DNA from: Pseudomonadota bacterium
GTDB lineage: Bacteria > Pseudomonadota > Gammaproteobacteria > Burkholderiales > Rhodocyclaceae
Assembly (NCBI GenBank): GCA_008501585.1
Contig: QQUN01000001.1
Coordinates: forward strand, 1 to 61,815
Direction: 5' to 3'
Length of the DNA stretch: 61,815 nt
Under the pieces are notes generated by a model that saw only the letters and a list, made by a program, of their open reading frames with translations, ran no database searches and was not told the DNA's origin. Shown piece by piece: positions 1 to 61,815 of the stretch. Numbering within the stretch: the stretch's first letter is position 1; the number at the start of each line of letters is the position of its first letter. The translations under genes were made by a program, and so were the position numbers.

Positions 1-128
1 GCGCCCGGCAAAGGTCGTTCTGGCATTCTTATGGCTGTTCATCCGGTTGGACTCCTTGGGTTACTGAAGCGTCGAGAACTCCAGTCTCCCAGATCCTTCC
101 GGATGAACAACCTATTGAAACATCACAC

Positions 129-1088
129 CTAGCGCGCAGCCCAGGGCGAATCTGCCCGCACGATGCGGTTACGGCCACCCTGCTTGGCCTGGTAGAGGCA
201 CTGATCGACCCGCGCCACGAAATCGAGGGCCGCGTCCGTGTGTGTCGGCACGAGGGTGCCGACACCGAGGCTGATCGTCAGCTGCTGGCCCGCGGGCGAG
301 CAGGCATGCGGAATCTGCTCCTTGAGAATCAGGCTGCGACACCGCTCGGCCACCTTGGCTGCCGCAGCCGCGTCGGTGCCGGGCAGGATCAGCACGAACT
401 CCTCGCCGCCAAAACGGGCGAGGCCATCGCGACTGCGGGTCGCTGCGCCGGCCAGCACCTGGGCCACCCGCTTGAGGCAGGCATCGCCCTGGATATGCCC
501 GTAGCAGTCGTTGTACTGCTTGAAGTAGTCAATATCGATCAGGATCAGCGACAAGGGCTGCGCGGTGCGGCGCGCCTCCTCCCACTCGGCCTCCAGCGCC
601 GAATCGAACATGCGCCGGTTCGAGACGCCGGTCAGCCCATCCTTGAACGACAGCGACTCGAGCTCTCTTTGCAGCGCCAGCAATTTCTGCTCGGTGCGCT
701 TGCGCTCGCTGATATCGAACATGAAGCCGATCAGCGATTCGACATCCCCCGCCTCGTTTCGCACCACATGCACCACGTCACGGATCCAGACATGCTCACC
801 GTCCTTGGTCAGTGCCCGGTAGTCGGCCTCGTGGTCCGTCCCCGCCTGGGATTGCGCCACGCAGAACGCCACCACCCGCTCGCGATCCTCCGGATGCATG
901 CGCTCGGCCCAGTCCTGCACCGTCACCCAGCTCGACGGCGACCAGCCCAGCAGCGCCTCGATCTGCGGACCAATGTAGGTGAAACGCGCCGAGGCCCAGT
1001 CGATCTGCCAGGGAATGGCCTTGGTCGACTCGAGCAGGGTCTTGTACACCGTGCTGTCGGCCTGAGAAGGATCGGCGGCTTGGGTCAT
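129..1088 (-). CDS. PAS-GGDEF diguanylate cyclase
   Basis: Predicted to make cyclic-di-GMP from two GTP. An N-terminal PAS fold of the PAS_3 type (about residues 15-125, ending in the typical DISERKRTE linker) is followed by a GGDEF domain. The active-site signature is GGEEF, a functional variant, and an RSRD inhibitory I-site lies five residues before it, so product feedback is expected. There is no membrane segment, so the protein is probably a cytosolic sensor. The start ATG at 1088 (MTQAADPS) is chosen because upstream residues are low-complexity. An ATG at 1157 in the same frame would add 23 residues. It lies just downstream of another cyclic-di-GMP gene on the same strand. Confidence 0.85.
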   Translation of the reverse strand: MTQAADPSQADSTVYKTLLESTKAIPWQIDWASARFTYIGPQIEALLGWSPSSWVTVQDWAERMHPEDRERVVAFCVAQSQAGTDHEADYRALTKDGEHVWIRDVVHVVRNEAGDVESLIGFMFDISERKRTEQKLLALQRELESLSFKDGLTGVSNRRMFDSALEAEWEEARRTAQPLSLILIDIDYFKQYNDCYGHIQGDACLKRVAQVLAGAATRSRDGLARFGGEEFVLILPGTDAAAAAKVAERCRSLILKEQIPHACSPAGQQLTISLGVGTLVPTHTDAALDFVARVDQCLYQAKQGGRNRIVRADSPWAAR

Positions 1089-1215
1089 GAGGCAAGGTCC
1101 GGAACACTGGGCAGAAAAAGGCGGGCGCGCAGCGGCGGACCCGGGCAACGCATCCACAATAGCGCAGACACCGCGCCACCGCCGTGTCCGCCGTCACTCC
1201 GCGCGGCCGGCGGCA

Positions 1216-3138
1216 TCATCCTCGCGCCCGCACCGGTCCGGCACCGAGAAATCGGTCGGCAAACGCCGCCGCGGGCACCGGCGGGCTGAACAGATAGCCC
1301 TGGCACACATCGCAGGCCAGCGCGCGCAAGGCCGCCAGTTGGGCCGGCCGTTCCACGCCTTCGGCCACCACCTGCATCTCGAAGGCCCGCGACATGGCGA
1401 GGGTTGCCTTCAGGATGGCGTCGCCGCGGGCGTCCGCCGGCGCATCGATGGAGCGGACAAAGCTGCGGTCGACCTTCAAGGCGTCGAAGGGCAGCACCCC
1501 CAGGTAAGACAGCGACGAGTAGCCCGTGCCGAAATCATCCAGCGCCAGGCGGACACCGCGCCGGCGCAGTTGGCGCAACTCATCCAGCGCCGAACTCTCC
1601 GGATGCAGGAACACCGACTCCGTCACCTCCACCTCCAGCACCTCGGCCGGCAGCGCGCGCTCGGCCAGCGCCGCCAGCAGCCGGGCGGCAAACCCCGGCT
1701 GCGCCAGCTGCCGCGCCGACACGTTGATCGCCACCCGGGGCGGTGCCAGCCCGGCCGCCCGCCAGCCGACGATGTGGTCAAGCGCACGGCCCACCACCCA
1801 GTCGCCGATCGCCACGATCTGGCCCGAGGCCTCGGCCACCGGAATGAAGTGGTCCGGCCGCACAAAGCGCCCGTCGCCCTGGCGCCAGCGCAGCAAGGCC
1901 TCACACCCGACCAGCGCCCCGCTGGCAATATTCAATTGCGGCTGAAAGTGCAGCGACAGCTCATCGCGCGCAATCGCCTGGCGCAGCCCGCTCTCGATCG
2001 CCACCCGCGCGCGTACCGCATCGTTCATCTCGCGGGTGAAATAACGCACCACATTGCCCCCCGAGCGCTTGGCGTCGTACATCGCCGTGTCGGCATTGCG
2101 CAACAGCGTCTGGGCATCGGCGCCATCGTCCGGAAACAGGCTCACCCCGATGCTCGCGCTCACGCACAACTCCACCTCGCCCGCCATCAAGGGCTGGCGC
2201 ACCGCCTCGAGCAGCTTGGCCACCACCGGCGCCACGCTGGCCGGCCAGCTGACCTCCGGCAACACCATGATGAACTCGTCGCCGCCCTGGCGCACCAGGG
2301 TGTCGGAGCCGCGCACACAGGCTTGCAGCCGCTGTGCCAGCTCAACCAGTAACACATCGCCCACGGCGTGGCCGTGCACGTCGTTCACATCCTTGAAGCG
2401 GTCGATGTCGATGAACAACACCGCCACGCCGCCGCGACCGCGACGTTGCGCCTGCGCAATCGCCTGCGCCAGCCGGTCGTCCAGCAAGGCCCGATTGGCC
2501 AGGCCGGTGAGCTGATCGTGGTAGGCCAGATGGCGGATCCGTGCCTCCGCCTCCTTGCGCTCGGTCACATCGGTCACCGAACCGGCCATCAACACCGCGC
2601 GACCCCGCCGGTTGCGCACCGCCTCCCCGCGCGAGCCGATCCAGCGGTAGCTACCATCGCGCGCTCGAACCCGGTATTCAAAGTAGAAGAACGGCGTCTC
2701 GCCCTTGAGGTGCTGCGCCACCGCCCGGTTGTAGCCGGCCCGGTCATCCGGATGCACAAGCGCCAGCCAGCCGTGCGTGTCGCTCAGGAAATTGCTCGAA
2801 TACCCCAGGATGGCCAGCAACCGGTCGCCCACGCGCAGGCGCTTGCTCACCGGATCCCACGACCACAGGCCGTCGTTCGCCCCGCGCATGGCCAGCCCGT
2901 GCGCACGGAAAGTCGCCCGCAGGTAGCGGACCTCGTGCCAGCCAAGCAACGCCGCCACCACCAGCAGACCCGCCCCCGCCGCCAACGCACCATCCGCCGC
3001 CAGCCACGCCCCGGCCACCAGGCACAGCACCGCCGCCAGCCCCGTCACCAGCAACCAGAGCCGCCGCCCCCCGAATTCGCGCACGTCACTCACCGACACC
3101 ACGCCATCTTTGCCCCCCGGCCACCCAACGCCCCGCAA
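1216..3138 (-). CDS. Membrane PAS-GGDEF-EAL cyclic-di-GMP protein
   Basis: About 640 residues. Two hydrophobic segments near residues 30-65 form an N-terminal membrane hairpin. A PAS/PAC sensor (about 85-195) follows, then GGDEF (about 200-360, intact GGDEF signature) and a C-terminal EAL phosphodiesterase domain (about 375-630, with CEALLRW and DDFGTGYSS motifs). It could make or degrade cyclic-di-GMP; both catalytic signatures look intact. The start is uncertain: the longest frame begins at a TTG, while tandem GTG codons at 3102 and 3099 follow a G-rich stretch. The two adjacent cyclic-di-GMP genes may have related regulatory roles, but no target is visible. Confidence 0.85.
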   Translation of the reverse strand: MRGVGWPGGKDGVVSVSDVREFGGRRLWLLVTGLAAVLCLVAGAWLAADGALAAGAGLLVVAALLGWHEVRYLRATFRAHGLAMRGANDGLWSWDPVSKRLRVGDRLLAILGYSSNFLSDTHGWLALVHPDDRAGYNRAVAQHLKGETPFFYFEYRVRARDGSYRWIGSRGEAVRNRRGRAVLMAGSVTDVTERKEAEARIRHLAYHDQLTGLANRALLDDRLAQAIAQAQRRGRGGVAVLFIDIDRFKDVNDVHGHAVGDVLLVELAQRLQACVRGSDTLVRQGGDEFIMVLPEVSWPASVAPVVAKLLEAVRQPLMAGEVELCVSASIGVSLFPDDGADAQTLLRNADTAMYDAKRSGGNVVRYFTREMNDAVRARVAIESGLRQAIARDELSLHFQPQLNIASGALVGCEALLRWRQGDGRFVRPDHFIPVAEASGQIVAIGDWVVGRALDHIVGWRAAGLAPPRVAINVSARQLAQPGFAARLLAALAERALPAEVLEVEVTESVFLHPESSALDELRQLRRRGVRLALDDFGTGYSSLSYLGVLPFDALKVDRSFVRSIDAPADARGDAILKATLAMSRAFEMQVVAEGVERPAQLAALRALACDVCQGYLFSPPVPAAAFADRFLGAGPVRARG

Positions 3139-3265
3139 CGGCAGCGTCGCCTAGTACGAAGGTTCTACGGCGCAAACGGCGCGGCCTTGATGGTCAATAC
3201 GCCGTGAGCGGCACGGCGCGGGCATCCGGATAGTGGCAGCGCGAGGCACCGCATCCCCCCGTTGA

Positions 3266-3352
3266 CCGGCCGAGCGCAGCGACGCCGGGATCAGCGTCGC
3301 CAGCCCGGCACATCGCTCCCGGCGTCGGGCCTACGGCCCTCGGCCGGGCTAC
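3266..3352. repeat. Palindromic dispersed repeat, copy 1
   Basis: First of three copies of an approximately 87-bp element. It starts CCGGCCGAGCGCAGCGACG and ends CCCTCGGCCGGGCTAC. The ends are mutually complementary and an inner CGACGCCGGG pairs with CCCGGCGTCG, so the RNA or single strand would fold as a long hairpin. The right end supplies the TAG stop codon of the minus-strand gene ending at 3349. It resembles REP/MITE-type intergenic repeats. Confidence 0.75.
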
Positions 3353-3849
3353 GCTTGCCGCGCCATCCTCGCGAGTTTGCGGCGCATGAAAAGCAACCGC
3401 ACGCTCGACCACACCCCATAGACGGCAGCGCAAATGATGACAGTGCGCCAGTTCCTTGTTCCTGCGGAACCAAAATGCAGCGGCGCCGCGAGATAGAACG
3501 GAATCAGCCCGGCAAACAGAAAAGCCCCATGCACTGCATCCGGTCCGTGGTAGCGCCTATTCGCGACATCATAGAGAGCGACCAGCGACTGCCAGTCACC
3601 CTCGCGCGCCAGTGCAGCGACATAGTCTTCGCCGATTCGCAACTGCACCTCCCCGTCGACACTCAGCCCGAGCGCCCGCTGTCCCGCTGCTTCGAACGAA
3701 AACAGCGTGGTTACTCGACGAGACGCCCCCCAACCGGCATTGCTGCGGCAGATGTCGAACACTCGGTCGAATCGAACACGCTCGTAGTGCACGCGCAAGC
3801 ACTCTAAAAGGATGGATCTGAGCCTGACCACACGCAGCAACTGTTGCAC
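3349..3849 (-). CDS. Hypothetical protein with C-terminal membrane segments
   Basis: I do not recognise this gene. The plausible coding part is about 166 residues: a soluble, charged N-terminal part (FSFEAAGQRALGLSVDGEVQ region) and two hydrophobic segments near the C-terminus (AFLFAGLIPFYLAAP and TVIICAAVYGVWSSV), ending in a basic tail. A GTG at 3849 preceded by GGGGG is the best visible start; the frame stays open further upstream, but only through repeat DNA. The stop codon lies in repeat copy 1 and the 5' end abuts repeat copy 2, so the gene sits between two repeats. It could be a decayed or recently acquired gene. Confidence 0.45.
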   Translation of the reverse strand: MQQLLRVVRLRSILLECLRVHYERVRFDRVFDICRSNAGWGASRRVTTLFSFEAAGQRALGLSVDGEVQLRIGEDYVAALAREGDWQSLVALYDVANRRYHGPDAVHGAFLFAGLIPFYLAAPLHFGSAGTRNWRTVIICAAVYGVWSSVRLLFMRRKLARMARQA

Positions 3850-3874
3850 ATTCGGCCCCCAGCATGCCAGCGCC

Positions 3875-3962
3875 GTAGCCCGGCCGAGCGCAGCGACGCC
3901 GGGATCAGCCTTGCCAGTGGGAGACGATAGCCCCGGCGTCGGGCCGGCGGCCCTCGGCCGGA
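3875..3962. repeat. Palindromic dispersed repeat, copy 2
   Basis: Same element as 3266-3352: it begins GTAGCCCGGCCGAGCGCAGC, continues with GACGCCGGGATCAGC, and its right part reads CCCCGGCGTCGGGCC followed by CCCTCGGCCGG. The central 20-25 bases differ between copies while the arms are conserved, as expected for a structure-selected repeat. Confidence 0.75.
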
Positions 3963-3999
3963 CGGACGTGCGGAAGGAGGCGACCGTCGTCGCCCTCTC

Positions 4000-4098
4000 G
4001 TAGGGTGGGCAGCTCGCCTGCCCGCCATCGGTGGGAGATGCGTCGCGGTGGTGCATTGGGGCGGCCGTTGTTGGTGGGCGGCGAGCCGCCCACCCTAC
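4000..4098. repeat. Second repeat family bounded by GTAGGGTGGGC inverted ends
   Basis: The left end GTAGGGTGGGC (4000-4010) and right end GCCCACCCTAC (4088-4098) are perfect 11-bp inverted repeats enclosing about 77 bases that include further internal GCCCGCC/GGTGGGCGGC pairing. No coding content is seen. It sits between copies 2 and 3 of the other repeat family. Confidence 0.6.
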
Positions 4099-4115
4099 GA
4101 CGTCTGCCGCCACCG

Positions 4116-4192
4116 GTAGCCCGGCCGAGCGCAGCGACGCCGGGATCAGCCTCGCCAGCCGGGCACGTTTTCCCCGGCGTCGGGTCTGCGGC
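4116..4192. repeat. Palindromic dispersed repeat, copy 3 (right end degraded)
   Basis: It starts GTAGCCCGGCCGAGCGCAGC like copy 2 and keeps the inner CCCCGGCGTCGGG arm, but loses the terminal CCTCGGCCGGGCTAC arm, which is replaced by GGCGGGCGCATTCGGCGG. It is therefore a truncated copy fused to another repeat-like sequence. Confidence 0.65.
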
Positions 4193-4218
4193 GGGCGCAT
4201 TCGGCGGATTGCGCTTCG

Positions 4219-4797
4219 CTAATCCACCCTCCGAGTTACGTGGGCTCCGCAATCGACTGCAAAGCGGGCCAGATCGCGTTCAAGCACAAGGTTCCTTACT
4301 GAATCGCCACCCTCTTCATACTCGGTTGTATCAACACCGTAGATAAATAGGCGGTTTCCATCATCACGGAGTCCCTGCTTGCATACAGCTCGCCCGTCGT
4401 CTGATGGAGTGTCGCATGCAAACGATTGAACCGCAGCCGTCTGGACCGGTACGCACTCAACCGATGCACCTCTACACATCACGGCCTCCGACGGACCTGA
4501 GTAGTCCCGGATTTCCACGTCTCGATGGCGAATTAATGCCCACACCGACCAGTTTCCATCGAGATGCTTTGCGTTTCGTTGCGCCACTTCCCATTCTTGA
4601 TAGCCGTCCACGGAAACGCCAGGAGGAAACCCATTAAACGGAACGTCGTTTGTCAGTGTAAGCACTTCACATCGACGAAAATCGACCAAGACATACTCAG
4701 TCCATCCTGCGAACGCACTTTGTTGAAACGCCGCGAACAGGATCATCGCAACGTATCGCCCCCACCCTTTTGAGCTTGAGTTGGTGAGCCCCCTCAA
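4219..4797 (-). CDS. Hypothetical exported protein
   Basis: Not recognised. About 192 residues if started at the TTG that overlaps the polA stop codon, or 175 if started at the ATG at 4746. A short hydrophobic stretch (MILFAAFQQSAFA) near the start looks like a signal peptide with an AFA cleavage site. The rest is hydrophilic and has several cysteines (CEVLTL, VMCRGASVECVP, FACDTP, AVCKQG, VDCGAH), suggesting disulfides in the periplasm. Base composition is less GC-rich than the neighbours. It lies directly after polA on the same strand and could be cotranscribed, but shares no obvious function with it. Confidence 0.5.
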   Translation of the reverse strand: MRGLTNSSSKGWGRYVAMILFAAFQQSAFAGWTEYVLVDFRRCEVLTLTNDVPFNGFPPGVSVDGYQEWEVAQRNAKHLDGNWSVWALIRHRDVEIRDYSGPSEAVMCRGASVECVPVQTAAVQSFACDTPSDDGRAVCKQGLRDDGNRLFIYGVDTTEYEEGGDSVRNLVLERDLARFAVDCGAHVTRRVD

Positions 4798-7517
4798 TGC
4801 GCCTCATCCCAATTCGCCCCATCCCCCACTTCGGCCACCAGCGGCACCGACAGCTTGGCCACACCGGCCATCAGCTTCGGCAACTGCTCGCGCACCGTCG
4901 CCAGCTCCTCGTCCGGCACTTCCAGCACCAGTTCGTCATGCACCTGCAGGATCAGCTTTGAGGCGAGCTTGTCGCGCTTGAGCCAGGCCGAGCAGGCGAT
5001 CATGGCTTTCTTGATGAGGTCGGCGGCGGTGCCTTGCATGGGGGCGTTGATGGCGGCGCGTTCGGCGCCCTGGCGGCGGCCGGCCTGGCTGGCGTGGATG
5101 TCGGGCAGGTGGAGGCGGCGGCCGAAGGCGGTTTCGACGTAGCCCTTGTCGGCCACTTCGGCGCGGGTGCGGGCCATGTAGTCTGCCACGCCGGGGTAGC
5201 GGGCGAAGTAGCGGTCGATGTAGCTGGCGGCGGCGCTGCGTTCGATGCCGAGGTTCTTGGCGAGGCCGTGGGCGCTCATGCCGTAGATGAGGCCGAAGTT
5301 GATGACCTTGGCGTAGCGGCGCTGTTCCTTGTCCACCTCCGCAGCACTGACGCCGAAGATCTCGGCAGCGGTGGCGCGGTGCACATCCTCGCCGTCGGCG
5401 AAGGCTTGCAGCAGGCGCTTGTCGCCCGACAGGTGAGCCATGATGCGCAGCTCGATCTGCGAGTAGTCGGCACTGACCAGGCGATGCCCCTTGGGGGCGA
5501 TGAAGGCGGCGCGGATGCGGCGGCCCTCTTCGGTGCGGATGGGGATGTTCTGCAGGTTGGGGTCGGAGCTGGCGAGGCGGCCGGTGACGGCCACGGCCTG
5601 CGAGAAGCTGGTGTGCACCCGGCCGGTGTGGCGATTGACCATCAGCGGCAGCTTGTCGGCGTAGGTGTTCTTGAGCTTGGCCAGGCCCCGGTAGTCGAGC
5701 AGCAGCTTGGGCAGGGGGTAATCCTCCGCCAGCTTCTGCAGCACTTCTTCGTCCGTCGAGGGCTGCCCGGTGGCGGTTTTCTTGACCACCGGCAGTTCAA
5801 GCTTGCCGAACAGCAGTTCGCCGAGTTGCTTGGGGGAGTTGAGGTTGAAGGGCTGGCCGGCGAGCTTGTGGGCCTCGGCTTCGAGCTCGACCAGGCGGCG
5901 CCCGAGTTCTTCGCTGTGCTGGGCGAGTAGGAAGTCGTCGATCAGCACGCCGTTGCGCTCCATCTCGAACAGCACTTCCATGGTGGGGAGTTCGATGTCG
6001 CGATAGACCGATGCGAGTTGCGGCTCGGCGGCCAGCTGGCCGGCAAAGCATTGCTGCAGGCGCAGGGTGATGTCGGCATCCTCGGCGGCGTATTCACTGG
6101 CCTGGTCGATGGCCACTTCGTCGAAGCCGATCTGCTTGGCGCCCTTGCCGCACAGGGCGGTGTAGGGAATGGTCTCCAGCCCCAGATGTCGTTTGGCGAG
6201 GCTGTCCATGTCGTGCGACTTGTCACTCTCCAGCACATAGGAGGCCAGCAAGGTATCGTCGGCGATGCCGCGCAGGCGCACGCCATGGTTGGCCAGCACA
6301 TGCTTGTCGTACTTGAGGTTCTGGCCGGCCTTCTTGTATTTGTCGCTCTCCAGCCAGGGGCGCAGGGCGAGCAGCACGGCGTCGAGGCCGAGCTGGTCGG
6401 GCGCGCCGGCATAGCGGTGATTGATGGGCACATAGGCCGCGCCGCCGCCGGGCACGGCAAAGGACAGGCCGACCAGGGTGGCGGCCATCGGGTCGAGGCT
6501 GGTGGTTTCGGTGTCGAAGGCGGCGATCGGCGCGCTGCGCAACTTGACCACCCAGGCGGCCAGCGCCTCGGCGTCGAGCACGGTGTCGTAGCCCTGGCGG
6601 TGGCTGGTGGGGTCAGCGGGATGCTCGACGGCAGCCGGCGCGCTGGCCGCGGCCGGGGCGGGCGCGTCGCCGGCCTGCTGCACTTCGCGCAGCCAGCTCT
6701 TGAATTCGAGATGCGAGAACAGTTCGACCAACTTCTCGCGGTCTTCCTCGCGCTGCGTCAGATCGGTGGGGCCGAGGCCGAGGTCGAGGTCGGTGGCCAC
6801 GGTCACCAGCTTGCGCCCCAGCGGCAGGAAGTCCAGATGCTTGCGCAGGTTCTCGCCCACCTTGCCGCCCACCTCGTCGGCGCGGGCGACGATGTCGTCC
6901 AGCGTGCCGAACTGGGTGAGCCATTTCACGGCCGTCTTGGGGCCGCATTTTTCGACGCCGGGGATGTTGTCCACGCTGTCGCCGACCAGCGCCAGGTAGT
7001 CGATGATGCGCTCGGGCGGCACGCCGAACTTGGCTTCCACGCCGGCCGGGTCGAGCACTTCGTTGCTCATGGTGTTGACCCAGCGCACCCGCTCGTCGAC
7101 CAGCTGGGTGAGGTCCTTGTCGCCGGTGGAGATCACCACGTCCATGCCCGCTTCGCTGGCCTGGCGCGCCAGCGTGCCGATCACGTCGTCGGCCTCGACG
7201 CCCTCGACCATCAGCAGCGGCCAGCCGCGCGCGCGGATCGCCTCGTGCAGCGGCGCGATCTGCACCGCGAGGTCCTCGGGCATGGGCGGGCGATGCGATT
7301 TGTATTCGGGGAACCAGTCGTCGCGGAAGGTCTTGCCCTTGGCGTCGAACACGCAGGCGCGGTAGTCCGCCTTGTAGTCGGCATCGAGCCGACGTAGCAT
7401 GTTCAACACTCCGTAAACCGCGCCAGTCGGCTCGCCTGCGGCATTTCGCAGGTCGGGCATGGCATGGAAGGCGCGGAACAGATAACTCGATCCATCAACG
7501 AGCAGCAGCGTGGGCAT
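4794..7517 (-). CDS. polA: DNA polymerase I
   Basis: A 907-residue family A DNA polymerase for repair synthesis and Okazaki primer removal. N-terminal 5'-3' exonuclease/FEN domain (about 1-290, LLLVDGSSYLFRAFHAMP); 3'-5' proofreading domain with intact DxE (FDTETTSLD, Asp335/Glu337); polymerase domain with motif A VSADYSQIELRIMAH and motif C QVHDELVLE. A proline/alanine-rich linker separates the FEN and proofreading domains. The start ATG at 7517 (MPTLLLVDG) matches the family N-terminus; longer frames add an unrelated 19 residues. It is divergent from the LOG-family gene, with only about 65 bases between the two starts. Confidence 0.97.
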   Translation of the reverse strand: MPTLLLVDGSSYLFRAFHAMPDLRNAAGEPTGAVYGVLNMLRRLDADYKADYRACVFDAKGKTFRDDWFPEYKSHRPPMPEDLAVQIAPLHEAIRARGWPLLMVEGVEADDVIGTLARQASEAGMDVVISTGDKDLTQLVDERVRWVNTMSNEVLDPAGVEAKFGVPPERIIDYLALVGDSVDNIPGVEKCGPKTAVKWLTQFGTLDDIVARADEVGGKVGENLRKHLDFLPLGRKLVTVATDLDLGLGPTDLTQREEDREKLVELFSHLEFKSWLREVQQAGDAPAPAAASAPAAVEHPADPTSHRQGYDTVLDAEALAAWVVKLRSAPIAAFDTETTSLDPMAATLVGLSFAVPGGGAAYVPINHRYAGAPDQLGLDAVLLALRPWLESDKYKKAGQNLKYDKHVLANHGVRLRGIADDTLLASYVLESDKSHDMDSLAKRHLGLETIPYTALCGKGAKQIGFDEVAIDQASEYAAEDADITLRLQQCFAGQLAAEPQLASVYRDIELPTMEVLFEMERNGVLIDDFLLAQHSEELGRRLVELEAEAHKLAGQPFNLNSPKQLGELLFGKLELPVVKKTATGQPSTDEEVLQKLAEDYPLPKLLLDYRGLAKLKNTYADKLPLMVNRHTGRVHTSFSQAVAVTGRLASSDPNLQNIPIRTEEGRRIRAAFIAPKGHRLVSADYSQIELRIMAHLSGDKRLLQAFADGEDVHRATAAEIFGVSAAEVDKEQRRYAKVINFGLIYGMSAHGLAKNLGIERSAAASYIDRYFARYPGVADYMARTRAEVADKGYVETAFGRRLHLPDIHASQAGRRQGAERAAINAPMQGTAADLIKKAMIACSAWLKRDKLASKLILQVHDELVLEVPDEELATVREQLPKLMAGVAKLSVPLVAEVGDGANWDEAH

Positions 7518-7582
7518 GGGGATGTCACCGGCAAATGAGTTCGGAGGACGGACCCGCCGCTGCGCCAGCAACACGAGGCTTC

Positions 7583-8308
7583 ATGAACGCCAAGGACAAA
7601 CTCCCCGCCGACCTGCCCAATGCCGCCGTGCCGCAATACAACGCGCGCGAATCCTGGCGAATCTTCGGAATTATGTCAGAGTTCGTGGAGGCCACCGAAC
7701 GGCTCAACGCGATCCGCCCGGCGGTGTCCATCTTCGGCAGCGCACGCACGCCGGCCGATCACCCCTACTACGTGCTCACCGAGCAGATCGCGCGCAAGCT
7801 GTCGGATGCCGGCTTTTCGGTCATCTCCGGCGGCGGCCCGGGCATCATGGAGGCGGCCAACAAGGGCGCCTTCTTCGGCAAGAGCCCGTCGATCGGCCTC
7901 AACATCCAGCTGCCGCACGAGCAGCAGGCCAACCCCTACCAGGACATCTCGCAGACCTTCCAGCACTTCTTCGCGCGCAAGTTCATGTTCGTGAAGTTCG
8001 CCTCGGCCTATGTCGTCATGCCCGGCGGCTTCGGCACGCTGGACGAGTTGCTCGAGGCGATGACGCTGATGCAGACGGGCAAGACCCGCAACATCCCCAT
8101 CATCCTGGTGCACAAACCCTTCTGGGCGGGGCTGCTGGCGTGGTTCAAGGACCGGCTGGTGAGCGAGCGCATGATCAACCCCGAAGACCTCGACCTGATC
8201 CAGCTCATCGACGAGCCGGACCAGGTGGTCGAAGCCATCTTCAAGCACTACGAAACCCGCGGCTTCCTGCCGCTGCCCGACGAACACGAACTGATGCTCA
8301 ACCTATGA
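7583..8308 (+). CDS. LOG family protein (TIGR00730-type)
   Basis: A 241-residue Rossmann-fold protein of the lonely-guy family. The diagnostic PGGFGTLDE motif and the GGGPGIMEAANKGA phosphate-binding motif are present. Characterised members cleave nucleoside monophosphates between base and ribose, and some plant-associated members make cytokinins. In bacteria many are annotated as lysine decarboxylases wrongly. The start ATG at 7583 has GAGG a few bases upstream; an ATG at 7535 would add a non-conserved stretch. The stop overlaps the next gene in CTATGA, so the two genes are probably translationally coupled. Confidence 0.88.
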   Translation: MNAKDKLPADLPNAAVPQYNARESWRIFGIMSEFVEATERLNAIRPAVSIFGSARTPADHPYYVLTEQIARKLSDAGFSVISGGGPGIMEAANKGAFFGKSPSIGLNIQLPHEQQANPYQDISQTFQHFFARKFMFVKFASAYVVMPGGFGTLDELLEAMTLMQTGKTRNIPIILVHKPFWAGLLAWFKDRLVSERMINPEDLDLIQLIDEPDQVVEAIFKHYETRGFLPLPDEHELMLNL

Positions 8309-9150
8309 AACTGCTGCGTTTCGGCCCGGCGGGCGAAGAGCGCCCCGGCCTGCTCGATGCCCATGGCGTGGTGCGCGACCTGTCCGACGTGGTCGGCGAC
8401 ATCACCCCGGCCACGCTCACGCCGGACGCGCTGGCCGCGCTGCGCGCCATCGACCCCGCCAGCCTGCCCGCGGTGCCGGGCGCACAGCGCCTCGGCGTGC
8501 CCTGGAGCGGCTGCGGCAAGTTCGTCGCCATCGGCCTCAATTACTCCGACCACGCCGCCGAGGCCGGGCTGCCCGAGCCGGCCGAGCCGGTGATGTTCCC
8601 CAAGTGGACCAGCTGCCTGTGCGGCGCCAACGACGACATCATCCCGCCGCCGGACTTCACCCGGCTGGACTGGGAGGTCGAGCTGGGCATCGTCATCGGC
8701 CGCACCGCGCGCCGGGTGAGCGCGGCCGAGGCGCTCGACCACGTGGCCGGCTACTGCGTGGCCAACGACATCTCCGAGCGCGCCTACCAGTTCGACCGCT
8801 CCGGCGGCCAGTGGGGCAAGGGCAAGGGCTTCGACACCTTCGGCCCGGTCGGCCCGTGGCTGGTCACCGCCGACGAAGTGCCCGACCCCCAGGCCCTCGG
8901 CCTGTGGCTGAGCGTCAATGGCGAGCGCATGCAGGACGGCCATACCTCAAAGATGATCTTCTCCGGCGCCCGCCTCGTCGCCGAATGCAGCCGGGTGATG
9001 ACCCTCGAGCCCGGCGACCTGATCATCACCGGCACCCCGCCCGGCGTCGGCATGGGCCACACGCCGCCGCGCTACCTGCAGCCGGGTGACGTGGTCGAGG
9101 CCGGCATCGACGGGCTCGGCGTGCAGGTGCAGCGGGTGCGCAAGCCGTAG
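8305..9150 (+). CDS. Fumarylacetoacetate hydrolase family protein
   Basis: 281 residues with the C-terminal FAH catalytic fold. The metal-binding acidic motif DWEVELGIVIG and the following YCVANDISERAYQ aspartate are intact, as are KGFDTFGPVGPW and ITGTPPGVGMG. Family members are hydrolases, isomerases or decarboxylases of 2-oxo acids, for example in homoprotocatechuate degradation, or oxaloacetate tautomerases or decarboxylases. The substrate cannot be told from sequence. The start codon overlaps the stop of the LOG gene by four bases. Confidence 0.88.
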   Translation: MKLLRFGPAGEERPGLLDAHGVVRDLSDVVGDITPATLTPDALAALRAIDPASLPAVPGAQRLGVPWSGCGKFVAIGLNYSDHAAEAGLPEPAEPVMFPKWTSCLCGANDDIIPPPDFTRLDWEVELGIVIGRTARRVSAAEALDHVAGYCVANDISERAYQFDRSGGQWGKGKGFDTFGPVGPWLVTADEVPDPQALGLWLSVNGERMQDGHTSKMIFSGARLVAECSRVMTLEPGDLIITGTPPGVGMGHTPPRYLQPGDVVEAGIDGLGVQVQRVRKP

Positions 9151-9235
9151 CACGGCGCCAATGCCAGCACAGACCAAAACCATCCGATGGCGCGGGGGTC
9201 AAACTGCTAGAATCGCGCCAATCAAGGAGAACCCC

Positions 9236-9580
9236 ATGCGCACGCCGCTCGTCAAACTGCTGATTGCCGCCCCGTTGTTTGCCTTCACCCTGTCCGCCAG
9301 CGCGCAGGACACACCCGCCCGCCTCGAAGACGTCCCCGCCCCGCCGCCGATTCCGGCCGGCGTGACCGAGGAAGACTTCGAACCGCAGGTCACCATCGTC
9401 AAGCGCGGCGAGGACGTGGTCGAGGAATACCGCGCCCATGGCAAGCTCTACATGGTCAAGGTCACCCCGCCGCATGGCACGCCCTACTACCTGATCGACC
9501 GCCGCGGTGATGGCACCTTCGAGCACATCACCGGCGAAAAACCGCTGTCCGTCCCGATGTGGGTCGTCAAGTCCTGGTAA
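9236..9580 (+). CDS. DUF2782 family periplasmic protein
   Basis: 114 residues with an N-terminal signal peptide (KLLIAAPLFAFTLSASAQ). The body TIVKRGEDVVEEYRAHGKLYMVKV...GTPYYLID is typical of DUF2782, a small proteobacterial family often found near polA and thrB. Function unknown. A strong AAGGAGA ribosome site precedes the ATG, and a TAGAAT -10-like hexamer lies at 9208-9213, with no clear -35. Confidence 0.85.
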   Translation: MRTPLVKLLIAAPLFAFTLSASAQDTPARLEDVPAPPPIPAGVTEEDFEPQVTIVKRGEDVVEEYRAHGKLYMVKVTPPHGTPYYLIDRRGDGTFEHITGEKPLSVPMWVVKSW

Positions 9581-9628
9581 GTTCAACCCTCTCGCCGGCC
9601 GGGCCACTGTCCGGCCGGTGATATCGCC

Positions 9629-10579
9629 ATGTCCGTTTTCACACCCGTCACCCCCGACGCCCTCGACCAGTGGCTGTCCAACTATGCCATCGGCCACCTG
9701 ATCGAGCTGCGCGGCATTTCCGAAGGGGTGCAGAACAGCAACTTCTTCGTCACCACCAGCCTCGGCCGCTATGTGCTGACCCTGTTCGAGACCCTGTCGC
9801 ACGCCGAGCTGCCCTTCTACCTGCACCTGATGGCCCACCTGGCGCGCCATGGCCTGCCGGTGCCGGCCCCGATCGCCGACCTCGACAACGAATACCTCGG
9901 CACCCTCTCGGGCAAGCCGGCCGCGCTGGTGCGGCGCCTGTCGGGCGCCTCCGACATGGCGCCCGACGCCGGCCGCTGCCGCAAGGTCGGCACCATGATG
10001 GCCGGCCTGCACCTGGCTGGCCAGCGCTTCGGCCGCCGCCAGGAAAACCCGCGCGGCCCCGAGTGGCGCAGCCGCACCGCGCAGGCGGTGCGCCCCTACC
10101 TGCCCATCGACGAGCAAACCCTGCTCGATGACGAACTCGCCTTCCAGGCCGGCATCGACATCGCCGCGCTGCCCGATGGCGCCATCCATGCCGACCTGTT
10201 CCGCGACAACCTGCTGTGGGATGGCGACGAGGTCGGCGGCGTGATCGACTTCTACTTTGCCGGCAACGACGCCCTGCTGTTCGACCTGGCGGTGACGGTC
10301 AACGACTGGTGCGCCAACGCCGACGGCACCCTCGACCCGGCGCGCACCCGCGCCCTGCTCGCCGGCTACCATGCCGAGCGCCCGCTCACCGAGGCCGAAC
10401 ACGCCGCCTGGCCGGCCATGCTGCGCGCTGCGGCGCTGCGCTTCTGGCTGTCGCGCGCCGAAGACTTCCACCTGCCGCGCGACGGCGAAATGGTGCTGGT
10501 CAAGGATCCCAACGAATATCGCGACATCCTGCGCCAGCGCATCGCCGCCGGCCACACCCTGCCCTGGCTCGCCCCATGA
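9629..10579 (+). CDS. thrB: Homoserine kinase (type II, aminoglycoside-kinase fold)
   Basis: 316 residues, phosphorylating homoserine to O-phosphohomoserine in threonine synthesis. It belongs to the APH/choline-kinase fold used by beta- and gammaproteobacteria of this type rather than the GHMP ThrB. Signatures: ISEGVQNSNFFV near the start, the catalytic loop AIHADLFRDNLLW (HxDxxxxN) and GVIDFYFAG (metal-binding Asp). It follows DUF2782, as in related genomes, and its stop overlaps the next start (ATGA). Confidence 0.95.
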   Translation: MSVFTPVTPDALDQWLSNYAIGHLIELRGISEGVQNSNFFVTTSLGRYVLTLFETLSHAELPFYLHLMAHLARHGLPVPAPIADLDNEYLGTLSGKPAALVRRLSGASDMAPDAGRCRKVGTMMAGLHLAGQRFGRRQENPRGPEWRSRTAQAVRPYLPIDEQTLLDDELAFQAGIDIAALPDGAIHADLFRDNLLWDGDEVGGVIDFYFAGNDALLFDLAVTVNDWCANADGTLDPARTRALLAGYHAERPLTEAEHAAWPAMLRAAALRFWLSRAEDFHLPRDGEMVLVKDPNEYRDILRQRIAAGHTLPWLAP

Positions 10580-11328
10580 CCGACCTCGCCGACCTGCCCC
10601 CCGCCCGCCCCCTGCGCCCCGGCGCCTGCCTGGCCTGGCTGGCCCACGGCTGGCGCCTGTTCCTGCGCGACCCGGCGCGCTGGGCGGTGATTGCGCTGAT
10701 CTTCGTACTCATCCTCGCCGCGCTGGGCTTCGTGCCGCTGGTCGGCTGGGCGATCAGCCTGGTCGGCCTGCCGGTGCTCACCGCCGGCCTGCTGATGGTC
10801 GCCGACGACACCGCGGCCGGCCGCCCGGTACGCATCGACGGCCTGTTCGACGGCCTGCGCCGCGACGCCGCCCGTCATGTCATGCTCGGCATCTGTTACC
10901 TGGTCGGCGGCCTGCTCGCCGCCTTCGTGGCCGCCGCCATCGGTGGCAGCGCCGCCCTCACCGGCGCGCTGATCGGCCCGCTGGCCGCGGCCGGGCTCAC
11001 CGCCGGCGGCGTGATGCTGGCCAGTATCGTCTTCATGGCACTGTGGATCGGGCTGATGATGGCGCTGTGGTATGCCCCGGCGCTGATCGTCTTTCACCAA
11101 GCCGAGCCGCTCGACGCCCTGCGCCACTCGGCCCGCGCCTGCCTCGGCAACCTGCCGGTGTTCTTCGTGCTCGCGCTGTGCCTGTACGTGCTCGGCTGGC
11201 TGGCCATGCTGCCTGCCGGCCTGGGCATGCTGGTCCTCGTGCCGGTGGTCGCCGGCGCGCAGCATGCCGCCTACCTCGACACCTTCGGCCAGCGCCCCGC
11301 GCTGCCCGACCCCGCTGAGTCTGCCTGA
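10576..11328 (+). CDS. BPSS1780 family membrane protein (copy 1)
   Basis: 250 residues, polytopic inner-membrane protein with about six hydrophobic segments and a soluble FLRDPARWAV amphipathic start. It matches the BPSS1780-type family common in betaproteobacteria; function unknown. The start overlaps the thrB stop by four bases, and a second family member follows after only one base, so this is a tandem paralog pair in the thrB operon. Confidence 0.8.
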   Translation: MTDLADLPPARPLRPGACLAWLAHGWRLFLRDPARWAVIALIFVLILAALGFVPLVGWAISLVGLPVLTAGLLMVADDTAAGRPVRIDGLFDGLRRDAARHVMLGICYLVGGLLAAFVAAAIGGSAALTGALIGPLAAAGLTAGGVMLASIVFMALWIGLMMALWYAPALIVFHQAEPLDALRHSARACLGNLPVFFVLALCLYVLGWLAMLPAGLGMLVLVPVVAGAQHAAYLDTFGQRPALPDPAESA

Positions 11329-11329
11329 C

Positions 11330-12103
11330 ATGCAAGCCTACAAACGCAGCCCCACCCGCGGCTTCGCCTGGATCACCGAAGGCTTCCGCCTGTGGAAGCG
11401 CAGCCCGGCGCTGATCACCTACCTGACCTTCGGCTATCTGCTGATCCTGGTGCTGCTCAGCGTCATCCCGCTGATCGGCCAGGCCGTGGCCTCGCTGATC
11501 CTGCCGATCATCTCGCTCGGCGTGCTCAACGGCACGCTGGCCGTGCACGAGGGGCGCAAGGTCGGGCCCGACATCCTCCTCTCCGGCTTCAAGAGCAATG
11601 TCGCCGGCCTGGTCACCGTTGGCGGGCTGTACCTCACCGGCACCCTGCTGGCGCTGGGCGCCACCGCGCTGATCGACGGCGGCATGCTGCTCAAGATCAT
11701 GGTCGGCAACCACCCACTCAACGAAGAAGCCATGGCCACGCCGGGCCTGATGAACGCCTCGCTGTTCGGCACCTTGCTGACCACGCCGCTGATGATGGCC
11801 TACTGGTTTGCCGCCATGCTGGTCGGCTGGCACGGGCTGTCGGCACCGAAGGCCATGTTCTTCAGCCTGATCGCCTGCTGGCGCAGCTTCGGCGCCTTCA
11901 GCATGTACCTGCTGGGCATCTTCTTCCTGGTGCTGGGCGGCCCGGCGCTGCTCATCTCGGTGATCGCGCAGAGTTCGCCCGCCCTGGCCAGCCTGCTCAC
12001 CGTGCCGCTGCCGCTGATCACCATCCCCATCGTGTTCGCCTCCTTCCTGCCCAACGTGCTGGACATCTTCGGCCACGACCTGCCGCCCGCCGCGCATGGC
12101 TGA
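11330..12103 (+). CDS. BPSS1780 family membrane protein (copy 2)
   Basis: 257 residues with the same architecture as its upstream neighbour: an N-terminal RGFAWITEGFRLWKRSPALI segment aligns with the HGWRLFLRDPARW segment of copy 1, followed by about six membrane segments. Function unknown. Its end overlaps the start of nadD by eight bases. The two copies are clearly diverged, so the duplication is old. Confidence 0.8.
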   Translation: MQAYKRSPTRGFAWITEGFRLWKRSPALITYLTFGYLLILVLLSVIPLIGQAVASLILPIISLGVLNGTLAVHEGRKVGPDILLSGFKSNVAGLVTVGGLYLTGTLLALGATALIDGGMLLKIMVGNHPLNEEAMATPGLMNASLFGTLLTTPLMMAYWFAAMLVGWHGLSAPKAMFFSLIACWRSFGAFSMYLLGIFFLVLGGPALLISVIAQSSPALASLLTVPLPLITIPIVFASFLPNVLDIFGHDLPPAAHG

Positions 12104-12758
12104 CGGACCGATCGGCCTGCTCGGCGGCACCTTCGACCCGATCCACATCGGCCACCTGCGCCTGGCCGAAGAAGCGCGCGAATCGCTCGGCCTGGCCGAG
12201 CTGCGCCTGGTGCCGGCCGGCGAGCCGCCGCACCGCGGCACCCCGCGCTGCGCCGCCGAGCATCGCCTGGCCATGGCCCGGCTGGCAGTGGCCGACAACC
12301 CGCTGCTGACCGTCGACGACAGCGAAGTCCACGCCGACGGCCCGAGCTACACCGTACTCACCCTCGAACGCCTGCGCGCACAGGTCGGGCCCGCGCAGCC
12401 GCTGGTGCTGATCCTCGGCGCCGACGCCTTCGAGGGGCTGCCGGGCTGGCATCGCTGGCACGAACTCTTCCGCCTGGCCCACATCGCGGTGGCCAACCGC
12501 CCCGGCTACGCTCCGCACGGCCGGCGCTGGCCCTCGGTCCTGTCACCCGAGCTGGACGCCGCCTGCCACGGCCGGCGGCTGAGCCACGCCGATCAGCTGC
12601 GCGCCGCACCCGCCGGCGGTCTGCTGCCTTTTGACATGACCCCGCTGGCCATTTCGGCCACCCACATCCGCGAACTGCTGGCGCAGGGGCACAGCGCCCG
12701 ATATTTGCTCCCCGCTCCGGTTCTCGACTATATTGCCGCGCATTCCCTCTATAGCTGA
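12096..12758 (+). CDS. nadD: Nicotinate-nucleotide adenylyltransferase
   Basis: 220 residues; joins ATP and nicotinate mononucleotide to make deamido-NAD. The nucleotidyltransferase signature GGTFDPIHIGHL is at the N-terminus and the ISATHIRELL motif near the C-terminus. It begins the conserved nadD-rsfS-rlmH run. Its start lies within the end of the BPSS1780-type gene, so it is probably expressed in the same transcript. Confidence 0.96.
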   Translation: MADGPIGLLGGTFDPIHIGHLRLAEEARESLGLAELRLVPAGEPPHRGTPRCAAEHRLAMARLAVADNPLLTVDDSEVHADGPSYTVLTLERLRAQVGPAQPLVLILGADAFEGLPGWHRWHELFRLAHIAVANRPGYAPHGRRWPSVLSPELDAACHGRRLSHADQLRAAPAGGLLPFDMTPLAISATHIRELLAQGHSARYLLPAPVLDYIAAHSLYS

Positions 12759-12762
12759 CCCC

Positions 12763-13116
12763 ATGGAACTCGACCAACTCCAACAGACCGTCGTCAACGC
12801 CCTCGAAGACGTCAAAGCCATCGACATCGAGGTGATCGACACCTCCAAGCTGACCGCGCTGTTCGATCGCATGATCATCGCCAGCGGCAACTCGGGCCGC
12901 CAGACGCGCGCCCTCGCGCGCAACGTGCAGGACGAGGTCAAGAAGGCCGGCGGCAAGGTCACCAGCGTCGAAGGCGAAGACAGCGGCGACTGGGTGCTGG
13001 TCGACCTGGGCAGCATCGTGGTGCACATCATGCAGCCGGCCGTGCGCGCCTACTACAACCTCGAAGAACTCTGGAAGGCCGCCCCGAGCCGGCCCAAGCC
13101 CGCCGCCAAGCCGTGA
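12763..13116 (+). CDS. rsfS: Ribosome silencing factor RsfS
   Basis: 117 residues of the Iojap/DUF143 family, which binds ribosomal protein uL14 and blocks subunit joining in slow growth. Family motifs [23 protein letters not shown], and [16 protein letters not shown] are present. Four bases after nadD and overlapping rlmH by GTGA, the standard bacterial order. Confidence 0.95.
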
Positions 13117-13583
13117 AACTGCTGATCGTCGCCGTCGGCACGCGCATGCCCGACTGGGTCAGCGCGGGCTACGACGACTACGCCAAGCGCATGCCGCGCG
13201 AGGCATTGATCGAACTCGTCGAAGTCAAGGCCGAGCCGCGCACCACCGGCAAGACCGCGCCGGCCATGATGGCCGCCGAAGCCGCCCGCATCGAAGCCGC
13301 GCTGCCCGAGCGCTGCCACCGCGTCATCCTCGACGAGCGCGGCACGGAGCTGACCACCCGCAAGCTCGCCGACCGCTTCGAGCGCTGGCTCGGCGACGGC
13401 CAGGACGTGGCCTTCATCATCGGCGGCCCGGACGGCCTCGACCCCGCCCTCAAGGCCACCGCCCACGACACCGTGCGCCTGTCCGGCCTCACGCTGCCGC
13501 ACGCCCTGGTGCGCCCGCTGCTGGCCGAAGCGCTCTACCGCGCCTGGAGCCTCACCCGCAACCACCCCTATCACCGCGAGTAG
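13113..13583 (+). CDS. rlmH: 23S rRNA (pseudouridine1915-N3)-methyltransferase
   Basis: 156 residues of the SPOUT methyltransferase family acting on helix 69 pseudouridine 1915. The knot region [11 protein letters not shown] and C-terminal [14 protein letters not shown] are characteristic and complete. Starts with GTG overlapping the rsfS stop. Confidence 0.96.
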
Positions 13584-13658
13584 GCAGCCGGTCGATCGCC
13601 CATCGGCCGGGCGAGGGCCGAATCCCGTAAAATGGCGGGGATCTTTCCCGGCCCCGCC

Positions 13659-14267
13659 ATGCACACATCCATCTACCTCGCCTCCAACAGCCCCCGCCGG
13701 CGCGAACTGCTGCGCCAGATCGGCGTGCGCTTTGACGTGGTGCTGTTTCGCGGCGGCAGCCGTGCCGACCACGATGTGGACGAAACCCCGCACCCGGGCG
13801 AGGCGCCGGCCGACTACGTCCAGCGCGTGGCGCTGGCCAAGGCCGAGGGCGGCATGCAGCGCGTGCTGTGGCGCCATCTGCCGCCGCGGCCGGTGCTCTC
13901 GGCCGACACCACGCTGGAAGTCGATGGGCAGATCATCGGCAAGCCCGATGACCCCGAACACGCCGCCGAAATCCTGCGCCAGCTGTCGGGGCGCGACCAT
14001 GTCGTGCACACCGCCATCGCGCTGACCGACGGCCAGCGCACCGAACACCGACTCAATACCAACCAGGTGCGCTTTCGCGCCCTGAGCGAGACCGACATCC
14101 GCCGCTACATCGCCACCGGCGAGCCCATGGACAAGGCCGGCGCCTACGGCATCCAGGGCCGCGCGGCGATGTTCGTCGAACACATCGAGGGCAGCTACAC
14201 CGGCATCATGGGCCTGCCCCTGTTCGACACCGCCGCGCTGCTCGAACGCTTCGGTCTCGCCCCCTGA
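13659..14267 (+). CDS. Maf-like nucleotide pyrophosphatase
   Basis: 202 residues with the Maf signature SNSPRRRELL at the start and SADTTLEVDG around residue 80; the C-terminal QGRAAMFVEHIEGSYTGIMGLP is also typical. Maf enzymes hydrolyse non-canonical or canonical nucleoside triphosphates (YhdE-type prefers dTTP/UTP). The start ATG at 13659 matches the family N-terminus; a TAAAAT -10-like element lies about 30 bases upstream. Confidence 0.9.
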   Translation: MHTSIYLASNSPRRRELLRQIGVRFDVVLFRGGSRADHDVDETPHPGEAPADYVQRVALAKAEGGMQRVLWRHLPPRPVLSADTTLEVDGQIIGKPDDPEHAAEILRQLSGRDHVVHTAIALTDGQRTEHRLNTNQVRFRALSETDIRRYIATGEPMDKAGAYGIQGRAAMFVEHIEGSYTGIMGLPLFDTAALLERFGLAP

Positions 14268-14291
14268 ATTTCTCCCTTTGCCGATCTTTCC

Positions 14292-15746
14292 ATGACCGAA
14301 GACTTCCTCATCAATTTCACGCCGCAGGAAACCCGCGCCGCCCTCATGCAGCAAGGCGTGGTGCAGGAGCTGCATGTCGAGCGCACCGCCAGCCGCGGTA
14401 TCGTCGGCAACATCTACCAGGGCAAGGTGGTGCGCGTGCTGCCGGGCATGCAGTCGGCCTTTGTCGACATCGGCCTGGAGCGCACCGCCTTCCTGCATGT
14501 GGCCGACATCTGGAGCGACCGCCACAACGGTGACCATGCCCGCCCGATCGAGAAGATCCTGGCCGAAGGCCAGAGCCTGATGGTGCAGGTGCTCAAGGAT
14601 CCGATCGGCACCAAGGGCGCGCGCCTGTCGACCCAGGTCAGCATTGCCGGCCGGCTGCTGGTGTACCTGCCGCAGGAAAAGCATATCGGCATCTCCCAGC
14701 GCATCGAGGACGAAGCCGGCCGCGAGGCGCTGCGCGAGCGGCTGACCCGCCTGATGGGCGACAACGAAACCGGCGGCTTCATCGTGCGCACCATGGCCGA
14801 GCAGGCCAGCGACGCCGAGCTGGCCGCCGACATCGCCTACCTGCGCAAGCTGTGGCAGGAGATCGGCAGCCGCGCTGGCGGCGCCCGCCCGCCGCTGGTG
14901 CTGTACCAGGACCTGACCCTCGGCCAGCGCGTGCTGCGCGACCTGGTCACCGACTCGACCTCGCGCATCATCGTCGACTCGCGCGAGAACTACCTCAAGC
15001 TCACCGCCTTCGCCAAGGAATACATGCCGAAGGTGCTGCCGCTGATCCATCACTACACCGGCGAGCGTCCGCTGTTCGACCTGCACAATGTCGAGGACGA
15101 GATCCAGAAGGCGCTGGCGCGGCGGGTGGACCTCAAGAGCGGCGGCTACCTGATCATCGACCAGACCGAGGCGATGACCACCATCGATGTGAACACCGGC
15201 GGCTTCGTCGGTGCGCGCAGCTTCGATGACACCATCTTCAAGACCAACCTCGAAGCGGCGCAGACCATCGCCCGCCAGCTGCGCCTGCGCAACCTCGGCG
15301 GCATCATCATCATCGACTTCATCGACATGGAGACGCCCGAGCACCGCGAGGCCGTGCTCAGCGAGTTCAAGCGCTCGCTCGAGCGCGACCACACCAAGAT
15401 GACGGTCAATGGCTTCACCGCGCTCGGCCTGGTGGAGATGACTCGCAAGCGCACCCGCGAGTCGCTGGCCCACACCCTGTGCGAGCCCTGCCCCACCTGC
15501 GACGGCCGCGGCGAGGTGCAGACCGCACGCACGGTGTGCTACGAGATCCTGCGCGAACTGCTGCGTGAAGCGCGCCAGTACAACGCCCGCGAGTTCCGCG
15601 TGCTCGCCGCGCCGAATGTCTGCGACCTGTTCCTCGACGAAGAGTCCCAGGCGCTGGCCATGCTGTCGGATTTCATCGACAAGACCATCTCCCTGCACCC
15701 GGAAGCGAGCTACACCCAGGAGCAATACGACATTGTTCTGCTCTGA
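14292..15746 (+). CDS. rng: Ribonuclease G
   Basis: 484 residues, length typical for RNase G rather than RNase E. An S1 RNA-binding domain (about 35-125) is followed by the RNase E/G catalytic core, with TTIDVNTGGF and IIIIDFIDM around the metal-binding acidic residues and the zinc-link motif CEPCPTCDGRG. It trims 16S rRNA 5' ends and processes mRNAs. Gene order maf-rng is widely conserved. Confidence 0.96.
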   Translation: MTEDFLINFTPQETRAALMQQGVVQELHVERTASRGIVGNIYQGKVVRVLPGMQSAFVDIGLERTAFLHVADIWSDRHNGDHARPIEKILAEGQSLMVQVLKDPIGTKGARLSTQVSIAGRLLVYLPQEKHIGISQRIEDEAGREALRERLTRLMGDNETGGFIVRTMAEQASDAELAADIAYLRKLWQEIGSRAGGARPPLVLYQDLTLGQRVLRDLVTDSTSRIIVDSRENYLKLTAFAKEYMPKVLPLIHHYTGERPLFDLHNVEDEIQKALARRVDLKSGGYLIIDQTEAMTTIDVNTGGFVGARSFDDTIFKTNLEAAQTIARQLRLRNLGGIIIIDFIDMETPEHREAVLSEFKRSLERDHTKMTVNGFTALGLVEMTRKRTRESLAHTLCEPCPTCDGRGEVQTARTVCYEILRELLREARQYNAREFRVLAAPNVCDLFLDEESQALAMLSDFIDKTISLHPEASYTQEQYDIVLL

Positions 15747-15786
15747 AGAGACCAGCGAACAGCGCGCCGACCGCATCGTGCCGCCG

Positions 15787-16278
15787 ATGTCTGCCGAACG
15801 GAACACGCCGCCACCGCAGCGCCCCACCCGCCTCGCGCGGCTCACCCCGGCCGCCCTGGCACTGCTCGCCACCGGGCTGGTCGCCATCCTCGCCACCGCC
15901 CCGGGCGATGCACGGCGCTGGCTGGTGCTGCTGCCCTTCGTCGGGCTGGTGTCCAACGTCGCGCTGGTCGCGCGGCTTGGCAAGGGCGCGGGCGCAACCC
16001 TGGCCGAACGCCTCAAATGGCTCTACCTGCTGCTCGCCATCGCTGGCGGGGGCGTGCTGGTGTTCCTGATCGAACGCGATGCGGTTCCGCAGAAAGCGGC
16101 CATCGCCGCCTTCACCCTGGTGCTGTCCTTCCGCGCCGGGCGCGAACTGCTTGCCCATGCCGGCAACCCCACGGCGCTCGCGCTGGCCGCCCGCCTGACC
16201 CGCTACGCCGCCCTGGCCCACGGCGCCCTGCTTGCCGCGGCGCTGGTCTTCGCCAGCTGGCCCGGCCCCCGCGCATGA
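15787..16278 (+). CDS. Hypothetical small polytopic membrane protein
   Basis: 163 residues, not recognised. A basic, proline-rich N-terminus (MSAERNTPPPQRPTRLARL) is followed by about four hydrophobic helices (ALALLATGLVAILATA, WLVLLPFVGLVSNVAL, WLYLLLAIAGGGVLVFL, and a C-terminal one). The stop overlaps the ATG of the next gene. No catalytic motif is visible. Confidence 0.65.
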   Translation: MSAERNTPPPQRPTRLARLTPAALALLATGLVAILATAPGDARRWLVLLPFVGLVSNVALVARLGKGAGATLAERLKWLYLLLAIAGGGVLVFLIERDAVPQKAAIAAFTLVLSFRAGRELLAHAGNPTALALAARLTRYAALAHGALLAAALVFASWPGPRA

Positions 16279-16946
16279 CCGCCCTCGACACCGCCGGCCT
16301 GCGCGCCGTGGTCTTCGACATGGACGGCCTGCTGCTCGACAGCGAGCGCATCGCCTACGACATCGGCCGCCAGGTCAGCCTCGACCTGGGCATCCCGTGG
16401 ACCCACGAGGTGGCCATGCAGATGATCGGCCTCAACTCGCGCGAACACGAAGCCCTGCTCAAGGGCGCCTTTGGCGCGGACTACCCGCTCGAAACCCACC
16501 GTGCCGAGTTCGGCCGGCGCTACGAAGCGGTGATTGCCGCCGGCACCATCCCGCTCAAGCCGGGCGTCAACGAATTGTTCGACGCGCTCGAAGCCGCCGG
16601 CCTGCCACGCGCCGTCGCCACCTCCACCCGCCGCAGCCGCGCCCTGCCCAAGCTCGACGCCGTCGGCCTGCTCGACCGGGTGCAGATCGTGGTGGCCGGC
16701 GACGAAGTGGCCCGCGGCAAGCCCGCGCCGGACATCTTCCTGGCCGCCGCCGAACGGCTCGGCCAGGCGCCCGCGCACTGCCTCGCGCTGGAAGACTCCA
16801 ACGCCGGCGTGCGCGCCGCCCGCGACGCCGGCATGCGTGTGGTGATGGTGCCCGACCTGCTCACCCCGGCCGACGATGTCCGCGCCAGCCACATCCTGGT
16901 CGTGAACAGTCTGCTTGACATCGCCACCCGGTTCACGCGCCAATAA
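16275..16946 (+). CDS. HAD-superfamily phosphatase (subfamily IA)
   Basis: 223 residues with all four HAD motifs: VFDMDGLLLDSE (nucleophile and acid Asp), ATSTRRS (Thr/Ser), the lysine in ARGKPAPDIFL, and LEDSNAGV. The cap is the helical C1 type, as in beta-phosphoglucomutase and phosphoglycolate phosphatase-like enzymes. Substrate unknown. Starts in ATGA overlap with the preceding membrane protein gene. Confidence 0.88.
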   Translation: MTALDTAGLRAVVFDMDGLLLDSERIAYDIGRQVSLDLGIPWTHEVAMQMIGLNSREHEALLKGAFGADYPLETHRAEFGRRYEAVIAAGTIPLKPGVNELFDALEAAGLPRAVATSTRRSRALPKLDAVGLLDRVQIVVAGDEVARGKPAPDIFLAAAERLGQAPAHCLALEDSNAGVRAARDAGMRVVMVPDLLTPADDVRASHILVVNSLLDIATRFTRQ

Positions 16947-16977
16947 ACGCCCGTTTGATTTTGACCCCCGGCCCGCC

Positions 16978-17586
16978 ATGAAACTGATCGGCATGCTCGA
17001 CTCGCCCTTTGTGCGCCGCACCGTCGTCTCCGCACACCTGATGCACCTGTCGCTGGATCACGAGCAGATCTCCGTTTTCCGACAGTTCGAGCAATTCCGC
17101 GCCATCAATCCACTGGTCAAGGCGCCGACCCTCGTATTCGACGACGGTACGGTGATGGTCGAATCCCAGATCATCCTGCAGTACCTGGAAACCCTCGCCG
17201 CCCCCAAGGACCGCCTCACCCCGACCGACCCGGCCGCCCGCCAGCGCTGCCTGCGCCTGACCAGCCTCGCCCTGGCCGCCTGTGACCGCTCCGTCCAGCG
17301 CTACTACGAAACCAGCGTGCGGCCCGAAGCCCACCGCTGGCTCGACTGGACCGGCCGCATCACCGAACAGCTGCGAGCCAGCTACGACCTGCTCGAAGCC
17401 GAGTTCGGCGACACCCCCTGGCTGTGCGGCGATGACATGACCCAGGCCGATGTCAGCACCGCCGTGGCCTGGCGCTTCACCCAGAGCAAGCTGCCCGGCA
17501 TCATCGATCCGGCCGCCTACCCGCGCCTGGTCGCCCTGTCGGCCGCGGCCGAGGCCCTGCCGGCCTTCCAGGCGGCGGATTTCTGA
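16978..17586 (+). CDS. Glutathione S-transferase family protein
   Basis: 202 residues with an N-terminal thioredoxin-like fold (GMLDSPFVRRTVVSA, VKAPTLVFDDGTVMVESQIILQYL, the cis-Pro and Glu-Ser glutathione-binding motif) and a C-terminal helical domain (LCGDDMTQADVSTAVAW). Substrate unknown. It starts at ATG 16978, and ruvA follows after three bases. Confidence 0.88.
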   Translation: MKLIGMLDSPFVRRTVVSAHLMHLSLDHEQISVFRQFEQFRAINPLVKAPTLVFDDGTVMVESQIILQYLETLAAPKDRLTPTDPAARQRCLRLTSLALAACDRSVQRYYETSVRPEAHRWLDWTGRITEQLRASYDLLEAEFGDTPWLCGDDMTQADVSTAVAWRFTQSKLPGIIDPAAYPRLVALSAAAEALPAFQAADF

Positions 17587-17589
17587 ACC

Positions 17590-18189
17590 ATGATCGGACG
17601 CCTCACGGGCACCCTGCTCGAAAAGAACCCGCCGCAGATCCTCGTCGACGCCGGCGGCGTCGGCTATGAAGTCGATGTGCCGATGAGCACCTTCTACCAT
17701 CTGCCCGCCACCGGCCAGAAGGTGAGCCTGCACACCCATCTGGCCATCCGCGAGGACGGCCACTTCCTCTACGGCTTCGGCAGCGACGAAGAGCGCGCCG
17801 CCTTCCGCCAGCTGATCAAGGTCTCCGGCATCGGCGCGCGTACCGCGCTGGCCGTGCTCTCCGGCCTGTCGGTCACCGACCTGGCCCAGGCCATCGCCCT
17901 GCAGGAAGCCGGCCGGCTGGTGAAGATCCCCGGCATTGGCAAGAAAACCGCCGAGCGCCTGCTGCTCGAACTCAAGGACAAGCTCGGCAAGGCCCTGCCC
18001 ACCGTCGCCGCCAGCCTTGGCAGCAGCGGCGCAGGCGCCGCCCCCGACGCCCGCAGCGACATCCTCAACGCCCTGATGGCACTGGGCTACAACGAGAAGG
18101 AAGCCCTCGGCGCCATGAAGGGCCTGGCCGACGACGCGGGCGTCTCCGACGGCATCCGCCAGGCGCTCAAGCTGCTCGCCAAGCCCTGA
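17590..18189 (+). CDS. ruvA: Holliday junction DNA helicase subunit RuvA
   Basis: 199 residues: OB-fold N-terminus ([20 protein letters not shown]), two helix-hairpin-helix motifs ([16 protein letters not shown] and [20 protein letters not shown]) and a C-terminal domain III that contacts RuvB. It binds Holliday junctions and loads RuvB. It is separated from ruvB by a thioesterase-like gene; ruvC is elsewhere at 38543. Confidence 0.97.
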
Positions 18190-18701
18190 TGAACGCCCCC
18201 GCCCCGGCCAGGCCCCGGCAGGGCTTCCTGCGCAACCTGCGCGTCGGCCCGCGCCTGCTCAAGTGGGGCATCAGCCTGTGGCCGCCCTTTCTCGGCGCCG
18301 GCATCCGGGTGCAGCACATCGCGCCCGACTTCAGCGAGATCGTCGTCGCCCTCAAGATGGGGCTGTTCAACCGCAACTACGTCGGCACCCATTTCGGCGG
18401 CTCGCTGTTCTCGATGACCGACCCGTTCTACATGCTGATGCTGATGCACCGCCTCGGCCGTGGCTACGTGGTGTGGGACCGGGCCGCGAAGATCGACTTC
18501 CTGCACCCGGCCAAGGGCACGGTGACCGCCCGTTTCGTGCTCGACGACGCCACCGTCGAGTCGGTACGTGCAGCCACCGCCGGCGGCGAGAAGCATCTGC
18601 CGGTGTTCACCGTCGATGTGGTCGATGCCGACGGCGAACTGTGCGCACGGGTGGAAAAGACGGTGTATGTCCGCAAGGCGCTCCCCAAGCCTGCCGCCTG
18701 A
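18189..18701 (+). CDS. DUF4442 hotdog-fold thioesterase-like protein
   Basis: 170 residues of the DUF4442 family, which has a hotdog fold related to acyl-CoA thioesterases. The segment NRNYVGTHFGGSLFSMTDPFYMLML is the family core (HxGxx...D type), and a second beta-strand segment is VWDRAAKIDFLHPAKG. Substrate unknown. It starts on the last base of the ruvA stop codon and is inserted between ruvA and ruvB, which are normally adjacent. Confidence 0.85.
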   Translation: MNAPAPARPRQGFLRNLRVGPRLLKWGISLWPPFLGAGIRVQHIAPDFSEIVVALKMGLFNRNYVGTHFGGSLFSMTDPFYMLMLMHRLGRGYVVWDRAAKIDFLHPAKGTVTARFVLDDATVESVRAATAGGEKHLPVFTVDVVDADGELCARVEKTVYVRKALPKPAA

Positions 18702-18747
18702 CATGCGGCGGGGCCCCGCCGGCAGCGCCATCCGTTAAACTCCCGCC

Positions 18748-19800
<1,053 letters not shown>

Positions 19801-19803
19801 GCG

Positions 19804-20460
19804 GTGCCGGGCGTCACCGTCCCCCTGCTCTTCGGCGGCGCCGTGGCCGCCGTCCTCGGCGCGGTGATCTGGCGCAAACACATGGCACAGGCGCGCGACC
19901 AGTTCCTCGCGCAGTACGATTTTTCGCGCCTGCTCGACAAGCGTCTCGCCGCCCGGCGGCCCGAGCTGGATGCCTCGCAACGCCGCGCGGTGTTCGACGG
20001 CCTGCGCGACTGGTTCCAGATCAACCACGCGGCCGGCCGGCGCAAGCTGGCCATGCCCTCGCAGGCGGTGGACGACGCCTGGCACGAGTTCATCCTGTTC
20101 ACCCGCAACTATCAGGCCTTCTGCCGCCACGGCCTGGGCCGCTTCCTGCATCATGTGCCGGCCGAGGCGATGAGCAGCCCGACCCAGGCGCAGACCGGCC
20201 TCAAGCGTAGCTGGCGGCTGGCCTGCGGCCATGAGGGCATCGACCCGAAGGCGCCGACGCATCTGCCACGCCTGTTCGCCATCGACGCGGCGCTGGGCCT
20301 GGCCGACGGCTTCCGCTATCAACTCGACTGCATGAAGGCCGGCGCGGCCGGGACCGGTGCATACTGTGCCGGACACATCGGCTGCGGCGGCGGATGCAGC
20401 GGCTGCGGCAGCGATTCGGGCGGCGACGGCGGCTGCGGTGGTGGCTGTGGTGGCGATTGA
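19804..20460 (+). CDS. Glycine-rich domain protein with Cys/Gly-rich tail
   Basis: 218 residues starting at GTG. A membrane anchor (VPLLFGGAVAAVLGAVIW) is followed by the motif LAMPSQAVDDAWHEFILFTRNYQAFC, characteristic of the glycine-rich domain (GRDP-like) family. The last 28 residues are a tail of Gly and Cys (CGGGCSGCG, CGGGCGG) with eight cysteines or so that could bind metal or form disulfides. Function unknown. A similar tail ends the DUF2249 protein at 23878. It follows ruvB by three bases. Confidence 0.75.
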   Translation: MPGVTVPLLFGGAVAAVLGAVIWRKHMAQARDQFLAQYDFSRLLDKRLAARRPELDASQRRAVFDGLRDWFQINHAAGRRKLAMPSQAVDDAWHEFILFTRNYQAFCRHGLGRFLHHVPAEAMSSPTQAQTGLKRSWRLACGHEGIDPKAPTHLPRLFAIDAALGLADGFRYQLDCMKAGAAGTGAYCAGHIGCGGGCSGCGSDSGGDGGCGGGCGGD

Positions 20461-20477
20461 CACACGGAGACACTGAC

Positions 20478-21137
20478 ATGCAGCAGATCCTGGTTTATGG
20501 CGATTCCTTGTCCTGGGGCATCATCCCCAACACCCGGCAGCGTCATCCGTTTCCGGTGCGCTGGCCCGGCCGGCTGGAAATCGCGCTGCGCGCCGCGGGC
20601 CACGAAGTGCGCCTCATCGAGGACTGCCTCAACGGCCGGCGCACGGTGTGGGACGACCCCTTCAAGGCCGGCCGCAAGGGGATCGACGGGCTGGCCCAGC
20701 GCATCGAGGTCAACAGCCCGCTCGATCTCGTCATCCTGATGCTCGGCAACAACGATTTCCAGTCCATGCATCCGCACAAGGCCTGGCATGCCGCGCAGGG
20801 CGTCGCCGCGCTGGTCGACACCATCCGCCAGGCGCCGATCGAACCGGGCATGCCGGTGCCGCCGATCCTCATCGTCGCGCCGCCGCCGATCGGCATCCCG
20901 GCCGGCACCATGGCCGAAAAATTCCGCGATGGTGACGTCAAATGCACCGGTCTGGCCCAGGCGCTGGCTCAGGTCGCCCGCGACAGCGGCTGCGCCTTCT
21001 TTGACGCCGGCACGGTCATTCACAGCAGCGCCGCCGACGGCGTGCACCTGGACGCCCACGCGCACGAGCAACTCGGCGACGCGCTGGTGGCGCCGGTCAC
21101 CGCCGCCCTGGCCAACGGAGCCGCCGCCACGCCATGA
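20478..21137 (+). CDS. SGNH/GDSL esterase (arylesterase-like)
   Basis: 219 residues. Block I ILVYGDSLSWG carries the nucleophilic Ser, block III ILMLGNNDF the oxyanion Asn, and block V DGVHLDAHAH the Asp-x-x-His pair. No signal peptide, so it is cytosolic. Related proteins are arylesterases or acetyl-esterases; the natural substrate is unknown. Its stop overlaps the next gene (ATGATG). Confidence 0.88.
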   Translation: MQQILVYGDSLSWGIIPNTRQRHPFPVRWPGRLEIALRAAGHEVRLIEDCLNGRRTVWDDPFKAGRKGIDGLAQRIEVNSPLDLVILMLGNNDFQSMHPHKAWHAAQGVAALVDTIRQAPIEPGMPVPPILIVAPPPIGIPAGTMAEKFRDGDVKCTGLAQALAQVARDSGCAFFDAGTVIHSSAADGVHLDAHAHEQLGDALVAPVTAALANGAAATP

Positions 21138-21493
21138 TGCGCACGCTGTCGCTGTTCGTGGTGCTGCTCAGCGGCCTGGCCGGCGCCTGGTTGTGGATGC
21201 GCGGCGAGTTCTTTCTGCCCAACCGCTTCGACCTGTCGCTGGCCACCCACTTCGGCGCCACCGCCACCCGCCTGCTCGCCGCAGCACTGCTGTGCCTCAG
21301 CGCCGCCGGCGTGAGCTTCATGCACCGCATGGCGCAAGGCACCCGCGCCGGCGCCGACCGGCGCTGGCAGATCCGCCATTTCGTGCTCATCTCCTTGAGC
21401 ATCGCCTTGTTCACCGCCGCCTTCATCAAGGCCGAAGTGAGCCTCAACCCCGACTATCGCGCCCCCGGCCGCAGCACCGCCGACACCCGCTGA
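21134..21493 (+). CDS. Hypothetical small membrane protein
   Basis: 119 residues, not recognised. Three hydrophobic helices (LSLFVVLLSGLAGAWLW, LLAAALLCLSAAGVSFM, HFVLISLSIALFTAAFI). It begins inside the end of the GDSL gene, so it is probably translationally coupled. No catalytic signature. Confidence 0.6.
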   Translation: MMRTLSLFVVLLSGLAGAWLWMRGEFFLPNRFDLSLATHFGATATRLLAAALLCLSAAGVSFMHRMAQGTRAGADRRWQIRHFVLISLSIALFTAAFIKAEVSLNPDYRAPGRSTADTR

Positions 21494-21530
21494 CACGGCG
21501 GCCCTGACGCCGTTCGTCTCCCGTCTGAAA

Positions 21531-21564
21531 TTAAACATTGACCGACCGGTCGGTTAATGTTTAA
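21531..21564. promoter_or_regulatory. 34-bp near-perfect palindrome, TetR-type operator
   Basis: Two 17-bp half sites (TTAAACATTGACCGACC and GGTCGGTTAATGTTTAA) match as reverse complements at all but one position. The core ACCGACCGGTCGGT looks like operators bound by TetR-family repressors. It lies 115 bases upstream of the diiron-protein start and contains a TTGACC that could be a -35. No regulator gene is adjacent, so a distant repressor is expected. Confidence 0.7.
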
Positions 21565-21678
21565 CCTCTTGACCTGCATCAAGAACGCATTCCGCCGCCC
21601 CGCGAAAATCATTCCGCGGACGGCACTGGTTTGGACGCCGTCGGTGACGGCGCCCGGAGACTCAGGAGGAGACAGAGC

Positions 21679-22701
21679 ATGCATAAAGAAAAAATCGCCC
21701 ACACCATGGAACTGCCGCCGGCCACCGAGCAGCCGAACGTGTTCCCGCTGTCGTGGAACGCGCACACCGCCAAGATGGAAGAAGTCTGGGACGCCGCCCA
21801 GCGCGAGAACTGGGATCCCAAGCAGCTGGCCTGGGACACCTTCGATGTCGACAGCTACAGCTGGGAAGAGCGCGAGGCCATTGCCTACTGGTGGACGCTG
21901 CTGTCCTGTTTCGACGCCTCGGCGCCCCCGGTCTTCGCCGAGGCACTGATCAAGTGCTATGAAGACCATGAAGAAGACCCGGTGCGCCGCTGCTTCTTCT
22001 CGGTGACCCGCGACGAGCAGAACCACGAGCAGATGTGCGGCCTGGCCATCACCCGCCTCCTTGAGCACCCGGACCCGCTCACCTACACGCCGAAGACCGA
22101 GCTGGGCAAGAAGCTGCAGAAGAACGCCCACTGGCTGTACTTCAACGGCGGCCGCTACTGGACGGGCTACAAGAAGGCCGTGCCCAAGTACAGCCTGGCC
22201 GTGCTGTTCAGCTCCTTCCTGATGGGCGAGATCGCCGCGGCGACCATCTTCAAGCAGATGCATGACAACACCCGCGAGCTGGTGTTCAAGGAGGCCTTCC
22301 GCAACATCGGCCGCGACGAGGGCCGCCACATGGCCATCTGCATGGCGCTGATGGAGCGCGACTATCCGAAGCTGCCCGACGAGGACCGCGCCATCGTCAC
22401 CAAGCAGATCCGCGCCGGCTATCTGTTCCTGTCGGCCGTGCTGTTCGAGCCGCCGATGGAGTTCTGGGACCTGCCCGCCGACTTCATCGAGGTGCAGCGC
22501 GAGGCCGAGGAAGTGGCCCGCGGCGCCGGTTTCGGCATCCCGACCTACGAGGCCAAGAAGGAGAACTGGAAGAACGCCATGCTCAACCTCAAGGGCGTAC
22601 TCGACCGCTACGACATCCCCTTCCCGGCGATTCCGGAAGTGGGCATCTCGGGCCAGGAGATCTCGCAGGTCGACATGGACGAGATCATCCCGGTGTTCTG
22701 A
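21679..22701 (+). CDS. Ferritin-like diiron protein, putative oxygenase
   Basis: 340 residues with a four-helix di-iron arrangement: two E-x-x-H motifs (DEQNH, Glu113/His116, and DEGRH, Glu214/His217) and an intervening Glu184 in MGEIAAATIF; the first ligand is probably a Glu near residues 88-99. No signal peptide. Proteins with this ligand set oxidise organic substrates with O2 or store iron; a reductase gene 64 bases downstream argues for an oxygenase or desaturase. I could not assign it to a named enzyme such as BoxB, AurF or a desaturase. Start at ATG 21679 behind AGGAGG. Controlled, by inference, through the palindrome at 21531-21564. Confidence 0.8.
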   Translation: MHKEKIAHTMELPPATEQPNVFPLSWNAHTAKMEEVWDAAQRENWDPKQLAWDTFDVDSYSWEEREAIAYWWTLLSCFDASAPPVFAEALIKCYEDHEEDPVRRCFFSVTRDEQNHEQMCGLAITRLLEHPDPLTYTPKTELGKKLQKNAHWLYFNGGRYWTGYKKAVPKYSLAVLFSSFLMGEIAAATIFKQMHDNTRELVFKEAFRNIGRDEGRHMAICMALMERDYPKLPDEDRAIVTKQIRAGYLFLSAVLFEPPMEFWDLPADFIEVQREAEEVARGAGFGIPTYEAKKENWKNAMLNLKGVLDRYDIPFPAIPEVGISGQEISQVDMDEIIPVF

Positions 22702-22765
22702 CGACGCCTTCGCTGCATCCGGGCCGCCGCGCGGCGGCCCCTTCCGCTTCACCAGGAGAACGATA

Positions 22766-23815
22766 ATGAGTCGAATCCGCCTGCACCCCTCCGGCCGGGA
22801 AGTGGCGTGTGCCAGCGGCGACACCGTGCTCGGCGCCCTCGAAAAGGCCGGCTACGCCCTGCCCAACAACTGCCGCGCCGGCGCCTGTGGCGAATGCAAG
22901 GTCAAGGTCGTGTCGGGCAACTTCGACCAGGGCATGGTGCTCGACATGGCGCTGTCGCAGGACGAGCGCAAACAGGGCTTCGGCCTGATGTGCATGGCCA
23001 AGCCGCTGTCCGAGGAGATGGTCATCGAATGGGGCACCGAGGACGCCAAGCCCAAGCTGTTTCCACCGCGCGAGAACCAGCGCTTCGTGGTCACCGACCG
23101 CATCCCGCGCACCCCGCGCATCGTCGAACTGCGCCTGCGTCCGGTCGGCCCGCCGATGCGTTTCTGGCCCGGCCAGTATGTGACGCTCGGCAGCGAGCGC
23201 GACGGCGCCCCGCCGCGCTGCTACTCGATCGCCAACGCGCCGCGCCCCGACGGCGAGGTCGTGCTGCAGGTCACCCGCGTGGATGAAGGGCAGACCAGCC
23301 TGTGGGTGCACGACAGGCTCGCCATCGGCGATGTGGTGAAGATCTCCGGCGCTTACGGCACCTTCATCGGCGACCCGGCGGTGGAGTCGCCGGTGCTGTG
23401 CCTGGCCGCAGGCTCGGGCCTGGCGCCGATCCTGTCGCTGACCGAGGCGGCACTGCGCCGCGGCTACCGCAAACCGGTGGACCTGGTGTTCTCCGCCCGC
23501 GAGCGCAGCGACCTCTACGACGGTGGCCTGATGAAGTACTGGGAAACCAAGCACCGCAACTTCACCTACCGCCCCACGCTGACCCGCGAGACCTGCGAGG
23601 GCCTGCTGCATGGCCGGATCCCCGAGGTGCTGGGCAAGCAGTTCCCGGACCTGAGCCAACACAGCGTCTTCGTCGCCGGCAGCCCGGATTTCGTCGCCGA
23701 CTGCGTGGCCGCCGCCAAGGCGCTCGGCGCCACCGACGCGATGATCCACACCGAAGGCTACTACGGCCAGGCCCAGCCGCAGACGGCACCGCAGAGTCAT
23801 CTCACGCCGTACTGA
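22766..23815 (+). CDS. 2Fe-2S ferredoxin/FAD/NAD(P)H reductase
   Basis: 349 residues in the order ferredoxin, flavin, NAD. The plant-type 2Fe-2S motif is CRAGACGEC (Cys36, 41, 44) with the fourth cysteine near residue 76 (LMCMAKPL); the flavin motif is RCYSIANAP; the NAD(P) motif is AAGSGLAPILSL. This layout is used by reductases of oxygenases, which pass electrons from NAD(P)H to a partner. The partner is probably the diiron protein encoded just upstream. AGGAGA ribosome site; operon ends at the terminator at 23832. Confidence 0.9.
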   Translation: MSRIRLHPSGREVACASGDTVLGALEKAGYALPNNCRAGACGECKVKVVSGNFDQGMVLDMALSQDERKQGFGLMCMAKPLSEEMVIEWGTEDAKPKLFPPRENQRFVVTDRIPRTPRIVELRLRPVGPPMRFWPGQYVTLGSERDGAPPRCYSIANAPRPDGEVVLQVTRVDEGQTSLWVHDRLAIGDVVKISGAYGTFIGDPAVESPVLCLAAGSGLAPILSLTEAALRRGYRKPVDLVFSARERSDLYDGGLMKYWETKHRNFTYRPTLTRETCEGLLHGRIPEVLGKQFPDLSQHSVFVAGSPDFVADCVAAAKALGATDAMIHTEGYYGQAQPQTAPQSHLTPY

Positions 23816-23831
23816 TTGGCTGCGGTCAACG

Positions 23832-23861
23832 AAAAAGCGCGCCCATCGAGGCGCGCTTTTT
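23832..23861. terminator. Bidirectional intrinsic terminator
   Basis: Perfect 12-bp stem AAAAAGCGCGCC / GGCGCGCTTTTT with a six-base loop. It has an A-run on one side and a T-run on the other, so it can stop both the diiron-reductase operon on the plus strand and the DUF2249 gene converging on the minus strand. Confidence 0.92.
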
Positions 23862-23877
23862 GTATGGCCGGGGCGTA

Positions 23878-24207
23878 TCAGCCGCCCGAGCAGCCGCAGC
23901 CACCGCCGCCGCCACCACAACCGCCACCTTCGGCCGGTGCCGACTCGGCCGGGGCGCCATTCTGCGCGCCGAGCTGGATGGTGAAGTCGATGACGATCTC
24001 GCCGGCTTCGCGGGTCACATAGTTGATGCCGACCTGGTTGCCGTAACGCTGCTGGATCTGGCCCAGCAGGGGCAGCGGGTCGTGGTCGTTCACGAAGCGC
24101 ATGGTCTCGCCGTCGGCGAGGGATTCCAGCGCACCGAAGATCGACGCATGGCGGAAGCGCTTGGCCACGCCGCGGGCGTCGAACGGATAGACGTTGCTGT
24201 TGTTCAT
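23878..24207 (-). CDS. DUF2249 protein with Cys/Gly-rich tail
   Basis: 109 residues. The DUF2249 core is visible in DARGVAKRFRHASIFGALESL and the conserved VNDHDPLPLLGQI. The C-terminus is a run of Gly with four Cys (GGGCGGGGGGCGCSGG), possibly a metal or sulfur site. DUF2249 proteins often occur with nitrogen-oxide and anaerobic metabolism genes, but no such neighbours are seen here. Start ATG at 24207 preceded by GAGAGA; longer frames upstream have no family similarity. Confidence 0.8.
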   Translation of the reverse strand: MNNSNVYPFDARGVAKRFRHASIFGALESLADGETMRFVNDHDPLPLLGQIQQRYGNQVGINYVTREAGEIVIDFTIQLGAQNGAPAESAPAEGGGCGGGGGGCGCSGG

Positions 24208-24334
24208 GATCGGTTCTCTCTCGGGGGTTGCGTACTCAGCCAGCACGATGCTGACCACGTCCGGCGATGATCCGGACTTGCCGCGCCACCCGCCTTGAGA
24301 TGAAGCAAATTTCAGCCGCGCCGACGAACGGCAA

Positions 24335-25063
24335 TCAGGCCATCGCCACGCGCGCCACATACACCGTGCACGCCGACTCGCCGCCAGTGTAGGGGTTGGG
24401 AAAGCGCACCACATGGGCCTGCGGATCGGCAAACACCGTACCCAGCAGCGCACTGAATGCCGCGTCGGGCGGATCGTTCGACCATACCGCGAACACGCCG
24501 CCGGGGTGGATCTTGGCCGCCAGGTGCCGGAAGCCGGCTTCGCAGTAAAAGGCCTGGTTGCCGGGGTTGAGCCAGTGGGTGGGCGAGTGGTCGATGTCGA
24601 GCAGCACCGCGTGCACCCGCGCCGACGGGTCGGCCGGGTCGAAGCTGCCGGTCGGTGCCGCGGCCACGGCGAAGAAGTCGGCCCGCGTCAGCGTGGTACG
24701 CGCGTCGGACACCAGCGCCTCGCCCAGCGGCACCCGGCCGCTGCGATGCCAGTCGATCACCGGCTGCATCACCTCGACCACACGCAGCGAGCGCACCGCG
24801 GGGTTGTCCAGCGCCGTGACCGCGGTATGGCCCAGGCCGAGGCCACCGACCACCACGTCCAGCGCATCGCCCTCGAGCGGGGCCAGCCCCAGCCGGGCGA
24901 GTTGCACTTCGGACTCGGTAAACAGGCTCGACATGAGGAAGTCGTCGTTGAGCTTCACCTCATAGACGATCCGCCCGGCCAGCCGCGGCTCGGCACGCCG
25001 GCGCAGGCTGATGTCGCCCAGCGGGGTGGTCTGGAAATCCAGTTCTTCAAAGACGAAGGCCAT
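24335..25063 (-). CDS. Spermidine synthase-like methyltransferase-fold protein
   Basis: 242 residues with a Rossmann nucleotide-binding core: VVVGGLGLGHTAVTAL (glycine-rich motif I), VVEVMQPVIDWH (acidic residue after strand 2), and LLDIDHSPTHWL. This resembles polyamine aminopropyltransferase-like proteins that are often of unknown substrate. Start at ATG 25063 (MAFVFEELDF); the longer frame upstream is low-complexity and overlaps the next gene. No decarboxylated-SAM synthesis genes are nearby, so true spermidine synthesis is not supported. Confidence 0.75.
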   Translation of the reverse strand: MAFVFEELDFQTTPLGDISLRRRAEPRLAGRIVYEVKLNDDFLMSSLFTESEVQLARLGLAPLEGDALDVVVGGLGLGHTAVTALDNPAVRSLRVVEVMQPVIDWHRSGRVPLGEALVSDARTTLTRADFFAVAAAPTGSFDPADPSARVHAVLLDIDHSPTHWLNPGNQAFYCEAGFRHLAAKIHPGGVFAVWSNDPPDAAFSALLGTVFADPQAHVVRFPNPYTGGESACTVYVARVAMA

Positions 25064-25109
25064 TCGCTCCGCTCCTCGGGGCCCGGCCGGGCTGGCCGTT
25101 GCCGGTGTT

Positions 25110-25715
25110 TCAGGCAGGCTTCTTGTCGTCGTCGGGCGTCGTGGTATCCGCGACGCTTGCATCGGTCGCAGTGGCGGTCTCCTCGGCGTCGGTCGATACC
25201 TCGGTCGGCGCCTCGACGTCGGCGGCGCTCGGTGCCGCAGCCGCCACGGGCCGGGCCTCTGCCGGCTCGGCCGACGCTGCCTCCGCCGTGCCGGCGTTGT
25301 CGTCGGTGTCGTCCATTGCGGCAGCAGTGACGGCACCGGCAGCACCGGCGGCAGCAACCGCCGCCCCGTCGGCCAACTGCATACGCTCCGCGGCCTCGCC
25401 GATCAGCAGCGCGTCGACCCGCTCACGGAAGCGCTTGCGCGCCGGCCCGGCCGAGATGCGCTCGGAGCCCGAGGACAGGTGATCGAACAAGTCCTTGTAC
25501 GAGCCGGCCATCGACACGAACAGCGAGGCGGTCTTGTCGAAATGGGCTTCGACCTCCTGCTTGTAGTCCGACAACTCGGTCTGCTGGCGCGCCAGCTCCA
25601 TCTCGAGTTCGACCACCCGGCTTTTCGCGCCCCCGAAGATGCGCCCGAGCAGAAAGCCCAGCACGAGCATCACCAGGGCAACCCCCGCCACCACCATCCA
25701 CGCTTCCTGATCCAT
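25110..25715 (-). CDS. DUF1043/YhcB (ZapG-like) membrane protein
   Basis: 201 residues. An N-terminal membrane anchor (VVAGVALVMLVLGFLLGRIFG) is followed by a coiled coil (about 35-75, RVVELEMELARQQTELSDYK) and the family segment HFDKTASLFVSMAGSYKDLFDHLS, then a long Ala/Thr/Asp-rich disordered tail. Family members (YhcB/ZapG) coordinate cell envelope growth and division. The tail is far longer than in E. coli. ATG at 25715 has GGGGGAA upstream. Confidence 0.85.
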   Translation of the reverse strand: MDQEAWMVVAGVALVMLVLGFLLGRIFGGAKSRVVELEMELARQQTELSDYKQEVEAHFDKTASLFVSMAGSYKDLFDHLSSGSERISAGPARKRFRERVDALLIGEAAERMQLADGAAVAAAGAAGAVTAAAMDDTDDNAGTAEAASAEPAEARPVAAAAPSAADVEAPTEVSTDAEETATATDASVADTTTPDDDKKPA

Positions 25716-25819
25716 CACATTCCCCCTTTGTCATGTCCAGCGGTCGGCGCTCCCGACCCGTTGCGTTCAGTATAACGGCCCCTCTGCGGCACGCTGTGCC
25801 AGGACGTCACGGCCGGCGC

Positions 25820-27007
25820 TCAGCCGACCTGGCAGGTCAGCCCCTTGAGGTATTCGCCCTCGGGCACCGACAGCCCCACCGGATGATCCGGCGCGGCCGA
25901 GAGGCGATGCAGGATGCGTCCATCCACCCCGGCATCGGCCGCCGCGCCGGCGATGATCTTGTGGAACAGCTCGATGCCGATGCCGCCGGAGCACGAGTAG
26001 GTCATCAGCAGCCCGCCCGGATTGAGCAGGCGGAAGCCGAGCATGTTGATGTCCTTGTAAGCGCGCGCCGCCCGGTCGGCATGGGCCGCCGAGGGGGCGA
26101 ACTTGGGCGGATCGAGGATAATCATGTCGAAGCGCTCGCCGGCATCGCGCAGTTCGCGCAGCGCGGCAAACACGTCGGCCTCGCGCCATTCGGCGCGGCT
26201 GGCGTCGAGCTGCGGGTTCATCGCCAGGTTGGCCGCGGCGGTGGCCAGCGCCGGGCCGGAGGAGTCGATCGACAGCGTCGATGTTGCGCCGCCCGCCAGC
26301 GCCTGCAACGAGAAGCCCCCGGTGTAGCAAAAGCAGTTGAGCACCCGCCGCCCGGCCGCCAGTTCGCCGGTCAGGCGGCGGTTGTCGCGCTGATCGAGAT
26401 AGAAACCGGTCTTGTGGCCGCCGACCACGTCCACCGCCATGCGCACGCCGTTTTCGACAATCGACAGGTCCGCCGGCAGTTCGCCATACACGCAGCCGGT
26501 CACCGCGGCCAGGCCCTCGCGCCCGCGCACGTCGGAATCGGAGCGCTCATACACCGCCACACAGCCGGTGGCCTGCACCAGCGCGGCGACGATCGCATCG
26601 CGCCACTTGTCGGCGCCGGCGCTGGTCAGCTGCATCACCACCACCGGCCCGTAGCGATCCACCACCACGCCCGGCAGGCCGTCGGACTCGCCATGGATCA
26701 GGCGCACCCCATCCTGCCCGGCCAGCGCCGGATGGGTCTGCCGGCGCGCCACCGAGGCGGCAACCGCACGCTTGAAAAAGGCGTGATCCACCGTCTCGTC
26801 GGGGTCGAAGGTCCACATCCGCGCGCGGATCTTGGATTCCGGCGACCACGCCGCCTTGCCCAGCACCTTGCCGCTATCGGCCAGGACCGTAACGGTATCA
26901 CCCGGCCGGGCGCGGCCATCGAGCTGCGCCACTGCAGAGTCGTAGATCCACGGGTGGCGGCGCAGCAGGGCGCGATCCTTGCCGGCTTTGAGAATGAGCT
27001 GGGCCAT
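25820..27007 (-). CDS. rlmI: 23S rRNA (cytosine1962-C5)-methyltransferase
   Basis: 395 residues: N-terminal PUA domain (LILKAGKDRALLRRHPWIYDSAV), central EEHEE-like region, and C-terminal SAM-dependent methyltransferase with LNCFCYTGGFSL (SAM-binding) and LDPPKFA (catalytic motif IV), and a downstream Cys in YSCSGG. Matches RlmI. Start ATG at 27007; the frame continues upstream only into the inverted repeat region. Confidence 0.92.
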   Translation of the reverse strand: MAQLILKAGKDRALLRRHPWIYDSAVAQLDGRARPGDTVTVLADSGKVLGKAAWSPESKIRARMWTFDPDETVDHAFFKRAVAASVARRQTHPALAGQDGVRLIHGESDGLPGVVVDRYGPVVVMQLTSAGADKWRDAIVAALVQATGCVAVYERSDSDVRGREGLAAVTGCVYGELPADLSIVENGVRMAVDVVGGHKTGFYLDQRDNRRLTGELAAGRRVLNCFCYTGGFSLQALAGGATSTLSIDSSGPALATAAANLAMNPQLDASRAEWREADVFAALRELRDAGERFDMIILDPPKFAPSAAHADRAARAYKDINMLGFRLLNPGGLLMTYSCSGGIGIELFHKIIAGAAADAGVDGRILHRLSAAPDHPVGLSVPEGEYLKGLTCQVG

Positions 27008-27100
27008 GAGTCGGTCTTGAGATTCGAAAGCCTGCGAGTGTACGCGGCAGGGCGGGTTGTGACCAGTTGGTCGTTTGGCAACGGTGGTGCGTGCTTCGAG

Positions 27101-27315
27101 GATTCGTTGGCCGGGTTTCGCCCCGGCGGGCGACTTACTTTCTTGCTTGTGCAAGAAAGGTAAGCAAAGAAGCACACCCCGCTGTCGTGGCCCTTCGGGC
27201 TCCCCTCCCTCCGCAAGCCCGGGGCGGGCAGCTTCGCAAACTCGCCCTGCGGGCTCAAACAGCGAAGCCGCTCTTTCCGCCCCACACTTGCTGCACTCGG
27301 CACGACAGAGGGGAG
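27101..27315 (+). repeat. Long inverted repeat, left arm
   Basis: It begins GATTCGTTGGCCGGGTTTCG, continues CCCCGGCGGGCGACTTACTT, includes a small internal hairpin TTTCTTGC-TTGT-GCAAGAAA and the block CGCAAACTCGCCCTGCGGGC. The reverse complement of 27470-27687 follows the same order of blocks with substitutions and small indels. Confidence 0.75.
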
Positions 27316-27469
27316 AAGAGGTGCCAGCCTGAAACAGCGGGGCCACAGCCTCTCCTGAGGCTGGTTTCACCTCACCAATGGCCTACCAAAAACGCTGATG
27401 ACAATTAAAACCCGCCCTACGGGGTGGCGCTTTTACGCACGGGCGATGGCGAAGCCGAGCCCGCGAACC

Positions 27470-27687
27470 CCTCCCCTTCTGTGCCGCCGAACGGAGAACG
27501 TGACCGGCGGGAATTGTCGTGTCGCCTGTTTGAGCCCGCAGGGCGAGTTTGCGACACGACCCGCCGGGCGCGGGCGTAGAGAGGGCACCGGCGAAGCCGG
27601 CGGTACAGCGGGGGCGCTTCTTTGGTGACTCTCTTGTCGCTACAAGAAAGTTACTCGCCCGCCGGGGCGAGACCCGGCCAACGAATC
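27470..27687 (-). repeat. Long inverted repeat, right arm
   Basis: Read on the minus strand it starts GATTCGTTGGCCGGGTCTCG, then CCCCGGCGGGCGAGTAACTT and later CGCAAACTCGCCCTGCGGGC, matching the left arm. The internal part around CGCCGGCTTCGCCGG differs. No transposase or target-site duplication is visible. Confidence 0.75.
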
Positions 27688-27727
27688 GTCGAAGCAGCAC
27701 CAACCGAAAAGCGCCAACCAGACGGCC

Positions 27728-28645
27728 TCAGTCCTTGGCCGGCTTCTTCGCCCGCGGGTGCGCCGCGTCATACACCTTGGCCAGGTGCTGGAAGTCCAGA
27801 TGCGTGTAGACCTGCGTGCTGCGGATGCTGGCGTGGCCAAGCATTTCCTGCACCGCCCGCAAGTCGCCACTCGATTGCAGCACATGGCTGGCAAAGCTGT
27901 GGCGCAGCATGTGCGGATGCACATGGGTGCCGTCACCATGCAGTTTGGCCCAGCGATCGAGCCGGCTGCGCACGGCAGCCTGCGACGGCCGGCTGCCCTG
28001 GCGGGTGACGAACAGGGCCTTTTCCTGCGCTGGCGCCAGCGTGCCACGCACGGTCAGCCAGGCATCGAGCGCGGCCAGGGCGGCGCGGCCGACCGGCACG
28101 ATGCGGGTCTTGCCGCGCTTGCCGGTCACGGTGACCTCACCGCTCGCCGCATCCACACCGCGGTCGACATCGAGCGACAGCAATTCAGCCAGCCGCAGCC
28201 CGGCGCTGTAGAGCAGCTCGAACATGGCGTGGTCGCGCACATCCAGTGGGTCTTCGGCCGGCGCATCGAGCAGCGCCACCATCGCGTCGGGGCTGAGGTT
28301 TTTCGGCAGGGTGCGCGGCGCACGCGGCGGTCGCACCGACTCGGCGGGGTTGTCGGTGGCGCCATGGTGGCGCACCCGCCAGCGGAAGAAACCGCGCCAG
28401 GCCGACAAGGCCCGGGCGACCGATCGCGGCGACAGGCCGTCGCCATGCAGGCGGGCGGCAAAGCGCCGGATCTGCGCCGAAGTGATGCTGTCGGGCGGCA
28501 CGGCACCGGCCAGGTCGGCCAGCTTGCGCAGCTCGCGGCGATAGCTGGTGAGGGTGTGCGGGCTGGCCCGGCGCTGGCTGGCGAGGTGGCCCAGGTAGGC
28601 CTCGATCAGCGGATCGAGGGCCGAGGCGGCCGCCCCCTCGGCCAT
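27728..28645 (-). CDS. xerC: Tyrosine recombinase XerC
   Basis: 305 residues. N-terminal SAM-like core-binding domain (about 10-95) and catalytic domain with Arg in SAGLRLAELL, Lys in TGKRGKTRIV, HMLRHSFASHVL (His-x-x-Arg), LGHASI (His) and the nucleophile in STQVYTHLD. It resolves chromosome dimers at dif with XerD. The position after dapF and DUF484 is the classical proteobacterial arrangement, supporting XerC rather than XerD or a phage integrase. Confidence 0.95.
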   Translation of the reverse strand: MAEGAAASALDPLIEAYLGHLASQRRASPHTLTSYRRELRKLADLAGAVPPDSITSAQIRRFAARLHGDGLSPRSVARALSAWRGFFRWRVRHHGATDNPAESVRPPRAPRTLPKNLSPDAMVALLDAPAEDPLDVRDHAMFELLYSAGLRLAELLSLDVDRGVDAASGEVTVTGKRGKTRIVPVGRAALAALDAWLTVRGTLAPAQEKALFVTRQGSRPSQAAVRSRLDRWAKLHGDGTHVHPHMLRHSFASHVLQSSGDLRAVQEMLGHASIRSTQVYTHLDFQHLAKVYDAAHPRAKKPAKD

Positions 28646-28646
28646 C

Positions 28647-29303
28647 TCAGCCGAGCCGGCGCTGCACCGCGGCGCTGACCATCTCGCCGATGCGGCTCAC
28701 GTACAAGGTGCCCATTTCGGCGTAGAAGCGCTCGGCATCTTCGCTGCCCATGGCGAGCAGGCCGAACACCCGGCCGTCGCGCTTGAGCGGTACCAGGGCG
28801 ACGGAGCGCACATGGGGCGCGGCCTCGCCGAACCAGTCGGTGATTTCGACATGCGCCGGGGCGCCGCAGAAGGGGCGGCGCATGTCGCCGGCAAAGAAGC
28901 GGATGTCTTCCGACACCGCGGCGAACTCGGCGGTGTCGCGGCTGAGCACGCTGTTCCAGATACGGATGGCCACATGCGGCACCGAGAAGTCTTCGCGCAG
29001 GTGGCTGAAGATGGCGTCGCGCACGGCCTCGAAGCTGTCGGCATCGAGCAGGGCGAGCACCATGCGGTGCACTTTCTCGCTGATCTCGTCGTTCTCTTCG
29101 CCGAAGCGGATCAGTTCGGTGAGCTTGACCTCGAGCTGGCGGATTTTTTCGCGCAGGGCGTGCAATTGCCGCTCGGCCAGCGAGATGGCCTGCCCATTGT
29201 GCGGATGGGCAACGGAGAGCGAGTCGAGCAGCTCGCCGTTGCGTTCGAAGAAGTCCGGGTTGTCCTTGAGGAACCGGACGATGTCGTCGGTGTTCATCTG
29301 CAT
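28647..29303 (-). CDS. DUF484 family protein (GAF-like)
   Basis: 218 residues. N-terminal IVRFLKDNPDFFERNGELL and coiled coil (about 45-70), then a GAF-like domain (LVPLKRDGRVFGLLAMGSEDAERF). DUF484 proteins lie between dapF and xerC in many proteobacteria; function unknown. Start ATG at 29303 with GAGGAGA just upstream; one base separates it from xerC. Confidence 0.9.
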   Translation of the reverse strand: MQMNTDDIVRFLKDNPDFFERNGELLDSLSVAHPHNGQAISLAERQLHALREKIRQLEVKLTELIRFGEENDEISEKVHRMVLALLDADSFEAVRDAIFSHLREDFSVPHVAIRIWNSVLSRDTAEFAAVSEDIRFFAGDMRRPFCGAPAHVEITDWFGEAAPHVRSVALVPLKRDGRVFGLLAMGSEDAERFYAEMGTLYVSRIGEMVSAAVQRRLG

Positions 29304-29331
29304 CTGTCTCCTCGCGCCGGCTGCGACGCAT

Positions 29332-30165
29332 TCAATCCAGTTCGATCTCGGCCTCGAACACCGTCTCCGCCGGACCGGTCATGAGCACCGGCTTGCCGGG
29401 TCCGTCCCAGGCGATGCGCAGGGACCCGCCGCGCGTGTCGACCTGCACCGGACTGACCAGCAATTCGCGCTGGATGCCGGCCACCACGGCGGCGCAGGCG
29501 CCGGTGCCGCAGGCCAGGGTCTCGCCAGCGCCGCGTTCCCACACGCGCAGACGGATATGATGTTCATCGACCACCTGCATGAAGCCGGCGTTGACCCGCG
29601 CGGGGAAGCGCGCATGGGTTTCGATGGCCGGGCCGAGCGAGGTTACCGGTGCGGTGTCGACATCGGCCACCACCTGCACCGCATGCGGGTTGCCCATGCT
29701 GACAGCGGTGATCGGCACCTGCACGTCGCCCAGCGACAGCGGCTGCACCACGGCATCGCTATCTGAGATGAACGGAATGTCCTCCGGCTCGAAGCGCGGC
29801 GCCCCCATGTCGACGGTGACTTGGCCGTCGGCCTCCAGGCGCGGTTCGATGAGGCCGGACTGGGTCTCGACGCGGATGCGGGTCTTGTCGGTCAGGCCCT
29901 GGTCGTGCACGAAGCGCACGAAGCAGCGGGCGCCGTTGCCGCACTGCTCGACCTCGCCGCCATCGGAATTGAAGATCCGGTAGCGGAAATCAACCCCGGG
30001 CTGGGTCGGTGCTTCGACCACCAAGAGTTGGTCGCAGCCGACACCGAAATGGCGGTCGGCCAGGAAGCGGACGCGCGCGGGCGTCAGATCAATGGTCGTC
30101 CGGGTGGCATCGACCACCACAAAATCGTTGCCCAGCCCGTGCATTTTCGTAAACCGCAGTCGCAT
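29332..30165 (-). CDS. dapF: Diaminopimelate epimerase
   Basis: 277 residues; interconverts LL- and meso-diaminopimelate for lysine and peptidoglycan. Both catalytic cysteines are present: [10 protein letters not shown] (about residue 80) and [10 protein letters not shown] (about 226). N-terminus [13 protein letters not shown] is typical. First gene of the dapF-DUF484-xerC set. Confidence 0.97.
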
Positions 30166-30258
30166 CGCCGCACCCGCCCAAAGTCACTGGGATGGCATTG
30201 TCCCGCAGCGGCGCGGGCGCGTCCACTTCACTGCAGCGCGGCGGCCCCGCTCAGGCGC

Positions 30259-30717
30259 TCAGATCGGCAAGGCGGTGTCGTGCTTGACTTCGCGCAGCGC
30301 GACGACCGATCGCACGGTCGCCACCTCGGGCAGTTTGAGCAGGAAGTTGTGCATGAACATGGCGTAACTTTCGACGTCCGGCAGGAACACCTTGAGCATG
30401 TAGTCGCTGTCGCCCGACAGCGCATAGCATTCGACGATCTCGCGGCGCGAATGGATGTGCCGCTCGACCTGGTCGGTCACCCGCGCATCATGGGTCTTGA
30501 GCTGGAGATTGACCAGCACGCAGGTGCCCAGGCCGAGCTTGCGCCGGTCCAGCACCGCCACATAGCGCTTGATCAGGCCGGAGGTTTCCAGGTCGCGCAC
30601 CCGCCGCCAGCACGGCGACACCGACAGGCCGACCCGGTCGGCCAGCTCCTGGTTGCTGACGCGGGCATTCAGTTGCAGTTCGCTGAGCAGCTGGCGCTGC
30701 ACTCGGTCGATCTTCAT
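30259..30717 (-). CDS. Lrp/AsnC family transcriptional regulator
   Basis: 152 residues. N-terminal winged HTH (QRQLLSELQLNARVSNQELADRVGLSVSPCWRRVRDLE) and C-terminal RAM ligand domain (VECYALSGDSDYMLKVFLPD). The ligand is probably an amino acid. Start ATG at 30717 with GGGAG upstream. It is divergent from the TyrR-type regulator and shares a 266-base control region with TyrR boxes. Confidence 0.92.
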   Translation of the reverse strand: MKIDRVQRQLLSELQLNARVSNQELADRVGLSVSPCWRRVRDLETSGLIKRYVAVLDRRKLGLGTCVLVNLQLKTHDARVTDQVERHIHSRREIVECYALSGDSDYMLKVFLPDVESYAMFMHNFLLKLPEVATVRSVVALREVKHDTALPI

Positions 30718-30849
30718 GGCGGGGCTCCCTGGGCACACCGGCGCTCCGGCGTGGCAGGGGTACGGCCTATGCAAGCCCTGTGCCATCGGCAAAATCCTTT
30801 GCATTTGGCGGGCTTTGGCGAAACCGAACGATCTCTGGCCGCCGACAAT

Positions 30850-30867
30850 CGTAAACAATGGTTTACG
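30850..30867. promoter_or_regulatory. TyrR box (strong)
   Basis: CGTAAACAATGGTTTACG fits the TyrR consensus TGTAAA-N6-TTTACA in both half sites except for the outermost bases. It lies 117 bases before the tyrR-like start and 133 bases before the Lrp-type start, so it could serve either gene, most simply autoregulation. Confidence 0.7.
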
Positions 30868-30931
30868 CCCACTGGACACAAACCCGCCCAACCTGCAAAA
30901 AGGTATCGGCAAATCATTGGCTTGGCTACAT

Positions 30932-30949
30932 CGTAAACAATTTGATACA
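30932..30949. promoter_or_regulatory. TyrR box (weak)
   Basis: CGTAAACAATTTGATACA keeps one strong half site (GTAAAC) and one poor one (GATACA), the usual weak-box pattern that TyrR hexamers occupy together with a strong box. It is 35 bases before the tyrR-like ATG, where it would overlap the promoter. Confidence 0.5.
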
Positions 30950-30983
30950 GTGTGCAGCATTGTTTACGCCGAGCCTCCCCATC

Positions 30984-32537
30984 ATGCGCCTGGTCGTCAC
31001 CTTCACGGATCGGGTCGGAATCGCGCAGGAAATCCTCGCCCAGATGGCCCGGCGCCATCTGAGCGTGGTGAACGTCGAGGTGGACATGTCGCATGTCTAT
31101 ATCGACGCCCCCGACCTGCATGAACCGGACTTCCCCGACACCCGCAATGCGCTGCTGGGCGTCGCCGGCGTGGTGGCCGTCGACGCCATCGACATGCTCC
31201 CCGGCATGCGCCAGCGCCTGCATCTCGAAGCGCTGCTGGCGGCGATGGCCGACCCGGTGCTGGCGGTCGATGCCGGCGGCCTGCTGGTCAACACCAACCC
31301 GGCCGCCACCCCGCTGGCCGACAGCCGCCGACACGCCGGCGCCACGGTGACCTTGCACCAGTTGCTCGACGACCCGGCCCTGGCGGACGAACTGCTGCGC
31401 CAGGGCTTCCGTGTGCCGGCCCGGGAGATCACCGTGCGCGGCAAGCCTTTCCTGCTCGATGTGCGCCCCATCCACGACCCGGCCCACGGCGCCGACGCGC
31501 CGCCCGCCGGCGGCCTGATCACCCTCCACGCCCCGCAGCGGATCGGCGAACGCCTGCATGCCCTGCAGCACCCGGACGACCATGGCTTCGACGCCATCCT
31601 CGGCAGCTCGACCGCGCTGCGTGCGGTCAAGGAGCGGGCGGTGCGCATGGCCGGCACCGACAGCCCGCTGATGCTGCTGGGCGAAACCGGCACCGGCAAG
31701 GAGCTGATCGCCCTGGCCTGCCACCAGGCCAGCGGCCGGCACGAGGCGCCGTTCCTGGCGCTCAACTGCGCGGCCCTGCCCGAGAGCCTGGCCGAGAGCG
31801 AACTGTTCGGCTATGCCCCGGGCGCCTTCAGCGGCGCGCAGCGCGGCGGCAAACCGGGTTTGCTGGAGATGGCCGACGGCGGCACGGTGTTTCTCGACGA
31901 GGTCGGCGAGATGTCGCCCTACCTGCAGGCCAAGCTGCTGCGCTTCCTCAACGACGGACGCTTCCGCCGGGTGGGCGGCTCGCGCGAAACCCGGGTGGAT
32001 GTGCGCATCATCAGCGCCACCCACCGCAACCTCGAGCGCATGGTCGCCGAGGGCGATTTCCGCGAAGACCTGTACTACCGCCTCAATGTGCTGACCCTGC
32101 AGGTGCCGCCGCTGCGCGAACGGCGCGAGGACATCCCGCTGCTGGCGCACCATTTCATCCGCCGCGCCTGCACCCAGTCCGGCCGGCCGCCGGTGCGCCT
32201 GTCGGGCGCGGCGCTGGACAAGCTCACCGCCAGCGACTGGCCGGGCAACGTACGCCAGCTGCAGAACGTGATCTTCCGCGCGGTGACCATGCAGGACCGC
32301 GCCTTGCTCGACGCCGACGATGTCGACCTGGCCGGCGCCGCGGGGCCGAGCGACGAGGCCTTGCCGCCGGAACAGGTCACCGACTGGGCCAGCGCCGTGG
32401 ACGACTTCGAGCGCCACCTGCTGACCCGGCTGTACCCCCACTACCCCTCCAGCCGGCGCCTGGCCGCCCGCCTGAACACCTCGCACACCATGATTGCCAA
32501 CAAGCTGCGCAAACACCGCATCCGCCGGAGTCCCTGA
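30984..32537 (+). CDS. TyrR/PhhR-type aromatic amino acid regulator
   Basis: 517 residues, near the 513 of E. coli TyrR. N-terminal ACT domain (MRLVVTFTDRVGIAQEILA, about 1-70), PAS domain (about 80-150), AAA+ domain (GETGTGKELIAL Walker A, GGTVFLDEVGEM Walker B) and C-terminal HTH (SSRRLAARLNTSHTMIANKLRKH). The sigma54-contact loop reads GAFSGA instead of GAFTGA, so activation of sigma54 is doubtful, as in TyrR itself. Start ATG 30984 gives the family N-terminus. TyrR boxes lie upstream. Confidence 0.9.
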   Translation: MRLVVTFTDRVGIAQEILAQMARRHLSVVNVEVDMSHVYIDAPDLHEPDFPDTRNALLGVAGVVAVDAIDMLPGMRQRLHLEALLAAMADPVLAVDAGGLLVNTNPAATPLADSRRHAGATVTLHQLLDDPALADELLRQGFRVPAREITVRGKPFLLDVRPIHDPAHGADAPPAGGLITLHAPQRIGERLHALQHPDDHGFDAILGSSTALRAVKERAVRMAGTDSPLMLLGETGTGKELIALACHQASGRHEAPFLALNCAALPESLAESELFGYAPGAFSGAQRGGKPGLLEMADGGTVFLDEVGEMSPYLQAKLLRFLNDGRFRRVGGSRETRVDVRIISATHRNLERMVAEGDFREDLYYRLNVLTLQVPPLRERREDIPLLAHHFIRRACTQSGRPPVRLSGAALDKLTASDWPGNVRQLQNVIFRAVTMQDRALLDADDVDLAGAAGPSDEALPPEQVTDWASAVDDFERHLLTRLYPHYPSSRRLAARLNTSHTMIANKLRKHRIRRSP

Positions 32538-32538
32538 C

Positions 32539-32778
32539 ATGAGCACGCCATCCCCCGCCACCTCGTCGCTGCTGGCATGGTTGATGATTCTGGCCGGCGC
32601 GGTGTGCATCGTCTTTGGCCTGGCGCTGATGGCCGGCGTCGGCGGCGGCTGGCATCCCGTGCTGGCCAGCGACGGCGCCGGCATCGTGCTGCTGGTGTCG
32701 GGCATTGCGCTGGCCGGCAGCGGCGCCTTCCCGCTGGTGTTTGCACGGCTCGCCGCCGACGACGACACGCGTCAGTAG
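32539..32778 (+). CDS. Hypothetical small membrane protein
   Basis: 79 residues with two membrane helices (LLAWLMILAGAVCIVFGLALMAGV and GIVLLVSGIALAGSGAFPLVF). It begins one base after the TyrR-type gene and probably shares its transcript. Not recognised. Its end overlaps the convergent acyltransferase gene by seven bases. Confidence 0.55.
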   Translation: MSTPSPATSSLLAWLMILAGAVCIVFGLALMAGVGGGWHPVLASDGAGIVLLVSGIALAGSGAFPLVFARLAADDDTRQ

Positions 32779-33692
32779 AAGCGCGGCTCGCCTTCCGGGC
32801 GGGTCTTGAAGCGACGGTGCACCCAGTAGTACTGCTCGGGCGCGTCGCGCACCATGCGCTCGATCTCGGCGTTCATGCGCGCCACGTCGGCCGTCACATC
32901 GCCCGAGGGGTAGTCGGCCCACGGCTCGCCCAGCGTCACCTCGTAGCCACCGCCGCCGGGCAGCATGCGGGTCCGGCAGGGCACCACCACCGCGCCGGCC
33001 ATGCGGGCAAAGCGCGGCAGGCCGGTGATGGTGGCGGTCGGAATGCCGAAGAAGGGGACGAAGATCGACTCCTTGCGGCCATGGTCCATGTCGGGCAGAT
33101 AGTAGAACGGCCGGCCGGCCTTCATCGCCCGCACCGTGCTGCGGATGCTCTCGTCGCGCGGCAGCAGGTGCTGGTCGCCGAAGCGGCTGCGGCCGTGGTA
33201 GAGCCAGCGGTCGATCACCTTGTTGCGCTGACGGGCGTAGATGCTGACGATGTCGAAGGCCATGGTGACGCGCGTCCCGCCCATGTCGAGGCCGACGAAA
33301 TGCGGCGCCATGAGGATCACCGGCGTGCCGGCATCGCGCAGCGCCTGGACGCGCTCGGCCCCCGAGATGCGGATGATGCGTTCGAGCCGCTCGCGCGGCG
33401 CCCACCACAGCAGGCCACGCTCGAACAGGCTGCGCCCGAGCAGGCGGAAGTGCCGACGGGCCAGCTGCCGGCACTGCGCTTCCGACCACTCCGGAAAACA
33501 CCGCCTCAGGTTGGTCAGCACGACCTTGCGACGCGCCGCCACCACCGCGTAGAGCAACAGGCCAAAGGCTTCGCCAACCGGCGCCAGCACCGCCAGCGGC
33601 AGCCAGTGCAGCAGCCACAGCAAGCCGACCAGCAGCCGGCTCACGAGGTGGCCCGCCCGTCGCGCAGCCCGGCAAGCGCGCTCATGCACCAC
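32772..33692 (-). CDS. LpxL-type lipid A acyltransferase (second copy)
   Basis: 306 residues of the HtrB/LpxL lysophospholipid acyltransferase family, which adds secondary acyl chains to lipid A at the inner membrane. N-terminal membrane helix (LLVGLLWLLHWLPLAVLAPVG); catalytic HX4D motif in APHFVGLD; YLPDMDHGRKESIFVPFFG region typical. Begins at GTG just behind GGAGG, overlapping the previous gene by 11 bases. It may be LpxL or LpxM function; order and tandem pairing do not decide. Confidence 0.85.
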   Translation of the reverse strand: MVHERACRAARRAGHLVSRLLVGLLWLLHWLPLAVLAPVGEAFGLLLYAVVAARRKVVLTNLRRCFPEWSEAQCRQLARRHFRLLGRSLFERGLLWWAPRERLERIIRISGAERVQALRDAGTPVILMAPHFVGLDMGGTRVTMAFDIVSIYARQRNKVIDRWLYHGRSRFGDQHLLPRDESIRSTVRAMKAGRPFYYLPDMDHGRKESIFVPFFGIPTATITGLPRFARMAGAVVVPCRTRMLPGGGGYEVTLGEPWADYPSGDVTADVARMNAEIERMVRDAPEQYYWVHRRFKTRPEGEPRFY

Positions 33693-34542
33693 CCTCCGGC
33701 GGCGGCACGTTGGAAGGCCGCTTGTAACGGTGATAGCCCCACAGATACTGGGTCGGGCAGGCTCGGATCATGGCTTCCATCTGGCGATTGATGATCCCCA
33801 CGCGCGCTGCCGTGTCGCCTTCGATCGGCTCCGTCGGCGCCTGAAAGCGCAGGTGGTAGCCCCGCCCGCCCGGCAGCCGCTCGGCCCAGCAACAGATCAC
33901 GCGCACGCCCCTGACCTCGGTCAGCCGCGCCGCCAGGGTCATGGTCCATGCCGGACGGTCGAAAAACGGCGCCCACATGCCCTCACCCACATCCGGCGTC
34001 TGGTCGGGCAACATGCCGATCGCCTCGCCGCTGCGCAGCGCCTTGATCAGCTTGCGCACGCCACGCAGCTCGGCCGGCGCAATGCTCATGCCGCCGCGCT
34101 GCCGTCCGCCGGCAATCAGGGGCATCAACTCGGCAAAATTGGGGGGGCGGTAGAGCACCGTCACCTTGCCGCGCGATGCATAGTACTGGGCCGTGACCTC
34201 GAAGCCGCCCAGATGCGGCACCAGGAACAGGATGCCGGCACCGTCGGCTTCGGCCGCCTCGACCACCGCCCAGCCGCTCACCTGCACCACCTTGGCCACC
34301 ACCTCGCGCTGCGGGCGCAGCAGGATCCACGGCAGCTCCAGCGCTTGCTTGCCCGACTCGGCAATCACGCCGGCGCGCAGCCCTCTGGCTGCGGGTCCCA
34401 TTGCCTGCGCCAGATTGCCCTGCAGCCGCGCGCGATACTTGGGCGACAGCGCATAGGCCAGCCACCCGACCAGCGCACCGAGACGATGCACGACCGAGAG
34501 CGGCAAGGCAGCAAGGAGGCGGAACAAAACCTGGGCAAGCAC
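33682..34542 (-). CDS. LpxL-type lipid A acyltransferase (first copy)
   Basis: 286 residues of the same family as its downstream neighbour. Catalytic motif here is HX4E (VPHLGGFEV) rather than HX4D. Other motifs: LYRPPNFAELMPL, MLPDQTPDVGEGMWAPFFDRPAWTMTLAARL. The tandem pair could supply the two secondary acylations of lipid A. Divergent from metK. Confidence 0.85.
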   Translation of the reverse strand: MLAQVLFRLLAALPLSVVHRLGALVGWLAYALSPKYRARLQGNLAQAMGPAARGLRAGVIAESGKQALELPWILLRPQREVVAKVVQVSGWAVVEAAEADGAGILFLVPHLGGFEVTAQYYASRGKVTVLYRPPNFAELMPLIAGGRQRGGMSIAPAELRGVRKLIKALRSGEAIGMLPDQTPDVGEGMWAPFFDRPAWTMTLAARLTEVRGVRVICCWAERLPGGRGYHLRFQAPTEPIEGDTAARVGIINRQMEAMIRACPTQYLWGYHRYKRPSNVPPPEGGA

Positions 34543-34594
34543 GAGCGCGTTTATAACCGATTCCGCCGTTCAGCGGGCGCTGGCGGGGGTGATT

Positions 34595-34622
34595 TTGCAT
34601 GCGCCGCGAGTTGTCCTATAAT
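34595..34622 (+). promoter_or_regulatory. metK sigma70 promoter
   Basis: TTGCAT (34595-34600) and a perfect TATAAT (34617-34622) separated by 16 bases. Transcription would begin near 34629, just before the structured leader, leaving about 144 untranslated bases before the metK ATG. Confidence 0.65.
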
Positions 34623-34630
34623 CCGCCGCT

Positions 34631-34695
34631 ACCGCCGAGTTAAAGACAACTTGCAGGGCGGTCGGCTGCCGAGGCAGCCAAATACTGCTAAAGCG
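34631..34695 (+). promoter_or_regulatory. Candidate SAM riboswitch, SAM-II/SAM-V-like pseudoknot
   Basis: Immediately downstream of the promoter. P1 forms between CCGCC (34632-34636) and GGCGG (34657-34661). The loop carries GAGTTAAAGACAACTTGCA, and the 3' segment AAATACTGCTAAAG can pair back with the CTTGCAG of the loop, as in H-type SAM pseudoknots whose conserved pieces are UUUAA, UUGCA and GCUAAA. A perfect extra hairpin GGCTGCC-GAG-GGCAGCC-like (34664-34678) sits in the connecting loop. It precedes metK and an intrinsic terminator, the expected context. Class assignment is by pattern recognition only. Confidence 0.6.
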
Positions 34696-34709
34696 TCGCC
34701 GCTCGACAG

Positions 34710-34759
34710 AAATCCCCGGAGCTGGCCTCGCCAGCGATGTTCGGGGATTTTTTGTTTTT
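34710..34759 (+). terminator. metK leader attenuator (intrinsic terminator)
   Basis: AAATCCCCG (34710-34718) pairs with CGGGGATTT (34742-34750), with an inner hairpin CTGGC/GCCAG, followed by T-rich TTTGTTTTT. It ends only about 13 bases before the metK ATG, so it must be read through for metK expression. This fits premature termination when SAM is bound to the upstream leader. Confidence 0.8.
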
Positions 34760-34772
34760 GGAGCCGCGCTTC

Positions 34773-35939
34773 ATGGCCAATGCCTTCCTGTTTACTTCGG
34801 AATCCGTTTCCGAAGGCCATCCCGACAAAGTCGCCGACCAGGTGTCGGACGCCATCCTCGACGCCATCCTGGCGGAAGACCCGCACGGCCGCGTGGCCTG
34901 CGAGACGCTGGTATCGACCGGCCTCGTCGTGATCTCCGGCGAGATCACCACCAACGCCCATATCAACTACCGCGAAGTCGCCCAGGACACCATCCGCCGC
35001 ATCGGCTATGACGATTCGTCGACCGGCTTCGACTACAAGTCCTGCGCCATCCTGACCGCCATCAACCGCCAGTCGGCCGACATCGCCCAGGGCGTGAACG
35101 AAGGCGAAGGCCTGGACCTCGACCAGGGCGCCGGCGACCAGGGCCTGATGTTCGGCTACGCCTGCAACGAAACCCCCTCGCTGATGCCGCTGCCGATCTA
35201 CTACGCGCACCGCATCATGCAGCGCCAGGCCGAGCTGCGCAAAGACGGCCGCCTGCCGTGGCTGCGCCCGGACGCCAAGGCCCAGCTCACCGTCAAGTAT
35301 GTCGACGGCAAGCCGGTCGGCATCGACACCGTGGTGGTGTCCACCCAGCATCACCCGGACATCTCCCACGCCCAGCTCTCCGAAGCGGTGATCGAAGAGA
35401 TCATCAAGCCGGTGCTGCCCAGCGAGATGGTCGGCGAGAAAGTCCGCTACCTGATCAACCCCACCGGCCGCTTCGTGGTCGGCGGCCCGCACGGCGACTG
35501 CGGCCTGACTGGCCGCAAGATCATCGTCGACACCTACGGCGGCGCCGCCCACCACGGGGGGGGTGCGTTCTCCGGCAAGGACCCGTCCAAGGTCGACCGC
35601 TCGGCCGCCTACGCCGGCCGCTACGTGGCCAAGAACATCGTCGCCGCCGGCCTGGCCGACAAGTGCGAAGTGCAGGTGGCCTACGCCATCGGCGTGGCCC
35701 AGCCCGTGTCGCTGATGGTCAACACCTTCGGCACCGGCAAGATCGCCGAAGACCACATCGAAGCGCTGGTGCGCCGCCACTTCGACCTGCGTCCGAAGGG
35801 CATCATCCAGACCCTCGACCTGCTGCGCCCGATCTACGGCAAGACCGCCGCTTACGGCCACTTCGGCCGCGACGAGCCGGAATTCACCTGGGAAGCGACC
35901 GACAAGGCCGCCGCCCTGCGCGCCGACGCCGGCCTGTAA
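34773..35939 (+). CDS. metK: S-adenosylmethionine synthetase
   Basis: 388 residues; makes SAM from methionine and ATP. N-terminal [23 protein letters not shown] holds catalytic His and Mg-binding Asp; [12 protein letters not shown] and [19 protein letters not shown] (P-loop-like) are intact. Start ATG 34773 ([10 protein letters not shown]) with GGAG upstream. Expression is probably controlled by the structured leader. Confidence 0.98.
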
Positions 35940-35962
35940 GCGCCGCCGTCTCCGGCCCCTGG

Positions 35963-35988
35963 AACCCCGCCCGCGTGGCGGGGTTTTT
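35963..35988 (+). terminator. metK terminator
   Basis: Stem AACCCCGCC / GGCGGGGTT with a five-base loop, followed by TTTTT, 24 bases after the metK stop codon. Confidence 0.9.
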
Positions 35989-36060
35989 CGTTGACTGGCC
36001 CGGCCATCCCGCCGCGATGCGTGCCGGGTCAGCGCGCCGCATTTGCGCGACAATGCCGCC

Positions 36061-36936
36061 ATGAACCCGCGCGCCCAAGCCCTCCTTCCCCTGCTCTTCG
36101 TCCTGCTCTGGAGCACCGGCTTCATCGGCGCCAAGCTGGGCCTGCCCTATGCCGAGCCGCTGACCTTCCTGAGCACGCGCTATGTGCTGGTCATCGCCGT
36201 GATGCTGCTCGTCGCCCTGGCCAGCCGCGCCCCCTGGCCGACCAGCTGGGCCATGACCGGCCACATTGCCGCCACCGGCCTGCTGCTCCACGGCCTCTAC
36301 CTGGGCGGCGTGTTCGCCGCCATCAAGCACGGCCTGCCGGCGGGCGTGGCCGCCCTGGTGGTCGGCATGCAGCCGCTGCTCACCGCCGTCGGCGCCGGCG
36401 GGTTCCTCGGCGAACGGGTCACCGCCCGGCAGTGGCTTGGCCTGGCCCTCGGCTTCGTCGGCGTGGCGCTGGTCGTCGGCGGCCGCGCCCGGCTCGACAC
36501 GGTCACCGCCGACACCCTGTGGCACATGCTGTGGCCGGCGCTGATCGCGCTGCTGGGCATCACCGTCGGCACGCTGTACCAGAAACGCTTTTGCCCCAGC
36601 TTCGACCTGCGCACCGGCAGCGTCATCCAGTTCGTCCCCGCGCTGCTGCTCACCGGCCTGTTTGCCGCGCAGACCGAAACCCTGCAGATCGAATGGCACG
36701 GCCGCTTCATCTTCGCCCTGCTGTGGCTGGTGCTGGTGCTGTCGGTCGGCGCCATCAGCCTGCTCAACCTGCTGATCCGCCAGGGCAGCGCCACCAACGT
36801 GGCCAGCCTGTTCTACCTCACGCCACCGGTCACCGCGCTGATCGCCTGGGCGCTGTTCGACGAGACGCTCTCGCTGGCGGCCATCGTCGGCATGGGGGTC
36901 GCCGTCAGCGGGGTGTGGCTGGCGCGGCGCGCCTGA
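36061..36936 (+). CDS. EamA/DMT family transporter
   Basis: 291 residues with ten hydrophobic segments arranged as two EamA repeats (about 8-140 and 150-290). N-terminal LLFVLLWSTGFIGAKLGLPYAEPLTFL is typical of drug/metabolite exporters of the RhaT/YdcZ-like group. The substrate is unknown. Start at ATG 36061. Confidence 0.88.
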   Translation: MNPRAQALLPLLFVLLWSTGFIGAKLGLPYAEPLTFLSTRYVLVIAVMLLVALASRAPWPTSWAMTGHIAATGLLLHGLYLGGVFAAIKHGLPAGVAALVVGMQPLLTAVGAGGFLGERVTARQWLGLALGFVGVALVVGGRARLDTVTADTLWHMLWPALIALLGITVGTLYQKRFCPSFDLRTGSVIQFVPALLLTGLFAAQTETLQIEWHGRFIFALLWLVLVLSVGAISLLNLLIRQGSATNVASLFYLTPPVTALIAWALFDETLSLAAIVGMGVAVSGVWLARRA

Positions 36937-36980
36937 ACCTTCGGGCGTCACGACGGTCTGGCCGAGAGGAGGATCTCGCC

Positions 36981-37610
36981 ATGCCCCACCCCGCTCACCG
37001 ACGCCATACCGGCCGGACCATCCTCTGGCGCATCGTCATGGCTGCCCTGACGCTTGCCCTGGCGAGCGGTCTTGCCCGGGCAAGCGACGCGCACCTGATC
37101 GCACCGCTTCAGGCCGGCGGCCTCGTCGTGCTGATCCGCCATGCCGCAACCGAACCCGGCACCGGCGACCCGCCCGAGTTCCGGCTGGGCGACTGCGCCA
37201 CCCAGCGCAACCTGTCCGCCGCGGGGCGCGCCCAATCCCGCGCCCTGGGCGCGTGGTTCGCCGCGCAACAGATCCCGATCGCCGACGTGCGCAGCAGCCG
37301 CTGGTGCCGCTGCCTCGACACCGCCACACTGGCCTTCGCAAACCGGGCAACGGTGACCCCGTGGCCGCCGCTGGACTCTTTCTTCGACGCCCGGCATCGC
37401 GAGCCGGAAGCCACCGCCGCCGCGCTGGCTGCGCTTGCGACGCCACTGGCCGGCAACCGGGTGTGGGTGACGCACCAGGTCAACATCACCGCCCTGAGCA
37501 GCATCTTCCCCGCCCCCGGCGAACTGGTGCTGATGCGGCCCGTGCCCGTGGCCGACGCCCCGCCCCGGCTCGAGCTCGTGGGGCGCCTGCGCCCCGCCAC
37601 CCGCCCCTGA
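36981..37610 (+). CDS. Exported histidine phosphatase family protein
   Basis: 209 residues with a long N-terminal signal ([22 protein letters not shown]), so periplasmic. The phosphoglycerate-mutase-like catalytic motif is [11 protein letters not shown]; the second catalytic His is in [21 protein letters not shown] gives the phosphate-binding Arg. Related to SixA/AIS-type proteins; substrate unknown. Strong GAGAGGAGGA ribosome site. Confidence 0.85.
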
Positions 37611-37668
37611 GCCCCCGTCGCCAAAGCGCAGCGTTAGAATCACGTCATCACCCCAAGGAGCCCACGCC

Positions 37669-37989
37669 ATGCTGATGAGCACCACCCCCACCCTCGAAGG
37701 CCAGACCATCACCCGCTACCTGGGCGTCGTCAACGGCGAGGCCATCATTGGCGCCAACATCTTCAAGGACATGTTCGCCGCCGTGCGCAACGTGGTCGGC
37801 GGGCGCGCTGGGGCCTACGAGCGCACGCTGGCCGACGCACGCAACATCGCCTTCGAGGAAGCGGCCGAAGCGGCAGCCAAACTCGGCGCCAACGCAGTGG
37901 TCGGCATCGACGTGGACTACGAAGTGCTCGGCGCCGACAACGGCATGCTGATGGTGTGCGTCAGCGGCACCGCCGTGGTCGTGCGCTGA
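37669..37989 (+). CDS. YbjQ/DUF74 family protein
   Basis: 106 residues of the YbjQ (heavy-metal-binding domain) family: [36 protein letters not shown], and [17 protein letters not shown] are near-consensus. Forms pentamers in known structures; function unknown. A TAGAAT -10-like hexamer lies 29 bases before the ATG. The stop overlaps the next start. Confidence 0.92.
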
Positions 37990-38546
37990 TGGACCGCATC
38001 GCCCATGTGCGCCTGATGGCGCACTACAACCGCTGGATGAACGAGCGCCTCTACGCGGCGGCGGCCACGCTCGATCACGAGGCCCTGCACGCCGACCGCG
38101 GCGCCTTCTTCGGCTCGCTGTTCGGCACGCTCAACCACCTCGTGGTCGCCGACACCATCTGGCTCAAGCGCTTCGCCACGCATCCGGCCTGCCTGACCGC
38201 GCTGGCGCCGCTGCGCGACGAGCCGATGCCTGCCGCGCTCGACGCCCCGCGCTGCCCCGACCTGCCGGCGCTGACCGAACACCGCGCCCGGCTCGACGCC
38301 CTCATTGTCGACTGGACCGGCACGCTCGCCGACGCCGACCTCGACGCGGCGCTGCCCTACCACAACATGCGTGGCATTCCGGCCACGCGCAATGTCTTTG
38401 CCCTGCTGATGCACTTCTTCAACCACCAGACGCACCACCGCGGCCAGGCCACCACCTTGCTGTCGCAGTCCGGCGTCGACATGGGCGCCACCGATCTGTT
38501 GCTGCAGATCCCCGACCTCACCGACCCACCCGTCGCCACCCCGTGA
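37989..38546 (+). CDS. DinB family protein
   Basis: 185 residues, four-helix DinB/YfiT-like fold with putative metal-binding histidines: [15 protein letters not shown] (His about 50) and the [12 protein letters not shown] motif (His about 143-147). Such proteins are metal-dependent hydrolases or bacillithiol/mycothiol-type transferases in other phyla; function here unknown. It overlaps both the YbjQ gene and ruvC at stop/start codons. Confidence 0.85.
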
Positions 38547-39097
38547 GCGGCACCGCCTCCGCCATCACCGCCACCCGCATCCTCGGGCTCGACCCGGGCC
38601 TGCGGGTGACCGGCTTCGGTGTCATCGACACCCTCGGCCAGCAACTGCGCTATGTGGCCAGCGGCTGCATCAAGACTCAGGATGGCGAGCTGCCCGGCCG
38701 GCTCAAGACCCTGCTCGACGGCGTGCGCGAAGTCATCACCACCTACCAGCCCGACCAGGTCGCGGTCGAGAAGGTCTTTGTGAACGTGAACCCGCAGTCC
38801 ACCCTGCTGCTCGGCCAGGCGCGCGGCGCCGTGATCTGCGGCGCGGTGTCCTGCGATCTGCCAGTACTCGAATACACCGCGCTGCAGGTCAAGCAGGCCG
38901 TGGTCGGTCACGGCAAGGCGCACAAGGACCAGGTGCAACACATGGTCCAACGCCTGCTCGCGCTGTCCGCCGCGCCGCAGGCCGATGCCGCCGACGCGCT
39001 GGCCTGCGCCATCTGCCATGCGCATGGCGGGCTGGGGCTGGGCGCGCTGGCCACGGCCGGCATGCGCCGGCGCGGCGGGCGCATCAGCGCGCGGTGA
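38543..39097 (+). CDS. ruvC: Holliday junction resolvase RuvC
   Basis: 184 residues. Catalytic acidic residues are present: Asp in [16 protein letters not shown], Glu in [14 protein letters not shown], Asp pair in [14 protein letters not shown]. Cuts Holliday junctions with RuvAB. Starts with GTG inside the DinB gene's end. It is about 19 kb away from ruvA and ruvB, whereas ruvCAB is usual in many proteobacteria. Confidence 0.97.
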
Positions 39098-39130
39098 ATC
39101 TGCCTCATCCCCGCCCTGAAAAGCTTTCGC

Positions 39131-39160
39131 TTGTGGCCGGCCCCGCGCACTGACTACTAT
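39131..39160 (+). promoter_or_regulatory. Putative lutABC promoter
   Basis: TTGTGG (39131-39136) and TACTAT (39155-39160) are spaced 18 bases apart and lie 52 bases before the lutA ATG. Matches to consensus are moderate. Confidence 0.4.
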
Positions 39161-39211
39161 CCAAGCACGATGCGACCGCCCCGCGCGCGTCGCGCACTCT
39201 GGAGGCTTCCG

Positions 39212-39991
39212 ATGACCGACACCCCCGTCAAGCCGCGCCCCCGCGTCGGCCTGTTCGCCACCTGCCTGATGAACGCCATGCGGCCGAGCATCGGCTTCGC
39301 CAGCGCCAAGCTGCTCGAAGACGCCGGCTGCCATGTCAGCGTGCCCGCCGCACAAACCTGCTGCGGCCAGCCCGGCCTCAACAGCGGCGACGAAGACGGC
39401 GCCCGTGCGCTGGCCAAGCAGCTCATCGAAGCCTTTGAAGATTTCGACTACGTGGTCGGCCCCTCCGGCTCGTGCATGGCGACCATCCGCCACGACTACC
39501 CCGGCCTGTTCGCCGATATGGCCGACTGGCGCAAGCGTGCCGAGGCGCTGGCGGCCAAGAGCTACGAGCTGCTGTCCTTCCTCACCGACGTCATGGGCGT
39601 GACCGAAGTCGATGCCGAATACCACGGCACCATCACCTACCACGACTCCTGTAGCGGGCTGCGCAGCCTGGGCGTCAAGGGCCAGCCGCGCCAGCTGCTG
39701 GGCAGCGTGAAGGGGCTGACGATCAAGGAGATGGAAGACACCGACGTGTGCTGCGGTTTCGGCGGCACCTTCTGCGTCAAGTATCCCGAGATCTCCGAAA
39801 AGATGGCTGACGACAAACTGCGCAACGCTGCCGAAACCGGCGCCGACACGCTGCTCGGCGGCGACCTCGGCTGCCTGTTGCACCTGGCCGGGCGGCTGCG
39901 CCGCAAGGGCTCGCCAGTGCGTGTCTATCACACCGCCGAGGTGCTGGCCGGCCTGGCCGATGGCCCGAGCCTGGGCGAGGAGAACCGCTGA
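39212..39991 (+). CDS. lutA: L-lactate utilization protein LutA
   Basis: 259 residues with two CCG-type cysteine-rich motifs (TCCGQPGLNSGD and VCCGFGGTFCVKYPE), as in LutA/YkgE and the heterodisulfide-reductase fold. Part of the LutABC iron-sulfur complex that oxidises L-lactate to pyruvate. Start ATG 39212 behind TGGAGG. First gene of a complete lutABC operon with no adjacent permease or regulator. Confidence 0.92.
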   Translation: MTDTPVKPRPRVGLFATCLMNAMRPSIGFASAKLLEDAGCHVSVPAAQTCCGQPGLNSGDEDGARALAKQLIEAFEDFDYVVGPSGSCMATIRHDYPGLFADMADWRKRAEALAAKSYELLSFLTDVMGVTEVDAEYHGTITYHDSCSGLRSLGVKGQPRQLLGSVKGLTIKEMEDTDVCCGFGGTFCVKYPEISEKMADDKLRNAAETGADTLLGGDLGCLLHLAGRLRRKGSPVRVYHTAEVLAGLADGPSLGEENR

Positions 39992-41400
39992 TGGAATTCC
40001 GCTCCCCCGAATTCAAGACCCGCGCCGTCCATGCCCTGCATGACGCCAACCTGCAGAAGGCGCTGAGCAACACCAAGGCCGGTTTCGTGGTCAAGCGCGC
40101 CCAGGCCGCCGAGGCCATGCCCGAGTTCGAGGCGCTGCGCGACACCGCCGCCGAGATCAAGAACCACGTCCTCAACAACCTCGACCATTACCTCGAGAAG
40201 TACGAAGCGGCGGTCACCGCGGCCGGCGGCCATGTGCACTACGCCACCGACGCCGAAGACGCACGCCGCATCATCCTGGGCATCTGCAAGAAGGCCGGAG
40301 CCCGCCGCATCACCAAGGGCAAGTCGATGGTGTCCGAGGAGATGGGCCTCAACGAGGCGCTGATCGCCGACGGCTACGAGGTGGTCGAGACCGACCTGGG
40401 CGAGTACATCATCCAGCTCGCCGACGAGCCGCCCTCGCACATCATCGCCCCGGCCATCCACAAGACCAAGGACCAGGTCGCCGACCTTTTCGCCGCCGCC
40501 CACCACAAGCCGCGCAAGACCGACCGCGCCGAGCTGGTGGCCGAAGCGCGCGAGGTGCTGCGCGAGAAATACTTCACCGCCGAAGTGGGCATCACCGGCG
40601 GCAACTTCCTGGTGGCCGAAACCGGCTCCTCGGTCATCGTCACCAACGAAGGCAACGGCGACCTGACCCAGACGCTGGCCAAGGTGCACATCGTCACCAG
40701 CGGCATCGAGCGCGTCATCCCCACGCTGGACGACCTGTCGGTGTTCCTGCGCATCCTGGCGCGCAGCGCCACCGGCCAGGAGACCGAGAGCTACACCACC
40801 TTTTCCACCGGCCCGCGCCGTGAAGGCGATGTCGACGGCCCAGAGGAATACCACGTGGTGCTGCTCGACAACGGCCGCTCCAAGATGCTTGGCAGCCGCT
40901 TCCAGGACATGCTGCGCTGCATCCGCTGCGGCGCCTGCATGAACCACTGCCCGGTGTATGGTTCCATCGGCGGCCACGCCTACGGCTGGGTGTATCCCGG
41001 CCCGATGGGCTCGGTGCTCACCCCGCTGATCAAGGGCATGGACGGCACCTACGACCTGCCCAACGCCTGCACGCTCAACGGCCGCTGCAAGTCGGTGTGC
41101 CCGGTGCGCATCCCGCTGCCCGACCTGCTGCGCGAGATCCGCCACAACCAGTTCCGCAAGGACATGACGCCCAAGCGCCAGAAACAGGCGCTCAAGCTGT
41201 GGCGGTATGTGGCCGAGCGGCCCAAGCTCTACCACTTTGCCGAACGCATCGGCGTGCGCATCCTGGCCAGCATGGCCGGCGGCAAGGGCAAGCTGCGCAG
41301 CCTCCCCTTCGACCCGGGCTGGACCGGCGCGCGCGACCTGCCCGCCCCCACCGGACGCACCTTCCTCGAACTGTGGCAAGCCAAGCGAGGCGACCAATGA
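39991..41400 (+). CDS. lutB: L-lactate utilization iron-sulfur protein LutB
   Basis: 469 residues. The LUD domain (about 60-290; KGKSMVSEEMGLNEAL) precedes two 4Fe-4S motifs, CIRCGACMNHCPVYG and CTLNGRCKSVCPVRIP. Matches LutB/YkgF. Overlaps lutA by one base and lutC by four. Confidence 0.94.
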   Translation: MEFRSPEFKTRAVHALHDANLQKALSNTKAGFVVKRAQAAEAMPEFEALRDTAAEIKNHVLNNLDHYLEKYEAAVTAAGGHVHYATDAEDARRIILGICKKAGARRITKGKSMVSEEMGLNEALIADGYEVVETDLGEYIIQLADEPPSHIIAPAIHKTKDQVADLFAAAHHKPRKTDRAELVAEAREVLREKYFTAEVGITGGNFLVAETGSSVIVTNEGNGDLTQTLAKVHIVTSGIERVIPTLDDLSVFLRILARSATGQETESYTTFSTGPRREGDVDGPEEYHVVLLDNGRSKMLGSRFQDMLRCIRCGACMNHCPVYGSIGGHAYGWVYPGPMGSVLTPLIKGMDGTYDLPNACTLNGRCKSVCPVRIPLPDLLREIRHNQFRKDMTPKRQKQALKLWRYVAERPKLYHFAERIGVRILASMAGGKGKLRSLPFDPGWTGARDLPAPTGRTFLELWQAKRGDQ

Positions 41401-42041
41401 GCAGCCGCGACACCACCCTTTCCGCTATCCGCAAGGCCCTCGGCCGCGGCCCGCTCGACGAGGCCGCCCGCAGCAAACTCGACGCGCGCATCGCCACCCC
41501 GCCGCAGCACATCCGCGCCACGGTGGACGACGCCGACCTGGTCGCGCGCTTCACCCAGCGCTTCGAATCGCGCGCCGGCACCACCGAGCGCATCCATAGT
41601 CTGGCCGACGTGCCCACGTCGGTCACGGCGCTGGCCGAGCGCTACGGCATCGCACCGTCGGCGGTGGTCGGCAGCGCCCTGGGCGAACTGACCTGGCCCG
41701 AGGGCTGGCAGATCGACCACGGCGCCGCCGGCATCGAGGTCATGCTCGGCGTCTCACTGGCCTGGCGCGGCATCGCCGAGACCGGCAGCATCCTCATGCT
41801 CTCCGGCCCCGAGCGCCCGATCACCCACAACTTCGTGCCCGAAACCCATGTCGTCGTGCTGCCGGTCGAACACATCGTGCGTCACTACGAAGACTGCTGG
41901 GTGGCGCTGCGCGAACGCGGCCAGGGCGCCCCGCGCGCCATGAACTTCATCTCCGGCCCCTCGCGCACCGGCGACGTCGAACAGACCATCGAACTGGGCG
42001 CCCACGGCCCGCGGCGGATGCATGTGCTGATCGTGGGATAA
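41397..42041 (+). CDS. lutC: L-lactate utilization protein LutC
   Basis: 214 residues with a single LUD domain: EVMLGVSLAWRGIAETGSIL, and the NFISGPSRTGDVEQTIELGAHGPRRMHVLIVG C-terminus typical of LutC/YkgG. Completes lutABC. Confidence 0.93.
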   Translation: MSSRDTTLSAIRKALGRGPLDEAARSKLDARIATPPQHIRATVDDADLVARFTQRFESRAGTTERIHSLADVPTSVTALAERYGIAPSAVVGSALGELTWPEGWQIDHGAAGIEVMLGVSLAWRGIAETGSILMLSGPERPITHNFVPETHVVVLPVEHIVRHYEDCWVALRERGQGAPRAMNFISGPSRTGDVEQTIELGAHGPRRMHVLIVG

Positions 42042-42120
42042 CGGCGTACGGTGGGCATGGGCGCCGACGCACCGTCTTTGTCGCGGGCGAAGATGCCCCC
42101 GGATCGGCGCCATCCTCGCA

Positions 42121-42147
42121 GGGCGGATACGCGGCGCTTATCCGCCC
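42121..42147. repeat. Palindromic intergenic element GGGCGGATA...TATCCGCCC
   Basis: Perfect 9-bp arms with a nine-base loop between the convergent lutC and acpH genes. The right arm contains the acpH stop codon. It lacks a T-tract, so it looks like a REP-type palindrome more than a terminator. Confidence 0.55.
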
Positions 42148-42749
42148 GACCCGGAGCGGCGCGCCAAGCGCGCCCTCTCTGCCTCGGCAAAGGCGCGAAC
42201 CTCCGTCAGAAACTCGGCGGCATCCTCGCCAAAGCCATCGTAGTCCGCCCGCAAGGCCTGACCGCAGCCGAGAAAGCGCTCCGGCCGGCTCAGGCGGGTC
42301 GCGATGCGATCGAGCGCGTATTCGATGGTCGCCACCTCGGCATAGGACGACAGCCAGTCGCCCTCGCGCATCCGCGCGATCATGCGCTGCGCGCGTTCGG
42401 GGAAGCGGTGGGCGTGGGCGCCGAGCAGCGCGTACTGGGCCGCGGCAAAGCCGGCAAGCGACGCAGCCGGGTGATGCGCGTCCCAATCGGCCGCCAGGAA
42501 ATGGTCGAAGAACATGTCCACCATCACCCCCGCAAAGCGGCGGTGTGGCGCCGGCACACGTGCGCGGGCGCGCTGGAAGGCGGGGTGGGCATCGGAAAAG
42601 CTGTCGATGGCACGATGCAGCGCGACCCCGGCGAGCATGTCCGCCGGCACGGTGCCGGGTAGCGGCCCCTTGATGAAGTCGCCGGCCACCGCACCGAGGC
42701 GCAGCCCCTCGTCAGGCCCGGCCAGCCACAGGTGGGCGAGGAAGTTCAC
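42138..42749 (-). CDS. acpH: Acyl carrier protein phosphodiesterase
   Basis: 203 residues. N-terminal MNFLAHLWLAG (GTG start) and GAVAGDFIKG, VALHRAIDSFSDAHPAF, and MVDMFFDHFLAADW give the HD-like metal site of AcpH, which removes 4'-phosphopantetheine from ACP. The GTG overlaps the stop of the LysR gene (GTGA). C-terminal end lies in a palindrome. Confidence 0.88.
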   Translation of the reverse strand: MNFLAHLWLAGPDEGLRLGAVAGDFIKGPLPGTVPADMLAGVALHRAIDSFSDAHPAFQRARARVPAPHRRFAGVMVDMFFDHFLAADWDAHHPAASLAGFAAAQYALLGAHAHRFPERAQRMIARMREGDWLSSYAEVATIEYALDRIATRLSRPERFLGCGQALRADYDGFGEDAAEFLTEVRAFAEAERARLARRSGSGG

Positions 42750-43663
42750 CCGGCCAGGCCCTCGCGCAGCCAGTCCATGAATTCGGCCACTTCGGGGCGG
42801 TCCTGGTCGGCGCTGGCGCAGGTCACGTAATAGCTGTTGGGCGAGGCGGCGGTGATGTCGGTGAGCGGCACGAGCCGGCCGGAATCCAGCCAGGCGGCGG
42901 CGAGGCGGCGGGTGGACAGCGCCACGCCGAGGCCGGCACAGGCCGCTTCGAGCAGCATGCCCAGGTCGTTGAACGCGGCACCGCGCTCGGGCTCGGGGCG
43001 GGTCAGGCCGGCGGCCTGGAACCACGGCCTCCAGGGCAGCAGCGGCGAGCGCAGCAGCGGTGCGGCCACCACATCCTCGACGGTGCGCAGGCCGTGGGCG
43101 GCGATGTACTGCGGCGCGGCCAGCGGACCGATGCGGTCGTCGAAGAGGCGGTGAAACACCCCCTCCAGCGCCTTGCCGTCACTCCAGCGGATGGCCACGT
43201 CGGCCGGTTCGGTGACCTCGGCGAGCAGGGAATTGCCCACGTGCACCTCGAGGTCGATCTCGGGGCGCTCCTGCAGGAAGGCCGGCAGGCGCGGCATGAG
43301 GATCTGGCGGGCGAAGGTGGGCGGCGCCGAGACCCGCAGCCGCACCCGGCCCGCGGCATCGCTGCGCCCGGCACCCGCCAGTGCCACGAAGGCCTCGCGC
43401 ACCCGCACCAGGTAGAGTCGTCCGCCGGTGGTCAGGCGCACGCCGGTGGGCGCGCGCTCGAACAACTGCATGCCGAGCTGCTGCTCGAGCTGGCGGATGC
43501 GGTGACTCACCGCGCTGGGCGTGACGCACAACTCTTCGGCGGCCTGCGCGAAGCCGCCCAGGCGCGCGGCCGCCTCGAAGGCGGCCAGGGCATGCATCGG
43601 CGGGACGCGGCGCGACAGCGGTTCGGTGCTCAAGGACGGGCTCCAGTCTGGAAACCCGCCCAT
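42746..43663 (-). CDS. LysR family regulator, GcvA-like
   Basis: 305 residues. HTH near residues 23-82 (LAAFEAAARLGGFAQAAEELCVTPSAVSHRIRQLEQQLG), LysR substrate domain after about 110. The PPMHALAAFEAAARLGGF start is typical of the GcvA group. Target unknown; it is cotranscribed with acpH and lies 31 bases downstream of the peroxidase-related gene on the same strand. Confidence 0.88.
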   Translation of the reverse strand: MGGFPDWSPSLSTEPLSRRVPPMHALAAFEAAARLGGFAQAAEELCVTPSAVSHRIRQLEQQLGMQLFERAPTGVRLTTGGRLYLVRVREAFVALAGAGRSDAAGRVRLRVSAPPTFARQILMPRLPAFLQERPEIDLEVHVGNSLLAEVTEPADVAIRWSDGKALEGVFHRLFDDRIGPLAAPQYIAAHGLRTVEDVVAAPLLRSPLLPWRPWFQAAGLTRPEPERGAAFNDLGMLLEAACAGLGVALSTRRLAAAWLDSGRLVPLTDITAASPNSYYVTCASADQDRPEVAEFMDWLREGLAG

Positions 43664-43694
43664 TGCACCACATTTCGCGCCGCGCGGCGCCCGA

Positions 43695-44276
43695 TCACTT
43701 CGCCTTGGGGACGCGTCCCATGAGGTAGAAGGGCTCGTTGGGCGGCGTGCCGGTGAGGTGCACCAGCCGGTTGCTCATGGCGAAGAAGGCGGTGATGGCG
43801 CCGATGTCCCAGATCGCCTCGTCATCGAAGCCATGGGCGCGCAGGGTGTCGAAGTCGGCTTCTTCCATCTCGCCGCCCCGCACCGACAGCTTCATGGCGA
43901 AGTCGAGCATGGCACGCTGGCGCTCGGTGATTTCCGCCTTGCGGTAGTTGGTGGCCAGCTGGTCGGCCACACGCGCGTTCTTGGCGCGGATGCGCAGCAC
44001 CGCGCCGTGCGCCACCACGCAATACAGGCAGTGGCCGGCGCCCGAGGTGGCCACCACGATCATCTCGCGCTCGGCCTTGGTGAGGCCAACGTCCTTTTCC
44101 ATGAGGGCGTCGTGGTAGTCGAAGAAGGCGCGGAATTCGGCCGGCCGGTGGGCCAGCATGAGGAATACGTTGGGCACGAAGCCGGCCTTTTCCTGCACAC
44201 CAAGGATGCGCGCGCGCACGTCCTCGGGCAGGTCGGTCAATTCAGGCACGGCAAAACGGCTGATACGGTCAGTCAT
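43695..44276 (-). CDS. Peroxidase-related AhpD-like protein
   Basis: 193 residues with the carboxymuconolactone decarboxylase/AhpD fold and redox motif HCLYCVVAHG (C-x-x-C-x3-H). C-terminal NRLVHLTGTPPNEPFYLMGR is characteristic of the uncharacterised peroxidase-related family. It may reduce peroxides with its cysteine pair. It lies 61 bases after acuI on the same strand and could be in its operon. Confidence 0.85.
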   Translation of the reverse strand: MTDRISRFAVPELTDLPEDVRARILGVQEKAGFVPNVFLMLAHRPAEFRAFFDYHDALMEKDVGLTKAEREMIVVATSGAGHCLYCVVAHGAVLRIRAKNARVADQLATNYRKAEITERQRAMLDFAMKLSVRGGEMEEADFDTLRAHGFDDEAIWDIGAITAFFAMSNRLVHLTGTPPNEPFYLMGRVPKAK

Positions 44277-44337
44277 GGAAGCACTCCGGAAAAGGCATGA
44301 AAGAACCGGGCGGGCCAGTCCCGCCCGGCGAAACGGG

Positions 44338-45324
44338 TCAGCGGTTCACATCCACCACGACGCGGCCGCGGATCTTGCCCGCCATCAGCTCGCCGGCGGC
44401 GTCGATGGCTTCGGACAGGCCGATCTGGTGAGTGATGAGGTCGAGCTTGCGCACATCCAGGTCGGTCGCCAGGCGCGACCACGCCTCCAGGCGGTCGGCC
44501 TTGGGCGCCATCACGCTGTCGATGCCCGCCAGCGTCACGCCGCGCAGGATGAAGGGCGCCACCGTGGACGGAAAATCCATGCCCTGCGCCAGGCCGCAGC
44601 AGGTGACCACGCCGCGGTACCGGGTGGTGGCGCAGACGTTGGCCAGGGTGTGGCTGCCCACGGTATCCACCGCGCCGGCCCAGCGCTCCTTGCCCAGCGG
44701 GCGGCCCGGCTCGGAGAACTGCGCACGGTCCACGATCTCGGCCGCGCCCAGTGTCTTGAGATATTCGCCCTCGGACGGCCGGCCGGTCGAGGCCACCACG
44801 GTGTAACCCAGCTTGGCGAGGATCGCCACCGCCACGCTGCCCACGCCACCGGCCGCGCCGGTGACCAGGATCTCGCCCTTGTCCGGCGTCACGCCATGGC
44901 GCTCCAGCGCCATCACGCACAACATGGCGGTGTAGCCGGCGGTGCCGATGGCCATCGCCTGCTCGGGCTTGAAGGCAGCGGGCAGCGGCACCAGCCAGTC
45001 GCCCTTGAGCCGCGCCTTCTGCGCCAGCCCGCCAGGGTGGCCTTCGCCCACGCCCCAGCCGTTGAGCACCACCGCGTCACCGACCTTGAAGTCGGCATGC
45101 GTGCTGGCCATCACCGTGCCGGCCAGGTCGATGCCCGGCACCATCGGGAACTTGCGCACCACCGGCCCCTTGCCGGTGATCGCCAGGCCGTCCTTGTAGT
45201 TGAGGGTGGAGTAGGCCACCTTCACGGTCACGTCGCCCTCGGGCAGATCGCCGTCGTCCAGGTCCATCAGGTGGGCGGTGTAGCCCTCCGCCTCGGTCTT
45301 GTTGATCACGATGGCTTTGTACAT
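44338..45324 (-). CDS. acuI: Acrylyl-CoA reductase (NADPH)
   Basis: 328 residues of the YhdH/AcuI group of medium-chain reductases lacking zinc ligands. Motifs: [35 protein letters not shown] region, [32 protein letters not shown] (NADPH-binding). AcuI turns acrylyl-CoA into propionyl-CoA in 3-hydroxypropionate and DMSP metabolism. The upstream TetR gene is AcuR-like and an operator precedes this gene, supporting the assignment. Confidence 0.9.
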
Positions 45325-45371
45325 GGTGTTCTCCTCTCTCCTCGTGGCCCCATGCTTGGGGCCAAACCAAT

Positions 45372-45386
45372 TAGACCGATCGTCTA
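45372..45386. promoter_or_regulatory. AcuR-type operator before acuI
   Basis: TAGACCGATCGTCTA, a palindrome with TAGAC/GTCTA arms, 48 bases upstream of the acuI ATG. The same arms occur upstream of the TetR gene (46052-46066), with only the centre differing. Confidence 0.75.
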
Positions 45387-45404
45387 GTTCCGGTCAAAAA
45401 AACG

Positions 45405-46040
45405 TCAGCGTCGGATCGCTGTAAAGAATCCGTCCGTAAAACAGCGCAGCGGCGCGTCGCTGCGCATCAGGCGCGCACGCAACACCGCCCCTTCCCAGCC
45501 CACCCAGAAGAATGCCGCCCAGTGCGCGCAATCGAGGTCGGCCGACAGCGCGCCCTCAGCCTGCGCCGCGCGCAGGCACTGTGCCAAGCGCGCCTGCCAG
45601 TCGGCAAACACCGCCTCCAGCCGGTCGCGGTAGGACTCCGGCAAGGCGCTCATCTCCTGCCCCAGGTTGCCGATCAGGCAGCCGCGGCGGAATTCATGCC
45701 GCGCAATGCCCGCCGCTGCGTCATCGACGAAATCCTCGATCCGTTGCAAGGCCGGCCGGTCAGTGGCCAGGAACCAGCGGTCCAGCTTGCGCGCAAAGTA
45801 ACCGGCGTAGGCCGCGATCACCGCGTGGCCGAAGGCTTCCTTGCTCTCGAAGTAGTGATAGAAGGAGCCCTTCGGCACGCCCACCTTCTTCAACACCTCC
45901 TCGATCCCCGTCGCCGAAAAACCTTTCTCGGTCAGCGTCGCCATGCCACAGCGCACCAGCGCATCGCGGGTGTCGAACGGCTCATTCTGGCGCTTCGGCG
46001 GACGTCCGCGACGGCGCGGCTCGATGTGGGTTTCGCTCAT
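45405..46040 (-). CDS. acuR: TetR family repressor, AcuR-like
   Basis: 211 residues starting at ATG 46040 (MSETHIEPRRRGRPPKRQ). TetR HTH GFSATGIEEVLKKVGVPKGSFYHYFESKEAFG; the effector domain contains RRGCLIGNLGQEMSALPESYRDRL and FWVGWEGAVLRARL, closely resembling AcuR of Rhodobacter, which responds to acrylate. Same strand and upstream of acuI; each gene has its own copy of the operator. Confidence 0.85.
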   Translation of the reverse strand: MSETHIEPRRRGRPPKRQNEPFDTRDALVRCGMATLTEKGFSATGIEEVLKKVGVPKGSFYHYFESKEAFGHAVIAAYAGYFARKLDRWFLATDRPALQRIEDFVDDAAAGIARHEFRRGCLIGNLGQEMSALPESYRDRLEAVFADWQARLAQCLRAAQAEGALSADLDCAHWAAFFWVGWEGAVLRARLMRSDAPLRCFTDGFFTAIRR

Positions 46041-46051
46041 GCAGCGAATAT

Positions 46052-46066
46052 TAGACCAGTCGTCTA
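46052..46066. promoter_or_regulatory. AcuR-type operator before acuR
   Basis: TAGACCAGTCGTCTA, sharing TAGACC and TCGTCTA with the site before acuI. It lies 11 bases upstream of the acuR ATG and so would block transcription or early elongation, consistent with autorepression. Confidence 0.75.
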
Positions 46067-46093
46067 GAAAATCAAGGCTTTTCGTCGGCGTCT

Positions 46094-46112
46094 GTTTCAC
46101 ATCTGTTTCAGT
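46094..46112. promoter_or_regulatory. Tandem CTGTTTCA, possible activator sites
   Basis: CTGTTTCA occurs at 46094-46101 and again at 46105-46112, 11 bp apart (one helical turn). A reverse-oriented partial match, CTGAAAC, lies at 46196-46202. The sites are 150-185 bases upstream of the sigma54 promoter, the usual distance for binding of an enhancer-type activator. Confidence 0.4.
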
Positions 46113-46262
46113 GCTGTCCTAAACCATCTGGCCGGCCGCCTTTGCGCACGGCACGCCACCCGCTGCCCGCCCATGTCAGCGGAAATCAAACCGGCCTGAA
46201 ACGCCCGCCACCAAAGGCTGTTGCGAATGCAGCCAAAATCACATCGGCATATCTCTGCAGAG

Positions 46263-46278
46263 TGGCCCGCTTGTTGCG
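46263..46278 (+). promoter_or_regulatory. Sigma54 (-24/-12) promoter
   Basis: TGGCCCGCTTGTTGCG matches TGGCACG-N4-TTGCW at all but two positions, with the invariant GG and GC correctly spaced. It lies 43 bases before the Rieske-protein ATG. An AcoR-type sigma54 activator is encoded at 51872 at the other end of the cluster. Confidence 0.8.
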
Positions 46279-46320
46279 AAGGCGGGGGAAAGAAAAATTT
46301 CAACGCAGCAGGAGACATGA

Positions 46321-46929
46321 ATGAAGCGTGACCAAAGCGGCGGCGCGGCAGGGTGCGGCGCCCAATGCAACGAGGGGCGGCGGGCGGCGCTGAAGCTGTG
46401 CGCGGGAACGGTGATCGGACTGGTCGCCGCGCCGAAGGACAGTGCCTTCGCCAACGAACCCAACCACGCACGCCCCCAGCCCGGCGACCGCCTGGTGCTG
46501 GCCGATGGCAGCCCGGTGGGCACCACGCCGCTGGGCCTCGACAGCGTCTCGGTGGGCGACAAACCGGTGTTCGCCTATCCGGTCGACCCGGCCACCGGCA
46601 CCGTGCGCGATGGCTCCCGGCTCAACCGCGTGGTGCTGATCCGACTGGATCCGGCCGCGCTCGATGAGCGCACCCGCGCCCGCGCCGCCGACGGCGTCCT
46701 CGCCTATTCGGCGGTGTGCACGCATCAGGGCTGTGACGTCACCGAATACAACCCGACCGAGAACGTCCTGTTCTGCTTTTGCCACTTCTCGAAATTCAAG
46801 CCGGCGCACGGCGGGGAGGTGGTTGAGGGGCCGGCACCGCGCAACCTGCCGATGCTGCCGCTGCGCATCGAGGGCGGCCAGCTGGTCGTCGCCGACACCT
46901 TCACTTCCCGACCCGGCGCCACCCTGTAA
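46321..46929 (+). CDS. TAT-exported Rieske iron-sulfur protein
   Basis: 202 residues. The twin-arginine motif NEGRRAALKL followed by a hydrophobic stretch indicates export of the folded protein. The Rieske motifs are CTHQGCDVTEY and CFCHFSKFKP, giving Cys-x-His and Cys-x-x-His ligands plus the two disulfide cysteines of bc1-type, high-potential Rieske proteins. The loop after the second motif lacks the usual Gly-Ser (CHGS reads CHFS). No cytochrome b or c1 gene is adjacent. It is 52 bases before the PQQ dehydrogenase gene and probably carries electrons from it. Confidence 0.85.
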   Translation: MKRDQSGGAAGCGAQCNEGRRAALKLCAGTVIGLVAAPKDSAFANEPNHARPQPGDRLVLADGSPVGTTPLGLDSVSVGDKPVFAYPVDPATGTVRDGSRLNRVVLIRLDPAALDERTRARAADGVLAYSAVCTHQGCDVTEYNPTENVLFCFCHFSKFKPAHGGEVVEGPAPRNLPMLPLRIEGGQLVVADTFTSRPGATL

Positions 46930-46981
46930 GGGGCGTCGCCGTTTTTTGCTCGACCCACCAAGAGGACCGCAGGAGACATCC

Positions 46982-48703
46982 ATGAACAAGAATCTGAAAC
47001 CACTCGTCGCCGCGCTGTTGCTGGCACCCATGCTCGCCACGGCGGCACTGCCCCCCTATGCCCCGGTGACCGACCAGCGGCTCGACAAGCCCGAGCCGCA
47101 CAACTGGTTGTCCTACCGGGGCAACTACGCCGGCTGGGGCTACAGCCCGCTGAGCCAGATCAACTCGGACAACGTCGGCAAGCTGACGCTGGCCTGGTCT
47201 TACGCCACCGGGATGACCGAGGGTCACCAGTCGCCGCCGATCGTCAACAACGGCTACATGTACATCACCACGCCGAACAACCAGGTGATCGCGCTGGAAG
47301 CGGCCACCGGCAAGGAGCTGTGGCGCTACAAGAAGGCCATCCCCGAGGAACTGCAGCAGCTGCACCCGACCAACCGCGGCGTGGCGCTGTATGGCAATCG
47401 CGTCTATCTGGCCACCACCGACGCCAACCTGGTGGCGCTGGACGCGACCACCGGCAAGGAGTTGTGGCGCACCCAGGTGGCCGACTGGCGCAAGGGCTAC
47501 TACATGACGCTCGCGCCGCTGGCCGCCAAGGGCAAGATCATGATCGGCTCCTCGGGCGGCGAATACGGTATCCGCGGCTTTGTGGCGGCCTTCGACGCCG
47601 AGACCGGCAAGGAAGCCTGGCGGACCTATACCATCCCCGCGCCGGGCGAGCCCGGCGGCGACACCTGGCCGGGCGACACCTACAAGCGCGGCGGCGGTTC
47701 GGTGTGGATCACCGGCACCTATGACGCGGACACCAACATTGCCTACTGGGGCGTCGGCAACGCCGGCCCGTGGATGCCCGACACCCGCGCCGGCGACAAC
47801 CTGTATGCCAACTCGACCATCGCGCTCGATGTCGACACCGGCAAGCTCAAGGGCTACCACCAGTACCACCACAACGACGCCTGGGACTGGGACGAGGTGT
47901 CCGCGCCGCTGCTGATCGACATGCCGTACAAGGGCCGCAACATCAAGTCCCTGGTGCATGCCGGCCGCAACGGTTACCTGTGGCTGCTCGACCGCGAGAA
48001 GGGCGGCAAGATCGGCTTCGTGGACGCCTGGCCGTTCGTCGAGCAGAACGTGTTCAAGCACATCGATCCGAAGACCGGCCGGCCGACCTATGCCGAGGAC
48101 CGCATCCCCGGCACCGGCAAGACCGTGCAGTTCTGCCCCTCGCTGTGGGGCGGCAAGGACTGGCCGCCCGAGGCCTACAACCCGAAGACCGGCCTGCTCT
48201 ACATCCCGGCCAACAACCACCTGTGCTCCGAACTCACCGGCGAACCGACCAAGTATCAGGAAGGCCAGCTCTATATCGGCGTCGCGCTGCAGAACATTCT
48301 CACCAACGTGCGCATCGGCGAGAAAGCCAAAACATCCGTGGGCGAGGTTCAGGCCTGGGACATCAAGACCGGCAAGCAGGTGTGGACCCACACCTACCCC
48401 GAGATGAACTGGGGCCCGCTGCTGACCACCGGCGGCAACCTGCTCTTCGGCGGCGGCACCAACGACCGGGAGTTCCGCGCCTTTGATGCCACCAGCGGCA
48501 AGCTGCTGTGGCAGTTCCCGGCACCGTCCGGCGTCACCGGCGTGCCCTCGAGCTTCGAGATCGACGGCGAGCAGTACATCGCCGTTCAGTCGGGCTGGGG
48601 GGTCGATGCCCAGCGCATGCAAGGCGCCTTCGATGCCGTGCTGCCGCACAAGACCGTCGTCCCGCAGGGCGGCACGCTGATGGTGTTCAAGCTCTCCCGC
48701 TAA
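46982..48703 (+). CDS. PQQ-dependent alcohol dehydrogenase, lanthanide-type
   Basis: 573 residues with a signal peptide (LVAALLLAPMLATAALPP) and an eight-bladed quinoprotein propeller with several W-motifs (TGKELWRY, TGKELWRT, TGKLLWQF). Metal/PQQ residues: Glu194 (GGEYGIRGF), Asn260 (GNAGPW), catalytic Asp302 and Asp304 in WDWDEV. Asp two residues after the catalytic Asp marks lanthanide-using XoxF/ExaF/PedH enzymes. The vicinal Cys-Cys found in most of the family is absent (Gln-Leu at 126-127 before NRG). No C-terminal cytochrome domain. Oxidises a primary alcohol or diol in the periplasm. Confidence 0.92.
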   Translation: MNKNLKPLVAALLLAPMLATAALPPYAPVTDQRLDKPEPHNWLSYRGNYAGWGYSPLSQINSDNVGKLTLAWSYATGMTEGHQSPPIVNNGYMYITTPNNQVIALEAATGKELWRYKKAIPEELQQLHPTNRGVALYGNRVYLATTDANLVALDATTGKELWRTQVADWRKGYYMTLAPLAAKGKIMIGSSGGEYGIRGFVAAFDAETGKEAWRTYTIPAPGEPGGDTWPGDTYKRGGGSVWITGTYDADTNIAYWGVGNAGPWMPDTRAGDNLYANSTIALDVDTGKLKGYHQYHHNDAWDWDEVSAPLLIDMPYKGRNIKSLVHAGRNGYLWLLDREKGGKIGFVDAWPFVEQNVFKHIDPKTGRPTYAEDRIPGTGKTVQFCPSLWGGKDWPPEAYNPKTGLLYIPANNHLCSELTGEPTKYQEGQLYIGVALQNILTNVRIGEKAKTSVGEVQAWDIKTGKQVWTHTYPEMNWGPLLTTGGNLLFGGGTNDREFRAFDATSGKLLWQFPAPSGVTGVPSSFEIDGEQYIAVQSGWGVDAQRMQGAFDAVLPHKTVVPQGGTLMVFKLSR

Positions 48704-48732
48704 ACCCGCACACCGTTTCGTGACGCATTCCC

Positions 48733-48752
48733 GATCCGCCACCGGGCGGATC
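48733..48752. other. Intercistronic hairpin
   Basis: GATCCGCC / GGCGGATC with an ACCG loop, 30 bases after the PQQ dehydrogenase stop and without a T-run. It may stabilise the upstream message or cause partial polarity within the operon. Confidence 0.45.
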
Positions 48753-48802
48753 GCGGGATCGCTGTCGCCCAGAAAAACCGAATCCGACCAAGGAAACCCA
48801 TC

Positions 48803-49642
48803 ATGACCCAAGCTTCATCGCACCTGCGCCGCCTGCTGCTCGGCAGCGCCCTGCTCCTGTCGAGCCTCGCCCAGGCACAGACCACCTTCGACGTCATCGG
48901 CCCGCACGAATACGAGCTGCCGGTGGGCTTCGAGCCGTTCAACGTCTTCGTGCAGTACGCCTACGTCCAGCGCAACAACCGGAAGTTCGACACCGACGGC
49001 GACCGCGTCAAGGGCTCGGGCAGCACCACCATCGTCGGCCTGTCGAAGTACGTCCGCTTCTGGACGCCGGAGTCGAACCCCAACATCGGCCTCGCCTACG
49101 AAGTCATCGTCCCGGAAATCAGCGTGCGCGACCACCGCGCCAACACCCAGGCCAGCGGCATCGGCGATCCGCTCACCGGCTTCGCCATCTGGTACAAGCC
49201 CACGCCCGACAGCACGCTCGGCTTCCAGTCCTTCATCCAGATCCCGGCCGGCGGCTCCGATGTCAGCGACACCAACTGGAAGAACCTCTCCAGCGTGCTG
49301 TGGGATGTGCGCCTGACCGACCGCCTCGGCTGGACGGCCGACGCCGGGTTCGTCTTCCAGGGCGAGAAGACCGACGGCACCCGGCCGGGCACCTCCTTCC
49401 ACACCAACCAGCGCCTGGGCTACCGCGCCACCCCCTTGCTCGAGCCCTTCGTGGCGGTGGACTACGAGCGCTCGGCCAAGACGTCGACGGTGGCCGGCAG
49501 CCACGTCCTCGACGCCGGCCTGGGGCTGATGCTGCATACCTTCGACAACCAGTCCATCACCCTGCGCTATTCCAAGAGCGTCAGCGGTGAGAACCACGCC
49601 GCCAACAACAGCTTCAACCTCAAGTACGCCTACGTGTGGTGA
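48803..49642 (+). CDS. Outer-membrane channel-like protein (MetA-pathway phenol family)
   Basis: 279 residues with a signal peptide (LLLGSALLLSSLAQAQ). The mature part has alternating beta-strand patterns and ends in an aromatic residue (NLKYAYVW), typical of outer-membrane barrels. It resembles the transporter-like family with Phenol_MetA_deg (SphA-type) domain, linked to uptake of alcohols and aromatics. In this operon it may admit the substrate of the quinoprotein. Confidence 0.75.
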   Translation: MTQASSHLRRLLLGSALLLSSLAQAQTTFDVIGPHEYELPVGFEPFNVFVQYAYVQRNNRKFDTDGDRVKGSGSTTIVGLSKYVRFWTPESNPNIGLAYEVIVPEISVRDHRANTQASGIGDPLTGFAIWYKPTPDSTLGFQSFIQIPAGGSDVSDTNWKNLSSVLWDVRLTDRLGWTADAGFVFQGEKTDGTRPGTSFHTNQRLGYRATPLLEPFVAVDYERSAKTSTVAGSHVLDAGLGLMLHTFDNQSITLRYSKSVSGENHAANNSFNLKYAYVW

Positions 49643-49697
49643 CGCCATGGCCGGCCCGGCCGGCCGTGGCACCTGAAAAAATTCCAAGGAGACACCC

Positions 49698-50165
49698 ATG
49701 AAATTCCTTCACGCCCTTGCTTTGAGCATCGCCCTGCTGGTCGCGCTTTGGGTCTACCTGAGCGTCGGCAACCCGGACTTCCGCTTCACCCCCTGGATCG
49801 GCTTCGTCGCCTGGGCCGCCTACTTCGCCGCCGGCGGCGGCGCGGACGGCGTACGCAAGTCGATCGCCGCCGGGCTGGCCGGTGCGCTGCTCACCGCCGT
49901 CACGCTGTACGGCGTCCAGGCGCTCGGCGGCAGCCTGGTGGCCTTGATCGGTCTGGTCGCGGTCCTCGCCTTCGTGCTCGTCGCCATGGCCGACATCCCG
50001 GCGCTGGCCTACACCCCCGCTGCCTTCCTGGGCGCCGCCTGCTTCTTCGGCTCGGGCGCCAAGCTCGACGCCAGCGCCCTGTTCGTCTGCGTGACCTGGT
50101 GTCTCGGCGTGCTCTTCGGCCTGCTCTCCGAACACATCGGCAAACGCCTCGCCCGCCCGGCCTGA
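49698..50165 (+). CDS. DUF1097 membrane protein
   Basis: 155 residues with five hydrophobic helices; PDFRFTPWIGFVAWAAYFAAGG and the small-residue-rich core fit DUF1097 (YcdZ-like). Function unknown; its place between the outer-membrane protein and the aldehyde dehydrogenase suggests a role in substrate or aldehyde passage across the inner membrane. AAGGAGA ribosome site. Confidence 0.75.
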   Translation: MKFLHALALSIALLVALWVYLSVGNPDFRFTPWIGFVAWAAYFAAGGGADGVRKSIAAGLAGALLTAVTLYGVQALGGSLVALIGLVAVLAFVLVAMADIPALAYTPAAFLGAACFFGSGAKLDASALFVCVTWCLGVLFGLLSEHIGKRLARPA

Positions 50166-50221
50166 CCGGCCAACGCCCCGCCAACCCCAACGTTGCAACC
50201 CCCATCCCCTGGAGAAATACC

Positions 50222-51661
50222 ATGACGAGGAAACTGGAAAACTTCATCAACGGCCGCTTTGTCAGCGGCGACGGCCTCGAACACATCGAGGTCCGCAACC
50301 CCGCCAACGGTGAGCTGCTCGCCCACTTCCCGCTATCCAACCAGGCCGTGGTTGACGAGGCCTTGCACGCCGCGCGGCGCGCTCAGCCGGCCTGGGAAGC
50401 ACTGCCGGCGATCCAGCGGGCCGGCTATCTGCGCAAGATCGCCAGCCGTATCCGCAGCAACGCCGAGGCGCTGGCCGACACCATCACCCGCGAGCAGGGC
50501 AAGGTGCTCGGCCTGGCCCGGGTGGAGGTCGACTTCACCGCCGACTACATCGACTACATGGCCGAGTGGGCCCGCCGGATCGAAGGCGAGGTGATCCCCA
50601 GCGACCGCGTCGGCGAGAGCATCTTCCTGATGCGCCGCCCCATCGGCGTCACCGTCGGCATCCTGCCGTGGAACTTCCCGTTCTTCCTCATCGCGCGGAA
50701 GATGGCCCCGGCGCTGGTCACCGGCAACACCATCGTCATCAAGCCCAGCGAAGAGACGCCGATCAACGCCTTCGACTTCGCCCGCCTGGTCGACCAGGCC
50801 GAATTGCCGCCGGGGGTGTTCAACGTGGTCGGCGGCAATGGCGCCGGTGCCGGCGCGCAACTGGCCGGCTCCCCTGCGGTCAATCTGGTCAGCTTCACCG
50901 GCAGCGTGGCCACCGGCAAGCGCATCATGGCCGCCGCCGCCCCCAACCTGACCCGTGTCAACCTCGAGCTCGGCGGCAAGGCACCGGCCATCGTCACCGC
51001 CCAGGCCGACCTCGACCTGGCCGCCAAGGCCATCTGCGACTCGCGGGTGATCAACACCGGGCAAGTGTGCAACTGCGCCGAGCGGGTCTATGTCGAGCGG
51101 GCCGTCGCCCGGGAGTTCACCGACAAGGTCACGCGGCGGATGGCCGATGTGCGCTTTGGCGACCCCATCGCCGACCCGTCGGTGCACATGGGGCCGCTGG
51201 TCAACAAGACCGGGCTGGACAAAGTCGCCGCCATGGTCGACCGTGCCCGCGCCGACGGTGCCGAGGCGGTGCTGGGCGGCAGCGTGGCCCCGGGTGACAC
51301 CGGCTATCACTATCTGCCGACGGTGCTGGTCAACTGCCGGCACGACATGGAGATCATGCGCGCCGAAATCTTCGGGCCGGTATTGCCGATCCAGGTGGTC
51401 GACAGCCTCGACGAAGCCATCGCCTGCGCCAACGACTCCGACTACGGCCTGACCTCGTCGATCTTCACCCGCGACCTGAAAGAAGCGATGCACGCCTGCA
51501 ACGCGCTGAAGTTCGGCGAGACCTACGTCAACCGCGAGCACTTCGAAGCCATGCAGGGCTTCCATGCCGGCCGGCGGCACTCCGGCATTGGCGGCGCCGA
51601 CGGCAAGCACGGCCTGCTCGAGTACACCGAAACACAGGTGGTGTACCTGCAGCACGGCTGA
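50222..51661 (+). CDS. aldA: Aldehyde dehydrogenase, lactaldehyde/glycolaldehyde (AldA) type
   Basis: 479 residues, close along the whole length to E. coli AldA as I recall it (FTADYIDYMAEWARR, TGILPWNFPFFLIARKMAPAL-like, DSRVINTGQVCNCAERVYV, FGETYVNREHFEAMQGFHAG). Catalytic Cys is in GQVCNCAERV and Glu in NLELGGKAP. No signal peptide, so cytosolic and NAD-dependent. AldA oxidises lactaldehyde and glycolaldehyde, which suggests the quinoprotein's substrate is a small diol, but ethanol-type substrates are also possible. Confidence 0.9.
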   Translation: MTRKLENFINGRFVSGDGLEHIEVRNPANGELLAHFPLSNQAVVDEALHAARRAQPAWEALPAIQRAGYLRKIASRIRSNAEALADTITREQGKVLGLARVEVDFTADYIDYMAEWARRIEGEVIPSDRVGESIFLMRRPIGVTVGILPWNFPFFLIARKMAPALVTGNTIVIKPSEETPINAFDFARLVDQAELPPGVFNVVGGNGAGAGAQLAGSPAVNLVSFTGSVATGKRIMAAAAPNLTRVNLELGGKAPAIVTAQADLDLAAKAICDSRVINTGQVCNCAERVYVERAVAREFTDKVTRRMADVRFGDPIADPSVHMGPLVNKTGLDKVAAMVDRARADGAEAVLGGSVAPGDTGYHYLPTVLVNCRHDMEIMRAEIFGPVLPIQVVDSLDEAIACANDSDYGLTSSIFTRDLKEAMHACNALKFGETYVNREHFEAMQGFHAGRRHSGIGGADGKHGLLEYTETQVVYLQHG

Positions 51662-51703
51662 GCACCGGGGCGCACCGCCCCGACACCCGCCTCCTCCTTT
51701 GGC

Positions 51704-51732
51704 CGGCTACGCCCGCGTAGCCGCCTTTTTTT
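51704..51732 (+). terminator. Terminator after aldA
   Basis: CGGCTACGC / GCGTAGCCG stem with a two-base centre (effectively a small loop), followed by CCTTTTTTT, about 43 bases after the aldA stop. It ends the operon before the regulator gene. Confidence 0.85.
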
Positions 51733-51871
51733 CACCGGCTGCGTCCGCGCGCACAGAAAGAAGCCCGGCCTGCCTTGATGCCGTCCCGCACGGCACCTAC
51801 TATTCACCGATACACCGAAAGAACTATAAGGGGCATGGTCATCGCCAATGTCCCGACGTGGGGAGACCACA

Positions 51872-53776
<1,905 letters not shown>

Positions 53777-53855
53777 ACGCCCGGCCGCCCTCGCGCACGC
53801 ACCGGCCGTGCCCCTGCCTGAGCGGCACCGGGGCAAGGCGGCTCACGCCCGGTGC

Positions 53856-54539
53856 CTACGCCGGGTCCGCCGCCTGCAACGCCGACAGCGAGGCCACCAG
53901 GTCGGCAAAGCGCTCGCCCTGCACCACCACATGCCGCTGCAGCGTATCGGCCGCCGCCTCGCCGTCGCCGTTGAGGATGCTGTCGACGATCGCCTGGTGT
54001 TCTGAATAAGACGTGCGCATGCGGTTCCGGACCCGCAGCTGCAAGCGCCGATAGGGGCGCAGCCGGCGGTGCAGCGCATCGGCCTGCTCGGCCAGGAAGC
54101 TGTTGTGGCTGGCCTGGTAGATGCGCTGGTGGAAGACCTCGTTGAGTCGGTAGTAGGCGTCCGGATCGTCGGCGTCGCGGGCGCTCTCGCACGCCCGATG
54201 GGCCTCGAGCAGGTTAGCCTGCTCCGCGGGCGTGATGCGCCGGGCGGCGAGCCGGCCGCACATGGCCTCAAGCTCGGCCATGACCTCGAACATCTCGCAC
54301 AAGCGGGTCGGGCTGGCCTTGGCCACGATGGCGCCACGGCGTGGGCGCATCTCGATCATGCCGGCGGAGGCCAGGTGGATCAGCGCCTCGCGCACGGGCG
54401 TGCGCGACACGCCGAACTCGTCGGCCAGATCCTGTTCATCCAGACGCATGCCCGGACGGTACTGCCCGGTGACGATGCGCTCCTCGATTTCCTCGCCCAG
54501 TTGTTCCGAGCGCCGCAAGGGTGCCGCAATCTCACTCAT
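53856..54539 (-). CDS. GntR family regulator (FCD type), MdcY/MatR-like
   Basis: 227 residues. Winged HTH (LDEQDLADEFGVSRTPVREALIHLASAGMIEMRPRRGA) and FCD ligand domain with metal-binding His/Asp pattern (RLNEVFHQRIY, SEHQAIVDSI). Divergent from the TRAP-mdc genes. Known malonate regulators MdcY and MatR are GntR proteins, and a matching operator lies in the intergenic space, so it probably represses the island in the absence of malonate. Confidence 0.88.
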   Translation of the reverse strand: MSEIAAPLRRSEQLGEEIEERIVTGQYRPGMRLDEQDLADEFGVSRTPVREALIHLASAGMIEMRPRRGAIVAKASPTRLCEMFEVMAELEAMCGRLAARRITPAEQANLLEAHRACESARDADDPDAYYRLNEVFHQRIYQASHNSFLAEQADALHRRLRPYRRLQLRVRNRMRTSYSEHQAIVDSILNGDGEAAADTLQRHVVVQGERFADLVASLSALQAADPA

Positions 54540-54612
54540 ACATTCCCCCGGTGGTTGGACGTGACGCTTTTATTATACGTGACACTTGACATCGAATACA
54601 CATCTGCCTAGC

Positions 54613-54622
54613 TTGTATACAA
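54613..54622. promoter_or_regulatory. GntR operator TTGTATACAA
   Basis: Perfect 10-bp palindrome TTGTATACAA, of the type bound by FCD-GntR regulators; I recall ATTGTATACAAT as the MdcY site. It lies between the divergent gntR and dctP starts, 94 bases before dctP. Confidence 0.7.
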
Positions 54623-54706
54623 AATAAAAACGATTGCATGCATGAACGGGTTCTGGCGTCAGAGGGGCGCCCCGGACATGAATTACAACCACAGAAGGAG
54701 ACTCAC

Positions 54707-55735
54707 ATGACGAAGCAACCGATTCGGGCGCTCGTGTCCGCCCTGATCAGCGCCACCTTCGTGGCCATGGCACCGGCCACGGTCCAGGCTGCCGACACCA
54801 CGGTGCTGAAGCTCTCGCACCAGTTCCCGGCCTCGAACGGCCCCGACGGCGACTTCCGCGACCAGCTGGCGCAGAAGTTTGCCGCCGAGGTGGCGCAGAA
54901 GACCGGCGGCTCGCTGAAGATCGAAATCTATCCCGGCAGCTCGCTGATGAAGACCAAGAGCCAGTTTAGCGCCCTGCGCAAGGGCACGCTGGATCTGTCG
55001 GTGCTGCCGCTGGCGTATGGCGGTGGCGAGGTACCCGAAGTCACCCTCACCCTGATGCCGGCCCTGGTGCAAAGCTACGAGCAGGGCCTGCGCTGGAAGA
55101 CCGCCCCCATCGGCACCGAGCTGGAAAAGATCCTCGAAGCCAAGGGCATGAAGATCCTCACCTGGGTGTGGCAGGCCGGCGGCATCGCCAGCCGCGACAA
55201 GCCGATCACCCTCCCCGAGCACATGAAGGGCCTGAAGGTGCGCGGCGGCGACCGCAGCATGGACCTGCTCATCAACGGCGCCGGCGGCGCGGCCACCAAC
55301 CTGCCCTCGAGCGAGATCTACAGCGCCATGTCCACCGGCGTGCTCGACGCGGCCCTGACCTCCAGCACCTCGCTGATCAGCTACCGCCTCAACGAAGTGG
55401 CCAAGTCGGTGACCACCGCCCGCGGCAAGACCTTCTGGTTCATGTTCGAGCCGCTGCTCATCTCCATGGAAGCCTGGAACCGCCTCACCCCCGAGCAGCA
55501 GAAGGTGGTGACCGAGGTCGGCGCCTCGCTCGAGCCCTTCGCCATGGAAGGCGCCAAGCGTGACGATGCGCGCCTGGCCGAGGTCTATGCCGCCTCCGGC
55601 GACACCGTGGTGGACATGGACGACGCCGCCTTCGCCCAATGGGTGGCCATTGCCAAGGAAACCGCCTACAAGCATTTTGCCGAGAGCGTGAAGAACGGTC
55701 AGGCGCTGCTGGACATGGCCCAGTCGGTGAAGTGA
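54707..55735 (+). CDS. TRAP transporter solute-binding protein (probable malonate)
   Basis: 342 residues, DctP family. Signal peptide RALVSALISATFVAMAPATVQA. The body TVLKLSHQFPAS and LKVRGGDRSMDLLINGAGG, with the ligand-binding Arg in the latter, fits TRAP carboxylate receptors. It captures the substrate in the periplasm. Ribosome site AGAAGGAG. Genetic linkage to malonate decarboxylase suggests malonate. Confidence 0.9.
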   Translation: MTKQPIRALVSALISATFVAMAPATVQAADTTVLKLSHQFPASNGPDGDFRDQLAQKFAAEVAQKTGGSLKIEIYPGSSLMKTKSQFSALRKGTLDLSVLPLAYGGGEVPEVTLTLMPALVQSYEQGLRWKTAPIGTELEKILEAKGMKILTWVWQAGGIASRDKPITLPEHMKGLKVRGGDRSMDLLINGAGGAATNLPSSEIYSAMSTGVLDAALTSSTSLISYRLNEVAKSVTTARGKTFWFMFEPLLISMEAWNRLTPEQQKVVTEVGASLEPFAMEGAKRDDARLAEVYAASGDTVVDMDDAAFAQWVAIAKETAYKHFAESVKNGQALLDMAQSVK

Positions 55736-55774
55736 CATGAGCGCAACCGCACGGCCGCCCGAAGGGCGCGCGAA

Positions 55775-55805
55775 CCTCCCCCGGGGAGGAAGTCGCTCCA
55801 GCGAC
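55775..55805 (+). other. Intercistronic hairpins between TRAP genes
   Basis: CCTCC/GGAGG (55775-55789) and GTCGCT/AGCGAC (55792-55805) stem-loops lie directly before the DctQ ribosome site. Such structures can protect the dctP message and raise receptor over membrane subunit amounts. Confidence 0.4.
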
Positions 55806-55819
55806 AGGAGGGTAGTTAA

Positions 55820-56404
55820 ATGAGCCAAGCCACCCACTCCACGGCTGCGCGGCAGCCGGCGGAGCCGGGTGGTCGGTCGGTCTGGCGCGTGTTCGCCCAG
55901 TCCGTGAAGGGCTTCAACGTCCTGACCGGCTACCTGTCCGCCGTCGTCGTCGTCATCACCTCGCTCATCGTCTGCTACGGCGTGTTCATGCGCTACTTCA
56001 TGGACTCGCCCATCGACTGGGGCCTGGAGCTGTCGATCTTCCTGCTCATCATCGCCACCTTCATGAGCGCCGCCTACACCCAGTTGCAGCGCGGCCATGT
56101 GAACATCGAGGTCCTCGAGCACATCCTCTCCCCCGGCGCCAACCGGGTGCGCTACCTGGTCGGCGACGCGCTGTCGCTGGTGTTCTGCGGCTTCCTGGCC
56201 TTCAACGCCTGGGAGTTCTTCCTCGAAGCCTTCGAGGACGGCCGCATCACCGAAAGCACCTGGGGCCCGAAGCTGTGGGTGCCCTACCTGTTCATGGCCA
56301 TCGGCAGCACCGCCCTGTCGCTGCAGCTGCTGGTCCAGATCGTTGACGTGCTGGTCGGCTGGAAAGGCCGTACGCATGTGACCGGCCCGGAATGGAGGGA
56401 ATGA
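55820..56404 (+). CDS. TRAP transporter small membrane subunit (DctQ)
   Basis: 194 residues with four membrane helices (LSAVVVVITSLIVCYGVFM, LELSIFLLIIATFMSAAY, YLVGDALSLVFCGFLAF, LWVPYLFMAIGSTALSL). The motif MRYFMDSPIDWGLELS is typical of DctQ. Pairs with the large subunit. AGGAGGGT ribosome site; its stop overlaps the next start region. Confidence 0.92.
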   Translation: MSQATHSTAARQPAEPGGRSVWRVFAQSVKGFNVLTGYLSAVVVVITSLIVCYGVFMRYFMDSPIDWGLELSIFLLIIATFMSAAYTQLQRGHVNIEVLEHILSPGANRVRYLVGDALSLVFCGFLAFNAWEFFLEAFEDGRITESTWGPKLWVPYLFMAIGSTALSLQLLVQIVDVLVGWKGRTHVTGPEWRE

Positions 56405-57747
56405 TGGATACGACCACCATCGGTTTGCTGTACTCGGGCGTCACGCTGGTGCTGCTGTTCTCCGGCATGCCCATCGCCTTTGCCCTGGGCCTGTCCGCCC
56501 TGGGTTTCATGGCGGTCTTCATGCCCTCGGCCCATCTGGGTTCGGTGGCCGAGACGATCTTCTCCGAGCTGGACAACTTCACCCTGCTGACCATTCCGCT
56601 GTTCGTGCTCATGGGCGCGGCCATCGGCAAGACGCGGGCCGGCGCGGACATCTACAACTCGCTCAACGCCTGGCTGCACAAGATCCCCGGCGGACTGGGT
56701 CTGGCCAACGTGTTCGCCTGCGCGGTGTTCGCCGCCATGTGCGGCTCCAGCCCGGCCACCTGCTCGGCCATCGGCTCCTCCGGCATCCCGCAGCTGGTCA
56801 AGCGTGGGTATTCAGAAGGCCTGGCCACCGGCATCATCGCCGCGGGCGGCACCCTGGGCATCCTGATTCCGCCCTCGCTCACGCTGATTCTGTATGGACT
56901 CGCGTCCGAGCAGTCCATCGGCCGCCTGTTCATGGCCGGCATCGGCCCGGGCACCCTGCTGATCGTGCTCTTCGCCCTGTGGGTGATGTTCAAGTACAAG
57001 CTCGAGCGCCAGATGGCCGCCGGCCGTGACGATGTCGCCGCCCAGGCCATCCTCGAAGACGAGCAGATCACCTGGCATGACCGCCTCTCGGCCCTGCCGC
57101 GCCTGCTGCCCTTCGGCATCCTCATCGCCGTGATCATGGTCGCCATGTACGGCGGCTGGGCGACGCCTTCGGAGGTGGCCGGCATCGGCGCCGTGGGTGC
57201 TACGGTGATGGTGATCCTGCTCTACCAGTGCTACCGGCCGGACGACATCAAGACCATCCTGTCGGGCACCATCCGCGAGAGCACGATGATCATGATGATC
57301 ATCGCCACCTCCTTCCTCTTCACCTATGTGATGAGCTACCTGGGGGTGACCCAGAAGGCCGCCAGCTGGCTGGTGGAGCTGGAGCTGTCCAAGTGGGTGT
57401 TCTTCTTCTGGGTGAACGTGTTCATCATCGTGCTGGGCTTCTTCCTGCCGCCGGTGGCCATCATCCTCATGGTGACGCCCATCCTGCTGCCGGCGCTCAA
57501 CGCGCTGAACATCGACCTGATCTGGTTCGGCATCGTCATGACCATCCTCATGGAACTGGGCCTGATCACCCCGCCGGTGGGCCTGAACCTGTTCGTGATC
57601 AACGGCATCTCGCCCGAGATCAAGCTCAAGAATATCCTGCTGGGCAGCCTGCCCTTCATCGGCCTGATGCTGCTGGCCATCGTCATCCTGTGCCTGGTGC
57701 CGGGTATCGCGACCTGGCTGCCGAATCACTTCTACCAAGGGGGCTGA
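56404..57747 (+). CDS. TRAP transporter large permease subunit (DctM)
   Basis: 447 residues with about twelve membrane segments, DctM/YiaN type. Conserved SSPATCSAIGSSGIPQLVKRGYSEGLATGIIAAGGTLGILIPPS-like region and GLNLFVINGI. Carries substrate with sodium. ATG codons at 56392, 56401 and 56404 are in frame; 56404 has the best spacing from GGAGG. Followed by mdcA after six bases, tying transport to catabolism. Confidence 0.93.
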   Translation: MDTTTIGLLYSGVTLVLLFSGMPIAFALGLSALGFMAVFMPSAHLGSVAETIFSELDNFTLLTIPLFVLMGAAIGKTRAGADIYNSLNAWLHKIPGGLGLANVFACAVFAAMCGSSPATCSAIGSSGIPQLVKRGYSEGLATGIIAAGGTLGILIPPSLTLILYGLASEQSIGRLFMAGIGPGTLLIVLFALWVMFKYKLERQMAAGRDDVAAQAILEDEQITWHDRLSALPRLLPFGILIAVIMVAMYGGWATPSEVAGIGAVGATVMVILLYQCYRPDDIKTILSGTIRESTMIMMIIATSFLFTYVMSYLGVTQKAASWLVELELSKWVFFFWVNVFIIVLGFFLPPVAIILMVTPILLPALNALNIDLIWFGIVMTILMELGLITPPVGLNLFVINGISPEIKLKNILLGSLPFIGLMLLAIVILCLVPGIATWLPNHFYQGG

Positions 57748-57753
57748 GCCAAG

Positions 57754-59403
57754 ATGACTGCCTCTCAACAATGGAACACCCTGCAACAAGGGCGCACGCG
57801 CCGGCTGGAGCGGGCTGCCGCCCTGGCCCAGGGCAAGCGGGTCGAGGCCGACCAGGTGGTCGCGCTGCTCGAAGCGATCATCGAACCCGGTGACCGCATC
57901 TGCATCGAGGGCAACAACCAGAAGCAGGCGGACTTCCTCGCCCGCGCCATGGTGCAGACCGACCCGGCGCGGGTGCGCGAGCTGCACCTGGTGCAGTCGG
58001 TGCTGTCCCTGCCCGAGCATGTGGACATCATCGAGCGCGGGCAGGTCAGCCGCATCGACTTCTCCTTCGCCGGGCCCCAGTCGGGCCGTCTGGCGCGGCT
58101 GGTGGAGTCGGGCCGCATCACCATCGGCGCCATCCACACCTATCTGGAACTGTTCGGCCGCTACTTCGTGGACCTGACCCCGCAGGTGTCGCTGGTGGCC
58201 GCGCAGATGGCCGACCGCCAGGGCAACCTGTACACCGGCCCCAACACCGAGGACACCCCAGCCATCGTCGAGGCCACCGCCTTCAAGGGCGGCATCGTCA
58301 TTGCGCAGGTCAACGAGATCGTCGACACCCTGCCGCGGGTGGACATCCCCGCCGACTGGGTGGACTTCACCGTCCAGGCGCCCACGCCGCACTATGTGGA
58401 GCCGCTGTTCACCCGCGACCCGGCACTCATCACCGAGACCCAGGTGCTCACCGCGATGATCGCCATCAAGGGCCTGTATGCGGAGTACGGTATCACCCGG
58501 CTCAACCACGGCATCGGTTTCGACACCGCCGCCATCGAGCTGCTGCTGCCCACCTACGCCACCGAGCTCGGCCTCAAGGGCAAGATCTGCACGCACTGGG
58601 CGCTCAACCCGCACCCGACGCTGATCCCCGCCATCGAGGCCGGTTTCGTGCAGTCGGTGCATTCCTTCGGTTCCGAGGTGGGCATGGAGAAGTACGTGGC
58701 CGCCCGGCCCGACATCTTCTTCATCGGCGCCGACGGCTCCATGCGCTCCAACCGCGCCTTCTGCCAGGCCGCCGGCCATTACGCCTGCGACCTGTTCATC
58801 GGCTCCACCCTGCAGATCGACCTGCATGGCAACAGCTCCACCGCCACCCGCGGGCGCATCGCCGGCTTTGGCGGCGCGCCCAACATGGGCGCCGACGCCC
58901 GCGGCCGTCGCCATGCCTCGCCGGCCTGGCTCAAGGCCGGCCGGGAAGGGCGGGGCGACATCGCCATGCCGCGTGGCCAGAAGCTGGTCGCCCAGGTGGT
59001 GGAAACCTTCCGCGAGCACATGGCGCCGGCCTTCGTCGAGCGTCTCGACGCCTGGGATCTGGCCGAGGCGGCGGGCATGGATCTGCCGCCGGTGATGATC
59101 TACAGCGAAGACCTGACCCACATCATCACCGAGGAAGGCATCGCCCACCTGGTGCGCTGCCGCAGCCCGGAAGAGCGTGAGCAGGCCATCCGCGGCGTGG
59201 CCGGCTACACCCCGGTGGGCATGGGCCGCGACAAGCGCGCGGTGGAGAATCTGCGCGACCGCGGCATCGTCCAGCGACCGGAAGACCTGGGCATCGACCC
59301 ACGCCTGGCCACCCGCGACCTGCTGGCCGCTCGCAACGTCAAGGATCTGGTGCACGCCTCCGGCGGGCTCTACGACCCGCCCAAGAAGTTCCGCAACTGG
59401 TAG
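57754..59403 (+). CDS. mdcA: Malonate decarboxylase alpha subunit (acetyl-S-ACP:malonate ACP transferase)
   Basis: 549 residues, the usual MdcA length. Swaps acetate for malonate on the ACP subunit. CoA-transferase-like fold; signatures GNNQKQADFLARAM, GNSSTATRGRIAGFGGAPNMGADARGRRH near residues 355-385, and MIYSEDLTHIITEEGIAHLV. First catalytic gene of the cluster, six bases after the TRAP gene. Confidence 0.96.
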   Translation: MTASQQWNTLQQGRTRRLERAAALAQGKRVEADQVVALLEAIIEPGDRICIEGNNQKQADFLARAMVQTDPARVRELHLVQSVLSLPEHVDIIERGQVSRIDFSFAGPQSGRLARLVESGRITIGAIHTYLELFGRYFVDLTPQVSLVAAQMADRQGNLYTGPNTEDTPAIVEATAFKGGIVIAQVNEIVDTLPRVDIPADWVDFTVQAPTPHYVEPLFTRDPALITETQVLTAMIAIKGLYAEYGITRLNHGIGFDTAAIELLLPTYATELGLKGKICTHWALNPHPTLIPAIEAGFVQSVHSFGSEVGMEKYVAARPDIFFIGADGSMRSNRAFCQAAGHYACDLFIGSTLQIDLHGNSSTATRGRIAGFGGAPNMGADARGRRHASPAWLKAGREGRGDIAMPRGQKLVAQVVETFREHMAPAFVERLDAWDLAEAAGMDLPPVMIYSEDLTHIITEEGIAHLVRCRSPEEREQAIRGVAGYTPVGMGRDKRAVENLRDRGIVQRPEDLGIDPRLATRDLLAARNVKDLVHASGGLYDPPKKFRNW

Positions 59404-59412
59404 GAGGGCCCG

Positions 59413-59727
59413 ATGGAACGATTCGAGATCACCCTGGACGCCCGCCCCGCGGGCGCCGCCCGGCGGAGCACCCTGTGTGGCGTGGTCGCCTCGGGCAACC
59501 TGGAGGTGCTGGTGGAGCTGGGGCAGGACCCGGCCGCCTGCACGGTGGAGGTCAGCACCTCTGCCGACGGCTTTCGCGACATCTGGGAGGCCGTGCTGGC
59601 GGATTTCGCCGAGCGCCACCCGGCCGGCGGCCTGCGCATCAGCATCAACGATGCTGGCGCCACCCCGGCGGTGGTGAGCCTGCGCTTGGCCCAGGCCTTC
59701 GAAGACAGCGCGGGAGGTGCGGCATGA
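59413..59727 (+). CDS. mdcC: Malonate decarboxylase acyl carrier protein (delta subunit)
   Basis: 104 residues. The serine of VVASGNLEVL (about residue 27) is the expected attachment site of the phosphoribosyl-dephospho-CoA group; INDAGATPAVVSLRL is the family C-terminus. Carries malonyl and acetyl groups. mdcB, which makes the prosthetic-group precursor and lies between mdcA and mdcC in some species, is not here. Confidence 0.94.
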   Translation: MERFEITLDARPAGAARRSTLCGVVASGNLEVLVELGQDPAACTVEVSTSADGFRDIWEAVLADFAERHPAGGLRISINDAGATPAVVSLRLAQAFEDSAGGAA

Positions 59728-60623
59728 GCGCCAAACGCGTGAGCTATTTCGAGGCCAGCGCCCGCGCCCGCGTGGCCGCGCTGGTCGACCCCGGCAGCTT
59801 CACCGAGTTCTGCCCGCCGGCACAGCGGCGCACCAGCCCGCACCTGGCGCAGCTCGACGCCCCGGTCGCCTTCGATGACGGCGTGGTGGTCGGCGCGGCC
59901 ACCGTGGACGGAAAACCCGTGCTCATCGCTGCGCAGGAAGGCCAGTTCAACGGCGGCGCGGTGGGCGAGGTGCACGGCGCCAAGATCCGCGGCCTGCTCG
60001 AACGCGCGGCGCGCGAAAGGCCCGCGGCCGTGCTGCTGCTGGTCGATTCCGGCGGCGTGCGCCTGCACGAGGCCAACGCCGGCCTGATCGCCATCTCCGA
60101 GATCATGCGTGCGCTCATGGCGGCGCAGGCCGCCGGCGTGCCGGTGTTCGCCCTCGTCGGCGGCGCCTGCGGCGCCTTCGGTGGCATGGGGATCGTCACC
60201 CGCCTGTGCGATGAAGTGATCATGTCCGAGGAAGGCCGCCTCGGCCTGTCCGGCCCGGAAGTGATCGAGACGGTGAAGGGCGTGGGCGAATTCGACTCGC
60301 GCGACCGTTCGCTGGTGTGGCGGGTCACCGGCGGCAAGCTGCGCCGTGGGCTGGGCGAGGCGACCCGACTGGTGGATGACGACGCATCGGCTTTCCGCGC
60401 GGCCGCCGTCGCGGCGCTGACGCATCACCGCAACGCGCCGGCCGACCTGGCGTCCCTCAAGGCAGCGCAGGCCGCACTCACCGAGCGTCGCGCCACCCAT
60501 CCCGACACCCGCGACGGGCTCGAGGTCTGGCGCACCCTCGGCCTGGCCCAACCCGAAGCGGTGCCCATGCTGGCATCCGATGAATTCAACCGCCAGCTCG
60601 ACGCCCTGGCGACGGAGGTATGA
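59724..60623 (+). CDS. mdcD: Malonate decarboxylase beta subunit
   Basis: 299 residues, crotonase/carboxyltransferase-like. GQFNGGAVGEVHGAKIRGLLE, LLLVDSGGVRLHEANAGL and GACGAFGGMGI form the oxyanion site; with MdcE it decarboxylates malonyl-ACP. ATGA overlap with mdcC. Confidence 0.95.
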   Translation: MSAKRVSYFEASARARVAALVDPGSFTEFCPPAQRRTSPHLAQLDAPVAFDDGVVVGAATVDGKPVLIAAQEGQFNGGAVGEVHGAKIRGLLERAARERPAAVLLLVDSGGVRLHEANAGLIAISEIMRALMAAQAAGVPVFALVGGACGAFGGMGIVTRLCDEVIMSEEGRLGLSGPEVIETVKGVGEFDSRDRSLVWRVTGGKLRRGLGEATRLVDDDASAFRAAAVAALTHHRNAPADLASLKAAQAALTERRATHPDTRDGLEVWRTLGLAQPEAVPMLASDEFNRQLDALATEV

Positions 60624-60625
60624 GC

Positions 60626-61366
60626 ATGTCCGACCCAAGCCTCTTCGATGCCCTCTTCGGCGCCGGCAACCACACCGTCGTCATCGACGGCCACTTCGTC
60701 GCCGGCCCTGCGCGGCTGGGCGACACCCCGGTGGCCGTCATTGGCAGCTGGGACGCTGCCGCCGTGGACGGCGATCTGGCCCTGGCCATCGCTGGCGAGA
60801 TTCTGCGCGTGGTCGAGGCCGATGCCGGCGCCACGCCCCGACCCATCGTCTTCGTCGCCGACACTCAGGGCCAGGCCCTGTCCCGGCGCGAAGAGCTGCT
60901 CGGCCTCAACGGCGCCTTCGCCCATGTGGCCCGCTGTGTGGATCTGGCCCGCCGCTCGGGCCATCCGACCGTGGCGCTGATCCATGGCGAGGCGGTCTCC
61001 GGCGGCTTCCTGGCCTTCGGCATGTTGGCCGACCGGGTGGTGGCCCTACCCGGCGCCCAGGTGCGCGTCATGGACCTGCGCGCCATGTCGCGGGTCACCA
61101 AGATCGAGTTCGACCGCCTGCAGACGCTGGCGCAGCACTCGCCGGTATTCGCCCCCGGCGCCGACAACTACTGGCGCATGGGAGCGGTGCATGCCCTGTG
61201 GCATGACGCCGGTGCCGACTGGCGCGCGCCGCTCGCCATGGCGCTGGCCGAAGCGGTGGATGCGGCCGGGCATGATGGCCGCGCCGCGCTGGGCGCCGAG
61301 CGTGGAGGTCGTACCCTGGCCGCGGCGGTGGCCCGAGAGGTGGCCAATGAGGTGGCCGGTGGCTGA
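60626..61366 (+). CDS. mdcE: Malonate decarboxylase gamma subunit
   Basis: 246 residues. LIHGEAVSGGFLAFGMLADRVVALPGAQVRVMDL is the family core, and AMSRVTKIEFDRL with SPVFAPGADNYWRMGAVHALW follows. Forms the decarboxylase with MdcD. ATG 60626 has a better GGAGG spacing than ATG 60620, which adds only Met-Ser. Confidence 0.94.
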   Translation: MSDPSLFDALFGAGNHTVVIDGHFVAGPARLGDTPVAVIGSWDAAAVDGDLALAIAGEILRVVEADAGATPRPIVFVADTQGQALSRREELLGLNGAFAHVARCVDLARRSGHPTVALIHGEAVSGGFLAFGMLADRVVALPGAQVRVMDLRAMSRVTKIEFDRLQTLAQHSPVFAPGADNYWRMGAVHALWHDAGADWRAPLAMALAEAVDAAGHDGRAALGAERGGRTLAAAVAREVANEVAGG

Positions 61367-61815
61367 GACGCTGCCGCGCCGCCATGACCGGGTGTGGCTC
61401 GACCCGGCGGCCATCGACCGGCTGGTGGTGAGCCAGCCCTGGCGTGCCGCGCTGGTCGACTGGTTGGGCCACGACCGGCCGCTGGTGGCGGCCCGGCGCA
61501 TGCCGGGCCAGGCGTTGCTGCCGCTGGGCTTCACGCTGCCGGGCACCGGGGCGCGCGTGCGTGTCGGCGTGCTCGCCCCGGTCGAGGCCATCCGCGCCCA
61601 GGCACCGGCGCCGCCGCTCACCGAGCTGCTGAGCACCGCCCCCGCGTCCTGGCAGGCGCCGCTGGCGGCGCTGGCCGAGGCGCTGGCCGCCGCCGGTGTC
61701 ACGGCCCGCAGCTATGGCTCGTTGGTCAACCAGTGGCTCACCGGTGCCCCCTGCCTGCGTGCCGACAGCGATGTGGACCTGCTGCTCGACTGCGCCGACG
61801 CCGCCAGCGCGCGGC
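61359..61815 (+). CDS. mdcG: Malonate decarboxylase holo-ACP synthase (partial)
   Basis: 152 codons are visible; the gene runs off the right edge. GTG start overlaps the mdcE end by eight bases. RSYGSLVNQWLTGAPCL and the DSDVDLLLD acid pair are the nucleotidyltransferase signatures of MdcG, which attaches the phosphoribosyl-dephospho-CoA group to MdcC. mdcB and mdcH would be expected beyond the edge. Confidence 0.88.
   Translation, partial: MAETLPRRHDRVWLDPAAIDRLVVSQPWRAALVDWLGHDRPLVAARRMPGQALLPLGFTLPGTGARVRVGVLAPVEAIRAQAPAPPLTELLSTAPASWQAPLAALAEALAAAGVTARSYGSLVNQWLTGAPCLRADSDVDLLLDCADAASAR

Follow-up and report, generated by a model that had tools for sequence, protein, structure and literature searches.

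The closest described systems are PQQ-dependent dehydrogenases of the ExaA/PedH type, the XoxF-XoxG methanol dehydrogenase, Gcd of E. coli, arsenite oxidase (AioAB) and the Rieske protein of Thermus thermophilus. Gcd, which contains a membrane domain, delivers its electrons to ubiquinone and not to cytochrome c. The Rieske subunit of AioAB is partnered by a molybdenum enzyme, and it passes electrons to cytochrome c. In enzymes of the ExaA/PedH type, a ring made by two neighboring cysteines lies close to the PQQ, and passages of PMC12997753 (citing Mennenga 2009) link these cysteines to electron transfer to cytochrome c550. The locus described here combines a PQQ dehydrogenase with a Rieske protein, and below we compare it with each of these systems.

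The window (the whole 61.8 kb stretch of DNA analysed) corresponds to contig C21 in a genome of 4.3 Mb. On its plus strand it carries, in this order, genes for a Rieske protein, a PQQ dehydrogenase, a secreted protein, a DUF1097 protein, an AldA-type aldehyde dehydrogenase and a sigma-54 regulator. The first-pass annotation had proposed a TAT-type, bc1-type Rieske protein directly before the quinoprotein, and our analysis agreed. The Rieske [2Fe-2S] protein (46321..46929, + strand) is 202 aa long, has the loops CTHQGC and CFCHFSKF, and matched Pfam PF00355 at 38.3 bits (cut-off 20.3); its gene ends 52 nt before that of the dehydrogenase. The twin-arginine signal was assigned by motif: a twin Arg, a hydrophobic stretch and an AFA site were all recognized by eye, and the Pfam TAT model gave no match on this protein. 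The AFA site following the twin Arg and the hydrophobic stretch suggests that the protein is cleaved and soluble.

The nearest solved relatives of the window’s Rieske protein were 3fou (E = 4e-33) and 1nyk (E = 5e-33), aligned over approximately residues 52–198. The predicted structure (mean pLDDT 85) matched 1nyk with TM scores of 0.96 (target) and 0.74 (query). The T. thermophilus protein (1nyk) is the closest solved protein in fold and sequence together, but its second loop reads CPCHGG, unlike that of the window’s protein. It had also been claimed that this loop of the window’s protein lacks the Gly-Ser of CHGS. The loop reads C-F-C-H-F-S-K-F; that is, the Gly is indeed replaced by Phe, but the Ser is retained.

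The type I PQQ-dependent alcohol dehydrogenase (46982..48703, + strand; 573 aa) matched TIGR03075, the methanol/ethanol family of PQQ-dependent dehydrogenases, at 590 bits (cut-off 480). Its start at 46982 was placed by eye within a longest open frame that begins at 46664, because a signal peptide and a ribosome site fit there. A structure model (mean pLDDT 82) had the beta-propeller fold of this family and a TM score of 0.86 against 6zcv, the best PDB match of the enzyme by both sequence and structure. In alignments, Asp302 fell on Asp466 of E. coli Gcd and on the corresponding Asp in XoxF-like and PedH-like controls, a position that we take to be the catalytic Asp of PQQ dehydrogenases. The window’s enzyme shares family, fold and catalytic Asp with PedH/ExaA. 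It differs in having no vicinal Cys-Cys and no adjoining gene for cytochrome c550 (PedF/ExaB), and in having a Rieske gene instead. PQQ synthesis seems to be present in the window’s genome, which yielded two PqqE matches above cut-off.

Two further features of the dehydrogenase were considered. The window’s enzyme has Asp304, the extra Asp of the lanthanide type, two residues past the catalytic Asp; among the 35 dehydrogenases paired with a Rieske gene (see below), this position was Asp in 26 (the Deinococcus enzyme included) and Ala in nine. The XoxF-XoxG methanol dehydrogenase shares the Asp with those 26, and an equivalent Asp also occurs in E. coli Gcd, which weakens the residue as proof of lanthanide use. 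Cys385/Cys415 was considered as a Rieske-specific disulfide and was rejected, because this pair is present in many controls.

We gathered relatives of the Rieske protein from named genomes, from samples of 300 genomes of the order, 369 of the class and 398 of the phylum, and from plasmid records. The resulting 36 loci comprised the window, four of five loci from named genomes, ten from the order, two from the class, 11 from the phylum and eight from plasmids. In the order sample, 22 Rieske matches were found in 21 of the 300 genomes; 11 weak, partial matches (L017–L027), with no dehydrogenase within their 1.5 kb flanks, were left out. Also left out before counting was L005 from Planctomycetota, which gave no match to a PQQ dehydrogenase and whose Rieske identity was 35% across 71 residues. 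The plasmid search gave 25 Rieske records, of which ten were examined and eight had the pair. The two others were from Kozakia and Thermus; on the one Thermus plasmid examined, the related Rieske gene has no annotated PQQ dehydrogenase alongside.

In 35 of the 36 loci, all of them collected by Rieske homology, the immediate neighbor of the Rieske gene was a dehydrogenase gene on the same strand; the remaining locus is cut short by a contig end. Gene order was reversed in five of the 35 (L064, L093, L096, L097, L099), indicating that the link between the two genes outlives rearrangement. The hosts were Alpha-, Beta- and Gammaproteobacteria and one Deinococcus; those with names include Denitromonas, Methyloversatilis, Azoarcus, Roseomonas, Paracoccus, Methylobacterium and Alteromonas. 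Denitromonas ohlonensis held the closest named relative of the pair, with 81% identity in the Rieske protein and 94% in the dehydrogenase.

The reverse search, with the dehydrogenase as query, was run on the order, phylum and plasmid samples. In the order sample, Rieske matches below 1e-30 came from 11 of the 300 genomes, exactly those that had a dehydrogenase of at least 50% identity, although in one of them (G126) the two genes were on separate contig ends. The Rieske and dehydrogenase sets of the phylum sample were the same 12 of 398 genomes, the dehydrogenase set having in addition G285, whose dehydrogenase (44% identity) has Cys-Cys and no Rieske motif alongside. On plasmids, the nine best dehydrogenase records (at least 45% identity) were all Rieske records. 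There were 33 weaker plasmid records, and none of the 31 listed was among the 20 listed of the 25 Rieske records. The lower tier of the order sample (nine dehydrogenase matches at 41–45% identity) had no CTHxGC/CxCH motif in the short flanks; a CXXCH open reading frame, recognized by motif only, lay within the stretch in six of these nine loci. We concluded that the pair is conserved in related genomes, a check that the first-pass annotation had called for. No description of a Rieske-PQQ dehydrogenase pairing was found among the matches listed in the open-access full text searched.

Control dehydrogenases had other neighbors. Seven controls came from plasmids, with an annotated cytochrome c nearby in four, a high-potential iron-sulfur protein (HiPIP) in two and neither in one. 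In Variovorax (L119:3501-5642) the PQQ dehydrogenase adjoins the gene annotated as HiPIP, and in Burkholderia multivorans (L121:3390-6819) it is one gene away; both dehydrogenases retain Cys-Cys, and an NCBIfam scan of the L119 protein yielded no family. The HiPIP is perhaps another non-haem acceptor. In a separate observation, three Paracoccus plasmids and one Alteromonas plasmid encode a secreted protein of 136–153 aa after the Rieske gene (L093:4177-4587, L096:8495-8935, L097:8586-9047, L099:8465-8911), of which the L096 copy matched no Pfam family.

Both Rieske motifs, C-x-H-x-x-C and C-x-C-H, which supply the ligands and the two disulfide cysteines, were present at all 36 loci (CTHQGC and CFCH in the window), and a twin Arg lay upstream of the cluster motifs in every one of the proteins. 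The Gly of CHGS was retained in seven of 36, and the following residue was Ser in 34 and Thr in two. At the position of the bc1 Tyr, 30 proteins had Phe and six had Tyr. Loss of the hydrogen bond from this Tyr lowers the potential of a Rieske cluster by tens of millivolts. We also observed a Cys, often as C-x-C or CC, ahead of the twin Arg (46321-46383 in the window). A script found it in 22 of 36 proteins, and by-eye correction of five rows, where the script had taken an earlier Arg pair, raised the count to 27, with start codons unsure; in L095 these cysteines precede the annotated start.

The dehydrogenases themselves differ from controls at the site of the vicinal disulfide. In the window’s enzyme the Cys-Cys site is occupied by Leu127-His128, and 34 of the 35 paired dehydrogenases have X-His there. 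The exception, a single record from Deinococcus aetherius, retains Cys-Cys, which shows that loss of the disulfide is not required for pairing. Of 25 controls, 23 contained the region: Cys-Cys was present in 19, and the other four had neither Cys-Cys nor His. Six of the seven plasmid controls had Cys-Cys, and the pattern was ambiguous for the seventh. His128 aligned with His262 of E. coli Gcd, which is likewise without Cys-Cys; Gcd thus has a His at the same place as the window’s enzyme, at 25% overall identity. Pro85, His128, Thr130, Tyr174, Arg496, Val541 and Asp542 were each shared by 33 or all 34 of the paired enzymes that lack Cys-Cys, and occurred in none of the 19 controls that have it.

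Phylogenetic trees placed the paired dehydrogenases in one clade (99/95 with the first controls, and 100/97 with the seven plasmid controls added), where ‘clade’ assumes a root outside the paired set because the trees were midpoint-rooted. The trees contained 29 of the 35 paired rows, the near-copies L001, L002, L056, L058, L059 and L060 being left out, together with 22 non-paired rows in the first tree and 23 in the second. Fragmentary and highly divergent controls were omitted from both, and the second tree was also without five more rows and Gcd. Some of the controls were near-copies of one another, namely five XoxF-like rows of one genus and three tandem rows at L091. The latter locus (genome G131 of the order sample) has three tandem PQQ dehydrogenase frames, all with Cys-Cys, and G131 carries its Rieske pair elsewhere.

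The Deinococcus dehydrogenase was the first branch of the paired clade, within which two groups differ in having Asp or Ala two residues past the catalytic Asp. The Rieske tree was weakly resolved and neither shows nor excludes a single origin; its outgroup, on a long branch, consists of ten proteins that resemble arsenite oxidase small subunits. Across 19 non-redundant pairs, the pairwise distances of the Rieske and dehydrogenase proteins were correlated (r = 0.58, a value reached by none of 2000 permutations), a result that joint vertical descent alone would also give. There is about an even chance that one PQQ branch exchanged cytochrome c for an exported Rieske protein once, and that the disulfide gave way to His later, after Deinococcus had split off.

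The route suggested by the first-pass annotation, from the quinoprotein to the Rieske protein and on to the respiratory chain, gains support from the conservation of the pair and from the loss of Cys-Cys in nearly all paired enzymes. We observed the pairing in both search directions, a single dehydrogenase clade, the loss of Cys-Cys in 34 of 35 enzymes, and no recognizable cytochrome c gene in the window; we infer the export, the contact of the two proteins, the transfer and its direction, the downstream acceptor and the substrate. In the proposed mechanism, the periplasmic PQQ dehydrogenase would oxidize an alcohol, possibly a 1,2-diol or a related compound, and the co-encoded AldA-type enzyme would oxidize the resulting aldehyde further. 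The reduced PQQ would be reoxidized, one electron at a time, by the [2Fe-2S] cluster of the exported Rieske protein, which would stand in for cytochrome c550/cL and make the first transfer step heme-free. From there electrons may pass to the cytochrome c pool or to an oxidase, by analogy with the Rieske subunit of arsenite oxidase, and the replacement of the vicinal disulfide by His128 would be a consequence of the switch to another acceptor. The Rieske protein is probably the dedicated acceptor of electrons from reduced PQQ, feeding the cytochrome c pool or an oxidase. AioAB resembles this arrangement as a periplasmic oxidase with a Rieske subunit, and the title of entry 8ed4 indicates that the enzyme feeds cytochrome c552; however, the match of the window’s Rieske protein to arsenite oxidase (E = 3e-10) was far weaker than its match to the Thermus protein (E = 5e-33).

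The alternative that survives best, though we consider it unlikely, is that a cytochrome c from elsewhere in the genome is the direct acceptor and that the Rieske protein is accessory, serving in maturation, in redox sensing or in keeping the enzyme oxidized. The window’s genome could supply such a cytochrome, having 34 matches to the cytochrome c family PF13442 in addition to other PQQ dehydrogenases, and the Cys-Cys kept by the paired Deinococcus dehydrogenase fits this explanation as well. Haem genes near the pair were sought as CXXCH motifs in open reading frames of at least 80 aa across the fetched stretches (up to 20 kb). A di-haem protein lay within about 1.1 kb of the pair in three of 36 loci (L029, L064, L097), a sub-threshold cytochrome P460-like protein lay 3.7 kb away in L094, and several other loci had CXXCH frames at 4–10 kb, mostly known by motif only. 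Against this explanation, no cytochrome gene was a constant neighbor of the pair, and 18 of the 36 stretches had no CXXCH frame of at least 80 aa at all. The 61.8 kb window contained no cytochrome c-like frame of that length, confirming the earlier remark that the cluster lacks a cytochrome c; its only CXXCH frame (38543-39097) has an N-terminus that resembles RuvC. The Rieske gene, in contrast, was constant, by selection of the loci and also in the reverse searches, and the cytochrome-linked Cys-Cys was lost from all paired dehydrogenases but one.

Two other haem-related arrangements were observed. In seven of eight loci of one genus (L054, L055, L056, L058, L059, L060, L062), a second, XoxF-like PQQ dehydrogenase gene is followed by a CXXCH frame approximately 6–9 kb from the pair. 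These XoxF-like genes retain Cys-Cys and have the CXXCH frame next to them, unlike the paired enzymes; together with the pair they perhaps form a shared lanthanide regulon. Contig C27 of the window’s genome (L068:3357-7374) has another Rieske gene (273 aa) near a frame of 780 aa on the opposite strand with eight CXXCH motifs.

It is very unlikely that the dehydrogenase delivers electrons directly to ubiquinone or another membrane carrier, as Gcd does, with the Rieske protein in a side branch. The alignment of His128 with His262 of Gcd, also an enzyme without Cys-Cys, is in keeping with such a route, but the window’s dehydrogenase seems to be made with a cleavable signal and to be without a membrane domain, and its model is nearest to type I enzymes; this apparent architecture makes direct access to quinone improbable. 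Least likely of all is a spare or alternative cytochrome bc1 subunit encoded here by chance, which we set aside as a main reading. In its favor, the protein is of the bc type, the solved relative with the best E-value (3fou) carries the deposited name of a quinol-cytochrome c reductase subunit, and exchangeable Rieske subunits are reported in Rubrivivax. However, the genome’s sole match to the cytochrome b family PF00032 is on contig C56, not on C21, and has another Rieske gene at a distance of about 1 kb, so that this complex can probably do without the window’s Rieske protein. Both the AFA site (by eye), which suggests a cleaved form in place of the uncleaved N-terminal membrane anchor expected of a bc1 subunit, and the linkage to a dehydrogenase in nearly all loci also point away from it.

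The remaining genes of the operon may indicate what is oxidized. The dehydrogenase gene is followed by that of a secreted protein, perhaps an outer-membrane beta-barrel (48803..49642, + strand; its BBP2 match was sub-threshold only), with relatives in eight of 36 loci, and by a DUF1097 membrane protein gene (49698..50165, + strand) with relatives in seven. The AldA-type aldehyde dehydrogenase (50201..51661, + strand) is 60% identical to E. coli AldA, and an enzyme more than 50% identical to it was present in 13 of 36 loci. LutB relatives occurred in four of 36 loci, and the Alteromonas locus also had an FMN-dependent hydroxy-acid oxidase. Because these three enzymes fit a path from diol through hydroxyaldehyde to hydroxyacid, we tentatively suggest a 1,2-diol as the substrate, an assignment that we regard as possible rather than probable.

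A GAF-AAA-Fis sigma-54-dependent regulator (51848..53776, + strand), with relatives in nine of 36 loci, is perhaps the regulator of the operon. Upstream of the operon, a strict pattern search found a −24/−12 sigma-54 promoter-like site (46263..46277, + strand) that finishes 43 bases ahead of the Rieske start codon; it was the single match in the window, where 0.47 would be expected by chance and 39 of 100 shuffled versions had matches. The site was identical at about −60 in L001 and L002, similar at −220 in L028 and looser at −289 in L032, and none was found by pattern in the other loci. We thus rejected a sigma-54 site as a feature common to all pairs, since it is absent by pattern from most loci. 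Divergent from the operon are genes for an AcuI acrylyl-CoA reductase and an AcuR regulator (44338-46100); L001 and L002 likewise have them beside the pair, and L003 and L004 do not.

Annotation of these loci would gain from treating the two genes together, because annotated public records name the Rieske and dehydrogenase genes separately. Importance for the family lies in the acceptor: published accounts have PQQ alcohol dehydrogenases passing electrons to cytochrome c or to quinone, and a Rieske protein conserved as acceptor would be a further route. The Deinococcus pair, which has the vicinal disulfide, and the other 34, which do not, offer a natural test of the role of this disulfide. If a single exchange of acceptor was indeed followed by a later loss of the disulfide, then the disulfide would have evolved to suit the acceptor rather than to serve catalysis.
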